Shown one piece after another: positions 1-64,000 of a DNA stretch of 64,000 nt (positions are counted from its first letter, which is position 1; each line of letters begins with the position of its first letter). The translations under genes were made by a program, and so were the position numbers. Below the pieces are notes generated by a model, which was not told where the DNA came from, searched no databases, and saw nothing but the letters and a program-made list of their open reading frames with translations. Origin of the DNA: Lysobacter sp. S4-A87. GTDB taxonomy: Bacteria; Pseudomonadota; Gammaproteobacteria; Xanthomonadales; Xanthomonadaceae. The stretch is from the NCBI RefSeq assembly GCF_022637455.1, contig NZ_CP093341.1, positions 2,294,001-2,358,000 of the forward strand, given 5' to 3'.

Positions 1-175
1 GACTTCCTGCATGCGCCTAGCCTCCGGATCGCCTGCGGGCACGCATCCGGCGATGACCGTCGGGCCTGTTTACCACAACCGTCGAATGCGGCCTGCGAAC
101 GCCGCGACACGTGAAGGCAACCATCACAACGAAGCGGCTAGCGTTCCATCGCACCAGCTCCCGGATAACGAATCC
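1..175. other. Left-edge region without a recognised gene
   Basis: I see no supported gene in these bases. An upstream in-frame ATG at 53 could extend the ATP-grasp gene, but the added residues look unlike the family. The preceding gene lies outside the window, so the operon start cannot be judged. Confidence 0.4.
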
Positions 176-1144
176 ATGCGCGTGTTGGTCACCGGTGCCG
201 GTGGTCCTGCGGCGGTCAGCGTCTGGAAATCGCTGGCCGACGAGCACGAGCTGCTGCTCGCCGACATGGACCCCGATTCGCCCGGCCTGTACCTGGTGCC
301 GGCGCAGCGCCGTTTCCTGATTCCCCGTGGCGAGTCGGCCGAACTGGTGCCGGCATTGCTCGAACTGTGCCGCGCGCAGTCGGTGGAGGTATTGATCTCC
401 ACGGTCGATGCCGAACTGGCCCCCGTGGCCGAAGCCGAGGCCTCCTTCGCTGCGATCGGCACGCGCGTGCCGTTGTCGCCGGCGCAGGTACTGCACCGCT
501 GCCGCGACAAGTGGGCGCTGCTGTCGCACCTGTCCGGGAATCCGTTCGTCCCGTCGTGCGTGCAATTGTCGGCACGGACGTTGCCCGCCATCACCCGGTT
601 TCCCTGCTTCGCCAAGCCTCGTGCAGGCTCAGGCTCGCGCGGTATTGCCCTGATCGAAAGCGCGCAGGACCTGGCCGAGCTGCCGCTGGACGATTCCTAT
701 CTGGTGCAGGAACTGTTGCCGGGCCCGGAGTTCTCGGTCGATGTCTATGTGAGCCAGCGCGGCGAGCTGGTCGCCGCGGTTCCGCGGGAAAGGATCCGTA
801 CCGATTCGGGCATCGCGATCACCGCACGGACCCTGCACATGCCCGAACTGATGGAGGCCGCCGCCAACATCGCCCGCACCGTGGGCATCCGTTACGTCGC
901 CAATGTCCAGTTCAAGCAGGCCAGCGATGGCCATTACAAACTGCTGGAGATCAACCCGAGGTTCCCCGGCAGCCTGCCGTTGACGGGCGCTGCCGGAGTC
1001 GACATCCCGCGCCTGCTGATGGACGATCTGCAGGGCAAACCGTTGCCGTCCGGGCCGATGCCATTCAGGGAGATACTCATGGTCCGCTATTGGACGGAGA
1101 AGTATCTGGACCCGTCGGAATGGCAAGCGCTGTGCCGCCACTGA
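176..1144 (+). CDS. ATP-grasp domain protein (carbamoyl-phosphate-synthase/PylC-like ligase)
   Basis: Predicted 322-aa ATP-grasp enzyme; such enzymes join a carboxylate to an amine or thiol through an acyl-phosphate, but the substrate here is unknown. The N-terminus MRVLVTGAGGPAAVSVW is the usual Rossmann-like pre-ATP-grasp strand and glycine loop. FAKPRAGSGSRG around residue 145 is the nucleotide-binding lysine/glycine loop, and LLEINPRFPGS from residue 256 supplies the Glu/Asn metal ligands. I chose ATG 176 because the fold begins there; no good Shine-Dalgarno (SD) sequence is visible, and ATG 53 is the in-frame alternative. The stop lies 25 bases inside the following phosphatase gene, so the two are probably translationally coupled. 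Confidence 0.82.
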   Translation: MRVLVTGAGGPAAVSVWKSLADEHELLLADMDPDSPGLYLVPAQRRFLIPRGESAELVPALLELCRAQSVEVLISTVDAELAPVAEAEASFAAIGTRVPLSPAQVLHRCRDKWALLSHLSGNPFVPSCVQLSARTLPAITRFPCFAKPRAGSGSRGIALIESAQDLAELPLDDSYLVQELLPGPEFSVDVYVSQRGELVAAVPRERIRTDSGIAITARTLHMPELMEAAANIARTVGIRYVANVQFKQASDGHYKLLEINPRFPGSLPLTGAAGVDIPRLLMDDLQGKPLPSGPMPFREILMVRYWTEKYLDPSEWQALCRH

Positions 1145-1746
1145 GTGTCCAGCTGATACGACATGGGCAAACCACCGCCAATGCCGGCCAGGTCACGGAC
1201 AACCATTCCGACATCTGCCTGACTGCGCTGGGCGAGCAGCAGGCGCGCGAGGTGGTGGCGAAGATCCTGCATCCCCCGGACCTGATCGTGGTGTCGCCGT
1301 TCCGCCGCACCCTCGATACCGCCCAGCCCTTGATCCAGGCCCATCCGGCGACGGCCGTGGAGACCTGGCCGATCCAGGAGTTCTCCTATCTGGCCCCGGC
1401 GCGGGCGAACCGGACCAGCTACGCCGAACGCAAGCCGATGATCGCCGAGTACTGGCAGCGCGCCGATCCCGACCACGTGGATGGCGCTGAAGCAGAGTCG
1501 TTTGCGCAGTTCGTCGCGCGCCTGCAGGCATTTCACGAGCGGCTGTGGCAACAGGCCGGGCGCGTGGTGGTGTTCGGCCACGGCCAGTTCCTGCGTGCCT
1601 TCACCATCGGGCTGCGTGATGGCTTCTCGGCAACGTCCAAGGCCATGCTGGCGTTTCGCCAGGCCGAGATGTCGAAGCCGGTGCGCAACGGCGAGATCAT
1701 CGCCGTCGCGCTGCCGCCGCCGGGCGAGGTGATCGGTGGACGCTGA
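1120..1746 (+). CDS. Histidine phosphatase superfamily protein (phosphoglycerate-mutase-like)
   Basis: Cytoplasmic 208-aa branch-1 histidine phosphatase. The catalytic RHGQT motif has its nucleophilic His at residue 15, and the second conserved His is in FGHGQF at residue 154. No signal peptide is seen. Substrate is unknown; family members dephosphorylate small metabolites or phosphohistidine proteins. The gene overlaps the ATP-grasp gene by 25 bases and the Hpt-like gene by 11, so the three form a tight unit. GTG at 1132 is an alternative start. Placement beside an Hpt-like protein and opposite a receiver domain makes a phosphohistidine substrate conceivable, but that is inference. Confidence 0.85.
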   Translation: MASAVPPLSVQLIRHGQTTANAGQVTDNHSDICLTALGEQQAREVVAKILHPPDLIVVSPFRRTLDTAQPLIQAHPATAVETWPIQEFSYLAPARANRTSYAERKPMIAEYWQRADPDHVDGAEAESFAQFVARLQAFHERLWQQAGRVVVFGHGQFLRAFTIGLRDGFSATSKAMLAFRQAEMSKPVRNGEIIAVALPPPGEVIGGR

Positions 1747-2083
1747 TGGCGACCTGGATCTGGCGTCGGCCGCGCGCCTGCTGGGAGATGCCGCGCTGGT
1801 GCCGTTGGTGGTTGACGCGTTCGCCACGTCCGCACCGCCACTGCTGGCGCAGCTCAGGCAACGCATCGTGGCGAACGACGAAGCCGAGGTGCGGCGTCAC
1901 CTGCACCGGTTGACGCCAACGTTGGCGCTGCTGGCCGGCGGTGACCTTCAGGACCAGTGCGGACAGGTATTCTCGATGTGGCACGCGCCGCGGACGGCCG
2001 CGCGCGAGGCCCGCTCGCTGGCGCTGGTCGACCGCCTTGAAGCGCTCGTGCGCGAGGCCGCTCATAGCGGCGCGTCCAAGTGA
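1736..2083 (+). CDS. Hpt-like small protein with degenerate phosphotransfer motif
   Basis: Protein of 115 aa starting at a GTG inside the phosphatase gene. It is helical, and HLHRLTPTLALLAGG (His at 55 and 57) sits where Hpt domains have H-x-L-K-G-x-S. The histidine at 57 is kept but the Lys and Gly that follow in true Hpt domains are Thr and Pro. It could be a divergent phosphotransfer protein, a non-phosphorylatable decoy, or an unrelated helical bundle. The neighbour opposite encodes a receiver domain, which supports a signalling role. Family assignment is by motif reading only. Confidence 0.55.
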   Translation: MDADGDLDLASAARLLGDAALVPLVVDAFATSAPPLLAQLRQRIVANDEAEVRRHLHRLTPTLALLAGGDLQDQCGQVFSMWHAPRTAAREARSLALVDRLEALVREAAHSGASK

Positions 2084-2117
2084 AGGTTCGCCCCTGCCCT
2101 GATTCACGCCGACACCT

Positions 2118-3143
2118 TCACCGACCGCGCTGCCGGATCACTTCCAGCGGTTCGGCCATGACGTAGCCGGCGAACCGACCCCAGTAGCGTGCCGTTGCCA
2201 CGATCAGGTCCGGGGCCAGGTACGCGCGCAGCGCCGTCTGGCTGGAGTAGGCCTCGATGGCCTGGAGCTTGCGCTGCATGTGGTCGCTGATATCGATGAA
2301 CAGCCCGGGACGAAATTCCACAGTGGCCGAGGGCGGCTGGTAGCAATAGACATTGGCGATGCTGCGCGCGGCGACCATCGTGGCGCGGTAGGTGTTGCGA
2401 TGGTCCTGGTGGGTGTCGTGCTGGGAATGCGTGTACAGGTCGGTCGGCTGGATCTGCGCGATCGCCTCCTCGATCAGTTCGATGCTGGCGCCGCCCTCGG
2501 GCACCATGGTGTCGTGCAGGTCGGCCAGGATCAGCCGGGCCTGCAACAGTTCGGCGGCGGCGTGCGCCTCGCGCGCGCGAATCCTGGCATCGCCGCCCTG
2601 TGCGCCATGGCTCAGGGTGAGGATCGTCACTTCGTCCTGCCTGGCCGCATGCATCGACAGCGTTCCGCCGCAGCCGATCTCGACATCGTCCGGGTGCGCG
2701 CCCACTGCCAGCACCGATCGTCGCTCCTTCTGGCGGCGCTGGCGGGTGAGCTGCGCCAGCTTGCGCACCTGCTCCAGGAACACCTCCTTGGCGAAGGGCT
2801 TGAAGAGCATGCCGTCGGCATCGTTCTGCACGGCCGTGCGCGCGTACTCGGCGTTGACCACGCCGGTCATCACCAGCACGCAGGTCCACCTGTGTGCCGC
2901 CTTGACCTCCTGGATCAGCTCCAGCCCGTTGCCGCCGGGCATCTCGATGTCGGTGATGACCAGGTCCCAGTCGCGGGTCGGGAATGCCGCCCTGCCCTGC
3001 ATCGCATCGGAGGCGAGCGTCACCTGGGCCAGGTCGCCCTCCTCGAGCCATTGCCGGACGATCAGCGCGTACTCGGGGCTGTCCTCCACCACCAGGATCT
3101 GGAAGGGTCGGCTCTGGAACGGGCGGGTAATGGACGGAGGCAT
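2118..3143 (-). CDS. Response-regulator receiver domain fused to PIG-L-family deacetylase
   Basis: Two-domain cytoplasmic protein of 341 aa. Residues 15-130 are a receiver: acidic pocket ED at 20-21, phospho-acceptor Asp65 in VITDIEMP, Thr93 in VMTG and Lys115 in LFKPF. Residues 143-341 are a PIG-L/LmbE zinc-dependent N-acetyl-sugar deacetylase, with AHPDDVE at 149-155 and HQDH at 245-248 as metal ligands. The fusion implies that phosphorylation controls deacetylation of a sugar conjugate; the substrate is unknown. The start at 3143 begins just before the receiver fold. The gene converges on the Hpt-like gene with a 34-base gap and lies downstream of the acid phosphatase and the 15-bp repeats. 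Confidence 0.88.
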   Translation of the reverse strand: MPPSITRPFQSRPFQILVVEDSPEYALIVRQWLEEGDLAQVTLASDAMQGRAAFPTRDWDLVITDIEMPGGNGLELIQEVKAAHRWTCVLVMTGVVNAEYARTAVQNDADGMLFKPFAKEVFLEQVRKLAQLTRQRRQKERRSVLAVGAHPDDVEIGCGGTLSMHAARQDEVTILTLSHGAQGGDARIRAREAHAAAELLQARLILADLHDTMVPEGGASIELIEEAIAQIQPTDLYTHSQHDTHQDHRNTYRATMVAARSIANVYCYQPPSATVEFRPGLFIDISDHMQRKLQAIEAYSSQTALRAYLAPDLIVATARYWGRFAGYVMAEPLEVIRQRGR

Positions 3144-3180
3144 TTGCGCTGCCTGTGCATGGCGTTGATCGACGGCAAGC

Positions 3181-3240
3181 TGATCTAAAGCACGCTGATC
3201 TAAAGCACGCTGATCTACAGCACGCTGATCTACAGCACGC
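3181..3240. repeat. Four tandem 15-bp repeats at the acid-phosphatase stop codon
   Basis: Four head-to-tail units: TGATCTAAAGCACGC twice, then TGATCTACAGCACGC twice. The last unit contains the stop codon (TAG) of the phosphatase gene at 3230-3232, read on the minus strand. The other units repeat that 3' end, so each unit also carries a stop. Copy number could vary by slippage without altering the protein. Confidence 0.9.
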
Positions 3241-4096
3241 GCTCGAGCTTCTGCTGCAGGGCCGTCGCTTCGGCGGCGCAATCGCGAGCGGGCGCGAGGC
3301 CTTTGCTGCGTGCGTCGGAGATCTCGGCCTTCGCCGCGGCCATGTCCGCCTCGAAGGTCGGGTCGGCGTGCAGGCGGGCGACGGTGCTGGCGCCCATGAA
3401 GCGGCCTTCGAGGATGTCGCTCTGCCAGTGGACGTTGCAGACCAGGCGGCTTTCGCCGAACGAGCGGCCGCGCGCGAGCACGGCGTTGGCGTGGTCGGGG
3501 GCGAGTTCGGCGAGGATCAGGGCCCAGGCCCAGCCAATGGTGGTGTGGCCGGACGGATAGGAACCGTCCTTGCGCAGCGCGGCTTCTTCGTCTGGCGTGC
3601 AGCTGGCCTCCTTGGCCATGACGAACGGGCGGGTGCGGTTGTAGTGGTTCTTTGCCTTGTAGGTCGCCAGGCCGGCGTCGACCATGCTGCGCTGGAGCAG
3701 CATGTACAGCCGCGGCGTTGCCTGCTGCGTCAACGGGATGCCCAGCGCGCACTCGAAGGTGCCGGCCGCGTGCGGGAAATGCAGGTCGGCATCGCTGACG
3801 GCCTGCTGCCAGCGTGGCGTGCCGCGCAGGGTGATCGCTTCCTCGCGGACGGCCTGGTCATGGGCGAACGCGGCCGATCCGGCGGCCGGTGGGGCCGGCA
3901 CCAGCGCCAGGCTGTCCGGGTACTGCGCCTGCTGCAGATAGCCGGCGGGAATGCCGGGGCGGATTTCCGGCACGGCAGACGGCGGCGCAGGCGCCGACTG
4001 CGCCGCTTCGGATTTCGGCGCCTGGCTGGCGCAGCCGGCAAGCAGGACGAGGGAAGCGCACAGGGCGAGGTGCAAGGCGGCGGTTCGGGGGCGCAT
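3230..4096 (-). CDS. PAP2/PhoN-type acid phosphatase, lipoprotein
   Basis: Predicted exported class A non-specific acid phosphatase of 288 aa. The N-terminus is a lipoprotein signal (LVLLAGCAS). The three-part PAP2 signature is present: K-x6-RP in KNHYNRTRP, PSGH in SYPSGHTT, and SR-x5-H-x3-D in SRLVCNVHWQSD. It should hydrolyse phosphomonoesters in the periplasm. ATG 4096 was chosen because it opens the signal peptide; an upstream in-frame extension has no such character. It is divergent from the permease gene. The 3' end overlaps the 15-bp tandem repeat. Confidence 0.9.
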   Translation of the reverse strand: MRPRTAALHLALCASLVLLAGCASQAPKSEAAQSAPAPPSAVPEIRPGIPAGYLQQAQYPDSLALVPAPPAAGSAAFAHDQAVREEAITLRGTPRWQQAVSDADLHFPHAAGTFECALGIPLTQQATPRLYMLLQRSMVDAGLATYKAKNHYNRTRPFVMAKEASCTPDEEAALRKDGSYPSGHTTIGWAWALILAELAPDHANAVLARGRSFGESRLVCNVHWQSDILEGRFMGASTVARLHADPTFEADMAAAKAEISDARSKGLAPARDCAAEATALQQKLERVL

Positions 4097-4270
4097 GTCC
4101 GTGCTCGCGTGGAAACAGTCCGCAAACCTTCCCGGCGGCGCAGTGAAAACACCGTGAGAGCTTGCGCCTGGCATCCGGCCAGCTCCGTCGAAGCACAGCG
4201 GCAGGATCGGCCAGTGCTGCGCCGGCCGGACACGCTATTGTGGCGGCCCAACCCGTTGCCGGATCCCTTG

Positions 4271-5638
4271 ATGGCCTCTCCCGTCGCCCCAGCCGCAGCA
4301 CCGACCCAGCTCAAACACGCGCTGCAACCACGGCAGCTGATCATGATGGGCCTGGGCAGCGCGATCGGCGCCGGCCTGTTCCTGGGATCCGGCGTGGGCG
4401 TGCAGGCGGCCGGACCGGCGGTGCTGGTGTCGTACCTGGTCGCCGGCGCGCTGGTGATCATCGTCATGAACGCCCTGGGCGAAATGGGCGCGGCCAAGCC
4501 GTCCAGCGGTGCGTTCTCGGTGTACGCGGCCGATGCGATGGGCGCCACGGCCGGCGCGACGGTGGGCTGGTTGTGGTGGGCGCAGCTGGTGATCGTGATC
4601 GCGGCCGAATCGGTCGGCGCCGCCGGGCTGCTGGCTACCGTGTGGCCGTCGTTGTCGGTTCCGCTGGCGTCGCTGACCTTCATGCTGTTCTTCACCGCCA
4701 TCAACCTGCTGGGAGTGAAGAACTTCGGTGAGTTCGAATTCTGGTTCGCGATCCTCAAGGTCGTGGCGATCGTCGCCTTCATCCTCATCGGCGTCGCGCT
4801 GCTGCTGGGCCTGCTGCCAGAGGTGGCGTCACCGGGGCTGTCGAACTTCACCGCCAATGGCGGCTTTGCGCCCAAGGGCCTCGCCGGGATCGGCGCGGCG
4901 CTGCTGGTGGTGGTGTTCGCCTTCGGCGGCACCGAGATCGTCGCCGTTGCCGCCGCCGAGACCCAGGATCCCGAGCGCAGCATCGCCCGCGCGATCCGCA
5001 CGGTGGCCTGGCGCATCCTCGTGTTCTACATCGGTTCGCTGAGCGTGATCATCGCGGTGGTGCCGTGGACGAGCCCGGCGCTGTCGTCGCCGTTCGCGGC
5101 GGTGCTGGAGGCGGCGAAGATTCCCGGTGCGGCCACGGCCATCACCCTGATCGCGGTGATCGCGCTGCTGTCCGCACTCAACGCCAACCTCTATGGCGCC
5201 TCGCGCATGATCCATTCGCTGGCGCAGCGCAGTGAAGCACCGCGCTGGCTGGCGCGGGTGAGCCGCAGCCAGGTGCCGGTGGCGGCGGTGCTGTCGTGCG
5301 TGGTGTTCGGTTTCATCGCCACTGCGATGGAACTGCGCTACCCGGGCAAGGTGCTGCCGGTGCTGCTCAACGTGGTCGGCTCGACCTGCCTGCTGGTGTG
5401 GACGATTTCGCTGGTGTCGCAGTTGATCCTGCGCCGCCGCGCCGATCGCGCCGGCACGCCGCTGCCGTTCCGCATGCGCGGTTTCCCGTATTTGACGGTG
5501 ATCGCGCTGGCGATCCTGGGCCTGATCTTCCTGTTGCTGCTGTCGGGCAGCGAAACGCGGATTCAGTTCCTGTCGATGCTGGCGCTTACGCTGGGGATTG
5601 CGGCGGTGAGTGAGGTTGCGCGCCGGCGACGCGGCTAG
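4271..5638 (+). CDS. APC-family amino-acid permease
   Basis: Inner-membrane transporter of 455 aa with about 12 hydrophobic segments. The opening LMMGLGSAIGAGLF-type segment (here IMMGLGSAIGAGLFLGSG, near residue 30) is the substrate-binding broken helix of the amino-acid-transporter (AAT) branch. The second signature GGTEIVAVAAAETQDPERS lies near residue 220. It probably imports an amino acid with protons; specificity cannot be read. ATG 4271 places the cytoplasmic N-terminal tail just before the first helix. It is divergent from the phosphatase and followed by a long inverted repeat. Confidence 0.88.
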   Translation: MASPVAPAAAPTQLKHALQPRQLIMMGLGSAIGAGLFLGSGVGVQAAGPAVLVSYLVAGALVIIVMNALGEMGAAKPSSGAFSVYAADAMGATAGATVGWLWWAQLVIVIAAESVGAAGLLATVWPSLSVPLASLTFMLFFTAINLLGVKNFGEFEFWFAILKVVAIVAFILIGVALLLGLLPEVASPGLSNFTANGGFAPKGLAGIGAALLVVVFAFGGTEIVAVAAAETQDPERSIARAIRTVAWRILVFYIGSLSVIIAVVPWTSPALSSPFAAVLEAAKIPGAATAITLIAVIALLSALNANLYGASRMIHSLAQRSEAPRWLARVSRSQVPVAAVLSCVVFGFIATAMELRYPGKVLPVLLNVVGSTCLLVWTISLVSQLILRRRADRAGTPLPFRMRGFPYLTVIALAILGLIFLLLLSGSETRIQFLSMLALTLGIAAVSEVARRRRG

Positions 5639-5649
5639 TGGTTGCAAGT

Positions 5650-5716
5650 CCCGGGTGCGCTGCGCTTACCCGGGCTGCGTTCGCGCAGTAGCCCGGGTAA
5701 GCGCAGCGCACCCGGG
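5650..5716. repeat. 27-bp perfect inverted repeat (AGCCCGGG family pair)
   Basis: Arms at 5650-5676 and 5690-5716 are perfect reverse complements separated by 13 bases. Each arm runs from CCCGGGTGCGC to TACCCGGGCT. It lies between the convergent permease and amt genes and may act as a terminator, but has no T run. The same arm recurs at 22566, 42468 and 58883/58929. Confidence 0.92.
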
Positions 5717-5728
5717 GATCACGTCAGA

Positions 5729-5753
5729 CCCCTCTCCCTTTGCGGGAGAGGGG
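5729..5753. repeat. CCCCTCTCCC hairpin downstream of amt
   Basis: A 10-bp stem CCCCTCTCCC/GGGAGAGGGG with a 5-base loop, 11 bases beyond the amt stop. Related G/C hairpins occur at 8704, 21018 and 46641. It may end amt transcription on the minus strand, but there is no U tract. Confidence 0.7.
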
Positions 5754-5763
5754 CGGCCGCCAG

Positions 5764-7191
5764 TCAGTTCTCGTAGGCCGATTCGCCGTGCGAGGTGATG
5801 TCCAGGCCTTCGCGCTCGGACTCTTCCGACACGCGCAGGCCGACCGTGTACTTCACGATCAGGAAGCTCGCCAGCGCAACCACGCCCGACAGCACCACCG
5901 TCACCAGTACGCCCTGCAGCTGGATCCAGACCTGCGAGGCGATGCTGTACTCGGGCAGCGCAGTCTCGGTAACGTAGTCCCAGATGCCCGAACCGCCCAG
6001 CGCGGGCGAGGCGAACACGCCGGTGAGGAGCGCGCCGAGGATACCGCCGATGCCGTGCACGCCGAACACATCGAGCGCGTCGTCGGCGCCGAGCAGGCGC
6101 TTGAGTCCGTTCACGCCCCACAGGCACACCGCACCAGCGAGCGCACCGATGATCAGCGCACCGCAGAGGCCGACGAATCCGGCCGCCGGCGTGATCGCCA
6201 CCAGGCCCGCGACCGCACCCGACGCCGCACCCAGCATCGACGGCTTGCCCTTGCTGATCCATTCCAGAGCCGTCCAGCCAAGCACGGCGGCGGCCGTGGC
6301 CAGGAAGGTGTTGACGAAGGCCTGTGCCGCAACGGCGTTGGCTTCGAGCGCGGAACCGGCATTGAAGCCGAACCAGCCCACCCACAGGATCGATGCGCCG
6401 ACCATGGTCTGGGTCAGGTTGTGCGGCTTGATCGCTTCGCGCCCGTAACCCACGCGCTTGCCGATCACGTACGCGCCGACCAGGCCGGCCACCGCGGCGT
6501 TGATGTGCACCACCGTGCCGCCGGCGAAGTCGAGCGCGCCCTTGGCGAACAGGAAGCCGGACTGGGCCAGCACGCCCGGCACGACATCATTGCCGGTGAA
6601 CGCATCCGGGCCGGGGAAGAACCACACCATGTGCGCCATCGGCGTGTAGGCGAAGGTGAACCACAGCACGGTGAACAGCATCACCCCGGCGAACTTCACC
6701 CGCTCGGCGAACGCACCGACGATCAGCGCGCAGGTGATGCAGGCGAAGGCGCCCTGGAAGACGAAGAACACCAGCTCCGGGATGTAGACGCCCTTGGTGA
6801 AGGTCGCTCCCATCGCGGTCGCCGTCAGGCCCTTGGCGAGCAGGCGGTCGCCGCCGCCGATGAAGGCGTTGCCCGTGGTGAATGCCAGCGAGTAGCCATA
6901 CAGCGCCCACAGCACCGCCACCAGCGAGAACACCAGCATGCACTGCATCAGCACCGACAGGACGTTCTTGCTGCGCACCAGTCCGCCGTAGAACAGCGCC
7001 AGTCCCGGCAGGGTCATGAAGATCACCAGTGCCGAACACACCAGCAACCATGCCGTGTCGCCCTTGTCGGCGACCGGCGCGGCCGCGGCCGCGGCGTCCT
7101 GTGCGAGGGCGAGTCCGGGCGTTGCCAGCATGGCCAGGGCGGCGAGCAGGCGTGGCTGGCGGAATGCAGCGACCATCCGGCTGCGTTCCAT
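5764..7191 (-). CDS. amt: Ammonium transporter
   Basis: Inner-membrane Amt/Rh channel, 475 aa from ATG 7191. A signal-like segment (LLAALAMLATPGLALA) is followed by about 11 membrane helices. Family landmarks include FYGGLVRSKNVLSV, FAYTPMAHMVW, the phenylalanine/histidine pore regions and DVFGVHGIGGILGALLTG. It is the last gene of torF-glnK-amt, and GlnK is its known partner that blocks the channel under nitrogen excess. An alternative ATG at 7368, ten bases after the glnK stop and with a GAGGGTGAG SD sequence, stays in frame and would add 59 residues encoded by the inserted REPIN-like element. Which start is used is open. Confidence 0.95.
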   Translation of the reverse strand: MERSRMVAAFRQPRLLAALAMLATPGLALAQDAAAAAAPVADKGDTAWLLVCSALVIFMTLPGLALFYGGLVRSKNVLSVLMQCMLVFSLVAVLWALYGYSLAFTTGNAFIGGGDRLLAKGLTATAMGATFTKGVYIPELVFFVFQGAFACITCALIVGAFAERVKFAGVMLFTVLWFTFAYTPMAHMVWFFPGPDAFTGNDVVPGVLAQSGFLFAKGALDFAGGTVVHINAAVAGLVGAYVIGKRVGYGREAIKPHNLTQTMVGASILWVGWFGFNAGSALEANAVAAQAFVNTFLATAAAVLGWTALEWISKGKPSMLGAASGAVAGLVAITPAAGFVGLCGALIIGALAGAVCLWGVNGLKRLLGADDALDVFGVHGIGGILGALLTGVFASPALGGSGIWDYVTETALPEYSIASQVWIQLQGVLVTVVLSGVVALASFLIVKYTVGLRVSEESEREGLDITSHGESAYEN

Positions 7192-7216
7192 GGAGGGCAA
7201 CGCCGGTCCTCCACTA

Positions 7217-7335
7217 CCGTCATTCCCGCGAAGGCGGGGATCCAGTGCCTTTGAAGCTGTCATGTCGTCGTTCCTTTCGATGGCGTTGATGGACGAAGCG
7301 AAGTCGCTGGAGTCCCGCCTGTGCGGGAATGACGG
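7217..7335. mobile_element. REPIN-like element, 119 bp, with 29-bp inverted ends
   Basis: Left end 7217-7245 begins CCGTCATTCCCGCG; right end 7307-7335 is its reverse complement at 25 of 29 positions. Each end is itself a hairpin (CCCGC...GCGGG). The arrangement is that of two inverted REP sequences mobilised together. It sits between glnK and amt. A single copy of the end recurs at 44742-44767. No transposase is present in the window. Confidence 0.8.
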
Positions 7336-7378
7336 CTCTGCCGGGTCGAGTTTGTGCGTGGTGTCCATGGGCTCACCC

Positions 7379-7717
7379 TCACAACGCATCGTCATCGAGC
7401 TCGCCGGTGCGGATGCGCACCGTGTGCTCCAGGGCTTGAACAAAGATCTTGCCGTCACCTACCTTGCCGGTGCGCGCGGCGGTCTGCAGGGCTTCCAGGG
7501 CTGCCTCGAGGATCGACTCGGCAACAGCGCACTCGACTTTGAGCTTGGGCAGGAAATCGACGACGTACTCGGCACCGCGGTAGAGCTCGGTGTGGCCTTT
7601 CTGCCGTCCGAATCCCTTCACTTCGGTGACGGTGATGCCGGACACGCCGACTTCGGTGAGCGCTTCGCGCACCTCGTCGAGCTTGAACGGCCGGATGATC
7701 GCGGTGATCAGTTTCAT
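7379..7717 (-). CDS. glnK: Nitrogen regulatory protein PII
   Basis: PII signal protein of 112 aa, full family length. It senses 2-oxoglutarate, ATP/ADP and uridylylation, and controls Amt and nitrogen-assimilation enzymes. The T-loop motif KGHTELYRGAEYVVDF includes Tyr51, the uridylylation site, and the C-terminal KIFVQALEHTVRIRTGE is the conserved PII signature. It lies between torF and amt in the same direction, the usual partner arrangement. Confidence 0.96.
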   Translation of the reverse strand: MKLITAIIRPFKLDEVREALTEVGVSGITVTEVKGFGRQKGHTELYRGAEYVVDFLPKLKVECAVAESILEAALEALQTAARTGKVGDGKIFVQALEHTVRIRTGELDDDAL

Positions 7718-7778
7718 CTCGCAGCTCCGTGGGTCTGGATGGCTCGTGTGGGTTGGGTCATCGCGGGCGCGCCCTGCC

Positions 7779-8537
7779 TCAGAAGGTCTTGGTCAGGGTC
7801 AGCACCACGGTGTCGTCGCCGAGGTAGTTGCCGTAGCGGTTGGTGTAGAGCGCCTCCTCCGCGTCGGTGTCGAGGTAGGCCAGGGCGATGGCGAAGCCGC
7901 CGTCGAAGGACTTGGTGACGCCGAGCTTCCAGTCGACGTACTCGAAGTCTTCGTTGTTCTCGATCCACTGCTTGCCGGCGTGGGCGTTGAGCGTCCAGGT
8001 CGGGACGAACTCCCAGTTCACCGCGGCGTCGAGATAGCCGCTGCCGTCCGAATCGGCGTAGCCGAACAGATCGGTCAGGGCATAGGAGTACTTGGCGGCA
8101 AACACCCCGGCGCTGATGCCGAAGTAGAGCTCGCCGGTGTCGGGGCTGTTGAAGCCCGAGGGATAGTCGCCGGGATACCAGTAGTACAACGCGCCGACGT
8201 CGAATCCCACGGACTCGCCGAACTTGCCACGGTAGCCGCCGTAGAAGTCGAGCTCGACGCTGTTGGAAATCGAATCCGGAAAGACGTTGGTGTCCGACAA
8301 CCAGCTGACGTTGCTGCCCCAGCTGCCGATGTAGAAGCCGCTGTCGGCGGCATATTCGATGCCACCCTGCAGGGCCGGTTCCTGGTTGTTCTGCGAGATG
8401 CCGCGGAAAAGGTAATCACTGGTCAGCGCCAGTGAGCCGGACGTGCCGGCGTGTGCGTTGCCCATTCCAACGCCAGCGAGCGCGATGGAGACGATGGTTG
8501 CAGCACAGGTCTTGCTTGCAGTGGTTCGAGACGACAT
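7779..8537 (-). CDS. TorF-family putative porin
   Basis: Outer-membrane beta-barrel protein of 252 aa (TIGR02001 type). A signal peptide ending GNAHA is followed by SGSLALTSDYLFRGISQNN, the typical opening of this family, and many alternating aromatic strands, finishing with Phe (TLTKTF) as expected for an outer-membrane barrel. It is commonly found ahead of glnK-amt in xanthomonads and may let ammonium or other small solutes through. SD GAGGAG stands 10 bases before the ATG. Confidence 0.85.
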   Translation of the reverse strand: MSSRTTASKTCAATIVSIALAGVGMGNAHAGTSGSLALTSDYLFRGISQNNQEPALQGGIEYAADSGFYIGSWGSNVSWLSDTNVFPDSISNSVELDFYGGYRGKFGESVGFDVGALYYWYPGDYPSGFNSPDTGELYFGISAGVFAAKYSYALTDLFGYADSDGSGYLDAAVNWEFVPTWTLNAHAGKQWIENNEDFEYVDWKLGVTKSFDGGFAIALAYLDTDAEEALYTNRYGNYLGDDTVVLTLTKTF

Positions 8538-8740
8538 GACGCAGGCTCCTCATAAGCGGTGGCCCCTCCCCGGTCATTGCTTCGTGCTCTTGCAACGCGG
8601 ACGTTGGTGTCGTCTCCCGCGCCATCACTGGGACGCACTTCGCCTTGCGGCGGGCGCAGCCCGTCGATTTGGGTTACCTCGTGGTGGTGGAAGCAGCTGC
8701 TGACCCTCCCCTGCTTTCGCAGGGGAGGGAGCGTGTTGCG
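8538..8740. other. torF-glnA intergenic region
   Basis: It holds the torF SD sequence (GAGGAG) and the glnA 3' hairpin at 8704. I searched the torF side for a TGGCAC-N5-TTGC sigma-54 motif and found no acceptable match, so the torF-glnK-amt promoter is not identified. Confidence 0.5.
8704..8729 (-). terminator. glnA 3' hairpin
   Basis: Perfect 11-bp stem CCCTCCCCTGC/GCAGGGGAGGG with a TTTC loop, starting 12 bases past the glnA stop. There is no strong U tract, so it may be a 3'-end stabiliser rather than a complete intrinsic terminator. Confidence 0.55.
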
Positions 8741-10150
8741 TCAGACGGTGTAGTACATCTGGTATTCGAGCGGGTGCGTGGCCGCGCGGAAGCGGGTCAC
8801 TTCCTGCATCTTCAGGGCGATGTAGCCGTCGATGAAGTCGTCGGTGAACACGCCGCCGGCCTTGAGGAAGTCGCGATCCTTGTCGAGTGCTTCCAGCGCC
8901 TGGTCGAGGCTGTGGCACACGGTCGGGATGTTCTTCTCTTCTTCCGGCGGCAGGTCGTACAGGTCCTTGTCGCTCGGTGCGCCCGGGTCGATCTGGTTCT
9001 TGATGCCGTCCAGGCCGGCCATCATCAGCGCGGCGAAGGTCAGGTAGCCCGACTGGATCGGATCCGGGAAACGGATCTCGATGCGGCGCGCCTTCGGGTT
9101 GGCCACGAACGGAATGCGGCAACTGGCCGAACGGTTGCGGGCCGAGTAGGCCAGCATCACCGGGGCTTCATAGCCCGGCACCAGGCGCTTGTAGCTGTTG
9201 GTGCCGGAGTTGGTGAAGGCGTTGAGCGCTCGGGCGTGCTTGAAGATGCCGCCGATGTACCACAGCGCCATCTGCGACAGACCGCCGTAGCCGTCGCCGG
9301 TGAACAGGTTGACGCCGCCCTTGGCCAGCGACTGGTGCACGTGCATGCCGCTGCCGTTGTCGCCGACGATGGGCTTGGGCATGAAGGTCGCGGTCTTGCC
9401 GTTGCGGTGGGCGACGTTCTTGATGACGTACTTCATCGTCATCAGCTCGTCGGCCTTCTTCACCAGCGAGTTGAACTTGGTGCCGATCTCGCACTGGCCG
9501 GCGTTGGCCACTTCGTGGTGGTGCACTTCCACTTCCATGCCGACCAGTTCCAGCGTCTTGCACATCTCGGCGCGCAGGTCGTGCAGCGAGTCCAGCGGTG
9601 CGACCGGGAAGTAGCCGCCCTTCACCATCGGACGGTAGCCGGTGTTGCCACCGTCGTATTCGCGGCCGGAGTTCCAGTGCGCTTCTTCCGAGTCGATGTG
9701 GAAGAAGGTGTGGCCCATTTCATTGGCGAAGCGGACCGAGTCGAAGATGAAGAATTCCGGCTCCGGGCCGAAGAAGGCCTGGTCGGCGATGCCGCTGGAC
9801 TTGAGGAAGGCTTCGGCGCGCTTGGCGACGCCGCGCGGATCGCGCGAGTAGGCCTGCATGGTCGCCGGGTCGAGGATGTCGCAGGTCAGCACCAGCGTCG
9901 GGTCGGCGGTGAACGGGTCCAGGAACGCGGTGCTGGCGTCCGGCAGCAGAACCATGTCGGACTCGTTGATGCCCTTCCAGCCGCTGATCGAGGAGCCGTC
10001 GAACATCTTGCCGTCTTCGAACAGGCCCGGCTCGACGATCGACTTGGGGAACGTCACGTGATGCTGCACGCCGCGCATGTCGACGAAGCGCAGGTCAACG
10101 AATTCGACCTTGTGGTCCTTGATCAGCTTTTCTACGTGTTCGAGCGACAT
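8741..10150 (-). CDS. glnA: Glutamine synthetase, type I
   Basis: GSI enzyme of 469 aa, full length, which joins ammonia to glutamate using ATP. Landmarks: [12 protein letters not shown] near residue 50, [11 protein letters not shown] near 128, the ATP-binding [14 protein letters not shown], and [19 protein letters not shown] carries the tyrosine adenylylated by GlnE in enterobacterial GSI-beta enzymes, so the protein is probably adenylylation-controlled. Upstream lie a sigma-54 promoter at 10232-10248 and two NtrC-like palindromes, so transcription is probably induced in nitrogen limitation. Confidence 0.98.
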
Positions 10151-10231
10151 GGGTACTCCGGGACAGGGGACGTGTTGGAAAGACGGACTTGGGAAAAAGT
10201 CGGCCGCGTTGGCCGCACTTGTCTAGAAGAA

Positions 10232-10248
10232 CGCAATGAACGTGCCAA
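10232..10248 (-). promoter_or_regulatory. Sigma-54 promoter of glnA
   Basis: Minus-strand TTGGCACGTTCATTGCG matches the -24/-12 consensus YTGGCACGRNNNTTGCW at all the strongly conserved bases (GG at -24, GC at -12). It lies about 80 bases before the glnA ATG. Confidence 0.88.
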
Positions 10249-10307
10249 CATTTCCGTGTTCGTAACTGATTGATTTTAAAGAGTGCGCTCGAAGCCTGGA
10301 GTCGGCA

Positions 10308-10326
10308 GCGCACCATTTTGGTGCGC
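10308..10326. promoter_or_regulatory. NtrC-type enhancer site 1
   Basis: Perfect 7+5+7 palindrome GCGCACCATTTTGGTGCGC. Its core GCACC-N5-GGTGC equals the NtrC consensus. It is centred about 75 bases upstream of the sigma-54 promoter, a usual enhancer distance. Confidence 0.8.
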
Positions 10327-10339
10327 GCCTGAGGCCTGA

Positions 10340-10356
10340 TGCCTCAACCGGGTGCA
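10340..10356. promoter_or_regulatory. NtrC-type enhancer site 2 (imperfect)
   Basis: TGCCTCAACCGGGTGCA differs from TGCACC-N5-GGTGCA at two positions in the left half. It is 31 bp (about three helical turns) from site 1, which suits cooperative NtrC binding. Confidence 0.6.
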
Positions 10357-10424
10357 AACACCGATCCGGTATGCTGCCGCGTCGCGCGAACCTCGCCACC
10401 ACCCTATTCCGACCGGCCCATTGC

Positions 10425-11279
10425 ATGACTGATCTGCTCGCCGCGCTGCTGCTCGGCATCATCGAAGGCATCACCGAGTTCCTGCCGATCTCCAGCACCG
10501 GCCATCTGCTGATCGCCGAACGCTGGCTCGGCCACCGCAGCGATCTGTTCAACATCTCGATCCAGGCCGGCGCCATCCTCGCGGTGGTGCTGATCTACCG
10601 GCAACTCCTGTGGGACCTGGCGATGGGCTTCATCGGTCGCCGCGCCAGCGCCGAGCACAGCCCGGCCGGCATGGCGCTGACCCCGGCGCAGGCGCGCGAC
10701 TACGCCTTCAAGCTGGCCGCGGCATTCGGCGTGACCGCGGTGCTGGGGCTGGTCGTCAAGAAGCTCGGCTTCGAGCTGCCGGACCAGGTGACGCCGATCG
10801 CGTGGGCCTTGGTGATCGGTGGCGTGTGGATGATCGCGGCCGAACATTTCGCCGCCAAACGCGCCGCCAAGCTCGGCGAGCGCGCCGCGATCACCTGGAC
10901 GGTGGCGATCCTGGTCGGCATCGCCCAGGTCGTGGCCGGTGTGTTCCCGGGCACGTCGCGCTCAGCGGCGACGATCTTCGTCGCGCTGCTGGCCGGTACG
11001 ACCTCGCGCGCAGCGGCCACCGAGTTCGCGTTCCTGGTCGGCATCCCGACCATGTTCGCGGCGACCGCCTATGAGCTGATGCACGTGCTGGGCAACGGCG
11101 AAGCCGCGAACGAAGACTGGACGGCGCTTGCGGTAGCATTTGTCGCCTCGGCGATCACTGCGTTCGTGGCGGTGAAGTGGCTGCTGCACTACATCCAGAG
11201 CCATCGTTTCACCGCGTTCGCGATCTATCGCTTCGTGCTGGGCGCGGCGCTGCTGTTGCTGGTGCCGAGCGGTAGCTGA
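10425..11279 (+). CDS. uppP: Undecaprenyl-diphosphate phosphatase
   Basis: BacA/UppP integral membrane enzyme, 284 aa, that recycles the undecaprenyl carrier for peptidoglycan and surface polymers. The first signature GIIEGITEFLPISSTGHL (residues 10-27) and the second PGTSRSAATI (near residue 180) are intact. Several membrane helices follow. ATG 10425 places the first signature at the usual distance. Divergent from glnA; the glnA enhancer sites lie in the shared region. Confidence 0.96.
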   Translation: MTDLLAALLLGIIEGITEFLPISSTGHLLIAERWLGHRSDLFNISIQAGAILAVVLIYRQLLWDLAMGFIGRRASAEHSPAGMALTPAQARDYAFKLAAAFGVTAVLGLVVKKLGFELPDQVTPIAWALVIGGVWMIAAEHFAAKRAAKLGERAAITWTVAILVGIAQVVAGVFPGTSRSAATIFVALLAGTTSRAAATEFAFLVGIPTMFAATAYELMHVLGNGEAANEDWTALAVAFVASAITAFVAVKWLLHYIQSHRFTAFAIYRFVLGAALLLLVPSGS

Positions 11280-11362
11280 ACCGGCGCTGGCGCGCGCTGG
11301 CGCGCCTTCACCCCGTTTTAGGCAGCACTGCGTTCCCATTGGCACCCGCAATGGAGACCGCA

Positions 11363-12208
11363 ATGAATCCGGCACAAAAGAATTTCGCCCCGCTCGCCCT
11401 CACCCTGGCACTGACGCTGGCCCTCGCCGCCTGCGCCAAGGCGCCGGCACCGCCAGATGCGACGGCTCCGTCCGCGACGCCGGCTCCGGTGGCGGCCACG
11501 GCCACCGCGCTCGACGCCGCCGAACTCGGCCGCCAGCACTGGAAGCTCGAGCGGGCGGTCGATGCCAAGGGCCAGCGCATCGACGCGCTGTTCGCCCGCA
11601 GTGACAAGCCGCTGCAACTGGATTTCCGCGACGGCCGCGTCAGTGTCGGCAATGCCTGCAATCGCATGGGCGGGGGCTACACGCTCACCGGCGACCGCCT
11701 GCAGGTGGCGCGCATGGCCGCGACACTGATGGCCTGCACCGATCCCAAACTGATGGCGCTCGACCAGGCCATCGGTCAGCGTCTCGAGGTGCCGCAGACG
11801 GTCGCGCTGCGCAACGAGAGCGAGCTGACGCTGACGTCCGCCGATGGCGATGTGCTGACGTTCCGCGGCGAACCCACGGCCGAAACCCGTTACGGCGCGC
11901 CAGGCGAGACGGCCTTCCTGGAAGTCGCCGCACAGACCAAGCCGTGCAGCCACCCGCTGATCCCGGACATGCAGTGCCTGCAGGTGCGCGAACTGCACTA
12001 TGACGATCGCGGCATCAAGACCGGCACGCCCGGCGAATGGCAGGCGCTGTACCAGGACATCGAGGGTTACGAGCACACCGATGGCGTGCGCAACGTCGTG
12101 CGGGTGAAGCGTTACACGGTCAAGAACCCGCCGGCCGACGGCTCCTCGATTGCCTACGTGCTCGACATGGTGGTCGAGTCGGAGAACGTTGCGGCCGCGC
12201 GCAAATAA
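11363..12208 (+). CDS. META and DUF4377 domain lipoprotein
   Basis: Predicted lipoprotein of 281 aa with lipobox LAAC after residue 28 or so. Residues about 60-165 form a META (HslJ-like) domain, with VSVGNACNRMGGGY and MAATLMAC typical of it. Residues about 185-275 match the DUF4377 pattern, including VAAQTKPCSHPLIPDMQC and GEWQALYQDIEGYEHTDG. HslJ relatives are linked to stress or envelope functions; the exact role is unknown. ATG 11363 has GGAGAC ten bases upstream, and earlier in-frame starts lack this. Confidence 0.82.
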   Translation: MNPAQKNFAPLALTLALTLALAACAKAPAPPDATAPSATPAPVAATATALDAAELGRQHWKLERAVDAKGQRIDALFARSDKPLQLDFRDGRVSVGNACNRMGGGYTLTGDRLQVARMAATLMACTDPKLMALDQAIGQRLEVPQTVALRNESELTLTSADGDVLTFRGEPTAETRYGAPGETAFLEVAAQTKPCSHPLIPDMQCLQVRELHYDDRGIKTGTPGEWQALYQDIEGYEHTDGVRNVVRVKRYTVKNPPADGSSIAYVLDMVVESENVAAARK

Positions 12209-12235
12209 GGCGCGGGGCGGCAACTTCGCCGCTGG

Positions 12236-13312
12236 TCAGGCCGGCACGCGTGAGGGCTTGCCGGCCTTGATCGCATACATCGCCGCGTCGGCCTGGACCA
12301 GCAGCTCGGACAGGGTGGCGCCGGGCGTATCCGCCGGATCGATCACGCCGACGCTCAGCGACAGCACATAGGGCTGGTTGGCGTGCAGTGCCGCCAACTG
12401 CTTCAGCCCGGCTTCGACGCGACGGCGCACGGTGGCCTCGTCGATGGGGTCGAGCGCGAGCACGGCGAACTCGTCGCCACCCCAGCGTGCGAGCACGTCG
12501 GCCTCGCTGAACACCACGCGCATCAGCTCCGCGGCCTGGCGGATCATCACGTCACCGGCGGCATGGCCGTGGCGGTCGTTGACCTGCTTGAGGCCGTCCA
12601 GGTCGATGAAGATCAGCCGGCATGGCTGGTGCAGGCGCCGCACCACTTCCAGCTCCTGCGTCGCCAGCACCTGGAAGCCGCGGCGGTTGTGCAGGCCGGT
12701 GAGTTCGTCGGTCAGCGACAGCAGGCGCACTTCACGCTCGGCGCGTTCGCGTTCGAGCATTTCCTCGCGCAGCAGCTGGTTGGTGCGCGCCAGCTCCTCG
12801 GTGCGGTCGAGCACGCGCTGTTCCAGTTCGGCATGCATCTGGATGTTCTCCAGCGCGACCGAGGTGGCATTGGCCAGGGTCTGCAGCAGGTGCGTCTCGT
12901 CCGCGCTGGGGGTGTGGTGCTGCGCCCAGTAGCTGCCGATCGCACCGATGGGTTCGATCGTGCGGATCGGCGTCATCAGCAGACTGCGCACGAAGGTCGG
13001 GCGATAGGCCGCATGCGGGATGCGCTCGTCGGCGTAGATGTCCTCGATCGCCACCGCGGTGCGGTTGAGCATGCACCAGCCACTGATGCACTGGCTCAGC
13101 GGGAATCGCTGGCCTTTCCACAACGGCGAGATCGCGTCTTCATCGAAGTAGTAGCACTGGCCGGCATCGCGCAGCACCAGCGAGGCGCCGTCGGAACCGG
13201 CCAGCTTGCGCGCGGCACCGCGCACGATCGCGGCGACGCTGTCGAGGTCGCGTGCCAGCGACAGCTGCTGCACGGCCTCGACCAGCGATTCGAGTTTTTC
13301 CTGGTATTGCAT
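12236..13312 (-). CDS. GAF-domain diguanylate cyclase
   Basis: Cytoplasmic 358-aa enzyme that should make cyclic di-GMP from two GTP. Residues about 1-165 form a GAF sensor domain, 165-205 a charged coiled coil (LEQRVLDRTEELARTNQLL), and 205-358 the GGDEF domain. The active-site signature RWGGDEF is intact with GGDEF at 278-282. The inhibitory-site RxxD normally five residues upstream is replaced by SEAD, so product inhibition at that site is unlikely. The GAF ligand is unknown. Confidence 0.92.
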   Translation of the reverse strand: MQYQEKLESLVEAVQQLSLARDLDSVAAIVRGAARKLAGSDGASLVLRDAGQCYYFDEDAISPLWKGQRFPLSQCISGWCMLNRTAVAIEDIYADERIPHAAYRPTFVRSLLMTPIRTIEPIGAIGSYWAQHHTPSADETHLLQTLANATSVALENIQMHAELEQRVLDRTEELARTNQLLREEMLERERAEREVRLLSLTDELTGLHNRRGFQVLATQELEVVRRLHQPCRLIFIDLDGLKQVNDRHGHAAGDVMIRQAAELMRVVFSEADVLARWGGDEFAVLALDPIDEATVRRRVEAGLKQLAALHANQPYVLSLSVGVIDPADTPGATLSELLVQADAAMYAIKAGKPSRVPA

Positions 13313-13374
13313 CGCAACTCCCCCGTGCGACGGCAGTTGCCCGCGACCGCGGGCGAGGAGTCAGTCCATGACGT

Positions 13375-14001
13375 TCAGTCTTTGACGCTTGGGTTGAGCG
13401 AGTACGTGCCGTAGATCGCCACTTCATCGAGGACGTGGCCGTGCATGGCCTTGAGCACCTGGGTGGCGGTGAAGCGGTCCGGTACCGGCAGGTGATCGAT
13501 GTCGAGGGCGAACAGACGGAAGAAATAGCGGTGCAGGCGCAGGTCGTTCGGCGGCGGGAACGGGCCGTCGTAGCCGAACCAGTCGCCGCCCAGCGATGCG
13601 TCCTCGGCGAACCAGCCGGTGTAGTCGTTCATGCCCTGGCGCGCCCCGGCCGGTCCGGCCGGATGCGTCTTGCCGTGCGGCACGACACCATCGCTGCAGC
13701 TGCCGGCGACGATCTGGCTGACGCTGGTCGGGATGTCGACCATCGCCCAATGCACGAAATCGCCGCGCGGCTGCTCGGACGGAATCAGCACGCCGGGCTT
13801 GCCGACCATCTCAGGCTCGGTCGGCACATCCGGATCGATGCACAGCAGCACGAAGGATTGCGTCCCCACCGGGGCATCGCCCCACGCCAGGTGCGGGTTG
13901 CGGTTGGGCGCGAAGCCGAAACCGTCGGCCGTGGCCTGGCCGGCGGCGAATTCGGCCGGAATGCGCTGGCGGTGCTCGAAGCTGTCACTGCGGATGTACA
14001 T
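13375..14001 (-). CDS. YbhB/YbcL family (PEBP-like) protein
   Basis: Protein of 208 aa of the phosphatidylethanolamine-binding-protein fold. Landmarks are FVLLCIDPDVPT (CDPDxP-like ligand loop), FVHWAMVDIP and GPFPPPNDLRLHRYFFRLFALD. It has no clear signal peptide. Bacterial members are of uncertain function. ATG 14001 is preceded by AAGGAGGG at a good distance, which decides the start over an upstream codon at 14043. Confidence 0.9.
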   Translation of the reverse strand: MYIRSDSFEHRQRIPAEFAAGQATADGFGFAPNRNPHLAWGDAPVGTQSFVLLCIDPDVPTEPEMVGKPGVLIPSEQPRGDFVHWAMVDIPTSVSQIVAGSCSDGVVPHGKTHPAGPAGARQGMNDYTGWFAEDASLGGDWFGYDGPFPPPNDLRLHRYFFRLFALDIDHLPVPDRFTATQVLKAMHGHVLDEVAIYGTYSLNPSVKD

Positions 14002-14121
14002 GGATCGACCCTCCTTGCCGGACCGGTCGGGGCCCGGGTGCAATGTCCGCGCAGGCTACGCGAGAGCCGCGCCGGACCGCCACTGCAGTCCGGCCGACTG
14101 CCTTTACTCCGCCGGCTGCCC

Positions 14122-16191
14122 TTACTCCGGGTAGCCCAGGCGCTGCGCCACCGGGGTGAGCAGGGCGAACTCCTCGGCCAGCGCCTCGCGGTAGTGGCGC
14201 CAGTGTCCGGCGCCGAAGTGCATCGGCCCCATCCGCTCGCGCGGCGCGATCGGTACGCGGGTGCCCAGTGCATCGGCCAGCGCCTGGGCGATGCCGGTGG
14301 CGTCCTCGCCGATGTCGTCCATCCGGATCAGGCGGTGCGGGAACAGGTCCTGCTCGTGCAGGTCGGCGATCTGCGCCAGCGTCGCCGCCAGCCAGCGTGC
14401 GCCGTCCCTCGGCGAAGACAGGGACAGCGGCACCGGGCCGCCGAAGGCGAGCCAGTCGAGCAGCATGTCGCGCGGGTCGCGCACGGCGACCATCAGCATC
14501 GCCTCGGGCAGGTGCGGGCGAAGGCCCAGCAGCAGCGCGTTGTCCCACCACAGCAGCCAGTCGAAGACGTTGCCGTCCTGGATGCCGCGCGTCGGCAGCG
14601 CGGCGCGCCACAGGCTGACCATGTAGGCCGGATCGAGCGAGCCGTCGTGCAGGCCGGCCACGGTGTTGTAGCGCTGCAGCGGATCGTTCGGCGGCTGCGC
14701 GGCGAAACGGTCGACGCGCAACGGGCCGCCGGCGAGCTGGAAGGTCAGGGCGATGCGCTCGACCAGCGAGCCAGGCGCACCCCACAGCAGCAGCACGGCC
14801 GGCGCCTGTTCCGGCACCGGTGCCAGGGCGGGCCATTCGGTGATGGCCGGGCCTGGTTGCGGCAGCGGCAGGCGCTCGGCGACGGCTTCGGTGTGCAGTT
14901 CGGCCCAGGTGGCGGCGGCCGCAGCCGCCTGGCCGGCGGCGTCGAAGCAGCGACCCAGCAGCTGGCGCAGGCTGCGCTTGACCGCCGGGTCGGGCGCCTG
15001 CGCGAGCAGGCCTTCCACGCGCAGCACGGCGGCGTCGGGGTCGCGACTGAGCAGTTCATCGACGATGCGCATTTCGGCCAGGGTGTGGCCCGGCTGCAGT
15101 TCGGTGATGCGCTGGGCGGTGGCGAAGGCCAGGTCGCGTTCGCCGGACTGGTCGTACAGCGTCGACTGGGCTTCCAGTGCCGGGACGTAATCGGGCATCG
15201 CCGCGCGCCAGCGCGCGATCACTTCGCGTGCCTGCTCACCGGCGAATTCCTCGAACAGCAGGCGTCCGCGCCACAGGTCGGGCGCCTGCGGATGTTCGAG
15301 CAGGACCGTGTCGAGCGTGCTGCGGGCTTCGTCCTGCAGTTCCAGGCGGCGCCAGGCCTCGAGAACCGCCAACAGCGCGCGGCGGTCGAGCGGCTGGGCC
15401 AGGAACGCCTGGCGCAGCAGCGTCAGCGCGCGGTCGTTGCGGCCGGCGTCGAGCTCGAGCTCGCCGACCAGGCGCTGCATGCCCGGGGTGGCGCCGTCGC
15501 CTTCGAGCAGCGGGGCGAGTTCGTCGGCGGCTTCGGCCGGGCGCGATTGGCGACGCAGCAGGTCGGCGACCAGCATGCGCAGCGGGCGCGAGGTCGGCTC
15601 GGATTCGAGCAGGGTGCGGAAAGCCTGCTCGGCGAAGGCGAAATGCCCCTTGCCCAGATAGGCGAAGCCGAGCGCATGGCGCAGCTGCGCGTCGCCGGGG
15701 GTGCGCTCGGAAGCGCTGCTGAGGATCGCCAGGGCGCGATCGGCTTCGCCGCGGCGCAGCGCCAGCGTGCCTTCGATGGCGGCCACGTGCGGATGCTCGG
15801 GCGCGATGCGGGCGGCGGTGCGGCCCAGGCGCTCGGCCTCGGTGAGGTCGCCGCGGGCGATCGCGAGGTGGGCCTGCATGATGTAGGCGGGGAACTGGTT
15901 CGGGTCCAGGCCGGTGGTGCGGGCCAGGGCGGCCTCCGCCTCGCCGATCTGGCGCTCGCCCAGCAGCATGCCGGCGTGCTCCAGGTGCAGGTTGGCGTCG
16001 TCCGGGGCCAGTTCGATGGCCTGGCCGATGGCAGCCAGCGCAGCCTCGCGGTCGCCGCCCAGGCGCAGGGCCGCGGCCAGCAGGCGGTGCGCGTTGGCGT
16101 CCTGCGGCTGCGCGGCGATGGCCTCGCGCGCTGCGGTGAGCGCTTCGCTGGCCGCGCCGCGGCGCAGGGCGTCAATGATCGGTTCGTACAT
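14122..16191 (-). CDS. TPR protein with C-terminal sulfotransferase-like domain
   Basis: Large cytoplasmic protein of 689 aa. Residues 1-440 are about a dozen tetratricopeptide-type helical pairs. Residues about 470-689 resemble the sulfotransferase fold of TPR-sulfotransferase proteins: hydrophobic strand VLLLWGAPGS takes the place of the usual PAPS-binding RSGTT loop, and MLMVAVRDPRDMLLDWLAFG matches the 3'-phosphate-binding RDPRD region. The first loop lacks the standard Arg-Ser-Gly-Thr, so enzyme activity is doubtful. Substrate unknown. Confidence 0.82.
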   Translation of the reverse strand: MYEPIIDALRRGAASEALTAAREAIAAQPQDANAHRLLAAALRLGGDREAALAAIGQAIELAPDDANLHLEHAGMLLGERQIGEAEAALARTTGLDPNQFPAYIMQAHLAIARGDLTEAERLGRTAARIAPEHPHVAAIEGTLALRRGEADRALAILSSASERTPGDAQLRHALGFAYLGKGHFAFAEQAFRTLLESEPTSRPLRMLVADLLRRQSRPAEAADELAPLLEGDGATPGMQRLVGELELDAGRNDRALTLLRQAFLAQPLDRRALLAVLEAWRRLELQDEARSTLDTVLLEHPQAPDLWRGRLLFEEFAGEQAREVIARWRAAMPDYVPALEAQSTLYDQSGERDLAFATAQRITELQPGHTLAEMRIVDELLSRDPDAAVLRVEGLLAQAPDPAVKRSLRQLLGRCFDAAGQAAAAAATWAELHTEAVAERLPLPQPGPAITEWPALAPVPEQAPAVLLLWGAPGSLVERIALTFQLAGGPLRVDRFAAQPPNDPLQRYNTVAGLHDGSLDPAYMVSLWRAALPTRGIQDGNVFDWLLWWDNALLLGLRPHLPEAMLMVAVRDPRDMLLDWLAFGGPVPLSLSSPRDGARWLAATLAQIADLHEQDLFPHRLIRMDDIGEDATGIAQALADALGTRVPIAPRERMGPMHFGAGHWRHYREALAEEFALLTPVAQRLGYPE

Positions 16192-16314
16192 GGACTGCTC
16201 GATGATTCAGGCGAAACCGCGATTGTAGCGGCTGCCGACCCCCGGCCCGGCTTGCCGCAGGCGGTTTTTCAGGGCCTGTGGAGCGATTCGGCCCCGGGCG
16301 GGCCGCTGCCGGGA

Positions 16315-17319
16315 CTAGCCGGCCGCGTCGAGGATGCGCTGGGCGATCCAGCGCTCGGCGAAGCCGTCCAGGCTGGCGCTCTCGAGGAAGCCGCAATGGC
16401 CGCCCCAGGGCGCGATCTCCAGTTGCGCGTTGCGCGGCAGCGTCAGCGCGTGGAAACCGTCGACCGGGATGACCGGATCGTCCTGCGCCATCAGGATGCT
16501 GGCCGGGACCTGCAGCGCGGACAGGCGGTCGCCGGCGATCGAGTAACCGTCGAAGTAGCGCTCCAGCGTGCCGAAATCGGTGTGGCGCTCGACCATCCAC
16601 TGCGTCAGCGGGCGCATGCGCAGGCCCAGCACCTGGTCGTCGAAGGCGTGGACCTGCGGGAACAGTTCGCGCTTGCGCGCCAGCGAGTCGCGCCACTTGC
16701 GCTCGAAGTACCACAGGTAGAGCGGCAGGCCGTTCTCCATCGACTCCATCGTCCGCGCCGGATCCAGCACCGGGCAGACCGATGCGACGTGGACCAGGTC
16801 CAGGCCCGCCGCCGGCGCGCGCAGCGCCAGGCGCAGGGCGAAGTTGCCGCCGAGCGAATAGCCGGCCACGGCCATGGGCCGGTCAGGGAAGCGCCGCGAC
16901 ACTTCCACCGCCGCCCGCACGACTTCGTCGATGCGATTGGAGTGGAACAGCCCTTCGTTGAGGTGGTGGGTGTTGCCGTGGTCGCGGAAGTTGAGGCGGA
17001 ACACCTCGAATCCGGCCTTGAGCAGCTGCACCGCGGTCAGGCGCATGTAGCTGGAGTCGACGCTGCCTTCCCAGCCGTGCAACAGCAGCACCAGGCCGCG
17101 CGATTCGCGGTCGGGCATGGCGCTGTGGAGGCCGTGCAGGCGGGCATCGCCGGCGTCGATCAGGTGCTCGGTGCTCACCGCGCCCAGTTCGGCGAGGCTG
17201 CGCTCGCCATAACGCCGGCGCAGCGAGCTGGAACCGAGCGCCGACTGGACGTGCGCGTTGCGCAGCCAGCGGGGTGGTCGGTAGTCGGCCGCAGTCAGCA
17301 TGCCTTGGACCATAGCCAT
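16315..17319 (-). CDS. YheT-like alpha/beta hydrolase
   Basis: 334-aa AB-hydrolase-4-family enzyme (YheT/EMB8). The nucleophile elbow is GYSLGGNFALRLAL, the acid is in MAQDDPVIP and the catalytic His in WGGHCGF; PPRWLRNAHVQS near residue 15 is the family hallmark. Substrates of this family are poorly known; ester or lipid hydrolysis is likely. Start codons at 17313 and 17301 are also possible. Confidence 0.9.
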   Translation of the reverse strand: MAMVQGMLTAADYRPPRWLRNAHVQSALGSSSLRRRYGERSLAELGAVSTEHLIDAGDARLHGLHSAMPDRESRGLVLLLHGWEGSVDSSYMRLTAVQLLKAGFEVFRLNFRDHGNTHHLNEGLFHSNRIDEVVRAAVEVSRRFPDRPMAVAGYSLGGNFALRLALRAPAAGLDLVHVASVCPVLDPARTMESMENGLPLYLWYFERKWRDSLARKRELFPQVHAFDDQVLGLRMRPLTQWMVERHTDFGTLERYFDGYSIAGDRLSALQVPASILMAQDDPVIPVDGFHALTLPRNAQLEIAPWGGHCGFLESASLDGFAERWIAQRILDAAG

Positions 17320-17376
17320 CTGAATTCGAGTGCGCCCACTAATTTTCGATTGTCGATGACGGTACCAACGTACAAC

Positions 17377-18183
17377 TCAGGCCGTCATGGCCTCGACAAT
17401 TCGCGAGCGGGCCAGATCGGCGATCCGGCGGCGGCCGTCGGTCTGGCCAGGCGCGATCGGCTCGAGGAAATGCACCTCGGCCAGCCGCGTCGGTTCGCCG
17501 AGCAGGCGCACGAAATTCCCCAGGAAACTTTCGCCGGGCTGGAACGCGACGACGTGCTGGGCTTCGCCGCCCTCGCCGTAGCGCAATGCCACCGGCTGCA
17601 CCGGCACGCCGGCCTCGACCGCGGCCAGGAAGATGCGCGCATGGAACGGGCCGATCTCGCGACCGCCACGCGTGCCGCCTTCCGGGAACACGCCGACCGA
17701 ACGGCCGCCGCGCAGGCGCGCCAGCATCTCGTGCAGCACGCCGCCGAGCGATTCGGTGCTGCCGCGCGAATGAAAGATGGTCTCGCCGCGCGCGGCCAGC
17801 CAGCCAACCAGGGGCCAGCCTTCGATTTCGCGCTTGGCGACGAAACCCATCATGCGCTGGCTGTGCAGGGTTTCGATGTCGATCCAGCTGACATGGTTGG
17901 CGACGAACATCGCCGCGCCCTGCAGCGGCTCACCGAAACGGCGCAGGCGGAAGCCGAAGATCCACATCAGGCCGGCCGACCAGGCGCGGATCGCGCGATG
18001 GTCCAGGCGCTCGTTGCCGACGCGCATGCCGGCGGTCAGCGGCGTGCCGAGCAGCAGCACCAGCGGCAGGTCGACGACGACGTGCCACAGCAGCATCGGC
18101 ACGCGGACGAGATAACGGAGGACGCGCGCGGCGGGCGCCGCGGTCGGCGCCGTCGCGCCGGCATGGGGGGACGGCGCATTCAT
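17377..18183 (-). CDS. 1-acyl-sn-glycerol-3-phosphate acyltransferase-like protein
   Basis: Membrane-associated 268-aa LPLAT-family acyltransferase. One or two hydrophobic segments (residues about 27-55) precede the catalytic NHVSWID (HX4D) motif and VFPEGGTRGG (block III). It should acylate lysophosphatidate or a related lysolipid. ATG 18183 was chosen over an upstream frame that adds a basic, non-family stretch. It follows the same direction as the hydrolase gene. Confidence 0.9.
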   Translation of the reverse strand: MNAPSPHAGATAPTAAPAARVLRYLVRVPMLLWHVVVDLPLVLLLGTPLTAGMRVGNERLDHRAIRAWSAGLMWIFGFRLRRFGEPLQGAAMFVANHVSWIDIETLHSQRMMGFVAKREIEGWPLVGWLAARGETIFHSRGSTESLGGVLHEMLARLRGGRSVGVFPEGGTRGGREIGPFHARIFLAAVEAGVPVQPVALRYGEGGEAQHVVAFQPGESFLGNFVRLLGEPTRLAEVHFLEPIAPGQTDGRRRIADLARSRIVEAMTA

Positions 18184-18336
18184 TGATGGCACGATACCGA
18201 AGCGATGTCGCTGCGGCCAGCGTTGATTCGCCATACGTGGGTGGATGTTGCGGCGATGAATGGCCGCCACGTCCGACGCAGGAGCAAGTCGCCCGGCTCC
18301 TGCACGGATCACGCTCGGATTACCGGCGCGAATGGT

Positions 18337-20958
18337 TCACTTGAGTGCGCAGGCCATCACCTTCTCGGCATCGCCCTGCGCACCGAGCGCGACCTTCGAC
18401 AGCGACAGCTGCCTGGGTCCCTTCGCCTGCAGGCTCAACACGGTGTCGACCTTGCCCATGTCGGCGCCGGCGGCCTGGAAGCACTTGAGCGGAATGCCCA
18501 GCGTGGTCCAGCGCGCGGGTTCGAGCCCGGCCAGCGTTTCAGCGAGCGGCAAGGTCGCGCCGCAGCCCGGGCCGCAGCCCACGCCAATCGACACGTCGCC
18601 CTGCGCCGGCGAATCCACGCGCACCGTCAGCACCAGCATCACGTCGCCGTTGGTCTCGCGGATGAGTTCCTTGGCCGCATCGGAATGCAGCGCTACGGTG
18701 GCCGCGCCGGCACCGGACCATTCGATGCGGCGTGCGTCCTCCTGCGCCAGGTGGTCCACGCCGCGCACCTTGATGCTGCCGTCGGCAGACGCCGCCGGCA
18801 ATGCCGGTGCATCGACGGCCGCACCGGTCGCGCCCTGCAGGCGCATGGTGATTCCCGGCGTCAGCACGCCACGGGCGTAGTACACGCCCGGGCGTCCCAT
18901 CGCCGCCGAAACGCCCGGCTCTTCCGGCAGCATCGCCAGGTTGCCGTCATCGCCGTAACCCAGGCCATGGCCGAAGGCGAACTGCGGCGAGTAGTCGGCC
19001 TGGCCGACGTTGTTGACGTACTGGTCGGCGCGACGCGGCCAGGAGAATCCCAGTCGACCCTTGAAGTCGTGGGCGACCTTGCCGTCGCTGCCACGCAGCA
19101 GTACGTCGGCGATGCCGCCGCCCTCGCTGCCCGGCAGCCAGGCGGCGACGAACGCATCCGCCGCGTTGATCTCGCGGTTCATCCACAACGGCCGACCGCT
19201 TAGGAACACCGCCACCACCGGGATGCCCTCGGCCTTCAGACGCTTGATCAGCTCCAGGTCGCGGTCGTCGCCGGGCTTGTACCAGAGGGTGGGAATGTCG
19301 CCCTGGAACTCGGCGTAGGGATCCTCGCCGAACACCACGATGGCGGCGTCGGGCTTGCGCTTGTAGCGGCCGTCGATGGCCAGCTCGGCGTGGCCACCGG
19401 CGCTGCGCACGGCGCTGTCGAGTCCTTCCCAGATGGTCTGGCCGTTCGGGAAATCGGCGCGGGTGCTGCCCACGCCCTGCCAGTTGAGGGTCCAGCCGCC
19501 GCTCTGCTTGCCCATGTCGTTGGCGCCGTCGCCGGCCACGAGCAGGTTGCGCTTGGGATCGAGCGGCAGCACGTGGTTGCTGTTCTTGAGCAGCACCAGC
19601 GATTCGCGCACGGCCTGGCGCGCGATCGCGCGGTGCTCAGGTGCGCCGAGGAGCTCGAACTTGCCACCGAGCGGGCGCTGCGACGGCTTGCCGGCGTCGA
19701 ACAGGTGCAACCGGAACTTCACCCGCAGCACGCGGCGCACGGCGTCGTCCAGGCGCGCCTTCGGCAGTTCGCCGGAGCGGGCCGCGGCAAGCGTGCTTTC
19801 GTAGACCGCCTTCCAGGTATCGGGGGCCATGAACATGTCGATGCCGGCGGCGACGACCGCCGGGCAGCCATCGTTGCTGCAGCCCGGGACCTGGCCGTGG
19901 GCGTTCCAGTCGGTGACGACGAAGCCGTCGAAATTCATCCGCTGCTTCAGGACGTCGGTGATCAGGCCCTTGTTCGCGGCCAGCTTGACGCCGTGCCAGC
20001 TGCTGAAGGAGGTCATCACCGCCTGCGCGCCGATCGCCACCGCCGGCGGGTAACCGGCCGCGTGCACGTCGCGCAGCACCTGTTCGCTGGAGAGGTTGTC
20101 GCCCTGGTCCTTGCCGTCGGCGGTGCCGCCGTCGCCGACGTAGTGCTTGACCGAGGAGATCACGTGGCTGCCGTCGAGGAAGGCCGGCGTCCCGGGCGTG
20201 CCCTGCAGGCCTTCGACCATCGCTGCGGAGTAGGCGGCCACGACCTGCGGTTGTTCGGAATAGCCTTCGTAGGCGCGGCCCCAGCGGTCGTCCTGCGGTA
20301 CGGCCACGGTCGGGGCGAACGCCCACTCCATGCCGGTGACGCGGGTTTCGATCGCGGTGACGCGGCCGATCTCGCGAATGAGCGCCGGGTCGCGCGCGGC
20401 GCCCAGGCCGACGTTGTGCGGGAACACGGTGGCGCCGACGACGTTGCTCTGGCCGTGCACGGCGTCGATGCCGAACAGGATCGGGATGGCCTTGCCGCCG
20501 CCGCTGGTGTCCATGGACGCTTCGTAGAAGGCGTCTGCCAGCGCCAGCCAGTCGGCGGGCGGGGCGTTGTATCTGGCGCCGGGGTCGGAGTTGCCTCCGG
20601 CGAGGACGGAACCGAGTCGGTACTTGCGTACGTCGTCGGGGGTGAGGGTGGCGATGTCACCCTGGACGATCTGACCGACCTTCTCTTCGAGGGTCATCTT
20701 CGCCAGCAGTTGTTCGATCCGGCGTTCCATGGCGCGGTCGACGGGCAGTGCGCGTGCGACTTTCGGCCAGAGTTCGGGGTGGATGCTGGCGTCGTCAGCG
20801 GCCACGACGGCGCCGGGGCCTGTCACCAGGCCTATCGCTACAACACCTGCCCAGATGCTCTTCCTGCGCGGGCTCGCCGCACGTGCTGCTGTGTCCAAGG
20901 CCGTCTCCGTGATCCCCACGCCAGGCGCTTTAGCTGGCGGGGCAAGACTGCGGCTCAT
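18337..20958 (-). CDS. Exported GH3 beta-glucosidase / exo-1,3/1,4-glucanase
   Basis: 873-aa glycoside hydrolase family 3 enzyme of the ExoP type. A signal/anchor segment (WAGVVAIGLVTGPGAVVA, residues about 36-53) is followed by the GH3 barrel with GIDAVHGQSNV and SSVKHYVGDGGT. The nucleophile is Asp350 in FVVTDWNAHG. The GH3 C-terminal domain carries GEDPYAEFQGD, and the last about 170 residues form an ExoP-like sandwich domain. It releases glucose from beta-glucans in the periplasm or outside. The SD sequence is weak. Confidence 0.93.
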   Translation of the reverse strand: MSRSLAPPAKAPGVGITETALDTAARAASPRRKSIWAGVVAIGLVTGPGAVVAADDASIHPELWPKVARALPVDRAMERRIEQLLAKMTLEEKVGQIVQGDIATLTPDDVRKYRLGSVLAGGNSDPGARYNAPPADWLALADAFYEASMDTSGGGKAIPILFGIDAVHGQSNVVGATVFPHNVGLGAARDPALIREIGRVTAIETRVTGMEWAFAPTVAVPQDDRWGRAYEGYSEQPQVVAAYSAAMVEGLQGTPGTPAFLDGSHVISSVKHYVGDGGTADGKDQGDNLSSEQVLRDVHAAGYPPAVAIGAQAVMTSFSSWHGVKLAANKGLITDVLKQRMNFDGFVVTDWNAHGQVPGCSNDGCPAVVAAGIDMFMAPDTWKAVYESTLAAARSGELPKARLDDAVRRVLRVKFRLHLFDAGKPSQRPLGGKFELLGAPEHRAIARQAVRESLVLLKNSNHVLPLDPKRNLLVAGDGANDMGKQSGGWTLNWQGVGSTRADFPNGQTIWEGLDSAVRSAGGHAELAIDGRYKRKPDAAIVVFGEDPYAEFQGDIPTLWYKPGDDRDLELIKRLKAEGIPVVAVFLSGRPLWMNREINAADAFVAAWLPGSEGGGIADVLLRGSDGKVAHDFKGRLGFSWPRRADQYVNNVGQADYSPQFAFGHGLGYGDDGNLAMLPEEPGVSAAMGRPGVYYARGVLTPGITMRLQGATGAAVDAPALPAASADGSIKVRGVDHLAQEDARRIEWSGAGAATVALHSDAAKELIRETNGDVMLVLTVRVDSPAQGDVSIGVGCGPGCGATLPLAETLAGLEPARWTTLGIPLKCFQAAGADMGKVDTVLSLQAKGPRQLSLSKVALGAQGDAEKVMACALK

Positions 20959-21017
20959 CGACTGGCGGCGTCAATGAACCTGGCGCCCTGGACTGCTGAC
21001 TGGACTGCTGATGGGAG

Positions 21018-21043
21018 CCCCGCTCCCGCTTGCGGGAGAGGGG
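21018..21043. repeat. GC hairpin upstream of GH3 gene
   Basis: Near-perfect 12-bp stem, CCCCGCTCCCGC against GCGGGAGAGGGG, with a TT loop. It belongs to the same class as 5729-5753 and lies between the thioesterase stop and the GH3 start, so it could terminate the thioesterase transcript. Confidence 0.6.
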
Positions 21044-21075
21044 TCGAGGTGAGGGCCGCCGAAGCAGCAAGCCGC

Positions 21076-21528
21076 TCAGGTCCGCGGAACGACCGCCAGC
21101 GTCAGGCGCGAGATGCAGACCAGGCGGCCGCGCTCGTCTTCGATGCGGATGTCCCAGACCTGGGTGCGGGCGCCGATGTGGATCGGTCGCGCGGTGCCGG
21201 TGACCACGCCCTCGCGCGCGGCGCGCAGGTGGTTGGCGTTGATCTCGATGCCGACACAGACCTCGTCGCTGCCGACGCACAGGTTGCCGGCGCTGCTGCC
21301 CAGCGTCTCGGCGAGCAGGACCGAAGCGCCGCCGTGGAGCAGTCCATACGGCTGGCGGGTGCGCTCGTCGACCGGCATGGTGCCGCGGACGAAGTCATGG
21401 CCGATTTCGGTGAAGACGATTCCCAGCGGCTCCATCGCGGTGCCCTTGGACAGCGCGTTGAGATCGGCCGGGTCGGTGGTGCCGCGGAACGGCGAGCGCT
21501 GCGGCGCGGGGGAAGTGTCGTCGCTCAT
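21076..21528 (-). CDS. Hotdog-fold thioesterase
   Basis: 150-aa PaaI/YdiI-like acyl-CoA thioesterase. YGLLHGGASVLLAETLGSSA carries the HGG turn and the catalytic Glu of the family, and GIEINANHLRAAREG follows as expected. Substrate is not predictable; relatives hydrolyse aromatic or hydroxynaphthoyl-CoA esters. Cytoplasmic, full length. Confidence 0.9.
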   Translation of the reverse strand: MSDDTSPAPQRSPFRGTTDPADLNALSKGTAMEPLGIVFTEIGHDFVRGTMPVDERTRQPYGLLHGGASVLLAETLGSSAGNLCVGSDEVCVGIEINANHLRAAREGVVTGTARPIHIGARTQVWDIRIEDERGRLVCISRLTLAVVPRT

Positions 21529-21612
21529 GGCGCAACCTTAGCCCAGCGTGGGCGGTGGCAGCCAGCCGTACAGCGGCTCAGAGCGCGATTGCGGACAGAA
21601 GGCCTGCCGGGG

Positions 21613-21676
21613 AAAAAAATCGGCCCGGTGGACGGCGCGTCGCCACGGAGAGAGTCCGACGAGCCGGCCCCGGGCC
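21613..21676 (-). ncRNA. Candidate structured RNA / terminator ending in U7
   Basis: On the minus strand the outer arms GGCCCGG (21676-21670) and CCGGGCC (21628-21622) pair. Inside, GGAC pairs with GTCC and GGCG with CGCC, leaving a pyrimidine stretch TCTCTCC unpaired. The outer stem is followed by GA and seven Ts (21619-21613). Just upstream is another C-rich stretch, CTTCCCCCTGG. It may be only the terminator of the small-protein genes or an independent small RNA; no clear promoter was found. Confidence 0.45.
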
Positions 21677-21778
21677 AGGGGGAAGTGAGAGATGCGTTGT
21701 ATGGAGCGGTGCTACGGGTACTGCTTGTGCTGCGACAGCGTCATTCGATCCGTTCATCCGATGTGTTCTTCGCTCGGA

Positions 21779-21970
21779 TCACGCGCAGCGGAAGCGCGGC
21801 TGCATCCAGTCCTGGGCATAGCGGCGGTCGCTGGCGTAGCCGCTGCTGTTGCCATAGCCGACGCCGTAGTCACGCTCGCGGTGAACATGGCGCTGCGGCA
21901 TCGGAACAACGTTCGAGCGCGGAGCGGTGGCGGTGGCGGGGACGGTCGGGGTGCGGGTGAAGGCGTTCAT
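21779..21970 (-). CDS. Small protein B of a tandem paralogous pair, function unknown
   Basis: 63-aa protein that I do not recognise. The N-terminal 28 residues are Pro/Thr-rich and variable; the C-terminal 34 begin HRERDYG, continue GYGNSSGYAS and end RFRCA. The conserved C-terminal block matches the neighbouring gene at 25 of 34 positions. No signal peptide or membrane segment is evident. An AGGA SD sequence stands about 10 bases before the ATG. It lies 45 bases downstream of its paralogue, probably on the same transcript. Confidence 0.75.
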   Translation of the reverse strand: MNAFTRTPTVPATATAPRSNVVPMPQRHVHRERDYGVGYGNSSGYASDRRYAQDWMQPRFRCA

Positions 21971-22015
21971 GGCGTGATCCTGGCGAAGAGGTGTTGCGGT
22001 GTGGCGAGTAGCGGT

Positions 22016-22213
22016 TCAGGCGCAACGGAAGCGCGTCGGGCCCCACTCGGAGGTGTAGCGGCGGTTGCTGGCGTAGCCGCTGCTGTTGCCGTAGCCGATG
22101 CCAAAGTCGCGTTCGCGATGCAGGCGGGCCGGGGCGGCGTTGAGCAGGTTGGCGGTCAGGCGGGCCGGAGCTACCGGCTTGGCAAACAGGGAGGAGAGGC
22201 GGATGGCGTTCAT
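22016..22213 (-). CDS. Small protein A of a tandem paralogous pair, function unknown
   Basis: 65-aa protein, paralogue of the next gene. It shares HRERDFG, GYGNSSGYAS, RRY and the C-terminal RFRCA, while the first 30 residues differ apart from the opening MNA. The single Cys is the penultimate residue in both proteins. SD AGGACACCGCC-ATG supports the start at 22213. A 20-bp palindrome lies 36 bases upstream. Function is unknown; conservation of the C-terminal block suggests a binding or modified segment. Confidence 0.75.
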   Translation of the reverse strand: MNAIRLSSLFAKPVAPARLTANLLNAAPARLHRERDFGIGYGNSSGYASNRRYTSEWGPTRFRCA

Positions 22214-22248
22214 GGCGGTGTCCTGAGTCAGCGGGGGTGTGACTTGGT

Positions 22249-22268
22249 GTGTTGGTAGACTACAACAC
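22249..22268. promoter_or_regulatory. Palindromic operator-like site
   Basis: GTGTTGGTAGACTACAACAC: half-sites GTGTTG(G)TAG and CTACAACAC around a central A, with one extra base in the left arm. It lies 36 bases upstream of the small-protein A start codon, where a repressor would act. The regulator is unknown. Confidence 0.5.
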
Positions 22269-22455
22269 CAGATCGATTCCGCCATGGGCCATAAGTCACC
22301 CCACCTAAGACCTACCTGGTGAAGCGCAACCGCAGTCGGAACTTGCTGATATAGATAGCTATTTCGAGCGAACCGTTGCCATGACTGATGGCAGGGGTAA
22401 CAGCTCGAGGCAGCCGACGGGGCCGCCGGACCCCCGATCCGGGCCAACGGGGACA

Positions 22456-22469
22456 GTGACGAGCGTCAC
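22456..22469. promoter_or_regulatory. CRP/Clp-like site
   Basis: GTGACGAGCGTCAC is a perfect palindrome with the GTGA-N6-TCAC core bound by CRP-family regulators such as xanthomonad Clp. It is about 245 bases from the small-protein A start, so its target is uncertain. Confidence 0.4.
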
Positions 22470-22565
22470 GGTCAGGCGACTGAACAGGGCTTCGTCGGCG
22501 GGGGGCGAAGCGGCCAGTGCGCGAAATGGGGTGGTTGGGGTGCGTCCCCAGGGCCTTCGGCACGT

Positions 22566-22592
22566 AGCCCGGGCAAGCGCAGCGCACCCGGG
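22566..22592. repeat. Single AGCCCGGG-family repeat arm
   Basis: 27-base arm running AGCCCGGGCAAGC to GCGCACCCGGG, differing by one base from the right arm at 5690. It lies 28 bases past the phospholipase D stop codon. Confidence 0.85.
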
Positions 22593-22619
22593 ACCCGGTG
22601 GCCTCGACCGCCCCCCACC

Positions 22620-24725
22620 TCAAAGAATCGGAGCCAACCCCGCGCCAAAGGCGGTAAAGATCCGCGTGGTGATCCCCTTGAACCCCAGCGCCACTTCCGG
22701 GAAGTCCCCGACCGGCTGGTAGCAGGCACGGAAACCCGGATCGCTCGGCAGCAGCGGCTGCGGGCAATCCGGCCCCGGCACGAACTCGTAGCTGGTGGCG
22801 TAGCGCATCGGCCACAGGTCGAAGATCGGCATCGCCTCGAACATCTTGCCGATGGAGTAATCCAGGCCCGAGAACACCGGCGGCTTGTCGCGCCGCGCGA
22901 TCACCCACGAGTTGGCCGGCTCCATGTCGCGGCGGATGCTGCGCGCCAATGCCTGGGCGAATGCCACGTCCTCGATCACCACCGCGCTCTCGGTGTTGTA
23001 GTGGTCGCCGCGCGGATCGAAGTTGTGCGTACCGACCACGCCGATCTTCTCGTCGATCACCATCGACTTGGCGTGCATGCCGATGCGCACGCCGGCGCGC
23101 TCGAGCGGCACCGGCTGGTTGGCCTTGCGCGAGCCGTAGCGCAGCGCGGTGTACTCGCGCGACAGCGCGCGCCGGTACTGCTCGCGCTCGACCACGCTGC
23201 GACGGTCGTAGCGCTCGCGCAGTTCGCGATGGGTTTCCTGTGGCGTCGCCGAGCCGCGCGCCGTCGGCTGCGGTTCGATGCCCTCGTCGGACAGCGCATT
23301 GGCGGGTTCGAGTGACGAGGGGTCAGCGTCGTCGTCGATGTCGATGACCGGAGTGGCGGTCTGGCCGCCGGCGTCGTCGAACGCCGGCAGGGTCGCACCG
23401 GTGGTGGCGACATCGATCAGCGCATCGCGCGGGAACGGCTTGTATTCGAAGATGTTGAAGCCGAACTCGCGCAGGTAGCGACGCTTGTACTTGTACGACA
23501 GCGCGTAGGCGATGAAGGCGTCGGTCGCGGCCAGGCTGTTGGTCGAGACGATCACCTTCGGGCGCTCTTCGCGCGGACGCTGGTGCAGCTGGCGGAACAT
23601 GTCCTGCGCGGCGTCCGACAGCACCAGGTAGGGCGTCTGCAGCAGCACTTCCTTGCGCGCCGACTCGATCAGCTCGCGCAGCGATCCCGAGGCCACCGCC
23701 TCCTGGTTGGCGCCATTGCTGTGGTGCTTTTCGGGCGTGTCGGAGATGTAGCGCACCTGCCCTACCGGCAGGGCCTGCTGCGCCAGGCGCATCGTCACCA
23801 GGGTGGCGTCGGCGGCGTCGCGCCGCATGGCCTGCGCACGCTGCGGTTGCTCGTACACCGCCGTGGGCAGGGTCGGGACACCGCCGTGCAGCAGGCGCTG
23901 CCCGACGTCGTTGAGGCGCTCGACCGGGACGCTGCGGCGATCGTTCCAGAACAGCGAGAAGTCCTCGCCCATCACGTGCGCGACCGGTCCGGCGACGAGC
24001 AGGTCGCGATCGCGGAAGTTGTACTCCTTGTCCCAGTCGTAATAGTCGTCCTGGTAATTGCGCCCACCGGTGATGCCGACGGCGCCATCGACCAGCAGCA
24101 ACTTGGTGTGCATGCGCTGGTTGAGCTTGTTCCAGCAGCATGCCGCCGCCAGCGCGTACTGCGGATAGCTGGTCTGGGCGCGGCCGAGCACCGGGCTGTA
24201 CAGGCGCAGCTCGAAATTGGCATGGGCGGCGGCGAGCGCGGCCAGTGTGTCGACATGCTTGAGCGCCGACAACTGGTCGATCAGCACGCGCACGCGCACG
24301 CCACGACGGGCGGCCGCCAGCAGCTCCTCCATCACCAGCCGGCCGGCATCGTCCTCGTCGAAGATGTAGGTCTGCAGGTCCACGGCGGTCGTGGCGCTGC
24401 GGATCAGGTTGATGCGCGCCAGCAGTGCGTCCGGGCCGACATCGAGGATCAGCGCGTAATGGCGCGGCGCCTGCGCGGTCGATTCGGCGAATGCGCGCGA
24501 GGCCAGCTGGCGCAGCGGCGAAGGCTGCGCGCAGGCGTCCTCGCGGACGCAGTCGACCTGGGTGGGGCGCGCCGCAACGACTATCGCGCTGGCGCGGTCG
24601 CGCTCGGCGTTGGACAACGAGGCGCAGCCGGACACCAGCAGCGCCAGCAGCACCGCTGCCAATCGCAGCCGCGCGCACTTCACGCCTGCTGGCTTCAGCC
24701 CGCCTGTCTTCACCACCACTGCCAT
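22620..24725 (-). CDS. Phospholipase D / cardiolipin-synthase-like lipoprotein
   Basis: 701-aa envelope protein with a lipoprotein signal (LLALLVSGCASL). Two PLD catalytic motifs are intact: HTKLLLVDGAVGITGG in the first half and HAKSMVIDEKIGVVGTHNF in the second, the latter followed by a conserved DPRGDHYNTE. A low-complexity acidic insert (IDIDDDADPSS) separates the halves. It may hydrolyse or transfer phosphatidyl groups, as in cardiolipin synthesis. The ATG shares one base with the stop codon of the yceI-like gene, showing translational coupling. Confidence 0.9.
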   Translation of the reverse strand: MAVVVKTGGLKPAGVKCARLRLAAVLLALLVSGCASLSNAERDRASAIVVAARPTQVDCVREDACAQPSPLRQLASRAFAESTAQAPRHYALILDVGPDALLARINLIRSATTAVDLQTYIFDEDDAGRLVMEELLAAARRGVRVRVLIDQLSALKHVDTLAALAAAHANFELRLYSPVLGRAQTSYPQYALAAACCWNKLNQRMHTKLLLVDGAVGITGGRNYQDDYYDWDKEYNFRDRDLLVAGPVAHVMGEDFSLFWNDRRSVPVERLNDVGQRLLHGGVPTLPTAVYEQPQRAQAMRRDAADATLVTMRLAQQALPVGQVRYISDTPEKHHSNGANQEAVASGSLRELIESARKEVLLQTPYLVLSDAAQDMFRQLHQRPREERPKVIVSTNSLAATDAFIAYALSYKYKRRYLREFGFNIFEYKPFPRDALIDVATTGATLPAFDDAGGQTATPVIDIDDDADPSSLEPANALSDEGIEPQPTARGSATPQETHRELRERYDRRSVVEREQYRRALSREYTALRYGSRKANQPVPLERAGVRIGMHAKSMVIDEKIGVVGTHNFDPRGDHYNTESAVVIEDVAFAQALARSIRRDMEPANSWVIARRDKPPVFSGLDYSIGKMFEAMPIFDLWPMRYATSYEFVPGPDCPQPLLPSDPGFRACYQPVGDFPEVALGFKGITTRIFTAFGAGLAPIL

Positions 24726-25360
24726 CAGCGCGCCTCGATCACGCGCACGCGCATGTTGAAACGGACCCGGTCGGTCAGGGCCAGTTGCCAGCCATTGAGG
24801 TCGTAGTCCGCGCGGCTGATGCTGCCGCTGGCGACGACATCGCAGTCCTTGCCGGGCCGGTCGCACACGGCCGGCGCCAGATAGAAGGTTTCAACGCGGC
24901 TGACCCCGTGCATGGTGAGGCGTCCGCGCAGGCGCCCGCCGGTGCGGATCAGCGGCTCCGGGTGCGGATCGGATTCGAACTCGATCACCGGGTGGTGCTC
25001 CGAATCGAAGAAGCTCGGCCCCCGCGCCATGGCGGTATAGCGTTCGGAACCGGCGACTTCGACGCCCCCGGTGCGCAGCACGATCCGGACCGAGTGGCGC
25101 CCGTCCGGCAGCAGCGTCACTTCACCTTCGTATTGGGGAAACATGCCGACCACGCGCTGTCCCCAGCGCGTGCGCAGCTCGAAGCCGAAGCGGGTGAAGC
25201 GCGGATCGAATGCCTGCACCGATGCCGCCCTGGCCGGGACCGGAGCGGCAGACGCGGTCGCCTGCCGGGCCAGCACGGGCGGGCCTGGCAACAGGCACGA
25301 CAACAGCACGCAGCACAGCAGCGCCACTTGGGCGCATCGCGAACTCGTTGTCACGGCCAC
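24725..25360 (-). CDS. YceI-family periplasmic protein
   Basis: 211-aa protein with an N-terminal signal peptide (ALLCCVLLSCLLPGPPVLA). The rest is a YceI lipocalin-like barrel: DPRFTRFGFELRTRW, SFFDSEHHPVIEFESD and GRLTMHGVSRVETF. Relatives bind isoprenoids or similar lipids in the periplasm. It overlaps the SixA-like gene by 10 bases and the phospholipase gene by one, forming a three-gene operon. Confidence 0.88.
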   Translation of the reverse strand: MAVTTSSRCAQVALLCCVLLSCLLPGPPVLARQATASAAPVPARAASVQAFDPRFTRFGFELRTRWGQRVVGMFPQYEGEVTLLPDGRHSVRIVLRTGGVEVAGSERYTAMARGPSFFDSEHHPVIEFESDPHPEPLIRTGGRLRGRLTMHGVSRVETFYLAPAVCDRPGKDCDVVASGSISRADYDLNGWQLALTDRVRFNMRVRVIEAR

Positions 25361-25827
25361 CAGAAAGCGCTGAGCTGGGCCACTCCCGGTTCGAGGCTGG
25401 TCTGCGCAGGAACACTGAGCACCGCGATCCCGCCCGGCGGCATGCCGCGGTAATCACCCGACTGGCCGCTGTGGAGCAGCGCGGCCAGTCGTTCCAGCCC
25501 GGGGTTGTGGCCAACGACCATCAGCCGCTCGGACTCGCCGTGGACGTCGGCCAGGGCGATCAGCGTGCCCGGGGTCGCCTCGTAGATCGACGGTTCGATG
25601 CGCTGGTCGACGTAACCGATGGCACCCAGCACCGCTTCGAGGGTTTCGCGTGTCCGCCGCGAGGGCGAACACAGCACGCAGTCGGGCACCAGCTTGTTGG
25701 CCGCCAGCCAGCGGCCGGCAGCTTCGGCCTCGGCCAACCCTTCGGCCGAGAGCGGGCGGTCCAGGTCGGCCTGGCCGTTACCGGCAGGTTCGGCATGGGC
25801 ATGGCGCAGCAGGATCAATTCACGCAT
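25351..25827 (-). CDS. SixA-like histidine phosphatase
   Basis: 158-aa protein. It starts MRELILLRHAHAEP with the catalytic RHA motif at residues 8-10, CSPSRRTRETLEAV near residue 54 and MVVGHNPGLERL near residue 105. SixA removes phosphate from phosphohistidine domains; whether that is the target here is unknown. First gene of the operon with yceI-like and PLD genes. Confidence 0.9.
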   Translation of the reverse strand: MRELILLRHAHAEPAGNGQADLDRPLSAEGLAEAEAAGRWLAANKLVPDCVLCSPSRRTRETLEAVLGAIGYVDQRIEPSIYEATPGTLIALADVHGESERLMVVGHNPGLERLAALLHSGQSGDYRGMPPGGIAVLSVPAQTSLEPGVAQLSAFWWP

Positions 25828-25939
25828 TCGCGTTGCTACCTTTTCGCGTCTGGACCGAGGGATCGGCGGAAGATCGAGCGTTCATTATCCTCGACCGGCG
25901 TGACGTCGCACTGATCGACCGCGCTGACCTGCGCGGTCG

Positions 25940-26572
25940 TCACGCTTTCTTCAACCACTTGAGCAAGGGTTGCCAGTCGTCCTGGTGTTCGCGCACCTGC
26001 GCGGAGTGGTAGTCGAACAGGCTCTTGCCCAGTCCGGTCAGGACCACGTAGGCCTGGCTGTCGCGCAGCTGCGCCACCACCGGGTACGGCCAGGCGGAGA
26101 GCAGTTCCAGCGCCTGCTGCGAAGCATTGGTCCATGGCTTTATCTTGTTGCCGACCAGGCCCACGCGAAGTGAACCCTTGCGGACGCGCGGGTGCCGGGC
26201 CAGCGAGTCCAGGAACGGCACGGTCGCGTCGATATCCAGCGCCGACGGTTGCACCGGGACCAGGATGGCGTCGGCATGGTCGAGGAAGCTGTCGAGATCG
26301 TCGGCCATCGCGCCGGCAGGTGCATCGATCACCAGGCGCTGGGTGTCATCAGGCAGGTGCTTGCGCCAGGCCTTGCGGCGGGTTCCGTCGAGCGGCAGGA
26401 CGGCACTGTCGAGCAGTGCGCGGCGTTGCGCCCAGCGGGTGGAGGACTCCTGCGGGTCGGCGTCGACCAGCGCGGTGCGCAGGCCGTCGATGGCCGATTG
26501 CGCGGCGATATGGGTGGCGATCGTGGTCTTGCCGACGCCACCCTTGGAACTGGCCACCAGCACGGTCTTCAT
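25940..26572 (-). CDS. ParA/MinD-like ATPase
   Basis: 210-aa deviant Walker-A ATPase: [13 protein letters not shown] (residues 7-19), [13 protein letters not shown] and VIDAPAG. ParA relatives position DNA, proteins or organelles through ATP-driven surface cycling. No ParB-like gene is adjacent, so this is an orphan member. ATG 26572 follows GAGGGAG at a good distance. Confidence 0.9.
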
Positions 26573-26802
26573 GCGAACTCCCTCTGGATGGAAGCCGCAG
26601 CGTACACCGGGGCGCCGTGGCGCGACCATCGCCGGCGGCGACGGCTCAGCCGGGCGGGCCGGGCAGATTCCGCGCCTGCGGGCCCGGCCTGCGAGCGACC
26701 GCCATGCCAGCGCCGTGGCGAATGCCGGGTCTTCCGCCTTGCACCACTCTGGCAACGGCTATCATCAGCCACAGACACGGACGCGCCGGAAAGCCACACG
26801 CG
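26573..26802. other. parA-like/AAA divergent intergenic region
   Basis: 230 bases between two divergent genes. Only the ParA SD sequence (GAGGGAG) is clear; I see no convincing promoter hexamers or operators. Confidence 0.5.
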
Positions 26803-28290
26803 ATGAGCGAACTGCAGGACCTGACCGCGCTGATCCGCGCAAATACCCCTCTCATCGTCATCGAGACCCGCGACGAGGCACGCGTGGTCGAGCTGTTCCG
26901 GCAGGCACTGATGCAGGTGTGGCGCGCGCTGCACCGCTGGTCGATCACCGAGGGCCTGCGCCGGATCGACCTGGACAAGGAAGATCCGCCCGAGGTCGCA
27001 CCCGATGCGTCCACGACCCTGCATGCGATCCGCGATGCCACCCAGCGCGGCATCTACCTGCTGCTCGATATCCATCCCTACCTGGGCTATGCCAGCACGC
27101 AGCGCCTGCTGCGCGACATCATCCAGCGCCGCGACTGCGAGCCGCACGTGCTGGTGCTGGTCGGGCACAAGGTCGAGCTGCCGCCGGAACTGGACGCCCT
27201 GGCGGTCCGCTTCACGCCGCGCCTGCCCGATGCCAACGCCCTGCTCAAGCTGGTGCGCGAGGAGGCCGAGGCCTACACGCGCGAGCATGGCGGGCGCCGG
27301 GTCGAAGCCGATGCCGAGACGGTGAAGCAGATCGTGCGCAACCTGCGCGGCCTCGACCCGATCGATGCGCGCCGCATCACCCGCCACCTGATCCACAACG
27401 ATGGCGCGCTGGGCCCGGGGGACCTGCCGCAGCTGGCCAAGCTGAAATTCGAGCTGCTCAATCGCAGCGGCCACCTGCATTACGAATACGACAACGCGCG
27501 CATGGACGATGTCGCCGGCGCGCGCCGCTTCAAGCGCTGGATCGAGCAGCGCCGCGGCGTGTTCACCAGCGGCGACGCGCCGCCGGGGCTCGACCCGCCC
27601 AAGGGCGTGCTGCTGCTGGGCGTGCAGGGCTGTGGCAAGTCGATGCTGGCCAAGGCGGTCGCGGCCGGCTTCGGCGTGCCGCTGGTGCGGCTGGATTTCG
27701 GCACGCTCTACGACAAGTTCCATGGCGAGACCGAGAAGAACCTGCGCGCCGCCTTGAGTTCGGCCGAACAGCTGGAACCGTGCGTGCTGTGGATCGACGA
27801 GATCGAGAAAGGCCTGGCCGGCGATGGGGGCGACAGCGACGGTGGCGTCTCGCGCCGCGTGCTGGGCTACCTGCTGACCTGGATGGCCGAGCGCAAGTCG
27901 CGCGTGTTCCTGGTCGCCACCGCCAACCAGATCGATGCGCTGCCGCCGGAGCTGCTGCGCAAGGGCCGCTTCGACGAGATCTTCTTCATCGACCTGCCCG
28001 ATGCGGCGGCGCGCGAGCAGTTGTTCGCCCTGCACCTGCGCCGGCGCGCGCTGGAACCGTCGGGCTTCGACCTGGCGTCGCTGGTCGCGGCCAGCGACGG
28101 CTTCTCCGGCGCCGAAATCGAGCAGGCGATAGTGGCTGCGCTCTACGCGGCGCACGCGGCGAAGGCACCGCTCAACGACTTCACCTTGCGCGCCGAGCTC
28201 AAGCAGACGCGGCCGCTGTCGGTGCTGATGGCCGAGCAGGTGCAGCAGCTGCGCGAGTGGGCGAACGGGCGGACGGTGCCGGCCGACTGA
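26803..28290 (+). CDS. Ycf46-like AAA+ ATPase
   Basis: 495-aa protein. The N-terminal about 230 residues (LTALIRANTPLIVIETRDE onwards) match the accessory domain of bacterial/cyanobacterial Ycf46-type proteins. The AAA module follows: Walker A LLGVQGCGKSMLAKA (near residue 270), Walker B VLWIDEIEKG, sensor-1 ATAN and arginine finger in LLRKGRFDEIFF. Probably a remodelling ATPase; substrate unknown. No strong SD sequence is present before the ATG. Confidence 0.87.
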   Translation: MSELQDLTALIRANTPLIVIETRDEARVVELFRQALMQVWRALHRWSITEGLRRIDLDKEDPPEVAPDASTTLHAIRDATQRGIYLLLDIHPYLGYASTQRLLRDIIQRRDCEPHVLVLVGHKVELPPELDALAVRFTPRLPDANALLKLVREEAEAYTREHGGRRVEADAETVKQIVRNLRGLDPIDARRITRHLIHNDGALGPGDLPQLAKLKFELLNRSGHLHYEYDNARMDDVAGARRFKRWIEQRRGVFTSGDAPPGLDPPKGVLLLGVQGCGKSMLAKAVAAGFGVPLVRLDFGTLYDKFHGETEKNLRAALSSAEQLEPCVLWIDEIEKGLAGDGGDSDGGVSRRVLGYLLTWMAERKSRVFLVATANQIDALPPELLRKGRFDEIFFIDLPDAAAREQLFALHLRRRALEPSGFDLASLVAASDGFSGAEIEQAIVAALYAAHAAKAPLNDFTLRAELKQTRPLSVLMAEQVQQLREWANGRTVPAD

Positions 28291-28324
28291 TCGGCCTACT
28301 GATCGGCCGGGTGCCCCTCCCGGG

Positions 28325-30025
<1,701 letters not shown>

Positions 30026-30226
30026 TGCCGGAGGACCCGCGCGGGAAAACCGCATCGTAGCGCGGGCCGCGGGCGTGGCGACTGTGCCGCTTCGTCCAAT
30101 TGCGCGTACGGGGGCGGATGGGCTGCCGGCCCTTCGACCTTGCGGCCAGGCCGGCATGCTCAGGACTAATGCCGACCCCGTCCCCGGCCCCCATGGCAAA
30201 TGACCCCGCAGCGCGGGGTCATTCGA

Positions 30227-30856
30227 TCAAGGCCACCTCGGCGGATTGGCGGCCCATGCGGCCTGCACTTCGGCCAGCGTTGCGCGCTCGTCGTCGCGCC
30301 AGTCCGGCAGCAGGCGCGCGAACTGGTTCGGCGTGTTCCATTGCTGCGGCTCGCTGCGCACGGCGGCGGCGTACCACTGTACGGCGTCGTCCTTGCGGCC
30401 TACCGACCACAGCGCCAGGGCGAAGGTCGGCGGAATCCAGGTCGCGGTCACGCTGCGCGATTCCACCAGGGTGCGCCACTGCACCAGCGCATTTTCGCTG
30501 TCGCCGGCGCGGTAGAGGTCCCAGCCGTAGTTCCAGACGACCGAGCGCCACAGGCCGTCGCTGCGGTCGATCGCGCCCAGTGCGCGGCCGTAGAGCTGTC
30601 GACCCAGTTCGACGCGGCCGGCATCCATCGCCAGGTGCGCGAGCTGCGCGACCTCGGCCTTGGCATGCGGGTTGCGCTCGACGGTCTTGGCGAGCTTCTG
30701 CATCGCCACGTCGCCGGTTTCGCGCACCGCCACGACCGGTTTGACGGTATTGGCATCGGCGGCGAAGTAGAACTCCGCGGGCTTTGGAAAGGATTGCGCC
30801 GACGCGGCGCCGGTGGCGGCCAGCAAGGCCGTCAGTAGAAGGCTTCGAGCGAGCAT
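30227..30856 (-). CDS. Exported TPR-type protein
   Basis: 209-aa protein with a signal peptide (LLLTALLAATGAASA). The mature part is helical with TPR-like pairs, for example AHLAMDAGRVELGRQLYGRAL and LWSVGRKDDAVQWYAAAV. Probably periplasmic protein-protein contact role; no enzyme motif is seen. Unlinked by overlap to its neighbours. Confidence 0.75.
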   Translation of the reverse strand: MLARSLLLTALLAATGAASAQSFPKPAEFYFAADANTVKPVVAVRETGDVAMQKLAKTVERNPHAKAEVAQLAHLAMDAGRVELGRQLYGRALGAIDRSDGLWRSVVWNYGWDLYRAGDSENALVQWRTLVESRSVTATWIPPTFALALWSVGRKDDAVQWYAAAVRSEPQQWNTPNQFARLLPDWRDDERATLAEVQAAWAANPPRWP

Positions 30857-30989
30857 GTTGTGGGGTCCCCTGTAACGCGCCAATCCTAACCCGCATTTGG
30901 CGCCGCGCGTCACGCTCGGCGTGTGCGATTGCGACGATTGGCCGCCCCCCGGCAAGCCGGAGGGCAGCACTGGCAAAGCTGCGGGAACG

Positions 30990-33353
30990 TCAGGGCAGCA
31001 GCGCGACCTCGTCCACGACCCACATCGGGTTGTATTCCCCGGAGGCGAAGGTGAAGCACAGGTCGTGCTTGCCGGCGGTGGCCGGAAGGATCGCCTGCAG
31101 CGTGGTCAGGCCATCGGACTTGCGCGCCGGGGCCAGCGGCAGCGTCGCTACCGGCTCGCCCTCGCAACTGTCGAGGCGCACTTCCAGGGCGCCGCCGGCG
31201 ATCCTGGCCGGACGCGTGACCACCAGCTTGGCATCGCGCCACAACTGGAAGTTGTGCGGCAGCTGGCCGACGCGGACTTCCAGGTGGGTGATGCCGTCGA
31301 GGCTGGCGTCGTCGTAGACCCAGCACGGGTCGAACACGTCGGCCAGCAGCAGCGCGCGGTCGCTGCCTTCCCCGGCGGCAGGCGCATCGTCCTCCATGCG
31401 CAGTGCCAGGCCCTTCTTGCACGATTGCAGGGCGTGGCTGCCGCGAGCGCGCAGGCTGCGCTGGTCCACCGCGAACTTGCGTGGCGCGGCCAGGGCGACG
31501 CCGTCGGCGAATGCGTTGGCGGTGACGGTCGTCGGCAGGGCCACGGACAGCGGCTGGCTGTACGCCGGCGACGCCGCCGTCGGTTCGCTGCCGTCGGTGG
31601 TGTAGCGGATCTCACCGAACTGGCTCTGGTTGGACAGCGTCAGCGAGCCCTTGCCATCGGCCGCCGGGGCCGCGGCGAAGCGCACGGCGAACGCGCTGTC
31701 GGACGCCTGGAAGCCGCTGGCGCGGTAGCGCGCCATGTCCGGCACCATGCGCCGCAGGAAATCCTGCCAGTCGTGGCGGTCGGCCGGCGTCCAGACATTC
31801 TCGGCCAGCGCCGCCACGCGCGGGAACGCCGCACGCTGCATGCGCTCGTTGGTGCGCTGGTGTTCGGTCCACAGGTTGGCCTGCGCGCCGAGCACGTGCC
31901 TGGCCTGGTCCGGATTGAGCTGCGGCGGCACGACGTTGTAGGCGTAGTAGTCCTTCAACGCGAACACGTCCAGGCGACCGGGCGTCTCGTCCGCGGCGTC
32001 GCTCTGGATATGGTCCAGGTACAGGTCCGGCGCCGGTGCCAGCACCACATCGTGGCCAGCGCGCGCTGCTTCGATCGCGCCGTCGGTGCCGCGCCACGAC
32101 ATCACCGTGGCATCGGCCGGCGGCCCACCTTCGAGGATTTCGTCCCAGCCGAGCAGTCGCCGGTCGTGGTTCTCGATGTAGCGGCCGAGCCGCCCCATGA
32201 ACCAGCTCTGCAGCTGCATCTCGTCCTTGAGCTTGAGTTCGCGCAGCTTGGCCTGCACGGCCGAGGACTGCTGCCACTGGTCCTTGGCCGCTTCGTCGCC
32301 GCCCAGGTGGATGTACTTGCCGGGGAACAGCTCCATCACTTCGTCGAGCACGTTCTCCAGGAAGGTGAAGGTGCCGTCGTCGACGTTGAACAGCCAGGTG
32401 TGCACGCCCCAGTCGGGCGACACCGGCGGCGCCTTGCCGGTCACGCCCAGCTGCGGGTACGCGGCGATCGCGGCCTGGGCATGGCCCGGCAGGTCGATTT
32501 CGGGAACGATGGTGATGAAGCGGTCGGCGGCGTACTTCACCACGTCACGGATCTGGTCCTGGGTGTAGTAGCCGCAGTAGGGCTTCGGCTCACCCTTGGC
32601 GTCGCGCCCGGCAGCACCGGCCGGGATGCGGCAGCCGCCGACCTGCGTCAGCTTCGGGTACTGCTTGATCTCGATGCGCCAGCCCTGGTCGTCGGTGAGA
32701 TGCCAGTGGAAGGTGTTGATCTTGTGCAGCGCCAGCTGGTCGAGCAGCGCCTTGACCTCGTCGGTGCTGCGGAAATGGCGGGCGACGTCGAGCATCATGC
32801 CGCGCCACTGGAAACGCGGTGCGTCCTCGATGCGCTGGGCGGCGATGCGGGTCGCACCCTGGCCGCCGTCGGCGGTGGCCAGTTGCCACAGCGTGACCGC
32901 GCCATAGAACAGGCCCGCCGGGGCACGGGCCGTGAGCTTGGCGCCCTGCGGGGTGATGTCGAGGGTGTAGGCCTCGTCGCTGGCGGGTGCCGCCTTGGCA
33001 TCGATCGCGAAAGTGATGGCGGCGGCGGCGTCGTTGCCGACGACCGGCGCAAAGCCGCGCGACTTCTGCACGCGTGCGGCGAAGTCCTGGGCAATGCGCA
33101 GGGCCTCGGCGTTGTCGCCGACCACGGCGATGCGCGCATCGGGCCCCAGCGTGAACTGTCCCTGCGCGGCGTCGACCTTGGCCGGGCGCGGGATGACAGG
33201 CGTGATGGCAGCGGGGGTAGCGGCAGCCGCCGACGGCGCGGCGGTGCTGGCGGTGGTGTCTGCACGGGTCGCCGCGTCCTCGCGCTGGCAGCCTGCCAGC
33301 CCGATCGCCACGGTTGCGCCCGCCATTGCGGTCAGTATCGATTGCAGTTTCAT
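30990..33353 (-). CDS. GH20 beta-N-acetylhexosaminidase, lipoprotein
   Basis: 787-aa exported enzyme that removes terminal GlcNAc from chitooligosaccharides or glycans. Lipobox is GLAGC. The GH20b-type domain precedes the barrel, which starts near DVARHFRSTDEVK and has NTFHWHLTDDQGWRIE. The catalytic Asp353-Glu354 pair is in HLGGDEAAK. A C-terminal region of about 240 residues after the barrel includes a chitobiase-like/FN3-type segment (RYTTDGSEPT) and a beta-sandwich. SD AGAGGA supports ATG 33353. It lies downstream of the TonB receptor in the GlcNAc block. Confidence 0.95.
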   Translation of the reverse strand: MKLQSILTAMAGATVAIGLAGCQREDAATRADTTASTAAPSAAAATPAAITPVIPRPAKVDAAQGQFTLGPDARIAVVGDNAEALRIAQDFAARVQKSRGFAPVVGNDAAAAITFAIDAKAAPASDEAYTLDITPQGAKLTARAPAGLFYGAVTLWQLATADGGQGATRIAAQRIEDAPRFQWRGMMLDVARHFRSTDEVKALLDQLALHKINTFHWHLTDDQGWRIEIKQYPKLTQVGGCRIPAGAAGRDAKGEPKPYCGYYTQDQIRDVVKYAADRFITIVPEIDLPGHAQAAIAAYPQLGVTGKAPPVSPDWGVHTWLFNVDDGTFTFLENVLDEVMELFPGKYIHLGGDEAAKDQWQQSSAVQAKLRELKLKDEMQLQSWFMGRLGRYIENHDRRLLGWDEILEGGPPADATVMSWRGTDGAIEAARAGHDVVLAPAPDLYLDHIQSDAADETPGRLDVFALKDYYAYNVVPPQLNPDQARHVLGAQANLWTEHQRTNERMQRAAFPRVAALAENVWTPADRHDWQDFLRRMVPDMARYRASGFQASDSAFAVRFAAAPAADGKGSLTLSNQSQFGEIRYTTDGSEPTAASPAYSQPLSVALPTTVTANAFADGVALAAPRKFAVDQRSLRARGSHALQSCKKGLALRMEDDAPAAGEGSDRALLLADVFDPCWVYDDASLDGITHLEVRVGQLPHNFQLWRDAKLVVTRPARIAGGALEVRLDSCEGEPVATLPLAPARKSDGLTTLQAILPATAGKHDLCFTFASGEYNPMWVVDEVALLP

Positions 33354-33409
33354 CGGTCCTCTCTTTCCTTCAAGAGGCGGCACCGCTGACGGGGCCGCCG
33401 CCGACAACA

Positions 33410-33442
33410 AGCGGGCCCGGCATGACCGGGCCCGCTGTTTTT
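33410..33442 (+). terminator. Hairpin with T5 between receptor and hexosaminidase
   Basis: Perfect 11-bp stem, AGCGGGCCCGG and CCGGGCCCGCT, loop CATGA, followed on the plus strand by GTTTTT. The coding genes on both sides run on the minus strand, where the tail is only TTGTTGT; it may limit read-through from the receptor gene or stop antisense transcription. Confidence 0.65.
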
Positions 33443-33497
33443 ACCTCAATGACCACCGTGTTGCCCCGGGGCTGCGCCCGGACCGGTAGTTGCCACG

Positions 33498-36266
33498 TCA
33501 GTAGTTGAAGCGGAAGTTCAGGTAGTACTGACGGCCGTTCTCGTAGATCGAACGCGGGCGATCCTTGTTCTCGGCGAAGTAGGCGATCTTCGGGTTGTTG
33601 AGGTTCATGGCGTCGAGCTGCAGCGACATGTTCTCGTTGATCTTCCAGCCCACAGAAGCCGACAGGGTGCCGATCGAGTCCTGCCAGAAGGCCGAGGCAC
33701 GATCCAGGCCGCTGAAGAACTCGTCACGCCAGGTGTAGTTCACGCGGGCGTTGAACATGTCGTTCTCGAAGTAGGCACCGACGTTGATGGTGTTCTCCGA
33801 GGTGCCCAGCATCGCGTCGGTCTCGACCGTGGCCGGGTTGCCGTCGTCCGGGTTGTCGGCTTCGCCATCGGCGTAGGTGTAGTTGGCGAACGCGCCGAAG
33901 TTGTCGCTCAGCGGCTGTTCCCAGGCCAGTTCGAAGCCCTTCACCTTGGCGTTGGTGTTCACCGGCACGGCCAGGTCGTACGGCACGTCGGCGCCCTGCG
34001 GGTGCAGGTTGTCGATCGTGAAGAACGACTGGCGGACGTTGCCCAGCGAGACGTAGTTGTCGATGTCCATGTAGAACACGCCAGCCGACACCAGCGAACG
34101 CTCACCGTAGTACCACTCCCAGGTCGCGTCGAAGTTGGTCGACAGGATCGGTTCGAGGTTCGGGTTGCCACCGGTGCCGGTGCCCACGCCGCCGACGTTC
34201 GCCGGCGGGCTCAGGCTGACCGAGCCGGCCAGTGCCGAGAAGTCGGCGCGGGTCAGCGTGCGCGACAGGGCCAGGCGCAGCACGGTGTCGTCATTGACGT
34301 CGTACTTGAAGTTCGCGCTCGGCAGCCAGTCGTTGTACTCGTTCTTGGTGATGATCGGCTTGTACGGGCCGAACGCCGAGGTGGTGATGGCCTCCGGGTC
34401 CTGCGCCGTCGTCTGGACGTAGTTCTTGACCTCTTCCTCGGTGCGCACGTAACGCACGCCGAAGTTGCCGCTCCAGCGGTCGCCGCGGAAGTTCAGCTGG
34501 CCGTAGGCGGCGTCACTGCGCTCCTTCAGGCCGTATGCCGCGTTGTAGCGGAAGCGGCTGATCGGGTCGCGGTTGCTGAAGTTGCTGCCGAACTCGTGCA
34601 GGTCGTCGGCCGAGTAGTACCAGATGTCGCGCGGGAAGGTGCCACCGAAACCATCAGCGAAGTCGCTGGGGTAGTCGCGGAAGCTCTGCGGCCAGTTGGC
34701 CGGGTCGAACGCACCCGGGCCAGGGCCCTGGCCGGTGACCTGCGGCAGGTCGCGCTCGTGGCGGGCGCTGCGGATGCCGAAGTCGACCGAGGAGATGGTG
34801 CTGCCCTCGACGAAGTAGGTGCCGTCGATCTGGCCCCAGTCTTCGCTGTCTTCCACGTCGATGTCGTTGTCGCCGAAGACCCAGTCGAGGCGGTAGTCGG
34901 TGTTGGCCACGCCCGGCTGTGCCGTGTTGGCCGTACCCAGGTTCCAGTCGGCCGCGCCGACGCCGTGGATGTTCCAGGCGGCGCCGGTGTTGAGGCCGGT
35001 GTCGAACTCCATCACGTCCTGGGTCGGGGTCTTGCCGTGGCCTTCGGAGGTACCGGCCTGGGCCTTCAGCGTCAGCTTGTCGCTGACGTCCCACTTGCCG
35101 TCGACGCTGAAGAACTCAGCCGAGGACTCCGAGTTCGGACGGTTGATCATGTCGTAGATGCCGAACGCATGATCCTGGCCCGGGGTCGCGGCGAACTGCG
35201 CCGCCACCAGGGTGTTGTTGCGCACGACGTAGCCCGGCAGCGGCACCTGGCCGATGTCGGTGCCGCCGGAGCCGTTGATGATGCGGCGGCCCCACAGCAT
35301 GTAGTTGCGGTTGTAGTTGTCGGCTTCCATGTCGGAGCGGAAGTAGTTGGCTTCCAGCTCGACGGAGTCGGTCGGCTTCCACTGCGCGGAGAACATGCCG
35401 CCGGTGCGCTTGCGCTCCTGCTCGAACAGGGCCGAACCGATCAGCACCGGGAAGTAGACGCCGACCAGGTCCGGATGGGCGATGCCCGCCGCGGTACCGG
35501 CACCGATCGTCTCGTAGCCCAGCAGTTCCTGGCCGTCGCGGCGCAGGTGGCGCTCTTCGCTGAACGCCTGCACGGTCAGGCCGAAGGTGCCGTCGCTGTT
35601 CTTCCAGTTGCCCAGGACCGAGATCTGCGGGTCGGTCTTGCTCGGCTGGTCGGCGTACACGGCGCCGATCGAACCGAAGATGCTGAAGCCTTCTTCGAAG
35701 TTGAGCGGGTTGCGGGTCTGGATGTCGACGCTGCCGACCGCGCCGCCTTCGACCAGCTTGGCTTCGGAGGACTTGCGCACGATGACCTTGTCGACCAGTT
35801 CGGCCGGCAGCAGCGAGTAGCTGACGCTGCGGCCCACGGTGCCGGTCTGGTTGAGCACGAACCAGTCGCCCGAGGCGATGTTGTGGCCGTCGACCAGGGT
35901 CTGGGTCAGGCTCGGGCTGGTGCCGCGCATGCTGACGCGGTCGTTCTCGTCGAACGCACCTTCGTTGGCGCTGGCCGCGCTGATGTTGACGCCGGGAACG
36001 CGCGCCAGCGAGTCGGCGACGTTCTTGTCGGGCATCTTGCCGATGTCTTCCGACGTGATGACTTCCACGCGGGTGACGTCATCGCGCTTGGTCTCGAGCG
36101 ACTGCTCGATTGCGCCGCGAATGCCCTTGACGACGACGGTGTCGAGGTCCTTGGCTTCCTGCGAAGAGGCGGCAGCCGGAGCGGCCGCGTCCTGCGCCAT
36201 GGCGGTGCCGGCAAAGCCGAGCGCCGCGACGATACTCACCGATAGCATTGACTTGCGAAGTTTCAT
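33498..36266 (-). CDS. TonB-dependent receptor (chitooligosaccharide/GlcNAc uptake type)
   Basis: 922-aa outer-membrane receptor of the Xanthomonas-Caulobacter family (TIGR01782-like). A signal peptide (VSIVAALGFAGTAMA) is followed by a TonB-box-like DLDTVVVKG. The plug starts VEVITSEDIGKMPDKNVAD and includes VPGVNI and SMRGTSPSLTQTLVDG. The 22-strand barrel ends in YLNFRFNY. Substrate is inferred from the neighbours (GH20, glucokinase, NagP) as GlcNAc oligomers. ATG 36266 follows GGGAGGGAG. Confidence 0.92.
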   Translation of the reverse strand: MKLRKSMLSVSIVAALGFAGTAMAQDAAAPAAASSQEAKDLDTVVVKGIRGAIEQSLETKRDDVTRVEVITSEDIGKMPDKNVADSLARVPGVNISAASANEGAFDENDRVSMRGTSPSLTQTLVDGHNIASGDWFVLNQTGTVGRSVSYSLLPAELVDKVIVRKSSEAKLVEGGAVGSVDIQTRNPLNFEEGFSIFGSIGAVYADQPSKTDPQISVLGNWKNSDGTFGLTVQAFSEERHLRRDGQELLGYETIGAGTAAGIAHPDLVGVYFPVLIGSALFEQERKRTGGMFSAQWKPTDSVELEANYFRSDMEADNYNRNYMLWGRRIINGSGGTDIGQVPLPGYVVRNNTLVAAQFAATPGQDHAFGIYDMINRPNSESSAEFFSVDGKWDVSDKLTLKAQAGTSEGHGKTPTQDVMEFDTGLNTGAAWNIHGVGAADWNLGTANTAQPGVANTDYRLDWVFGDNDIDVEDSEDWGQIDGTYFVEGSTISSVDFGIRSARHERDLPQVTGQGPGPGAFDPANWPQSFRDYPSDFADGFGGTFPRDIWYYSADDLHEFGSNFSNRDPISRFRYNAAYGLKERSDAAYGQLNFRGDRWSGNFGVRYVRTEEEVKNYVQTTAQDPEAITTSAFGPYKPIITKNEYNDWLPSANFKYDVNDDTVLRLALSRTLTRADFSALAGSVSLSPPANVGGVGTGTGGNPNLEPILSTNFDATWEWYYGERSLVSAGVFYMDIDNYVSLGNVRQSFFTIDNLHPQGADVPYDLAVPVNTNAKVKGFELAWEQPLSDNFGAFANYTYADGEADNPDDGNPATVETDAMLGTSENTINVGAYFENDMFNARVNYTWRDEFFSGLDRASAFWQDSIGTLSASVGWKINENMSLQLDAMNLNNPKIAYFAENKDRPRSIYENGRQYYLNFRFNY

Positions 36267-36408
36267 TGCTCTCCCTCCCACGGGCTGTGTGCGACTCCGC
36301 TATGCCGATTCTTGCGTCGGCGTTACGGAGCCAGTTTCCTGGTCCGCGCCCGGCTTTCGCCGCGGCCCGGTTCCGTTGTCCTGTGACTTCTGGTGCGCTG
36401 TGCCTGGT

Positions 36409-37488
36409 TCATTCGCCCGCCTGCTGCTCGGAGGCATGCTGCTCGGAGGCATGCTCGAGGTACCAGCTGGCAGCGCCGATCACGCCCAGGCGCTCGTTTT
36501 CGATCAACCGCACCGGCACGCGCTCGAGCGCGGCATGCATCACGCCCTTGTCGAGCAGGCGCGCATGGAACTGGCTGTGCGGCAGGAAGTCCTTCAACCG
36601 CGGCAGGATGCCGCCGGCGATGAACACCGCCTTGGCGCTGCTGATCGTGACCAGGTCGCCGATGACGCTGCCGAGCAGGGCGCAGAAGGTCATCACGGCT
36701 TCGCGCGCGGGCACGTCGCCGCGGCGCGCGGCCTCGGTGATCGCAGCCGGGGCGCGCAGGCTCGGCTCGATGCCGTCGATGGCGCAGATCGCGTCATACA
36801 GGTGCACCAGGCCGGGGCCGGAGACGAAACGTTCGGTCGGCACGTGCGACTGGCCACGCTGGCGCGCCCAGTCGAGCATCGCCGCTTCGCGCGCATTGCC
36901 CGGCGCGAAAGCGGTGTGGCCGGCTTCGGTCGGCAGCACCACGGTGCCGCCGCGATGCGGGATGCGGATGGCCGCACCCAGGCCGGTGCCCGGGCCGACC
37001 ACCAGGACCGGGCCGTCGGCGGCTTCGCTGACACCCGGGGTGAGCAGCAGCGAATCTCCCGGGTCCATGCACTGCGCGGCGTGCGCGGCGGCCTGGAAGT
37101 CGTTGATGAACTGCAGTTCGCTCAGGCGCAGTTCGCTGCGCAGCTGCGACAGCGAGATGCGCCAGGGCAGGTTGGAATTGATGACGGCATCGTCGAGGAC
37201 GACGCCGGCGCTGGCGATGGCGACGCGGTCGATGCCGGCGCAGGCGTTATGGCCGGCGACGAAGTCGGACAGGATCGCGGCCAGGCTCGGATAGTCGGCG
37301 CAGACGTACTTGCGGTGCGCCAGGACCACCACGTGCGATTCCTCGGCGCCACCGGCGCGGACCAGGCCGACGCGGGTGTGGGTGCCGCCGACGTCTGCGG
37401 CGATGAAGCGGGTGTCGGCATGCACGAGCGGAGCCACGGCGCTCACCCGCGGACGGCGCGCATGGACTGCGCGCTCACGAGAGGGCAT
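36409..37488 (-). CDS. glk: Glucokinase-family sugar kinase, probable GlcNAc kinase
   Basis: 359-aa ASKHA-fold kinase. RFIAADVGGTHTRVGLV carries the phosphate-binding loop, NSNLPWRI and FINDFQAAAHA the sugar site, VVGPGTGLGAAI the adenosine loop, and VFIAGGI the second phosphate region. By sequence it is a Glk-family enzyme; by context it may phosphorylate GlcNAc or glucose. The first about 25 residues are a basic extension, so a later start (GTG near residue 15) is possible. The C-terminus carries the duplicated EHASEQHASEQ, encoded by a 15-bp tandem repeat. Confidence 0.88.
   Translation of the reverse strand: MPSRERAVHARRPRVSAVAPLVHADTRFIAADVGGTHTRVGLVRAGGAEESHVVVLAHRKYVCADYPSLAAILSDFVAGHNACAGIDRVAIASAGVVLDDAVINSNLPWRISLSQLRSELRLSELQFINDFQAAAHAAQCMDPGDSLLLTPGVSEAADGPVLVVGPGTGLGAAIRIPHRGGTVVLPTEAGHTAFAPGNAREAAMLDWARQRGQSHVPTERFVSGPGLVHLYDAICAIDGIEPSLRAPAAITEAARRGDVPAREAVMTFCALLGSVIGDLVTISSAKAVFIAGGILPRLKDFLPHSQFHARLLDKGVMHAALERVPVRLIENERLGVIGAASWYLEHASEQHASEQQAGE
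36422..36451. repeat. Two tandem 15-bp repeats at the 3' end of glk
   Basis: Two perfect copies of TGCTGCTCGGAGGCA, encoding HASEQ twice near the glk C-terminus. A partial third copy follows. Confidence 0.88.
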
Positions 37489-37578
37489 GACTGGCTTGGC
37501 ATTTCCGTCGAATCCCACTGCATGTTCCCTCCGCTGGCGCCGGCTCCCCACCGGCACGGGCCGAGATTGGCTCGCCTC

Positions 37579-37592
37579 TGACAACGTTGTCA
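37579..37592. promoter_or_regulatory. NagR box 1
   Basis: Perfect palindrome TGACAACGTTGTCA, matching the core of the LacI-family NagR motif described for Xanthomonadales and Alteromonadales. It lies 91 bases from the glk start, and the nagR-like gene is only 1.7 kb away. Confidence 0.82.
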
Positions 37593-37734
37593 ACCAAAAG
37601 TTACGAAATTGTCAGATTGGCCGGAATCGTGGCCCGGAGAGGGTCTTTTTTTGCTGCGGCGCAGCATGCCGATTCGGCTGTTTGGACCATAAGCGCCTTA
37701 TACGAAAGGGTCTCTGGCGTGCCGGCCCGACTTG

Positions 37735-37748
37735 TGACAACGTTGGCC
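37735..37748. promoter_or_regulatory. NagR box 2 (half-degenerate)
   Basis: TGACAACGTTGGCC keeps the left half and centre of box 1 and loses the right half. It lies 64 bases upstream of nagP, so it could serve the divergent promoter. Confidence 0.6.
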
Positions 37749-37811
37749 GACGGATGTCGTACGAGTCATCGTGCGACATTGACCGCATTCCTTGGGAGGG
37801 GAACCTTGAGC

Positions 37812-39122
37812 ATGTCCACCACCACTGCCACCGGGTCGCGCAGCCATTACGGCTCGATCGCGATCATCGGCGCCCTGTTCTTCATCTTCGGCTTCGTCAC
37901 CTGGCTCAACGGCCCGCTGATCTCGTTCGCCAAGCTGGCGTTCAACGTCAGCGAGACGCTCGCGTTCCTCATCCCGTTCGCCTTCTACATTTCGTACCTG
38001 GTCCTGGCGCTGCCGTCTTCGATGATCCTGAAGAAGACCGGCATGAAGAAGGGCATGGCGCTGGGCCTGTTCCTGATGGCGATCGGCGCGATGGTGTTCG
38101 GCCAGTACACAACCGGGCGCGTCTACGGCGGTGCGGTGACGGGCATCTTCATCATCGGTGCGGGTCTGGCGATCCTGCAGACCGCTTCCAACCCCTACAT
38201 CAGCATCCTCGGCCCGATCGAAGGGGCCGCGCAGCGCATCGCGGTGATGGGCATCTGCAACAAGGTGGCCGGCATCCTCGCCCCGCTCGTCATCGGCACG
38301 CTGGTGATGCACGGCATGGGTGACCTGTCGGCGCAGGTTGCCGGCGCCGATGCGGCGACCCGCGAGCAGCTGCTCAACGAGTTCGCTGCGCGCATCCACG
38401 ACCCGTACATGATGATGGCCGGCCTGCTGGCGCTGCTGGCGGTGGCAATCCTGTTCTCGCCGCTGCCGGAAATCCGCCCCGAGGACGCCAATGCCGATGC
38501 CGACCCCGGCAAGGCCGGCAGGTCCAGCCTGTTCCAGTTCCCGCACGTGTGGCTGGGCGCGCTGTGCATCTTCGTCTACGTCGGCGTGGAAGTGATGGCC
38601 GGCGATGCCATCGGCACCTACGGCCAGGGCTTCGGCCTGCCGCTGGACAAGACCAAGTTCTTCACCTCGCTGACCCTCGGCGGCATGCTGCTGGGCTACC
38701 TGATCGGCCTGCTCGCGATCCCGCGTTACATCTCGCAGGAGCGCTACCTGTCGTTCTCGGCGGTGCTGGGTGTGCTGCTCGCCATCGGTGCGTTCCTGAC
38801 CACCGGCTACGTGTCGGTCGGCTTCGTCGCCGCACTGGGTTTTGCCAACGCGATGATGTGGCCGGCGATCTTCCCGCTGGCGATCCAGGGCCTGGGGCGC
38901 TTCACCGAGTACGGCTCGGCGCTGCTGATCATGGGCATCTCCGGCGGCGCGGTGATCCCGCAGCTGTTCGTGCACTTCAAGCAGCACTACGACTTCCAGC
39001 TGGTGTTCGTGCTGCTGATGGTGCCGTGCTACCTGTACATCCTGTACTTCGCGCTGCGTGGCCACAGCGTTGGCCACGCCCCGGCGGTGGTCAACGGCAC
39101 GGCGGCATCGCAGCACGGCTAA
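37812..39122 (+). CDS. nagP: NagP-like MFS sugar permease
   Basis: 436-aa 12-helix transporter of the FHS (fucose/glucose-galactose) group. GALFFIFGFVTWLNGPL is the opening signature, followed by QTASNPYISILGP and a cytoplasmic loop after helix 6 (RPEDANADADPGK). In the genomic context it probably imports GlcNAc across the inner membrane. SD GGGAGGGG precedes ATG 37812. NagR-type boxes in the upstream region predict induction by GlcNAc. Confidence 0.9.
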   Translation: MSTTTATGSRSHYGSIAIIGALFFIFGFVTWLNGPLISFAKLAFNVSETLAFLIPFAFYISYLVLALPSSMILKKTGMKKGMALGLFLMAIGAMVFGQYTTGRVYGGAVTGIFIIGAGLAILQTASNPYISILGPIEGAAQRIAVMGICNKVAGILAPLVIGTLVMHGMGDLSAQVAGADAATREQLLNEFAARIHDPYMMMAGLLALLAVAILFSPLPEIRPEDANADADPGKAGRSSLFQFPHVWLGALCIFVYVGVEVMAGDAIGTYGQGFGLPLDKTKFFTSLTLGGMLLGYLIGLLAIPRYISQERYLSFSAVLGVLLAIGAFLTTGYVSVGFVAALGFANAMMWPAIFPLAIQGLGRFTEYGSALLIMGISGGAVIPQLFVHFKQHYDFQLVFVLLMVPCYLYILYFALRGHSVGHAPAVVNGTAASQHG

Positions 39123-39341
39123 AGCAGGTACGTACAGGTACGTGCAGGCATGTGCGCTCATACGCGACCGGTCCAGACACCACCGCATGTGGTTCGCGGC
39201 AACGTGAACCACTTCACGGCAATCCACGCCAGCGCGATTCCCATCGCTGGCGGCGGTGGTTAGGCTAGTCGTCTTTACGCCGCGTCACCGGACGCGGCGG
39301 TTCCACCGGCGGCGAATCCGCCGGAACCACGCGAGGCTTCG
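39123..39341. other. nagP-nagR intergenic region
   Basis: Contains short direct repeats CAGGTACGTA/CAGGTACGTG just past nagP and a weak 7-bp hairpin GTGGTTC/GAACCAC (39189-39212) without a T run. No NagR box is seen here. Confidence 0.5.
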
Positions 39342-40376
39342 GTGCGCAGACCCACGATAAAAGACGTCGCAGAGCGCGCCGAGGTGTCGCTCAAGACCGT
39401 CTCGCGCGTCATCAACGACGAACCCAGCGTGCAGGCGAGCACGCGTGCCCGCGTGAAGCGCGCCATCGACGACCTGGGTTACCAGCCCGATCCGTCGGCG
39501 CGCAGCCTGCGCAGCGCGCAGAACTACGCGCTCGGCCTGGTCTACGACAACCCAAACCCCTATTACGTCATCGCGGTGCAGAACGGCGTGCTGTCGGTCT
39601 GCCGCGAGACCGGCTACGGCCTGCAGATCCATCCCTGCGATTCGTCCTCGCCCAACCTCGCCAGCGAGCTGATCGACCTGGTCCAGCATTCGCGCCTGGC
39701 CGGGCTGGTGCTGGCGCCGCCGATGTCGGAGCGAAATGAGCTGGTGACCGAGCTGGTCGCGCATGGCATCCGCCTGGTGCGCATCGTCTCGGCCGCCGCC
39801 GACCCGCAGGACGGCAGCGCCTGCATCTACGTCGACGACCGCGACGCCGCCTACGAGATCACCGAGCACCTGATCCAGCTCGGCCACAGCCGCATCGGTT
39901 TCCTCTGGGGCGGCAAGTCGCACGGCTCGTCCTGGGAGCGCTACAAGGGTTACGAGGACGCGCTTCGCGAGTACGGCATCACCCTCGACCCGGACCTGGT
40001 GGTCGAGGGCGACTACTCCTTCGACGACGGTTTTCGCGGTGCCCGCCGCCTGTTCGCGCTGGCCGACCGGCCGACCGCGATCTTCGGCAGCAACGACGAG
40101 ATCGCCGCCGGCGTGCTGGCAGCCGCCAAGTCCAGCGGCATGAACGTGCCGTACGACCTGTCGATCGCCGGCTTCGAGGACAGCCCGTTCTCCAAGCAGA
40201 GCTGGCCGGCGCTGACCACGGCCAAGCAGGCCACGCAGGAGATCGCGCGCCACGCCGCGCACCGCCTGCTGCAGGAGATCCGCGAGCACGCCCCGAGCCG
40301 GCCGCTGCCCAACGAGGGCTTCAGCCCCGAGCTGGTGGTGCGCGGTTCGACTGCGCCGCCGCGACCGAAGGCCTGA
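39342..40376 (+). CDS. nagR: LacI-family regulator, probable NagR
   Basis: 344-aa LacI/GalR repressor. The helix-turn-helix is at the N-terminus (TIKDVAERAEVSLKTVSRVI, residues 5-24), followed by the hinge region with DPSARSLRS and a periplasmic-binding-protein-like effector domain with VDDRDAAYEITEHLIQLGH and FGSNDEIAAGVL. Context and the TGACAACGTTGTCA boxes upstream suggest NagR, the GlcNAc-responsive repressor. Start is GTG with GAGG ten bases upstream. Confidence 0.88.
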   Translation: MRRPTIKDVAERAEVSLKTVSRVINDEPSVQASTRARVKRAIDDLGYQPDPSARSLRSAQNYALGLVYDNPNPYYVIAVQNGVLSVCRETGYGLQIHPCDSSSPNLASELIDLVQHSRLAGLVLAPPMSERNELVTELVAHGIRLVRIVSAAADPQDGSACIYVDDRDAAYEITEHLIQLGHSRIGFLWGGKSHGSSWERYKGYEDALREYGITLDPDLVVEGDYSFDDGFRGARRLFALADRPTAIFGSNDEIAAGVLAAAKSSGMNVPYDLSIAGFEDSPFSKQSWPALTTAKQATQEIARHAAHRLLQEIREHAPSRPLPNEGFSPELVVRGSTAPPRPKA

Positions 40377-40448
40377 CCACTTCACCTGCCTTTATCGCCC
40401 CATCGCGCAGGCTGCTGCGGCCTGCGTTTCCTCGCGAGGGGAGCTTCG

Positions 40449-41777
40449 ATGTCGGCCTTGCCTGTTGCCCCGCCCGCGCCCGAGGCCCTGAAGGATCCGG
40501 CGCTGGTTCCGCTGTTCGAACAGGACCGCACCCTGGTCAAGCTCGGTCGCGGCATCCGCGTGCTCAAGGCCATCGACTGGCCGATGGAACTGGAAGAGCG
40601 CTTCCTCGCTGGCTGGCGCGTCGGTCGCCCCGAATTGCCGGAGCCGCCGACGCAGCCGCATCCGATGGAATCGGAGATCGAGGGCCTGGATGACCTGCTC
40701 GGGCGCATCGATCGCGGCCACCCGCTGGGCATGTGGCTGTACAAGTCGGCCTGGAGCTACCGCGTCGCCGCGCAGATGCTCGGCGCGATCGGCACCCCCG
40801 AGTACACCCGTTGTTCGGCGCTGCTGTACGGACGCCCCGACCACCTCTACCCGAGCCAGGACTCGACCAATGCCGACGTCGCCCGGGAATTGCTGCGCGT
40901 CACCGATGAGCTGATCAACGACCGCCTGCTGCCCGAAGTGCCGATGGACATCGAAGCGCCCGAGTTCGCCCGGCGCCTGCGCGAGCGCATCGATCCGTTC
41001 TTCAACCACGACAAGGTCGAGGTCGTGCTGGATCCGAACCTGGCCTCCAAGGCCACGGCCGGCAGCAAGCGGGTGACGCTGCGGGCCACGGCGATGTTTT
41101 CCGAGCGCGACCTCGAGCAGCTGATCCAGCACGAAGCCTTCATCCACACCCTGACCGCGCTCAACGGCAAGCACCAGCCCTACCTGACATCGCTGGGCTG
41201 CGGCGCGCCACGCACCACGCGTGCCCAGGAAGGCCTGGCGACGTTCTCGGAGATCATCACCGGCGCCATCGACATCGCCCGCCTGCGTCGGGTCGCGCTG
41301 CGCGTGGTGATGGTGGAACAGGCGTTGAAGGGCGCCGATTTCATCGAAGTGTTCCGCGGATTCCTCGATGCCGGGCAGAGCGAAGTCGAGAGTTACCGCA
41401 GCGCGGCGCGCGTCTTCCGCGGCGGCAACGTCCGGGGCCTGGTCTGCTTCACCAAGGACGGCGCCTACCTGGAAGGCGTGCTGCGGATCTACGCCTTCAT
41501 CTGCAAGGCCCTGCACGAAGGTCGCGGCGAGCTGTTGCCGCTGCTGTTCTGCGGGCGCGTGACCGTCGCCGACACCGTGGTGCTGGAGCCATACCGCAAC
41601 AATGGCCTGATCGTGCCGCCGCGCTACGTGCCACCTTGGGCGCGCGACCCGCAACGGGTGCTGTCGGTCATGGCGTTCTCGACCGTGGTCCAGCGTCTGC
41701 GCCTGGAAAACCTGACGCTGCAACGCTTCGTCGACGCCGAGGCCGAGACGGTCGAGTCGTCCGGCATCGGCGACTAG
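40449..41777 (+). CDS. DUF1704 (QEGLA-motif) putative metalloprotease
   Basis: 442-aa protein of the TIGR02421 family annotated as flavohemoglobin expression-modulating. The zinc-binding HEAFIH (HExxxH, residues 228-233) and QEGLATFSE (260-268) are intact. Eukaryotic relatives with the same HExxxH fold (MATCAP) are tubulin tyrosine carboxypeptidases, so a carboxypeptidase-like activity is a fair guess; bacterial substrate is unknown. It is 72 bases downstream of nagR in the same direction. Confidence 0.87.
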   Translation: MSALPVAPPAPEALKDPALVPLFEQDRTLVKLGRGIRVLKAIDWPMELEERFLAGWRVGRPELPEPPTQPHPMESEIEGLDDLLGRIDRGHPLGMWLYKSAWSYRVAAQMLGAIGTPEYTRCSALLYGRPDHLYPSQDSTNADVARELLRVTDELINDRLLPEVPMDIEAPEFARRLRERIDPFFNHDKVEVVLDPNLASKATAGSKRVTLRATAMFSERDLEQLIQHEAFIHTLTALNGKHQPYLTSLGCGAPRTTRAQEGLATFSEIITGAIDIARLRRVALRVVMVEQALKGADFIEVFRGFLDAGQSEVESYRSAARVFRGGNVRGLVCFTKDGAYLEGVLRIYAFICKALHEGRGELLPLLFCGRVTVADTVVLEPYRNNGLIVPPRYVPPWARDPQRVLSVMAFSTVVQRLRLENLTLQRFVDAEAETVESSGIGD

Positions 41778-42055
41778 CCTCCCAGGGCGCATTGGCCTGC
41801 CTGCGCCCTGCCCGGCGTTTACGTCTGGGCCGGCTGGCTCTGCAACTCCCCCGATGCGGAGGACGCCAACGGAAACGGTACCGACGGAGGGTGCCGCGCC
41901 ACATCGAGGTCCGCCCGGCTACCCGGCCCCGGGGCGGAAGGGCGCTTGAGGTCGGGATTTCCGAACTGCGAGTGACCGCTCCGGCTTCATCCATGCCTGC
42001 AGACATGCCCTGACATCGGACCTTCGCGCTCGCGGCGAGCCACGGAGAATCCACC
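41778..42055. other. Intergenic region before the cupin gene
   Basis: 278 bases without a supported gene. The cupin SD sequence (GGAGAA) is at its right end. No clear terminator or operator was found. Confidence 0.5.
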
Positions 42056-42418
42056 ATGAAACCCATCCTCGTACCGGCCCTGTGCGTGGCCGCTTTCGCG
42101 TGCGCGTCCGTTTTTTCGGCCGCCTGCGCCCAAGACATGGCCAAGACCGCCGGCAAGAACGCCAAAGTCCTGCTCGACAACGACAAGGTGCGCGTCCTGG
42201 AATTGAACATGCCACCCGGCGCGAGCACCGGCCTGCACTCGCACGGCGACAACGTCGTCTATTTCGTCACCGGCGGCACGGCAACGCAGGTCACCAATGG
42301 CGAGTCCAAGACCATGACCCGCAAGCCCGGCGAAGCGATCTGGAGCGGCCCGGTGACGCACGACACCACCAACTCCGGCAAGACCGCGGTCAAGACGGTG
42401 ATCATCGAGCTGAAGTAG
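42056..42418 (+). CDS. Exported single-domain cupin
   Basis: 120-aa protein with a signal peptide (MKPILVPALCVAAFACASVFSAACA cut near residue 25). The cupin barrel motifs are PPGASTGLHSHGDNVVYFVTGG and GEAIWSGPVTHDTTNSG; the histidines could bind a metal. Function is unknown; short exported cupins may be enzymes or sensors. It has its own SD sequence and is followed by a hairpin. Confidence 0.85.
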   Translation: MKPILVPALCVAAFACASVFSAACAQDMAKTAGKNAKVLLDNDKVRVLELNMPPGASTGLHSHGDNVVYFVTGGTATQVTNGESKTMTRKPGEAIWSGPVTHDTTNSGKTAVKTVIIELK

Positions 42419-42431
42419 CTTTCCAGAAGCA

Positions 42432-42457
42432 GGAAGGGAGCCCCATGGCTCCCTTCC
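42432..42457 (+). terminator. Hairpin between cupin and DUF1254 genes
   Basis: Perfect 11-bp stem GGAAGGGAGCC/GGCTCCCTTCC with a CCAT loop, followed by CTCCTTCC. It lies between convergent genes and could act in both directions, although the U tract is weak. Confidence 0.65.
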
Positions 42458-42467
42458 CTCCTTCCGT

Positions 42468-42494
42468 AGCCCGGGTAAGCGAAGCGCACCCGGG
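42468..42494. repeat. Single AGCCCGGG-family repeat arm
   Basis: 27-base arm AGCCCGGGTAAGC to GCGCACCCGGG, next to the preceding hairpin and 11 bases from the DUF1254 stop codon. Confidence 0.85.
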
Positions 42495-42505
42495 GTTCAT
42501 GCGTG

Positions 42506-43966
42506 TCAGCGTGTCGTTTCCAGGGGCGGCTTCTTCCAGCTGTGGTCGACCACCGACGGCGCCGGGCTGTAGTTGCGCAGGATCGCGTAGAACGGGCCGT
42601 TTGGTGCCGGCAGCCAGTTGCTCTCCTTGTCCTTGCCCGGCGAGGCGTGCTGCAGGTACAGGGTCAAGCCGCCGTCGGCGTCGCGCTTGAGCTTGGACAG
42701 CATCGGCGAGTTGATCAGGTAACGGTTGATCGGGTTGTCGACCAGCAGCTTGCTCTTGCCGTCGTACATCGTGATCGACCAGAACGCATTGGTCGGCGGC
42801 AGGCTGTCCTTGCCGAAGTGCAGCGAGTAGTCGTGCTGGGAAGCATCCAGCGGCGCGCCCTTGGCGTCGACGAAGTAACTCAGGTAATCGGCCTCGGAAC
42901 CGGAATTGCCGTAGATGCCCAGCTTGGCGCCGGCGAAGCGGTAGAGGCTGTTGCCCTTGAGGAAATCGCGGGTACCGAAGAAATCAGCGCTGAAAAGCTG
43001 CTCGGTGTTGATCTTGGTCGCGGTCAGTTCCTGCAGGTCCTTGTCGGCGTCGGCGATGCCGTCGAGCAGGGCCTGGCGGGTTTCCGGCGACAGCGCCGCT
43101 TCGTCGAACGGCTTGCCCGGGGCGATGCCGATCGTTTCGAACCGCTTGCGCAGGTCGGCGTCGGCCGGATTGGGCGGCATGAACTGCAGCAGGAAGTTGA
43201 GGTAGCTGAAGAAGCCAAGGTCGTTGGCCTTGGCGGCGTCATAGGCGGGGAAGTCGATCTTCGCCGCCGGCGCCGGTGCCGGCGTGCCGAGGAATGCGCT
43301 CAGCGGCTGCGCCTTGTACTGGGCCTGCAGCTTCTTGACGTTGGCCAGGTCGTCCGGCGCGAACAGCTGGGTGCGGATCAGCCCGTAGGCGAACTGCGTC
43401 TCGGCCTGGAACACCTTGTCGATGCCCTTGGGCGTCTCACCCTTCCAGTCGGGACCGGCGACCAGGTACTTTCCGGCCTTGCCCTGGGTCAGCGCTTTGT
43501 TGATGTAGGCGAAGTTGTAGGTGTACATGTCGATCAGCTGGACCGAGAAATAGCGTTTCTCGCCCAGCGCCGGGATCGTGATCACCACCGGTTCCGCGCG
43601 CAGGTCCATCCACAGGAACGAGTACGGCGTGTCCGAGTTCGGCGTGATGATCGCGGTGTCTTTCGGCGTCGCGACGCTGGCAGCGCTGCCGATCTGGTTG
43701 AACGGCGCGTGGAAGTCGGGGCCGCCGGCGTTGATGGCCTGCGCGTACATCGACTTGTAGTTCTCCACGACCGGGAAGCCCCAGGTGTAGGCATCCTTGG
43801 CGATGGCGCGCGCTTCGGCCACCTGGTCGGCCTGGCCCGCGGCCGCGGGTTGATCCGTCGTGGTTGCTGCCGGAGGCGTTTCGGGTTTGCAGGCGGGCAG
43901 TGCCAGCGCGATCGCGACTGCGGCAAGCAGTGCTGACAGGCGCATGGCCGACAAGGAAGGCTTCAT
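42506..43966 (-). CDS. DUF1254/DUF1214 lipoprotein
   Basis: 486-aa exported protein with a lipoprotein signal ending LALPACKPE. The DUF1254 domain (AKDAYTWGFPVVENYKSMY to about residue 220) and the DUF1214 domain (FWSITMYDGKSKLLVDNPINR, KESNWLPAPNGPFY) are both complete. Function of the family is unknown despite wide occurrence. A second Met at residue 8 is an alternative start. Confidence 0.85.
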   Translation of the reverse strand: MKPSLSAMRLSALLAAVAIALALPACKPETPPAATTTDQPAAAGQADQVAEARAIAKDAYTWGFPVVENYKSMYAQAINAGGPDFHAPFNQIGSAASVATPKDTAIITPNSDTPYSFLWMDLRAEPVVITIPALGEKRYFSVQLIDMYTYNFAYINKALTQGKAGKYLVAGPDWKGETPKGIDKVFQAETQFAYGLIRTQLFAPDDLANVKKLQAQYKAQPLSAFLGTPAPAPAAKIDFPAYDAAKANDLGFFSYLNFLLQFMPPNPADADLRKRFETIGIAPGKPFDEAALSPETRQALLDGIADADKDLQELTATKINTEQLFSADFFGTRDFLKGNSLYRFAGAKLGIYGNSGSEADYLSYFVDAKGAPLDASQHDYSLHFGKDSLPPTNAFWSITMYDGKSKLLVDNPINRYLINSPMLSKLKRDADGGLTLYLQHASPGKDKESNWLPAPNGPFYAILRNYSPAPSVVDHSWKKPPLETTR

Positions 43967-44042
43967 GGAACGTCCCCACGTGGATGGTGGGGCGATGCTA
44001 GGACGCTCGCTGTGTGCGCCCCCTTCACACCTGTCTTGCTGA

Positions 44043-44070
44043 AGCGAGCCTGCTTTCGCGCAGGCCCGCT
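44043..44070 (-). terminator. Hairpin downstream of eda
   Basis: 11-bp stem with one mismatch, AGCGAGCCTGC against GCAGGCCCGCT, TTTCGC loop. It lies 11 bases past the eda stop at the end of the zwf-pgl-edd-eda operon. No U tract. Confidence 0.5.
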
Positions 44071-44080
44071 CCCGGGGGCA

Positions 44081-44707
44081 TCAGGCGCGCAGCAGCGTCG
44101 CCGCGCGTGCCAGGGCCTCGATCGCACCCCATTCCTCGGCGGCCACCAGGCGCGAGGGCGTGATCCACGAACCACCGACACAGGCGACGTTCGGCGTGGC
44201 CAGGTAGTCGCGGGCGTTGTGCGCGCCGATGCCGCCGGTCGCGCAGAAGCGGATCTCCGGCAGCGGCCCGTGCAGCGAACGCAGCGCCGCGGCGCCGCCT
44301 GCGGCCTCGGCCGGGAAGAACTTCTGGAAGATGAAGCCGTGCTCGGACAACGTCATCGCCTCGCTGGCGGTCGCCGCACCGGGCAACCACGGCAGCGGCG
44401 AATCCTTGGCCGCTGCGATCAGGTCTGGCGTCGAGCCCGGCGAGACGGCGAAGCGCGCGCCGGCCTGTTGCGCGTCGAGCAGGTCCTGCGGCTTGCGCAC
44501 CGTGCCGACGCCGACGATGGCGCCTTCGACTTCATTGGCAATTGCACGCACTGCATCGAGTGCCGCGCGCGTGCGCAGCGTGATCTCGATCGCGGGGATG
44601 CCGCCGGCGACCAGCGCGCGCGCCATCGACACGGCGTGGCGGGCGTCCTCGATCACCACCACCGGCATCACCGGCGCGACGTGCAGTACGGATTCAAGCA
44701 GGCCCAT
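44081..44707 (-). CDS. eda: 2-dehydro-3-deoxy-phosphogluconate aldolase
   Basis: 208-aa KDPG/KHG aldolase that splits KDPG into pyruvate and glyceraldehyde-3-phosphate. [15 protein letters not shown] holds the catalytic Glu, and Lys129 in FQKFFPAEA is the Schiff-base lysine; FCATGGI and VGGSW complete the phosphate site. ATG 44707, with GGAGA ten bases upstream, is preferred to a TTG just before it. Last gene of the Entner-Doudoroff operon. Confidence 0.96.
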
Positions 44708-44741
44708 CAACGTTTCTCCAAGTGAGTCTCAAAGCTGTGTT

Positions 44742-44767
44742 GTCATTCCCGCGAAGGCGGGAATGAC
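44742..44767. repeat. Single REP-like palindrome between edd and eda
   Basis: 11-bp perfect stem GTCATTCCCGC/GCGGGAATGAC with a GAAG loop. It equals one end of the REPIN-like element at 7217-7335. Confidence 0.85.
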
Positions 44768-44784
44768 GGTGATTGACAGGCGGC

Positions 44785-46614
44785 TCATCCGGCAACGCCG
44801 AAGATGCCGCCACCGAGGTCGGCAGTCGCCGCGGCGCCGCGGAACACCGCAAACAGCTCGCGCCCCATGCCGACATGGCTGGCCGACAGATCCGCGTCGG
44901 CATGCTCGCGCAGCTTCCATTCGTCGGCCGCCACCAGCACTTCGAGCTTGCCGTTGCGCGCGTCCACGCGGACCACGTCGCCGTCGCGCAGGCGGGCGAT
45001 GTCGCCGCCACAGGCTGCCTCGGGGCTGACATGGATCGCCGCGGGAACCTGACCAGAAGCGCCGGACATGCGCCCGTCCGTCACCAGCGCGACGCGGTGG
45101 CCGCGCTTTTGCAACACGGCCAGTGTCGGCGTGAGCTGGTGCAGCTCCGGCATGCCATTGGCACGCGGGCCCTGGAAGCGCACGACCACGACCACGTCGC
45201 GGTCGAGTTCGCCGCGCTCGAATGCGTGCTTGACCTGGCCCTGTTCGGAGAACACGCGGCACGGCGCTTCGATGACCCAGCGATCCTCCGGCACCGCCGA
45301 AACCTTGATCGCGGCAGTGCCGAGCGGACCGTGCAGCACGCGCAGCCCACCGTCGGCACGGAACGGGTCGGCGACCGGACGCAGGACCGTGGGATCGCCG
45401 CTGAGTCCGGCCGCCGGCACGTAGTCAACCTGCTGCTCCGGTGCCAGCCTGGCCTCGACGCGATAGCGCGCCAGGCCCGGGCCGGCGACGGTCTCGACGT
45501 CGCCGTGCGCCAGTCCGGCGTCAAGCAGTTCGCCGATCAGGAAGGCGAGCCCGCCTGCGGCATGGAAATGGTTCACGTCGGCGCTGCCGTTGGGATACAC
45601 GCGCGCCAGCAGCGGCACCACCGACGACAGTGCATCGAAGTCTTCCAGGCGCAGCTCGATGCCGGCGGCGGCGGCGATCGCGATCAGGTGAAGCAGGTGG
45701 TTGGTCGAGCCACCGGTCGCATGCAGCCCGACGACGCCGTTGACGATGGCGCGCTCGTCGATGATGCGGCCGACCGGACGGTAATCGTCGCCGAGGGCGG
45801 TGATCTCTGCGGCGCGGCGCGCGGCCTGCGCGGTCAGCGCATCGCGCAGCGGGTTGTCCGGGTTGATGAAGCTCGCGCCCGGCAGGTGCAGGCCCATCAG
45901 CTCCATCAGCATCTGGTTGGAGTTGGCGGTGCCGTAGAAGGTGCAGGTGCCGGCGCCGTGGTAGCTCTGCGCTTCGGCTTCGAGCAGCTCCTCGCGCGTG
46001 GCTTCGCCGACGGCATAGCGCTGGCGCACGCGCGACTTCTCGTCGTTGGGCAAGCCGGAGGTCATCGGTCCGGCCGGGACGAAGATCGCCGGCAGGTGGC
46101 CAAAGCTCAGGGCGCCGATCAGCAGGCCCGGCACGATCTTGTCGCACACGCCCAGGTACAGCGCGGCATCGAACATGTCGTGCGAGAGCGACACCGCGGT
46201 CGACAGCGCGATCACCTCACGCGAGAACAGCGACAGCTCCATGCCGGCGCGGCCCTGGGTAACGCCGTCGCACATCGCCGGCACGCCACCGGCGACCTGC
46301 GCGGTCGCGCCGACGCTGCGCGCGGCCTGCTTGAGCAGGAACGGAAAGCGCTCCAGCGGCTGGTGCGCCGAGAGCATGTCGTTGTAGGCGTTGACGATGC
46401 CAAGGTTGGGCGCGTGGCCACTGCGCAGTGCGGCCTTGTCGCTGGGCGAGCAGGCGGCGAAACCGTGGGCGAGGTTGCCGCACGACAGCGTGGCGCGATG
46501 CGGCCCACGCCCGGCGGCGGCGTCGATGCGCGCCAGGTAGGCGGCGCGGCGGTCGCGGCTGCGCTCGACGATGCGTTGGGTGACTGCGGCGACTACGGGG
46601 TGCAGGGCAGACAT
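44785..46614 (-). CDS. edd: Phosphogluconate dehydratase
   Basis: 609-aa Fe-S dehydratase of the IlvD/Edd family, converting 6-phosphogluconate to KDPG. Landmarks: [53 protein letters not shown] with a cluster Cys, [14 protein letters not shown] and [20 protein letters not shown] 46614 begins MSALHPVV; an upstream frame adds unrelated residues. 58 bases from pgl. Confidence 0.97.
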
Positions 46615-46640
46615 GAACTTCAGGTTCCTGGTGGTCGATG

Positions 46641-46665
46641 CCCTCCCCCACAGGCTGGGGAAGGG
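46641..46665. repeat. GC hairpin between pgl and edd
   Basis: 10-bp stem with one mismatch, CCCTCCCCCA against TGGGGAAGGG. Same class as the hairpins at 5729, 8704 and 21018. It interrupts the operon without a U tract. Confidence 0.6.
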
Positions 46666-46672
46666 CCGGAAA

Positions 46673-47455
46673 CTAAGGGCTCCAGAACAGCATCGGCACC
46701 ACCGGCGCACCGGTCAGCACCGAACGGATCGGCAGCTTCGAACGCGGATCGCGCGCGGCACCTTCAAGCACGCCGCGCTTCCTGGCGCCTTCGATGTGCA
46801 GGTACAGCGACGGCGCGGTGAAGATCGCGCTCAGTGTCAGCGTGATGCGCGGCTCCGGCGCCGACGCGCTTCGAACTGCGAGCACGGGCGCGCGACCGGT
46901 TGGCTGCAGGCCGATGTCGCGTCGCTCGAGATCGGGGAATAGAGATGCGACATGGCCGTCCTCGCCCATGCCGAGCACGACCACGTCGAGCGGCAGTGCT
47001 TCGTTGGCGACCTGGGTCAGCACCGGCAGCAACGCGCTTTCCGGGGTCGCGGTCGGGCGTCGCAGCGGCAGCAGCTGCGCCTGTGCAGCGGCGCCCTGGA
47101 ACAGCGTTTCGCGCAGCAGGCGCTCGTTGGAGCGCGGATGGTCGGGCGCGACCCAGCGATCGTCGACCGGCACCACGGTGACGTGCGCCCAGTCCAGCGT
47201 CTGCTTCGACAGCTCGGTCAGGAAGGCGCGCGGCGTGGTGCCGCCGGACACGGCCAGGCGGGCATAGCCGCGTCGGGCGATCGCGCCGCGCAGGTCGGCG
47301 GCGACCGCCTTGGCCAGCGCTTCGGCGAGGTCGGCACGATCATCGAAAAGATGTTCGCGCAGCGGCAAGGGATCCGGGGTCAGCACGGTGAGTCGCTCCG
47401 CATGGATTCTTTTGGCCTGCGCGCCGGCTGGCACAGTGTTAGACAGCATCTTCAT
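46673..47455 (-). CDS. pgl: 6-phosphogluconolactonase
   Basis: 260-aa DevB/Pgl-type lactonase hydrolysing 6-phosphogluconolactone. [34 protein letters not shown] and [16 protein letters not shown] are the family motifs. The start overlaps the zwf 3' end by 17 bases, a sign of translational coupling; Met at residue 3 is an alternative. Confidence 0.95.
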
Positions 47456-48914
47456 GCCAGGTCCTGCCGTCGCGTTCGATCAGCGCAACCGCGGCGCTCG
47501 GGCCCCAGCTTCCGGCCGTGTAGGCCTTGGGCGCTTCGGCGCTGGCTTCCCACGTGGCGCGGATCGGATCGATCCAGGCCCATGCCGCTTCGACTTCGTC
47601 GCGACGCATGAACAGCATCGGGTTGCCGCGCACCACGTCCATCAGCAAGCGTTCGTACGCTTCCGGCTGGCGACCGCCGAAGGTCTCGGCGAAGCTCAGG
47701 TCCATCGGCACGCGGCGCAGGCGCAGGCCACCCGGGCCCGGCACCTTGTTCATCAGCCACAACTTCACGCCCTCGTCGGGCTGCAGGCGGATGACCAGCT
47801 GGTTCGGATAGATCGGTTCGGCCAGCTCGCCGAAGATCGAATGCGGCACCTGGCGGAAGGTCACCACGATTTCCGACATGCGGTCGGCCAGGCGCTTGCC
47901 GGTGCGCAGGTAGAACGGCACGCCGGCCCAGCGCCAGTTGCGTACTTCGGCCTTGAGGGCGACGAAGGTTTCGGTGCGCGAGTCGTTGCGGCCCAGTTCT
48001 TCCAGGTAACCCGGCACCGGGCGGCCTTCGACCGCGCCGGCGCGGTACTGGCCGCGCACGGTCTGTTGCGTGGTCGCGCCATTCTCGATCGGGCGCAGCG
48101 CGCGCAGCACTTTCAGCTTCTCGTCTCGAATCGCATCGGCCGAGAGCGACGACGGCGGCTCCATCGCCACCAGGCACAGCAGCTGCAGGATGTGGTTCTG
48201 GACCATGTCGCGCAGCGCGCCGGACTTGTCGTAGTAGCTGGCGCGGCGCTCCAGGCCGACCGTTTCGGCCACGGTGATCTGCACGTGGTCGATGTGTTCG
48301 GCCTTCCACAACGGCTCGAACAGGGCATTGCCGAATCGCAGCGCGATCAGGTTCTGCACGGTCTCCTTGCCGAGGTAGTGATCGATCCGGTAGATCTGCG
48401 ATTCGTCGAAGACCTTGCCGAGGGCGTCGTTGATGGCGACGGCGCTGTCGCGGTCGTGGCCGATCGGCTTTTCCACCACCACGCGGGTGTTGGCGCCGGT
48501 CAGGCCATGGGCCTGCAGACGGGCGCCGACGCTGCCGAACAGGTCCGGGCCGACGGCGAGGTAGAACACGCGGACCCGCGATTCGTCCGACAGCTCCGCC
48601 GCCAGTTCGGCCCAGCCGGTGTCGGCGCTGAGGTCGATGCGGCGGTAGCCGAGCATCTCCAGGAACGGTTCCAGTGCCGCCGGCGAACGCGGGTCGTCGG
48701 CGAGGGTCTTCTGCAAGGCCTCGCGGACACGTTCGCGGTAGGCCTCGTCACCCAAGGTGTCGCGGGCGAGTCCGAAGATCCGGGTCCCGGCGACGATCTG
48801 GCCGTCGACATAGCGGTGGAACAGGGCCGGCAGCAGCTTGCGCAGGGCCAGGTCGCCCGTGCCGCCGAAGATGATCAGATCGAAGGGCGCCATCGGCGCG
48901 ATGGAGGGGCTCAC
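47439..48914 (-). CDS. zwf: Glucose-6-phosphate dehydrogenase
   Basis: 491-aa NADP-dependent enzyme oxidising glucose-6-phosphate. FGGTGDLALRKLLPAL is the nucleotide loop, RIDHYLGKE the catalytic segment, and FYLRTGKRL follows as expected. A GTG start at 48914 with GGAG nine bases upstream is favoured over ATG 48893, which lacks an SD sequence. First gene of zwf-pgl-edd-eda. ATACCAG repeats 66-96 bases upstream match NagQ boxes, predicting GlcNAc control. Confidence 0.96.
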   Translation of the reverse strand: MSPSIAPMAPFDLIIFGGTGDLALRKLLPALFHRYVDGQIVAGTRIFGLARDTLGDEAYRERVREALQKTLADDPRSPAALEPFLEMLGYRRIDLSADTGWAELAAELSDESRVRVFYLAVGPDLFGSVGARLQAHGLTGANTRVVVEKPIGHDRDSAVAINDALGKVFDESQIYRIDHYLGKETVQNLIALRFGNALFEPLWKAEHIDHVQITVAETVGLERRASYYDKSGALRDMVQNHILQLLCLVAMEPPSSLSADAIRDEKLKVLRALRPIENGATTQQTVRGQYRAGAVEGRPVPGYLEELGRNDSRTETFVALKAEVRNWRWAGVPFYLRTGKRLADRMSEIVVTFRQVPHSIFGELAEPIYPNQLVIRLQPDEGVKLWLMNKVPGPGGLRLRRVPMDLSFAETFGGRQPEAYERLLMDVVRGNPMLFMRRDEVEAAWAWIDPIRATWEASAEAPKAYTAGSWGPSAAVALIERDGRTWHEDAV

Positions 48915-48980
48915 GGGACGCTCCGCGCGGAAGGGGTGGGAGTAGCAGTCGGTAACGGGACCAGGAACAAGACCAGAACC

Positions 48981-49010
48981 ATACCAGTGACGATACCAGT
49001 CAAATACCAG
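48981..49010 (-). promoter_or_regulatory. NagQ-type box array facing zwf
   Basis: Three copies of ATACCAG at 48981, 48993 and 49004. Read toward zwf these are TGGTATT-N4-TGGTATC-N5-TGGTAT. The direct-repeat form with four-base spacing agrees with the NagQ motif as I recall it (TGGTATT-N4-TGGTATT). Confidence 0.75.
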
Positions 49011-49072
49011 GCCCGCAAACCCCCGACTTTAGTCGCGTCCTGAATACGTATTCCTGGCCGGGTTGCCGTCAT

Positions 49073-49090
49073 TGGTATCTCACTGGTATC
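49073..49090 (+). promoter_or_regulatory. NagQ-type box at nagQ
   Basis: TGGTATCTCACTGGTATC: two direct repeats with four-base spacing, ending nine bases before the nagQ start codon. Binding here should repress nagQ itself. Confidence 0.78.
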
Positions 49091-49098
49091 TTTTGTCC

Positions 49099-49842
49099 AT
49101 GCAGGACTATCTTGTCAACGAGTTCAGCCGCCAGGCCGATGCGCGTCGCGCGCCGGCCTATCAGCACCTGCGCCGGACCCTGCAGCACGCCATCGAGAAC
49201 GGCGAGCTGACCGCCGGCCAGGCCCTGCCGAGCGAGCGCGAGCTGAGCAAGCTGCTCGACCTGTCGCGGGTCACCGTGCGCAAGGCCATTGCCGGCCTGG
49301 TCGGTGATGGCCTGCTGATGCAGCGCCAGGGCGCGGGCACCTTCGTCGCCGAGCGCATCGTCAAATCCTTTTCCAAGCTCACCAGCTTCACCGACGACCT
49401 GCGCGCACGCGGCCTGGATCCGACCTCGCGCTTCCTCGAGCGCAGCGTCGGCGAGGTCACACCCGACGAGGCGATGGCGCTGAACCTGTCGCCGGGCGCC
49501 CAGGTCGTGCGCTATTACCGCCTGCGCATCGCCGACGACATGGTGCTGGCGCTCGAGCGCACGGTCGTTCCGCAATCGGTGCTGGCCGATCCGGGCCTGG
49601 TCGAGAACTCGCTGTACGAGGCCTTCACCAAGCTCGGCCTGCGCCCGACCCGTGCTCTACAGCGCCTGCGCGCCATCGCTTTCGACGCCGAGCAGGCGCG
49701 GCTGATGAACCTGGCCGAGGGCAGCCCCGGTCTTTTCATCGAGCGCCGCACCTTCCTCGACGACGGCCGCATCGTCGAATACACGCGTTCGTTCTACCGC
49801 GGCGATGCTTACGATTTCGTTGCCGAACTGCAGAGCGAATGA
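49099..49842 (+). CDS. nagQ: GntR/HutC-family regulator, probable NagQ
   Basis: 247-aa repressor. The N-terminal winged helix-turn-helix includes GQALPSERELSKLLDLSRVT and VRKAIAGLV, and residues 85-247 form the UTRA effector domain (VRYYRLRIADDMVLALERT, GLFIERRTF). It lies ahead of nagB-II and nagA and behind NagQ-type boxes. The ATG at 49099 has no SD sequence and stands nine bases from the operator, so the leader is short or absent. Confidence 0.9.
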   Translation: MQDYLVNEFSRQADARRAPAYQHLRRTLQHAIENGELTAGQALPSERELSKLLDLSRVTVRKAIAGLVGDGLLMQRQGAGTFVAERIVKSFSKLTSFTDDLRARGLDPTSRFLERSVGEVTPDEAMALNLSPGAQVVRYYRLRIADDMVLALERTVVPQSVLADPGLVENSLYEAFTKLGLRPTRALQRLRAIAFDAEQARLMNLAEGSPGLFIERRTFLDDGRIVEYTRSFYRGDAYDFVAELQSE

Positions 49843-49906
49843 GCGCCGGCGGCCTCCCATCGCTTTCCGCACCACGCCGAGCAATTCCAATCCTTCAGGA
49901 CCACCC

Positions 49907-50941
49907 ATGATCTCCCCCACCGCGACCAGGATGTACGCCGAGGCCGAGCAGACGGCCGACGTCGTTGCCGGCCAGTTCGCCGCCAATGCCGACATCATCG
50001 ACGCTCTTGTCGCCCGCCTGCGCAAGGATCCGCCGGCCTTCATCGTCACCTGCGCACGTGGCAGCTCCGACCATGCCGCGACCTATGGCAAGTATCTGTT
50101 CGAGACCACCCTCGGCCTGATCACCGCCTCGGCCTCGCCCTCGGTCGGCTCGGTCTACGCGGTGCAGCCGCACATGCGTGGCGCGCTGTTCGTGGCGATC
50201 TCGCAGTCTGGCAAGAGCCCCGACCTGGTCCGCAACGCCGAGATCGCCAAGGCCGCCGGCGCGCTCGTCGTGGCCTTGGTCAATGTCGAAGACTCGCCGC
50301 TGGCCAGGATTGCCGACACGGTGATCCCGCTGCGCGCCGGTCCGGAGACCAGCGTCGCGGCAACCAAGAGCTATCTGTGTTCGCTGGCGGCGCTGCTGCA
50401 GCTGACCGCCCGCTGGAGCGGCGATGCCGCCCTGCTCAAGGCCACCGATGAACTGCCTGCCGCCCTGCGCGCCGCCTGGGCACAGGACTGGTCGCCGCTG
50501 GTCGAAGGTTTGAAGGATGCGCACAACCTGTTCGTCGTCGGTCGCGGCCTCGGTCTCGGCGCAGCCCAGGAGGCGGCGCTCAAGTTCAAGGAAACCTGCG
50601 GCCTGCACGCCGAGGCGTTCTCCTCGGCCGAGGTCAAGCACGGACCGATGGCCATCGTCGGCCCCGGCTTCCCGGTGCTGGCCTTTGCCCAGGACGATGA
50701 CACCGGCGCCGGCACGGTCGCGGTGGTCGAGGAATTCCACAAGCGCGGCGCACCGGTCTGGCTGGCGCGCCCCGGCGCCCACCGTGACGACGCCCTGCCG
50801 ATGCCGGCATCGCCGCATCCGGCCTGCACGCCGTTGCTGGCGGTGCAGAGCTTCTACAAGGCGGTCAATGCACTGGCGGTGGCGCGTGGCCACAACCCGG
50901 ATGTGCCGCCTCATCTGAACAAGGTCACCGAGACGGTCTGA
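49907..50941 (+). CDS. nagB-II: NagB-II glucosamine-6-phosphate deaminase (SIS family)
   Basis: 344-aa protein with two SIS domains, resembling the isomerase half of GlmS. FIVTCARGSSDHAATYGKY and FVAISQSGKSPDLVRNAE form the sugar-phosphate sites, ETSVAATKSYL and AFSSAEVKHGP are conserved in the family. It converts glucosamine-6-phosphate to fructose-6-phosphate and ammonia. SD AGGA precedes ATG 49907. It is followed four bases later by nagA. Confidence 0.92.
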   Translation: MISPTATRMYAEAEQTADVVAGQFAANADIIDALVARLRKDPPAFIVTCARGSSDHAATYGKYLFETTLGLITASASPSVGSVYAVQPHMRGALFVAISQSGKSPDLVRNAEIAKAAGALVVALVNVEDSPLARIADTVIPLRAGPETSVAATKSYLCSLAALLQLTARWSGDAALLKATDELPAALRAAWAQDWSPLVEGLKDAHNLFVVGRGLGLGAAQEAALKFKETCGLHAEAFSSAEVKHGPMAIVGPGFPVLAFAQDDDTGAGTVAVVEEFHKRGAPVWLARPGAHRDDALPMPASPHPACTPLLAVQSFYKAVNALAVARGHNPDVPPHLNKVTETV

Positions 50942-50945
50942 TGCC

Positions 50946-52094
50946 ATGACGCCCTCGACCAGCACGACCACCGCCTTCCACAACGGCCACGTCCTCACCG
51001 ACCACGGCTTCGAGACCGACGTCTGCGTGATCGTGGAAGACGGCCACATCGTTGCCGTGCTGCCCGGCGCCGCCCCCAAGGGTGCGCAGGTCGTCGACCT
51101 CGCCGGCGGCTACCTGGTGCCGGGCTTCATCGACACCCAGGTCAACGGTGGCGGCGATGTGCTGTTCAATGACGAGCCGACGGTGGCGGGCCTGCGCACG
51201 ATCGCGACGGCGCACCGCAAGTTCGGCACCACCGGCATGATGCCGACGCTGATCAGCGACGACACCGGGGTGATGGCGCGCGCCATTGCCGCCACACGCG
51301 AGGCGATCTCGCTGGGCGTGCCGGGCATCCTCGGCATCCACCTGGAAGGCCCGTACCTCAACGCCGCGCGCAAGGGCGTCCACGACCCGGCCAAGTTCCA
51401 CACCCCGGACGAGGACGAACTCGACCTGGTCGCCTCGCTCGGCAACGGCCGCACGATGCTGACCCTGGCCCCGGAGCGCTTTTCCGCCGCCACGCTGCGC
51501 GAGCTGGCCGCGCGCCGACTCATCCTCTGCGCCGGGCACACCGCTGCCACCTACGAACAGATGCGCGACGGCTTCAGCGCCGGCATCCGCGGCGTCACCC
51601 ACCTGTTCAACGCGATGACGCCGATGAACAGTCGCGAGCCTGGCGGGGTCGGCGCGGCGCTGGAGAATACGTACACCTGGTGCGGCCTGATCGTCGACGG
51701 TTACCACGTCCACGACGCCACGCTGCGGGTGGCGATCGCGGCACGACCGCGCGGAAAGATGATGCTGGTGACCGACGCGATGCCGCCGGTCGGCGGCGAG
51801 CGCGAGGACTTCGAGCTCTACGGCGTGACCATGACCTGCCGCGACGGCAAGTGCACCACCGCCGACGGCACCCTCGCCGGCTCGGCGCTGGACATGGCCG
51901 GTGCGGTCCGCAACACGGTCCAGCGGCTGGGCCTTTCCCTGGAGGAAGCCTGCCGCATGGCCTCGACCTACCCGGCCGAGTTCCTCGGCCTGGGCGGCGA
52001 ACTGGGGCGAATCGCTCCGGGCTTCCGTGCCGATCTGGTGATGCTGGACGAGGCGCTGCAGGTGCGCGGCACCTGGATCAACGGCCAGGGCTGA
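50946..52094 (+). CDS. nagA: N-acetylglucosamine-6-phosphate deacetylase
   Basis: 382-aa amidohydrolase removing acetate from GlcNAc-6-phosphate. VPGFIDTQVNGGGDVLFND, GIHLEGPYLNAARKGVHD, CAGHTAATYEQM, GVTHLFNAMTPMNSREPG and LVTDAMPPVGG supply the metal and substrate residues. Four bases separate it from nagB-II. Confidence 0.96.
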   Translation: MTPSTSTTTAFHNGHVLTDHGFETDVCVIVEDGHIVAVLPGAAPKGAQVVDLAGGYLVPGFIDTQVNGGGDVLFNDEPTVAGLRTIATAHRKFGTTGMMPTLISDDTGVMARAIAATREAISLGVPGILGIHLEGPYLNAARKGVHDPAKFHTPDEDELDLVASLGNGRTMLTLAPERFSAATLRELAARRLILCAGHTAATYEQMRDGFSAGIRGVTHLFNAMTPMNSREPGGVGAALENTYTWCGLIVDGYHVHDATLRVAIAARPRGKMMLVTDAMPPVGGEREDFELYGVTMTCRDGKCTTADGTLAGSALDMAGAVRNTVQRLGLSLEEACRMASTYPAEFLGLGGELGRIAPGFRADLVMLDEALQVRGTWINGQG

Positions 52095-52183
52095 GCCCCG
52101 GTTGCGGGATTGGCTGAATGGGGCGCGGCGCCGGCCGCGAGGCGTCGCCGTGCCCGGCAGCCGGCTCAGATTCGTGTGACTGC

Positions 52184-52212
52184 TACAATTCCGAGTCTTT
52201 GCTCGGACTTTT
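52184..52212 (+). promoter_or_regulatory. Probable promoter and leader hairpin of the iorA-like gene
   Basis: TACAAT at 52184-52189 preceded by TG (extended -10). Just after, CCGAG-TCTTTG-CTCGG-ACTTTT (52191-52212) is a small terminator-like hairpin. It may be the nagA terminator or an attenuator in the following leader; no clear -35 is seen. Confidence 0.5.
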
Positions 52213-52292
52213 GCGTCGCGACCACCCGTCGCGAGGCATGGTTACGGGCGTCCGCAGCCACCCCCGCGCCCCCCGGCGCGCCGGAGCCACGC

Positions 52293-55200
52293 ATGACCAG
52301 CACCGCCGAACTCAGCTCGCCGTCCTCGGCGAATACCGCGCTTACCAACTCGGTGCTCGATACCGACTACTCGCTCGAGCACAAGTACAGCCGCGAACAG
52401 GGCCGCATCTACCTGAGCGGTGTGCAGGCGCTGGTCCGCCTGCCGCTGATGCAGCGCCTGCGCGACCAGGCCGCCGGGCTCGACACCGCCGGTTTCATCT
52501 CCGGCTACCGCGGCAGCCCGCTGGGCGGCTTCGACCTGGAGCTGTGGCGCGCGCGCAAGCACCTGGAAGCGGCCGGCGTGAAGTTCACCCCGGGCCTCAA
52601 CGAAGACCTCGGCGCGACCATGGTCTGGGGCACGCAGCAGACCAATCTGTTCCCGGGCGCCAAGGTCGAAGGCGTGTACGGCATGTGGTACGGCAAGGGC
52701 CCGGGCGTGGACCGCACCGGCGACGTGTTCAAGCACGCCAATGCCGCCGGCACCTCGAAGTTCGGTGGCGTGCTCGCACTGGCCGCCGACGACCATGCCT
52801 GCCGCTCGTCGACGCTGCCGCACGGCTCGGAGGACGAGTTCGTCAGCGCGATGATGCCGATCCTCAACCCGGCCGGCGTCCAGGACATCCTCGACATGGG
52901 CGTGCTCGGCTGGGCGATGTCGCGCTACACCGGTCGCTGGGTCGGCTTCAAGACGATCGCCGAGACTGTGGAGTCGTCGGCCTCCATCGACGTCAACCCG
53001 CTGGCGATGCAGATCGTCATGCCGGACGACTTCGAAATGCCGGTTGGCGGCCTCAACATCCGCTGGCCCGATCCGCCGATGGACCAGGAAATGCGCCTGC
53101 ACCGCTATGCGGTCAAGGCTGCGCAGGCCTTCGCCCGCGCCAACGGCATCGACCGCACCGTCATTGATTCGCCGCGCGCGCGCCTGGGCATCGTCACCAC
53201 CGGCAAGTCCTATCTCGACGTGCTGCAGGCGCTGGAATACCTGGGCCTGGACGAGAACGCCTGCGCCGAGCTGGGCATCCGCGTCTACAAGGTCGGCATG
53301 ACCTGGCCGCTGGAGCCGGTCGGCATCACCCGTTTCGCGCAAGGACTTGAAGACATCGTCGTCGTCGAGGAAAAGCGCGCCTTCATCGAACGCCAGATGA
53401 AGGAGTACATGTACAACTGGAGCGGCCAGCGTCCGTCGATCGTCGGCAAGTACGACGAACAGGGCGAGTGGATCCTGCCGTCCACCGGCGAGCTGACCCC
53501 GGCGACCATCGCCGGCGTGATCGGCCGTCGCATCCAGAAATTCCACAACAGCGAGCACATCGAGAACGTGCTGCGCTGGATGGCCGAGAAGGAGTCCGAG
53601 CTGGCCCTGCCGCGCGCGCAGTTCCCGCGCGTGCCGCACTACTGCTCCGGCTGCCCGCACAACACCTCGACCGTGGTGCCGGAAGGCTCGCGCGCCCTTG
53701 GCGGCATCGGTTGCCATTACATGGTGACCTGGATGGACCGCAGCACCGACACCTTCACCCACATGGGCGGCGAAGGCGTGACGTGGTCGGGGCAGGCGGC
53801 ATTCACCGAAACCCAGCACGTGTTCCAGAACCTCGGCGACGGCACCTACTTCCACTCCGGCTCGCTGGCAATCCGCCAGTCGGTCGCGACCGGCGTCAAC
53901 ATCACCTACAAGATCCTCTACAACGACGCGGTCGCGATGACCGGCGGCCAGCCGGTCGACGGCACGCTGTCGGTGCCGCAGATCGCCCATCAGGTGCGTT
54001 CGGAAGGCGTGCAGACCATCGTGCTGGTGTCGGACGACATCGCCAAGTGGAACAAGCGCGAGATCTTCCCGTCCGATGTCGAGTTCTTCGATCGCAAGGA
54101 ACTGGACACCGTCCAGAAGCGCCTGCGCGAAGTGAAGGGCACCAGCGTCCTGATCTACGACCAGACCTGCGCCACCGAGAAGCGCCGCCGTCGCAAGCGC
54201 GGCAAGATGGTCGATCCGCAGAAGCGGGTGATGGTCAACTCGCTGGTCTGCGAAGGCTGCGGCGACTGCGGCAAGAAGTCGTTCTGCGTGTCGGTGCTGC
54301 CGAAGGAGACCGAGTTCGGCCGCAAGCGCGAGATCGACCAGTCCAACTGCAACAAGGACTACTCCTGCGTCAACGGCTTCTGCCCGAGCTTCGTGACGGT
54401 GGAAGGCGGTGGCCTGCGCAAGAAGAAAGGCAGCGGCGCAAAGGATCGCCTGAGCGACCTGCCGATGCCGCAGCTGCCCTCGCTCGACCAGCCCTGGAAC
54501 ATCCTGATCACCGGCGTCGGCGGCACCGGCGTGGTCACGATCGGCGCGCTGCTCGGCATGGCCGGCCACCTCGAGGGCAAGGGCGCCAGCGTGCTCGACC
54601 AGACCGGCCTGGCCCAGAAGGGCGGCGCGGTCACCACCCACATCCGCATCGCCCGCACCCCGGCCGACATCCACGCCGTGCGCATCGCCGCTGGCGAGGC
54701 CGACCTGGTGCTGGGCTGCGACATGGTCGTGGTCAACGATTACTGGGCCCTGTCGAAGGTGCGCTCGGGCCGCAGCTCGGTCGTGCTCAACAGCTACGAG
54801 GCGATGCCGGGCACGTTCACCACGCGTCCGGACATGCAGTTCCCGGCGACCGACATCATCGCCGCGATCAAGGTCGCGCTCGGTGGCAAGGACCCGCACG
54901 TGGTCGACGCCACCCAGCTGGCCACCGCGCTGATGGGCGATGCGATCGCGTCGAACCTCTTCATCCTCGGCTACGCCTGGCAGCAGGGGCTGGTGCCGCT
55001 GTCGCTGGATTCGATCATGCGTGCGGTCGAGCTCAACGGCGCCGCGATCGAGATGAACAAGACCGCCTTCGCCTGGGGCCGTCTGGCCGTGGTCGATCCC
55101 AAGGCCGTCGCCGAGTCTGCAGGCCTGGTGCGCAACGCACAGACCGCCGCCGAGGCCACCCCGGGCGAGCTGCCGATGCTGTCGCCGGGCGCCTGGGAAG

Positions 55201-55976
55201 GCAACGAGTGGGGCGCGACCAGCGCACCGCGCACGACCCGCAAGGAAGACGAGCTGCGCCACGTGCCTGCACATGGCGGTGACAACGTCGCGTTCCTGCC
55301 GCTCGACGACGCGCGTCTGTCGCGCTCGCTCGACGAAGTGGTCTCGCGCCGCGTCGCCTTCCTGACCGAGTACCAGGACGCCGGCTACGCCAAGCGCTAC
55401 AGCGATTTCGTTGCGCGCGTGCACGCGGCCGAGCGCAACGTCGCCGGCACCACCGACCTGACCGAAGCCGTCGCCCGCTACGCCTTCAAGCTGATGGCCT
55501 ACAAGGACGAGTACGAAGTCGCGCGCCTGTACACCAGCGGCGATTTCCAGAAGAAGCTCGAACAGCAGTTCGACGGCGACTACAAGCTGAAGTTCCACCT
55601 CGCTCCGCCGCTGCTGGCGAAGAAAGACGCGCAGGGCCGCCTGATCAAGCAGGAGTTCGGTCCGTGGGTGTTCACCGCGTTCAAGTGGATGGCCAAGCTG
55701 CGCTTCCTGCGTGGCGGCGCCTTCGACATCTTCGGCAAGACCGAGGAGCGCAAGATGGAGCGCCAGCTGATCGTCGACTACTTCGCCACGATCGAAGGCC
55801 TGCTCGGCAAGCTCGACCGCAGCAATGTCGGCCTGGCCGCCGAGATCGCCGGCATCCCCGAGCACATCCGCGGCTACGGCCACGTCAAGGAAGACCACCT
55901 GCACAAGGCCAAGGCGCGCGAAGCCGAGTTGCTGAAGGAGTGGGACAACCCGCTGCGGATCGTCAAGGTGGCGTAA
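52293..55976 (+). CDS. Indolepyruvate:ferredoxin oxidoreductase, fused subunits
   Basis: 1227-aa fused thiamine-diphosphate enzyme that oxidatively decarboxylates aryl (or branched) 2-oxo acids to acyl-CoA. Residues about 20-420 are the pyrimidine-binding domain, about 440-640 the TPP-binding domain (HYCSGCPHNTST, GGEGVTWSGQAAF). The Cys cluster CEGCGDCGKKSFC starts at residue 653, followed by CNKDYSC and GFCPSF. Residues about 720-910 form the gamma domain (ITGVGGTGVVTIGALLG). ATG 52293 has GGAG nine bases upstream. It ends at a strong terminator. Confidence 0.93.
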   Translation: MTSTAELSSPSSANTALTNSVLDTDYSLEHKYSREQGRIYLSGVQALVRLPLMQRLRDQAAGLDTAGFISGYRGSPLGGFDLELWRARKHLEAAGVKFTPGLNEDLGATMVWGTQQTNLFPGAKVEGVYGMWYGKGPGVDRTGDVFKHANAAGTSKFGGVLALAADDHACRSSTLPHGSEDEFVSAMMPILNPAGVQDILDMGVLGWAMSRYTGRWVGFKTIAETVESSASIDVNPLAMQIVMPDDFEMPVGGLNIRWPDPPMDQEMRLHRYAVKAAQAFARANGIDRTVIDSPRARLGIVTTGKSYLDVLQALEYLGLDENACAELGIRVYKVGMTWPLEPVGITRFAQGLEDIVVVEEKRAFIERQMKEYMYNWSGQRPSIVGKYDEQGEWILPSTGELTPATIAGVIGRRIQKFHNSEHIENVLRWMAEKESELALPRAQFPRVPHYCSGCPHNTSTVVPEGSRALGGIGCHYMVTWMDRSTDTFTHMGGEGVTWSGQAAFTETQHVFQNLGDGTYFHSGSLAIRQSVATGVNITYKILYNDAVAMTGGQPVDGTLSVPQIAHQVRSEGVQTIVLVSDDIAKWNKREIFPSDVEFFDRKELDTVQKRLREVKGTSVLIYDQTCATEKRRRRKRGKMVDPQKRVMVNSLVCEGCGDCGKKSFCVSVLPKETEFGRKREIDQSNCNKDYSCVNGFCPSFVTVEGGGLRKKKGSGAKDRLSDLPMPQLPSLDQPWNILITGVGGTGVVTIGALLGMAGHLEGKGASVLDQTGLAQKGGAVTTHIRIARTPADIHAVRIAAGEADLVLGCDMVVVNDYWALSKVRSGRSSVVLNSYEAMPGTFTTRPDMQFPATDIIAAIKVALGGKDPHVVDATQLATALMGDAIASNLFILGYAWQQGLVPLSLDSIMRAVELNGAAIEMNKTAFAWGRLAVVDPKAVAESAGLVRNAQTAAEATPGELPMLSPGAWEGNEWGATSAPRTTRKEDELRHVPAHGGDNVAFLPLDDARLSRSLDEVVSRRVAFLTEYQDAGYAKRYSDFVARVHAAERNVAGTTDLTEAVARYAFKLMAYKDEYEVARLYTSGDFQKKLEQQFDGDYKLKFHLAPPLLAKKDAQGRLIKQEFGPWVFTAFKWMAKLRFLRGGAFDIFGKTEERKMERQLIVDYFATIEGLLGKLDRSNVGLAAEIAGIPEHIRGYGHVKEDHLHKAKAREAELLKEWDNPLRIVKVA

Positions 55977-56005
55977 CCGCCCAGGCGACGCGCACGCTTG
56001 AACTC

Positions 56006-56035
56006 AAGGCCGGCCCCCTCAGGGCCGGCCTTTTT
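56006..56035 (+). terminator. Intrinsic terminator of the oxidoreductase gene
   Basis: Perfect 9-bp stem GGCCGGCCC/GGGCCGGCC with a CCTCA loop, directly followed by TTTTT. It separates the oxidoreductase from the buf operon. Confidence 0.93.
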
Positions 56036-56184
56036 CATGCCCCCACCGGCAGCCCGGGGGGCTTGGTGGCGCGGGTGCATTGCCTTGTTCCGCAACATCG
56101 TCGCCACTGCGACGCCAATCCTCGTGCGCACCGATTTGCCCCGAGGGCGCCACTTATGGGGTGAGGACGCGATGGCATGACCCG

Positions 56185-56209
56185 GGGAACGTTCCCTATC
56201 CCAGTCGTC
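56185..56209 (+). promoter_or_regulatory. ECF-type promoter candidate of the buf operon
   Basis: GGAAC (56186-56190), 15 bases, then CGTC (56206-56209) resembles ECF sigma promoters, which often read GGAAC-N15-17-CGTC. The GGAAC lies in a 12-bp palindrome GGGAACGTTCCC. It is 48 bases before the bufA1 ATG. Known bufferin operons are in part under ECF sigma control. Confidence 0.5.
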
Positions 56210-56256
56210 GCGGCCGATTCCCGCACCTCGCGCCCCCGCTATTGGAGATATGCCCC

Positions 56257-56316
56257 ATGAAGTCAGCCGCCATGAAGTCAGCCGCCATGAAGTCATCCAT
56301 CACGAAGTCACCCATC
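56257..56316. repeat. Four 15-bp units at the start of bufA1
   Basis: ATGAAGTCAGCCGCC occurs twice in perfect tandem (56257-56286), followed by two degenerate copies. Three of the units begin with ATG, giving three in-frame start codons. Confidence 0.9.
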
Positions 56317-56754
56317 GTTCCCGTTTCCGGCGTCGCCCTGGCCCTGATCGCCGCCGGCATGGCCTTTACCGCCCCCACCGCCAGCGCCAAGGCCAAGTCG
56401 TCCGACACGGTCGAGCTCGTGCACTGTTCCGGCGTGAACGCGTGCAAGGGCCACAACGACTGCAAGACCGCCGACAACGCCTGCAAGGGCCAGGGCAGCT
56501 GCAAGGGCAAGGGCTTTGTCGCCGCCACCAAGCAGGCCTGCGACGACATCGGTGGCAAGCGCGTCGACCGCAAGGTCAGCGTCACTGCCGAAGCCAGCAG
56601 CCAGGTGCACTGCTACGGCGTCAACGCCTGCAAGGGCCACAACGACTGCAAGACCGCCGACAACGCCTGCAAGGGCCACGGCAGCTGCAAGGGCAAGGGA
56701 TTCGTCGCCCTGCCGGCGGCCAGCTGCGCCAACACCGGCGGCAACGCCGGGTGA
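56257..56754 (+). CDS. bufA1: Bufferin-type RiPP precursor with duplicated Cys-rich core
   Basis: 165-aa DUF2282/BufA1-like exported precursor. A signal peptide (residues about 18-44, [20 protein letters not shown]) is followed by two near-identical cores. Core 1 has Cys at 57, 63, 69, 76, 82 and 95; core 2 has Cys at 119, 125, 131, 138, 144 and 157, each exactly 62 residues later. Both share [18 protein letters not shown]. Family members normally have one such core of about 90-110 aa. MNIO enzymes modify these Cys to give copper-binding bufferins. The N-terminus is built of four 15-bp units ([20 protein letters not shown]), so ATG 56257, 56272 or 56287 are possible; GGAG at 56244 fits the first. 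Confidence 0.93.
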
Positions 56755-57638
56755 GCGCGCGCGTCGCGACTGGCGGCGCAGACCACTCCGGCGCACACGC
56801 GCCGGAGTCCCGTCCCTGGCTCGGCTTCGGACTGGGGCTGCGCCCCGAATACTTCGAGCAGATCCTGGCCTCGCCGCCACCGGTCGACTGGTTCGAGATC
56901 ATCTCGGAGAACTTCATGGTCGCCGGTGGCAAGCCCCTCCACTACCTCGACCGCATCCGCGCGCGCCATCCCGTCGCGATGCACGGCGTGTCGCTGTCGA
57001 TCGGTGGCACCGACCCGCTCGACCGCGGCTACCTGCAACGGCTGCGCGAGCTGATGCACCGCATCGAACCGGCCTGGGTCTCCGATCACCTGTGCTGGAC
57101 CGGCGTCGACGGCATCAACAGCCACGACCTGCTGCCGCTGCCCTACAACGAAGCCACGATCGGGCACGTGGTCGAGCGCGTGCAGCAGGTGCAGGAGTTC
57201 CTCGGCCGCGAGCTGCTGCTGGAAAACCTCAGCAGCTACGTCGAGTTCCGCGATTCGGACATGCCCGAATGGGAGTTCGTCGCCTGCATCGCCCGGCGCA
57301 GCGGTTGCCGGATCCTGCTGGACGTCAACAACATCCAGGTCAGCGCGCGCAACCACGGATTCGATCCGCACGATTACCTGGCGGGCATTCCGGCCGACCG
57401 GGTCTGGCAGGTGCACCTGGCCGGCCACAGCGACTACGGCACGTACTGCGTCGACACCCACAACCATGACGTGCCCGAATCGGTGTGGTCGCTGTACGAG
57501 AGCGCGATTGGCCGCTTTGGCGCGGTCAGCACGATGATCGAGCGTGACGACCACTTTCCTCCGTTGCCGGAGCTGCTGGCGGAGCTCGATCTGGCGCGGG
57601 CGGCGTTTGCCCGCGCCGTGCCGGTGGCATCGACGTGA
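56751..57638 (+). CDS. bufB: MNIO-family (DUF692) RiPP maturase
   Basis: 295-aa multinuclear non-haem iron oxygenase-like protein. The barrel carries conserved metal-ligand segments: [65 protein letters not shown] and STMIERDD. BufB modifies Cys residues of the BufA precursor using iron and oxygen. The GTG start overlaps the bufA1 stop (GTGA), and its own stop overlaps bufC in the same way. Confidence 0.95.
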
Positions 57639-58456
57639 CCACCCGGCCCGACACGGACGATCGGCTGGCCCGCCTGCAACGCGGTCTGCTGGCGCAGGTG
57701 CGCGGCTGTGGCGCTGACGGTGGCGCTGACGGTGGCGCCGAACGTGGCATCGACGGACTGCTCGCCCACGGCCGGATGCCTGCCGCACTGGGTCTTGGCA
57801 TCTACAGCCATGCCTACGGCGCGCGCCTGCGGGAAGCGCTCGAGCACGACCACGCGGTGCTGGGCATCTACCTGGGCGATGCGCTGTGGGAACGCATGTG
57901 CGAGGGCTACATCGCCACGCATCCCTCGCGCGTGCGGTCGTTGCGCGATTTCGCTTCGGACCTGCCCGGTTTCCTTGCCAGCGCCGAGCCGTTCGCTGCG
58001 CATCCCCAGCTGGCGGATCTGGCCCGGTTCGAGCGCTGCCTGCTCGACGGATTCGATGCTGCCGATGGCGAGCGCCTGGCCTGGGACGACCTGCTGGCCC
58101 TGCCGGAGGCGGCCTGGCCCTTCCTGCAACCGACCCTGCATCCGAGCTTCCGGCTGTACCAGGCCGGATTCAACAGCGTCGAAATCTGGCAGGCGATCAA
58201 GGCCGGGCAGACGCCGCCTGCTGCTGCCACCACGCACGCCTGCTGGGGCCTGTGGCGCGACGAGGAGCGGGTCAGCCGCTTCCGCTCTCTTGATTCGCGC
58301 GAACGCATCGCCATCAGCCACCTCCTCCATGGCGGCGGTTTCGCCGGCCTGTGCGAGGCGTTGGCAACGGACCTGTCGCTGGACGACGTGCCGGCCGCGG
58401 CCATCGGCTACCTGCAGTCCTGGTGCGCGGAAGGCTGGTTGTCGCGACTGTGCTGA
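57635..58456 (+). CDS. bufC: DUF2063 RiPP-recognition partner
   Basis: 273-aa protein of the DUF2063 family, which binds the precursor and presents it to the MNIO. RLARLQRGLLAQVRG opens the helical N-terminal domain, LGIYSHAYGARLREALEHD is the family signature, and the C-terminal half (FAGLCEALATDLSLDDVP) is the smaller recognition domain. An in-frame duplication GADGGADGG near residue 28 lies in a loop. GTG start overlaps the bufB stop by four bases. Confidence 0.93.
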   Translation: MTTRPDTDDRLARLQRGLLAQVRGCGADGGADGGAERGIDGLLAHGRMPAALGLGIYSHAYGARLREALEHDHAVLGIYLGDALWERMCEGYIATHPSRVRSLRDFASDLPGFLASAEPFAAHPQLADLARFERCLLDGFDAADGERLAWDDLLALPEAAWPFLQPTLHPSFRLYQAGFNSVEIWQAIKAGQTPPAAATTHACWGLWRDEERVSRFRSLDSRERIAISHLLHGGGFAGLCEALATDLSLDDVPAAAIGYLQSWCAEGWLSRLC

Positions 58457-58513
58457 CAGTTCCGGGCAGTGGGCGGTGCCAGAATCCCGGCATTGTCCTA
58501 CCGGCAACCGCGC

Positions 58514-58876
58514 ATGGATACCTTGCAACTGCAGGCGCACTGCGCGGGTCTTCGCGGCGCGACGCGGGAGCTTCATCCCGACCCGCGCAACATCCTGGTC
58601 TACAGCGTCGGCGACAAGACCTTCGCCTACTTCAAGACCAGCGAACCCGAGCGCTGGCGCTTCAGCATCAAGGTCTCGCCGGAGCGCTTCGTCGAACTGA
58701 CCGATGTCGCCGGCATCAAACCGGCGCGCTTCATGGGCCGCTTCCGCTGGATCACGATAGTGGATGTGCGGCGCGTGCCCGAGGACTACCTGGTCGAACT
58801 GGTGGAGTGGTCGTACCAGCGCGCGTTGGATGGGCTGACCCGCAAGCGCCGTGCCCAGGCCCTGGGCGACGCGTAG
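58514..58876 (+). CDS. MmcQ/YjbR-like protein
   Basis: 120-aa small protein of the MmcQ/YjbR fold: KTFAYFKTSEPERWRFSIKV and WITIVDVRRVPEDYLVELV are typical. The function of the family is uncertain; some members bind DNA. ATG 58514 opens the fold; a GTG at 58469 is in frame. Spacing of 57 bases from bufC leaves co-transcription open. Confidence 0.82.
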   Translation: MDTLQLQAHCAGLRGATRELHPDPRNILVYSVGDKTFAYFKTSEPERWRFSIKVSPERFVELTDVAGIKPARFMGRFRWITIVDVRRVPEDYLVELVEWSYQRALDGLTRKRRAQALGDA

Positions 58877-58882
58877 CCCTGG

Positions 58883-58956
58883 CTAGCCCGGGCAAGCAAA
58901 GCGCACCCGGGACCCGAGTTGCGACACACCCCGGGTGCGCTTCGCTTACCCGGGCT
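58883..58956. repeat. 28-bp inverted repeat pair (AGCCCGGG family)
   Basis: Left arm 58883-58910 and right arm 58929-58956 pair at 26 of 28 positions around an 18-base loop. TAGCCCGGG lies on the outer ends here, the reverse of the pair at 5650-5716. It lies between the MmcQ/YjbR gene and the M20 gene. Confidence 0.9.
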
Positions 58957-58988
58957 ACCATCGAGGCCTGACGTCCGGAGTGCCCTTG

Positions 58989-60284
58989 ATGCGTCCATTG
59001 ATCCTGCCGGCGATGCTCGCGGCATTGCTGGCCTCGCCAGCCCACGCGCAGTCGCCCGATGCCACCGATGCCGCCACTGCGGTGCAGCCGCAAGTCGTGG
59101 CCTGGCGCCGCGACTTCCACCAGCATCCCGAGCTGGGCAACCAGGAAGTCCGCACCGCGCGCGTGATCGCCGAGCAGTTGCGCAAGCTTGGCCTGCAACC
59201 GCGCACCGGCATCGCCCATACCGGCGTCGTCGCCGTGCTCAAGGGCGGCCGGCCCGGTCCGCGGATTGCCATTCGCGCCGACATGGACGCGCTGCCGGTG
59301 ACCGAGCAGACCGGCCTGCCGTTCGCATCGAAGGTGACCTCGCAGTACCGCGGCCAGCCGGTGGGCGTGATGCACGCCTGCGGCCACGACGCCCATGTCG
59401 CGATCCTGCTGGGCGTGGCGACCGCGCTGGCGGCGCAGAAGCAGGACCTGCCGGGCGAGGTGATGTTCGTGTTCCAGCCGGCCGAGGAAGGCCCACCGAA
59501 CCCAGGCGACACCTTCGGCGCCAGGCTGATGCTCGACGAGGGCGTATTCCGCGACTTCAAGCCCGATGCGGTGTTCGGCCTGCATGTCTGGGCCGGCCTG
59601 CCGGTCGGGCAGGTCGGCGTGCGCAGCGGGCCGATGCTCGCCGCCGCCGACGAATGGAGCCTGACGGTCAACGGCAAGCAGACCCACGGTTCGCGGCCGT
59701 GGGACGGCGTCGATCCGATCACCGTCGCCGCGCAGATCCTGCTCGGCACGCAGAGCCTGATCGCGCGCCAGGTCAACATCGCCGCGACGCCGGTGGTGCT
59801 GACCGCCGGACAGTTCAATGCCGGCGTGCGCTTCAACATCATCCCCGACGAGGCGCGTGTGGTCGGCACGCTGCGCACGTTCGACGCCAAGGTGCGCGAA
59901 GACGTGATCGCGCGCTTCCGCCGTACCGCCGAGGATTTCGCCCACGCCAGCGGCGCGACCGCGACGCTCGACGTGGCCAGCAATGCACCGGCGACGATCA
60001 ACGACCCCGCGCTGACCACGCGCATGCGGCCGTCGCTGCAGCGTGCGGTCGGCGCCGACAACGTCGTCGAGATGCCGATGGTGACCGTGGCCGAGGACTT
60101 CGCCCAGTTCGCCAACACCGTGCCGGGCCTGTACTTCTTCGTCGGCTCCACGTCCGCCGGCACCGATCCGGCGCACGCGCCGATCAACCATTCGCCGCAG
60201 TTCCTGCTCGACGAGCAGTCGCTCGATGTCGGCACGCGCGCGATGCTGCAGGTGGCGCTGGATTACCTGCGCGGCGGCAGCTGA
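58989..60284 (+). CDS. Exported M20-family amidohydrolase (first of tandem pair)
   Basis: 431-aa IAA-amino-acid hydrolase/N-acyl-amino-acid amidohydrolase type peptidase with a signal peptide (LPAMLAALLASPAHA). Metal ligands are in HACGHDAHVA, QPAEEGPP and FGLHVWAG, and the C-terminal GHS-like INHSPQFLLDE. Probably releases amino acids from N-acyl conjugates in the periplasm. ATG 58989 was chosen because the upstream in-frame stretch is only translated repeat. It is 75 bases ahead of its paralogue. Confidence 0.92.
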   Translation: MRPLILPAMLAALLASPAHAQSPDATDAATAVQPQVVAWRRDFHQHPELGNQEVRTARVIAEQLRKLGLQPRTGIAHTGVVAVLKGGRPGPRIAIRADMDALPVTEQTGLPFASKVTSQYRGQPVGVMHACGHDAHVAILLGVATALAAQKQDLPGEVMFVFQPAEEGPPNPGDTFGARLMLDEGVFRDFKPDAVFGLHVWAGLPVGQVGVRSGPMLAAADEWSLTVNGKQTHGSRPWDGVDPITVAAQILLGTQSLIARQVNIAATPVVLTAGQFNAGVRFNIIPDEARVVGTLRTFDAKVREDVIARFRRTAEDFAHASGATATLDVASNAPATINDPALTTRMRPSLQRAVGADNVVEMPMVTVAEDFAQFANTVPGLYFFVGSTSAGTDPAHAPINHSPQFLLDEQSLDVGTRAMLQVALDYLRGGS

Positions 60285-60359
60285 CCGCAACGGCAAACCC
60301 CATTCCTTGAACCTCTGCTGCAGTCACCGGCTGCGGCACCGCACACTCCGGAGTCCTCG

Positions 60360-61724
60360 ATGCGTCGTCCCGCCCTGCACGTCCTGCCTGCATTCATTGC
60401 CGCCCTGCTGGCTTCCCCGGCCCATGCCGTCGAGGGCGCGGCCCAGTCCGCCAGCGAGCGGCCCGAGGTCACCGCCGCAGCCAAGGCGGTGCAGCAGAAG
60501 GTGGTCGCCTGGCGCCGCGACTTCCACCAGCACCCGGAACTGTCCAATCGCGAGACCCGCACCGCGGCCAAGGTCGCCGAGCACCTGCGCGCGCTCGGCC
60601 TGAAGCCCGTGACCGGCATCGCCCACAATGGCGTCGTGGCGATCATCCAGGGCGGCAAGCCCGGCCCGCGCGTGGCGTTGCGTGCCGACATGGACGCGCT
60701 GCCGGTGACCGAGCAGGTCGACCTGCCGTTCGCATCGAAGGCCACCGCGACCTTCCGTGGCCAGACGGTCGGCGTCATGCACGCCTGCGGCCACGACGCC
60801 CACACCGGCATCCTGCTCGGCATCGCCGACGCGCTGGTGAAGATGAAGGCCGACCTGCCCGGCTCGGTGATGCTGGTGTTCCAGCCGTCCGAGGAGGGCG
60901 CACCCGATGGCGAGGAAGGCGGCGCCTCGCTGATGCTGGAAGAAGGCGTGTTCAAGACCTTCAAGCCCGATGCGATGTTCGGCCTGCACGTGTTCTCGAC
61001 CCTGCAGGCCGGTCAGATCGGCGTTCGCCAGGGCCCGCTGATGGCGGCTTCGGACAAGTTCACCATCAAGATCAAGGGCCGGCAGACGCACGGCTCGCGG
61101 CCGTGGGGCGGCATCGATCCGATCGTCGCCGCGGCCGACGTGATCGGCACCGCGCAGACCATCGTCAGCCGCCGCATCGACATCGCCAGGCTGCCGGCCG
61201 TGGTGACCTTCGGCGCGATCAACGGCGGCATCCGCTACAACATCATTCCCGACGAAGTCGAAATGGTCGGCACCATCCGCACCTTCGATGAAGGCATGCG
61301 GCAGAAGATCTTCAGCGACCTGAAGAACGTCGCCGAGCACGTCAGCGTCGCCAACGGCGCCACGGCCGTCGCCAATGTCCCCGACAGCGAGGGCAACCCG
61401 GTGACGGTCAACAATCCGGCGCTGACCGCGCGCATGCTGCCCAGCCTGCAGGCGGTGGCCGGCGCCGGCAACGTGGTCGAGCCCTCGCTGCAGATGGGCG
61501 CCGAGGACTTCTCGTACTTCGCCAGGGAAGTGCCGTCGATGTTCTTCTTCGTCGGCGCCACCGCCAAGGGCACCGACCCGGTGACCGCGCCGAGCAACCA
61601 CTCGCCGCAGTTCGCACTGGACGAGTCGGCGCTGGACCTGGGGCTGCGCGCGCTGCTGCAGGTGACGCTGGATTACCTGCACCAGCCGCAGGCGGTTGCC
61701 GTGGCGCAGGCCGGCAACGACTGA
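60360..61724 (+). CDS. Exported M20-family amidohydrolase (second of tandem pair)
   Basis: 454-aa paralogue of the preceding enzyme, with signal peptide (LPAFIAALLASPAHA). HACGHDAHTG, QPSEEGAP and FGLHVFST carry the metal ligands and SNHSPQFALDE the late His. It differs by an extra NVPDSEGNPVTVNN loop and a longer tail. The pair arose by duplication and may split substrate range. Confidence 0.92.
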   Translation: MRRPALHVLPAFIAALLASPAHAVEGAAQSASERPEVTAAAKAVQQKVVAWRRDFHQHPELSNRETRTAAKVAEHLRALGLKPVTGIAHNGVVAIIQGGKPGPRVALRADMDALPVTEQVDLPFASKATATFRGQTVGVMHACGHDAHTGILLGIADALVKMKADLPGSVMLVFQPSEEGAPDGEEGGASLMLEEGVFKTFKPDAMFGLHVFSTLQAGQIGVRQGPLMAASDKFTIKIKGRQTHGSRPWGGIDPIVAAADVIGTAQTIVSRRIDIARLPAVVTFGAINGGIRYNIIPDEVEMVGTIRTFDEGMRQKIFSDLKNVAEHVSVANGATAVANVPDSEGNPVTVNNPALTARMLPSLQAVAGAGNVVEPSLQMGAEDFSYFAREVPSMFFFVGATAKGTDPVTAPSNHSPQFALDESALDLGLRALLQVTLDYLHQPQAVAVAQAGND

Positions 61725-61733
61725 GGCGCCGGC

Positions 61734-62375
61734 TCAGCCAAGCTCCTTCACCGAATGCGGATCCATCGCGTACGGGTGCACCTGCGCCAGGTGCCCCGGC
61801 TGTGCACGTACGCGGTCGATCCACGCGCACAGGTCTGGATACGTGGCCAGGTCGAATCCCGCTTCATCGGCAACCCCGACATACGCGAACAGCGCGATGT
61901 CGGCGATGCCGTAGCGGTCGCCGGCGATGTAGTCGCGCGTCGACAACTCGCGTTCGAGTATCGCCAGCGCATTGGCGCCGGCTGCCCGCTTCATCGCCAC
62001 CAGCGCCTCTGGCCGGCGTGACAGCTTCCCCGTCAGCGTCCAGTGGCGCAGGGCGCCGATCTGGCTCTCGATGCGTTCCTGCTCGAACGACAGCCATTGC
62101 CAGGTCCTGGCCCGCCCGTAGGCATCGTCGGGCAGGTACTGGCTCCCTTCGGCCAGGTACATCAGGATCGCGTTCGACTCGGCGAGCGTGCGGCCATCGT
62201 CGAGTTCGATGGCCGGCACGGTGCCGGTGGGGCTGATCGCCAGGAAGTCGGGCTGGCGGCCCTGGCCCTCGAAGATGCTGACAGGGCGGGTCTGCCAGGG
62301 CCGCCCGAGCTGCTGCAGCAGCTGGCGGACCTTCCAGGCATTGCGTGAGGGCAGGTAGTCGTAAAGGGTGAGCAT
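61734..62375 (-). CDS. Glutathione S-transferase family protein
   Basis: 213-aa GST. The thioredoxin-like N-terminal domain starts [16 protein letters not shown] and includes [13 protein letters not shown] and [13 protein letters not shown], the glutathione site. The C-terminal helical domain has [18 protein letters not shown]. It is convergent with the M20 gene, with only nine bases between stops. ATG 62375 is the natural start. Confidence 0.9.
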
Positions 62376-62504
62376 CGGGCGGCCCGGCGTGATCGATGGC
62401 GACAGTCTCGACCGCCGCCCTCGCGGCCGATATCCGTTCCTTGCGCTGCCTTGCCCCGCTTGCCGGTCAGGTTCGTGCGTGCCGGCGCGGGTAAAATCAC
62501 CGCC

Positions 62505-63326
62505 ATGACCGCCCAAGACCTGCCGCTCGGCCGCCACGTCGACTACCCGCGCGAGTACGACGCCTCCCTGCTGTTCCCGATCGCCCGGGCGCTCGGCCGG
62601 GGCGATATCGGCATCGACGACAACGCACTGCCGTTCATCGGCGTGGACCGCTGGCATGCCTACGAACTGAGCTGGCTCGACGGCCACGGCAAGCCGCACG
62701 TCGGCACCGCGACGATCACGGTGCCGGCGACCTCGCCGAACCTGGTCGAGTCGAAGTCGCTGAAGCTGTATCTCAACTCGTTCAACTCCACGCGTTTCGA
62801 CAGCGACCAGGCGGTGCGCGAGCGCATGGCCGCCGACCTGTCCGCTGCCGCCGGTGCACAGGTGGACGTTGCGTTCGGCCTGCCGCCGATCGACGAGAGC
62901 GCCGACAACGCGGTGGTCGATTGCATCGACGGCCTCGATGTCGCCATCGACGACTATGGCCCGCCCCATGCCGGCCATCTCAGCGTGGACCCGGCACAGA
63001 TCGTCAGCGAAACACTGACCAGCTCGCTGTTGAAGTCGAACTGCCCGGTCACCGGCCAGCCCGACTGGGCACGCGTGGTGATCTCCTACCACGGTGCGAA
63101 ACTCGATCGCGCCGGCCTGCTGCGCTACCTGGTGTCGTTCCGCGATCACGCCGAATTCCACGAGCAGTGCGTGGAGCGCATCTTCGCCGACCTGACCGCG
63201 CATGCTTCGCCGCAACGGCTTTCGGTGGAAGCCCGCTACACCCGTCGCGGCGGCCTGGACATCAATCCGTGGCGCGCGGCACCGGGCACCGCGCAACCCA
63301 CCGCAGGTCGCGACGAGAGGCAGTAA
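62505..63326 (+). CDS. queF: NADPH-dependent 7-cyano-7-deazaguanine reductase
   Basis: 273-aa QueF of the long (type II, YqcD-like) form, reducing preQ0 to preQ1 in queuosine synthesis. [18 protein letters not shown] is the substrate-binding ESKSLK region, [14 protein letters not shown] holds the catalytic Cys, and [14 protein letters not shown] follows. ATG 62505 lacks an SD sequence. A TAAAAT -10 hexamer ends seven bases before it, so the mRNA may be leaderless. Confidence 0.95.
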
Positions 63327-63356
63327 ACAGCGGCGTGCATCACAACGCTAATGACT

Positions 63357-63372
63357 TGTGACGGAGCTCACC
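63357..63372. promoter_or_regulatory. CRP/Clp-like site upstream of the LysM gene
   Basis: TGTGACGGAGCTCACC matches the CRP/Clp consensus TGTGA-N6-TCACA at nine of ten positions. It is centred 78 bases before the LysM start; a TTAACA -10-like hexamer lies downstream at 63389. Confidence 0.65.
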
Positions 63373-63442
63373 CGGTCGCCATATTTCCTTAACAAGGCGC
63401 ATGTCATGGTGCTTCGGCCATTCCGGCAGGAGCCACCCACCC

Positions 63443-63742
63443 ATGACCACACCGGATAAGAAAGCCGATTTCTCCGGCGTCAGCGCCAACGTCGACACCA
63501 CCGCCGAGAAGGTCGAAAAGGCCGATTTCTCAGGCGTGAACGCATCCGTCGACACCACCGCCGAGAAGGTCGGTGAGCAGACCTACACCGTCGCCAAGGG
63601 CGACACGCTTTCGCATATCGCCAAGCAGTTCTACGGCAGCGCGAACAAGTGGAACGCGATCTTCGAAGCCAATCGCGACCAGCTCGACGATCCCGACAGG
63701 ATCCAGCCCGGCCAGGTGCTGAAGATCCCGCCGCAGGACTGA
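63443..63742 (+). CDS. Small LysM protein with duplicated N-terminal repeat
   Basis: 99-aa protein. Residues 7-25 and 26-44 are a 19-residue tandem repeat opening KADFSGV and containing VDTTAEKV. Residues 49-99 are a LysM domain ([18 protein letters not shown] to GQVLKIP), which binds peptidoglycan or related GlcNAc polymers. No signal peptide is seen, so it may be cytoplasmic, like YgaU-type proteins, or exported otherwise. AGGAG precedes ATG 63443. Confidence 0.88.
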
Positions 63743-63803
63743 CGTCGCCATTGCTTCCCTTCCCCATTCCCCTTTGCGCCAAGAGTTCCAAGGAGATCGA
63801 CTC

Positions 63804-64000
63804 ATGATCAATCGCAATCGCCTGCACTACGCCGTGGCAGTCGCCTTGCTGGCATCGCTCGCCATGGTGGGCTGCAAGAAGAAGGAAGAACCCGTTGCAG
63901 TAACGCCACCGCCGGTCGAGACGGCGCCGGTGGCACCGGCCGAGCCGATGCCGGCACCGGTTCCGGCCGGAGTGGCCGTCACCAGCGTGACCCTGGGCAC
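63804..64000 (+). CDS. Lipoprotein, 5' part only
   Basis: The gene runs off the window after 65 codons. The signal peptide ends LASLAMVGCKKKEE, a lipobox. The following stretch is Pro/Ala/Val-rich (VTPPPVETAPVAPAEP), a typical linker. AAGGAG stands eight bases before the ATG. The product family cannot be judged from the visible part. Confidence 0.8.
   Translation, partial: MINRNRLHYAVAVALLASLAMVGCKKKEEPVAVTPPPVETAPVAPAEPMPAPVPAGVAVTSVTLG

Follow-up and report, generated by a model that had tools for sequence, protein, structure and literature searches.

A gene in the 64,000-nucleotide stretch of Lysobacter sp. S4-A87 DNA analysed here (the window) encodes a bufferin precursor with two complete Cys-rich cores in tandem, and it raises the question of whether this is a new architecture made by a recent duplication, and whether the two cores act as one protein or are released as two. 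We find that the observation itself is sound, and that the precursor is of a known kind, earlier assigned to the wrong family of bufferins. The assignment is corrected from BufA1 to BufA2 and the claim of a new architecture falls; in its place comes a history that can be put to the test, in the simplest case a single origin, with a stable layout and with homogenisation of the core centre within genes. The within-gene likeness of the core centres, but not of the C-terminal edges, and the single-clade history are new, and they are modest additions.

Architecture and family of the precursor

The features of the locus are as follows.

56257..56754, forward strand: bufA2, two-core bufferin precursor of 165 amino acids with 12 Cys (NF050166 Cu_RiPP_BufA2, 2.6e-45, two matching stretches; two same-frame matches in the genome search)
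56257..56385, forward strand: putative Sec-type signal peptide, residues 1-43, with an AxA-like end (from sequence, boundary by eye)
56425..56541, forward strand: core 1, Cys57 to Cys95, with Cys at 0, 6, 12, 19, 25 and 38 (from sequence; spacing shared with 82 of 83 two-core loci)
56542..56610, forward strand: linker between the cores, residues 96-118, constrained in length (from comparison of two-core loci)
56611..56727, forward strand: core 2, Cys119 to Cys157 (from sequence; spacing shared with 82 of 83 two-core loci)
56751..57638, forward strand: bufB, MNIO maturase with the motif ERDD, its GTG start overlapping the precursor stop (GTGA) (NF050167 MNIO_BufB, 1.3e-114; PF05114, 3.4e-109)
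57635..58456, forward strand: bufC, DUF2063 partner, its GTG start overlapping the bufB stop (GTGA) (PF09836, 3.3e-14, and sequence)

The translation of 56257-56754 bears out the two full six-Cys cores of the first-pass annotation: Cys57, 63, 69, 76, 82 and 95 recur as Cys119, 125, 131, 138, 144 and 157, all six pairs exactly 62 residues apart. When the precursor was compared with itself, this offset gave 41 identities over 103 positions and none of the other 49 offsets tried (40-89) gave more than 17. The block of 18 residues shared by the cores is identical, as had been claimed, and synonymous differences between the cores are confined to residues 57, 60, 62, 86, 87 and 99. Eight of the 12 Cys, the inner four of each core, are followed by Lys. 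Inspection by eye showed a hydrophobic stretch and an AxA at the N-terminus, and a simple pattern found no lipobox-like Cys in the window precursor. The same pattern found such a Cys in the signal region of 48 of 83 two-core and 5 of 35 one-core precursors (loci L001-L122), a count that looks to have missed at least L072 and L082; the nearest kin of the window, L005 and L013, are without it, like the window. The gene begins with a 15-base tandem repeat, ATGAAGTCAGCCGCC x2 (56257-56286), which gives extra in-frame ATG codons at the precursor start; the precursor of Lysobacter prati, the nearest named locus, has the 10-residue start alone.

An AlphaFold2 model of low confidence (mean pLDDT 66.8, pTM 0.55) predicts a strand, a strand and a helix in each core (51-58, 87-91 and 92-97; 116-120, 149-153 and 154-159) and an additional strand at 108-112, the centre being poorly predicted. 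A sequence search of the PDB with the precursor gave 0 matches up to E 1, and a fold search with this low-confidence model gave none at E <0.001, its two matches, both at E 9.8, being meaningless.

The label given earlier, BufA1-like, has to be replaced. The best family is BufA2, with 152.5 bits against NF050166 (cut-off 60) in two stretches. Pfam DUF2282 matches only marginally (25.5 bits, E 1.3e-05 for the protein); since this lies above the gathering score of 22.4, it speaks for a BufA1 (DUF2282) bufferin whose core was duplicated. Against this stand the much higher BufA2 score and the six conserved Cys in each core of the window precursor, where Buf1 has four; PMC12452194 gives Buf2 six, or twelve in duplicated domains. 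Buf1/BufA1 proteins (e.g. of Caulobacter) resemble the window precursor in a putative signal peptide, a copper-related operon and an MNIO with DUF2063. In addition, a six-frame search of the host genome with PF10048 had no match at E 0.001, although the search did recover its control, Caulobacter vibrioides. On the BufA2 score, the Cys count and this genome search we rejected the BufA1 identity, which we hold to be highly improbable. The window shows a BufA2 score above the cut-off, 12 Cys in duplicated domains, and an MNIO and a DUF2063 gene in the cluster, and the match in two stretches agrees with a bufferin precursor of two complete cores, as first annotated. Because of the BufA2 score, the marginal DUF2282 match and the Cys count, the precursor is, judged by its sequence, a BufA2/Buf2 bufferin of the published two-core, 12-Cys type.

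The 12-Cys Buf2 of Cognaticolwellia aestuarii (WP_077285100) is like the window in family model, duplicated six-Cys domains, signal region, and MNIO with DUF2063. It is one of the two examples of 12-Cys Buf2 in PMC12452194, which also shows one such protein modelled with AlphaFold2. The locus from C. aestuarii KCTC 12480 in our set (L047), likened to WP_077285100 by species, has two cores at an offset of 61. The window is unlike the usual 12-Cys Buf2 in its offset of 62, in a linker without the D-x-W-x-G common in two-core Buf2, and in being without the lipobox-like Cys seen in many two-core loci. The same paper places sigma/anti-sigma genes in Buf1 clusters and not in Buf2 clusters, and lists a Buf1/Buf1 fusion, OAD22792.1.

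The operon and its maturase

The precursor heads a bufA2-bufB-bufC operon. Among the 83 two-core loci, of which the window is one (L001) and at least one is present twice (L006 and L084, on contigs of the same length, 8881, with identical MNIOs), an MNIO is present at all 83 and DUF2063 at 82, and the MNIO starts -60 to +150 bases from the precursor stop in 79. The genes that come next in the window encode YjbR and an M20 peptidase; these two, and the oxidoreductase upstream, were each matched in one of the 79 named two-core loci, namely in L. prati (14 of the 79 are <8 kb long), and we therefore place them outside the system.

According to PMC12668002, MNIOs acting on Cys-Lys have an Asp next to the catalytic Asp and those acting on Lys-Cys have a Phe there. 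By motif, the ERDD of the window MNIO corresponds to the published Asp of the Cys-Lys enzymes, while the two other MNIOs of the host genome are ERDF and lie beside EGKCG precursors. Oxazolin and fontiphorin (EGKCG, Lys-Cys) resemble bufferins in that MNIO-modified Cys repeats bind copper (PMC12668002, PMC12538549), but unlike the window precursor they have 5-residue Lys-Cys repeats and the Phe at the MNIO specificity site. The host genome has two loci of this EGKCG/ERDF kind (L183 and L188, at G000:C1 ~3835088 and ~2982957), whose ORFs look DoxX-like by eye.

ERDD is not universal, and we count this against our main reading: two-core MNIOs have ERDD in 57 of 82 cases, ERDA in 18 and ERDG in 7. 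The motif also occurs in 27 of 29 one-core MNIOs. Nor is Cys-Lys a strict rule: of 52 relatives, just 22 have Lys after the fourth Cys of core 1, and 19 after that of core 2. Lys at core position 20 was found in both cores of 18 of 40 precursors with an ERDD enzyme and of 0 of 11 with ERDA or ERDG, kinship being ignored in this comparison.

Occurrence, layout and age of the two-core form

The first-pass annotation held that bufferin precursors are normally single-core. One-core forms are indeed commoner, but two-core Buf2 had already been published: PMC12452194 describes 'Buf_6/12Cys' Buf2 proteins, of which 90% have six Cys and the others, ~10%, have twelve. With a share of this size in print, double-core precursors were to a large extent already common in the family, which the annotation itself had named as grounds against its claim.

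In 59 genomes, the window's own included, the BufA2 model scored above its cut-off in six, four of them two-core (the own genome, one congener and two of the order) and two one-core, of which one is a congener. A class sample had BufA2 above the cut-off in 67 of 369 genomes, its 93 matches being 90 genes; two of the 90 had two core matches in one frame, the own gene and that of G196, which was confirmed by reading. For a phylum sample the corresponding figures are 26 of 398 genomes, 37 matches and 33 genes, four of which had two same-frame core matches, all within the window's class (G954 and G1005 were counted from same-frame matches alone). The samples thus differ (2/90 and 4/33), and they bracket the tenth given in PMC12452194. 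A scan of named genomes, in which the best 80 of 185 relatives were analysed, found 79 of the 80 to be two-core by Cys pattern, which is not a frequency because a two-core protein was the query; the remaining locus, L076, has a pair of one-core genes. By title these best 80 of 185 are mainly Gammaproteobacteria (Shewanella, Colwelliaceae, Amphritea, Marinicella, Pleionea and Lysobacterales), with one locus titled Verrucomicrobia MAG (L042) among them.

The layout is stable. Both cores have the same Cys spacing in 82 of the 83 two-core loci, and the core offset is 61 in 73, 62 in 7, 63 in 2 and 60 in 1. Second-core loci (L002, L010, L011 and L012) and minus-strand chance matches in L014 and L028 were left out of this set.

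The duplication had been called recent or homogenised, and the first of these words does not survive comparison with near kin. In comparisons of 47 residues, the first core of the window precursor is identical to core 1 of the congener G010 at 0.915 and to that of L. prati at 0.936, and core 2 to their core 2 at 0.979 and 0.936, while identity across cores is 0.745-0.766. Because same-core identity exceeds cross-core identity, the duplication predates the split of the window species, G010 and L. prati. Among all 83 two-core loci, identity averages 0.744 between first cores and 0.735 between second cores, with 0.709 for a first against a second core and 0.769 for the two cores of one protein. 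Farther away the contrast weakens, same-core values being similar to cross-core ones (e.g. L047, 0.702 and 0.702 vs 0.723 and 0.638), a point that we count against our main reading.

The maturases separate two-core from one-core loci. In a tree of 111 MNIO proteins (111 of 113 kept after matches with <180 aligned residues were dropped), those next to two-core genes, 82 in all, fall into a single clade, with an SH-aLRT of 96. As those loci had been found through the precursor, we added 58 loci chosen by MNIO similarity alone, of which 10 are two-core, 45 one-core and 3 without a recognised precursor. Seven of the ten (L155, L156, L165, L171, L172, L176 and L179) apparently were already in the set, so that only three are new, and many of the 45 are apparent repeats as well. 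In the enlarged tree, a quick one with no bootstrap that holds 149 different rows of 169 and leaves out L123, the window's copy, all 92 two-core rows form one clade (SH-aLRT 95, repeats included), and the core state changes once, against a shuffled mean of 54.2. A tree of the cores themselves, with 44 columns, which are too few, did not reject core 1 as one clade (p-AU 0.227), but in the free tree 23 changes are needed. Most simply, the two-core form arose once, long ago, with its own maturase clade.

A recent tandem duplication in the window lineage would account for an identical central block and for codons that are nearly all identical. These codons are however expected, as GC3 is 0.97, and such an event is at odds with cores far closer to their counterparts in near kin than to each other, with a two-core layout common to 79 of 80 named loci (best of 185) and three other genomes, and with the single maturase clade. 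The cross-species core comparison led us to reject this explanation, to which we give almost no probability.

Likeness of the core centres and the expected product

Homogenisation, the other half of the earlier wording, holds for the core centre across the family. After removal of near-identical proteins (82 to 52; L087, with its odd spacing, was left out of the position and codon counts), within-protein core identity is 0.776, vs a mean of 0.706 after re-pairing (maximum of 2000 permutations, 0.724). The within-protein residue excess is >0.1 at core positions 1, 5, 16, 20, 22, 23, 24, 28 and 36 and <=0.03 at positions 32-35 and 37. Codons show the same centre. At positions 5-31, homologous codons are identical at 0.622, vs 0.538 for same-residue, non-homologous codons of both cores, with 37 genes above and 15 below (n=52, Wilcoxon p 1.8e-5), whereas the C-terminal edge has 0.544 vs 0.548 (p 0.92) and the N-terminal edge 0.528 vs 0.481 (p 0.12). 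When close kin serve as the reference, the centre is once more distinct (0.615 vs 0.518, p 0.00013, n=38) and the edges are not (C-edge p 0.38, N-edge p 0.11), and the profile of codon likeness peaks at core positions 24-29. The window's own gene taken alone does not carry the word: GC3 is 0.97 across the two cores, so identical codons are expected between them, and its 50-base identical run is what synonymous shuffling leads one to expect (p 0.216). For this gene base composition leaves either reading.

Short-tract gene conversion fits a likeness that is confined to the centre and that involves both residues and synonymous codons, and codon context may contribute. Selection by a shared maturase, acting on the centres with no exchange of DNA, is a possible but rather doubtful sole cause. 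It would agree with a residue excess restricted to the few positions listed above, with the association of position-20 Lys with ERDD enzymes (which ignores kinship), and with the per-gene longest-run test, in which 12 of 52 genes reached p 0.05 and 2 reached 0.01, leaving 40 above 0.05. What selection on residues does not account for is the synonymous excess found in the centre only, both relative to codons for the same residue at other core positions and relative to close kin. We give about an even chance to the fuller history, in which an ancient two-core lineage is tied to its own maturases, short-tract gene conversion keeps the enzyme-facing centres alike and the edges specialise. If this is true, a bacterial peptide gene copies one half of itself onto the other so that one maturase serves both. 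No title or abstract among the matches listed in the open-licence PMC literature concerned within-gene homogenisation of bufferin cores, from which absence is unproven.

We consider it very probable that the bufA2-bufB-bufC operon makes, from its two-core BufA2 precursor, one copper-buffering product of two domains whose centres are kept alike. The precursor would be made in the cytoplasm. There the MNIO and its DUF2063 partner would oxidise the inner Cys of both cores, most likely the Cys-Lys at 63, 69, 76 and 82 and those at 125, 131, 138 and 144, into copper-binding heterocycles, and the outer Cys (57-95 and 119-157) would most likely form disulfides. Eight modified Cys and two disulfides would be expected by analogy with Buf1, in which, according to the Fig. 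3 legend of PMC12452194, modification falls on the central Cys and a disulfide joins the outer two; for Buf2, the Discussion of that paper reports the same mass loss per Cys and a 305 nm maximum. The putative Sec signal peptide would then direct the protein, uncut and with both domains, to the periplasm, to buffer excess copper there with about twice as many sites as a one-core bufferin has. This form would have arisen once with its own maturase clade, and local gene conversion, selection imposed by the enzyme, or both would since have kept the centres of the two cores alike within genes, the C-terminal edges being core-specific.

The suggestion that the precursor is cut between its cores to release two separate bufferins found no support beyond the two-core layout itself. 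The offset is constrained (61 in 73 of 83 two-core loci), the M20 peptidase near the window gene, the sole protease checked, occurs in 1 of 79 named two-core loci, and the lipobox-like Cys of 48 of 83 two-core loci would anchor the first half only; we think cleavage very unlikely. Two-core bufferins would be a clean system for asking whether a single pass of one MNIO complex suffices for two cores that lie apart, and whether a second core brings twice the capacity for copper.

Two other arrangements were seen among the relatives. L076 and L114/L141 have two adjoining one-core BufA2 genes with a single MNIO; such a pair may be the counterpart of a fused two-core gene, and their MNIOs lie outside the two-core clade. 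In G402 (L186:275-613) and G413 (L187:1325-1759), BufA2-like ORFs with 10 and 13 Cys have a single core that is expanded internally, and such internal Cys units are another route to more Cys than the doubling of a whole core.
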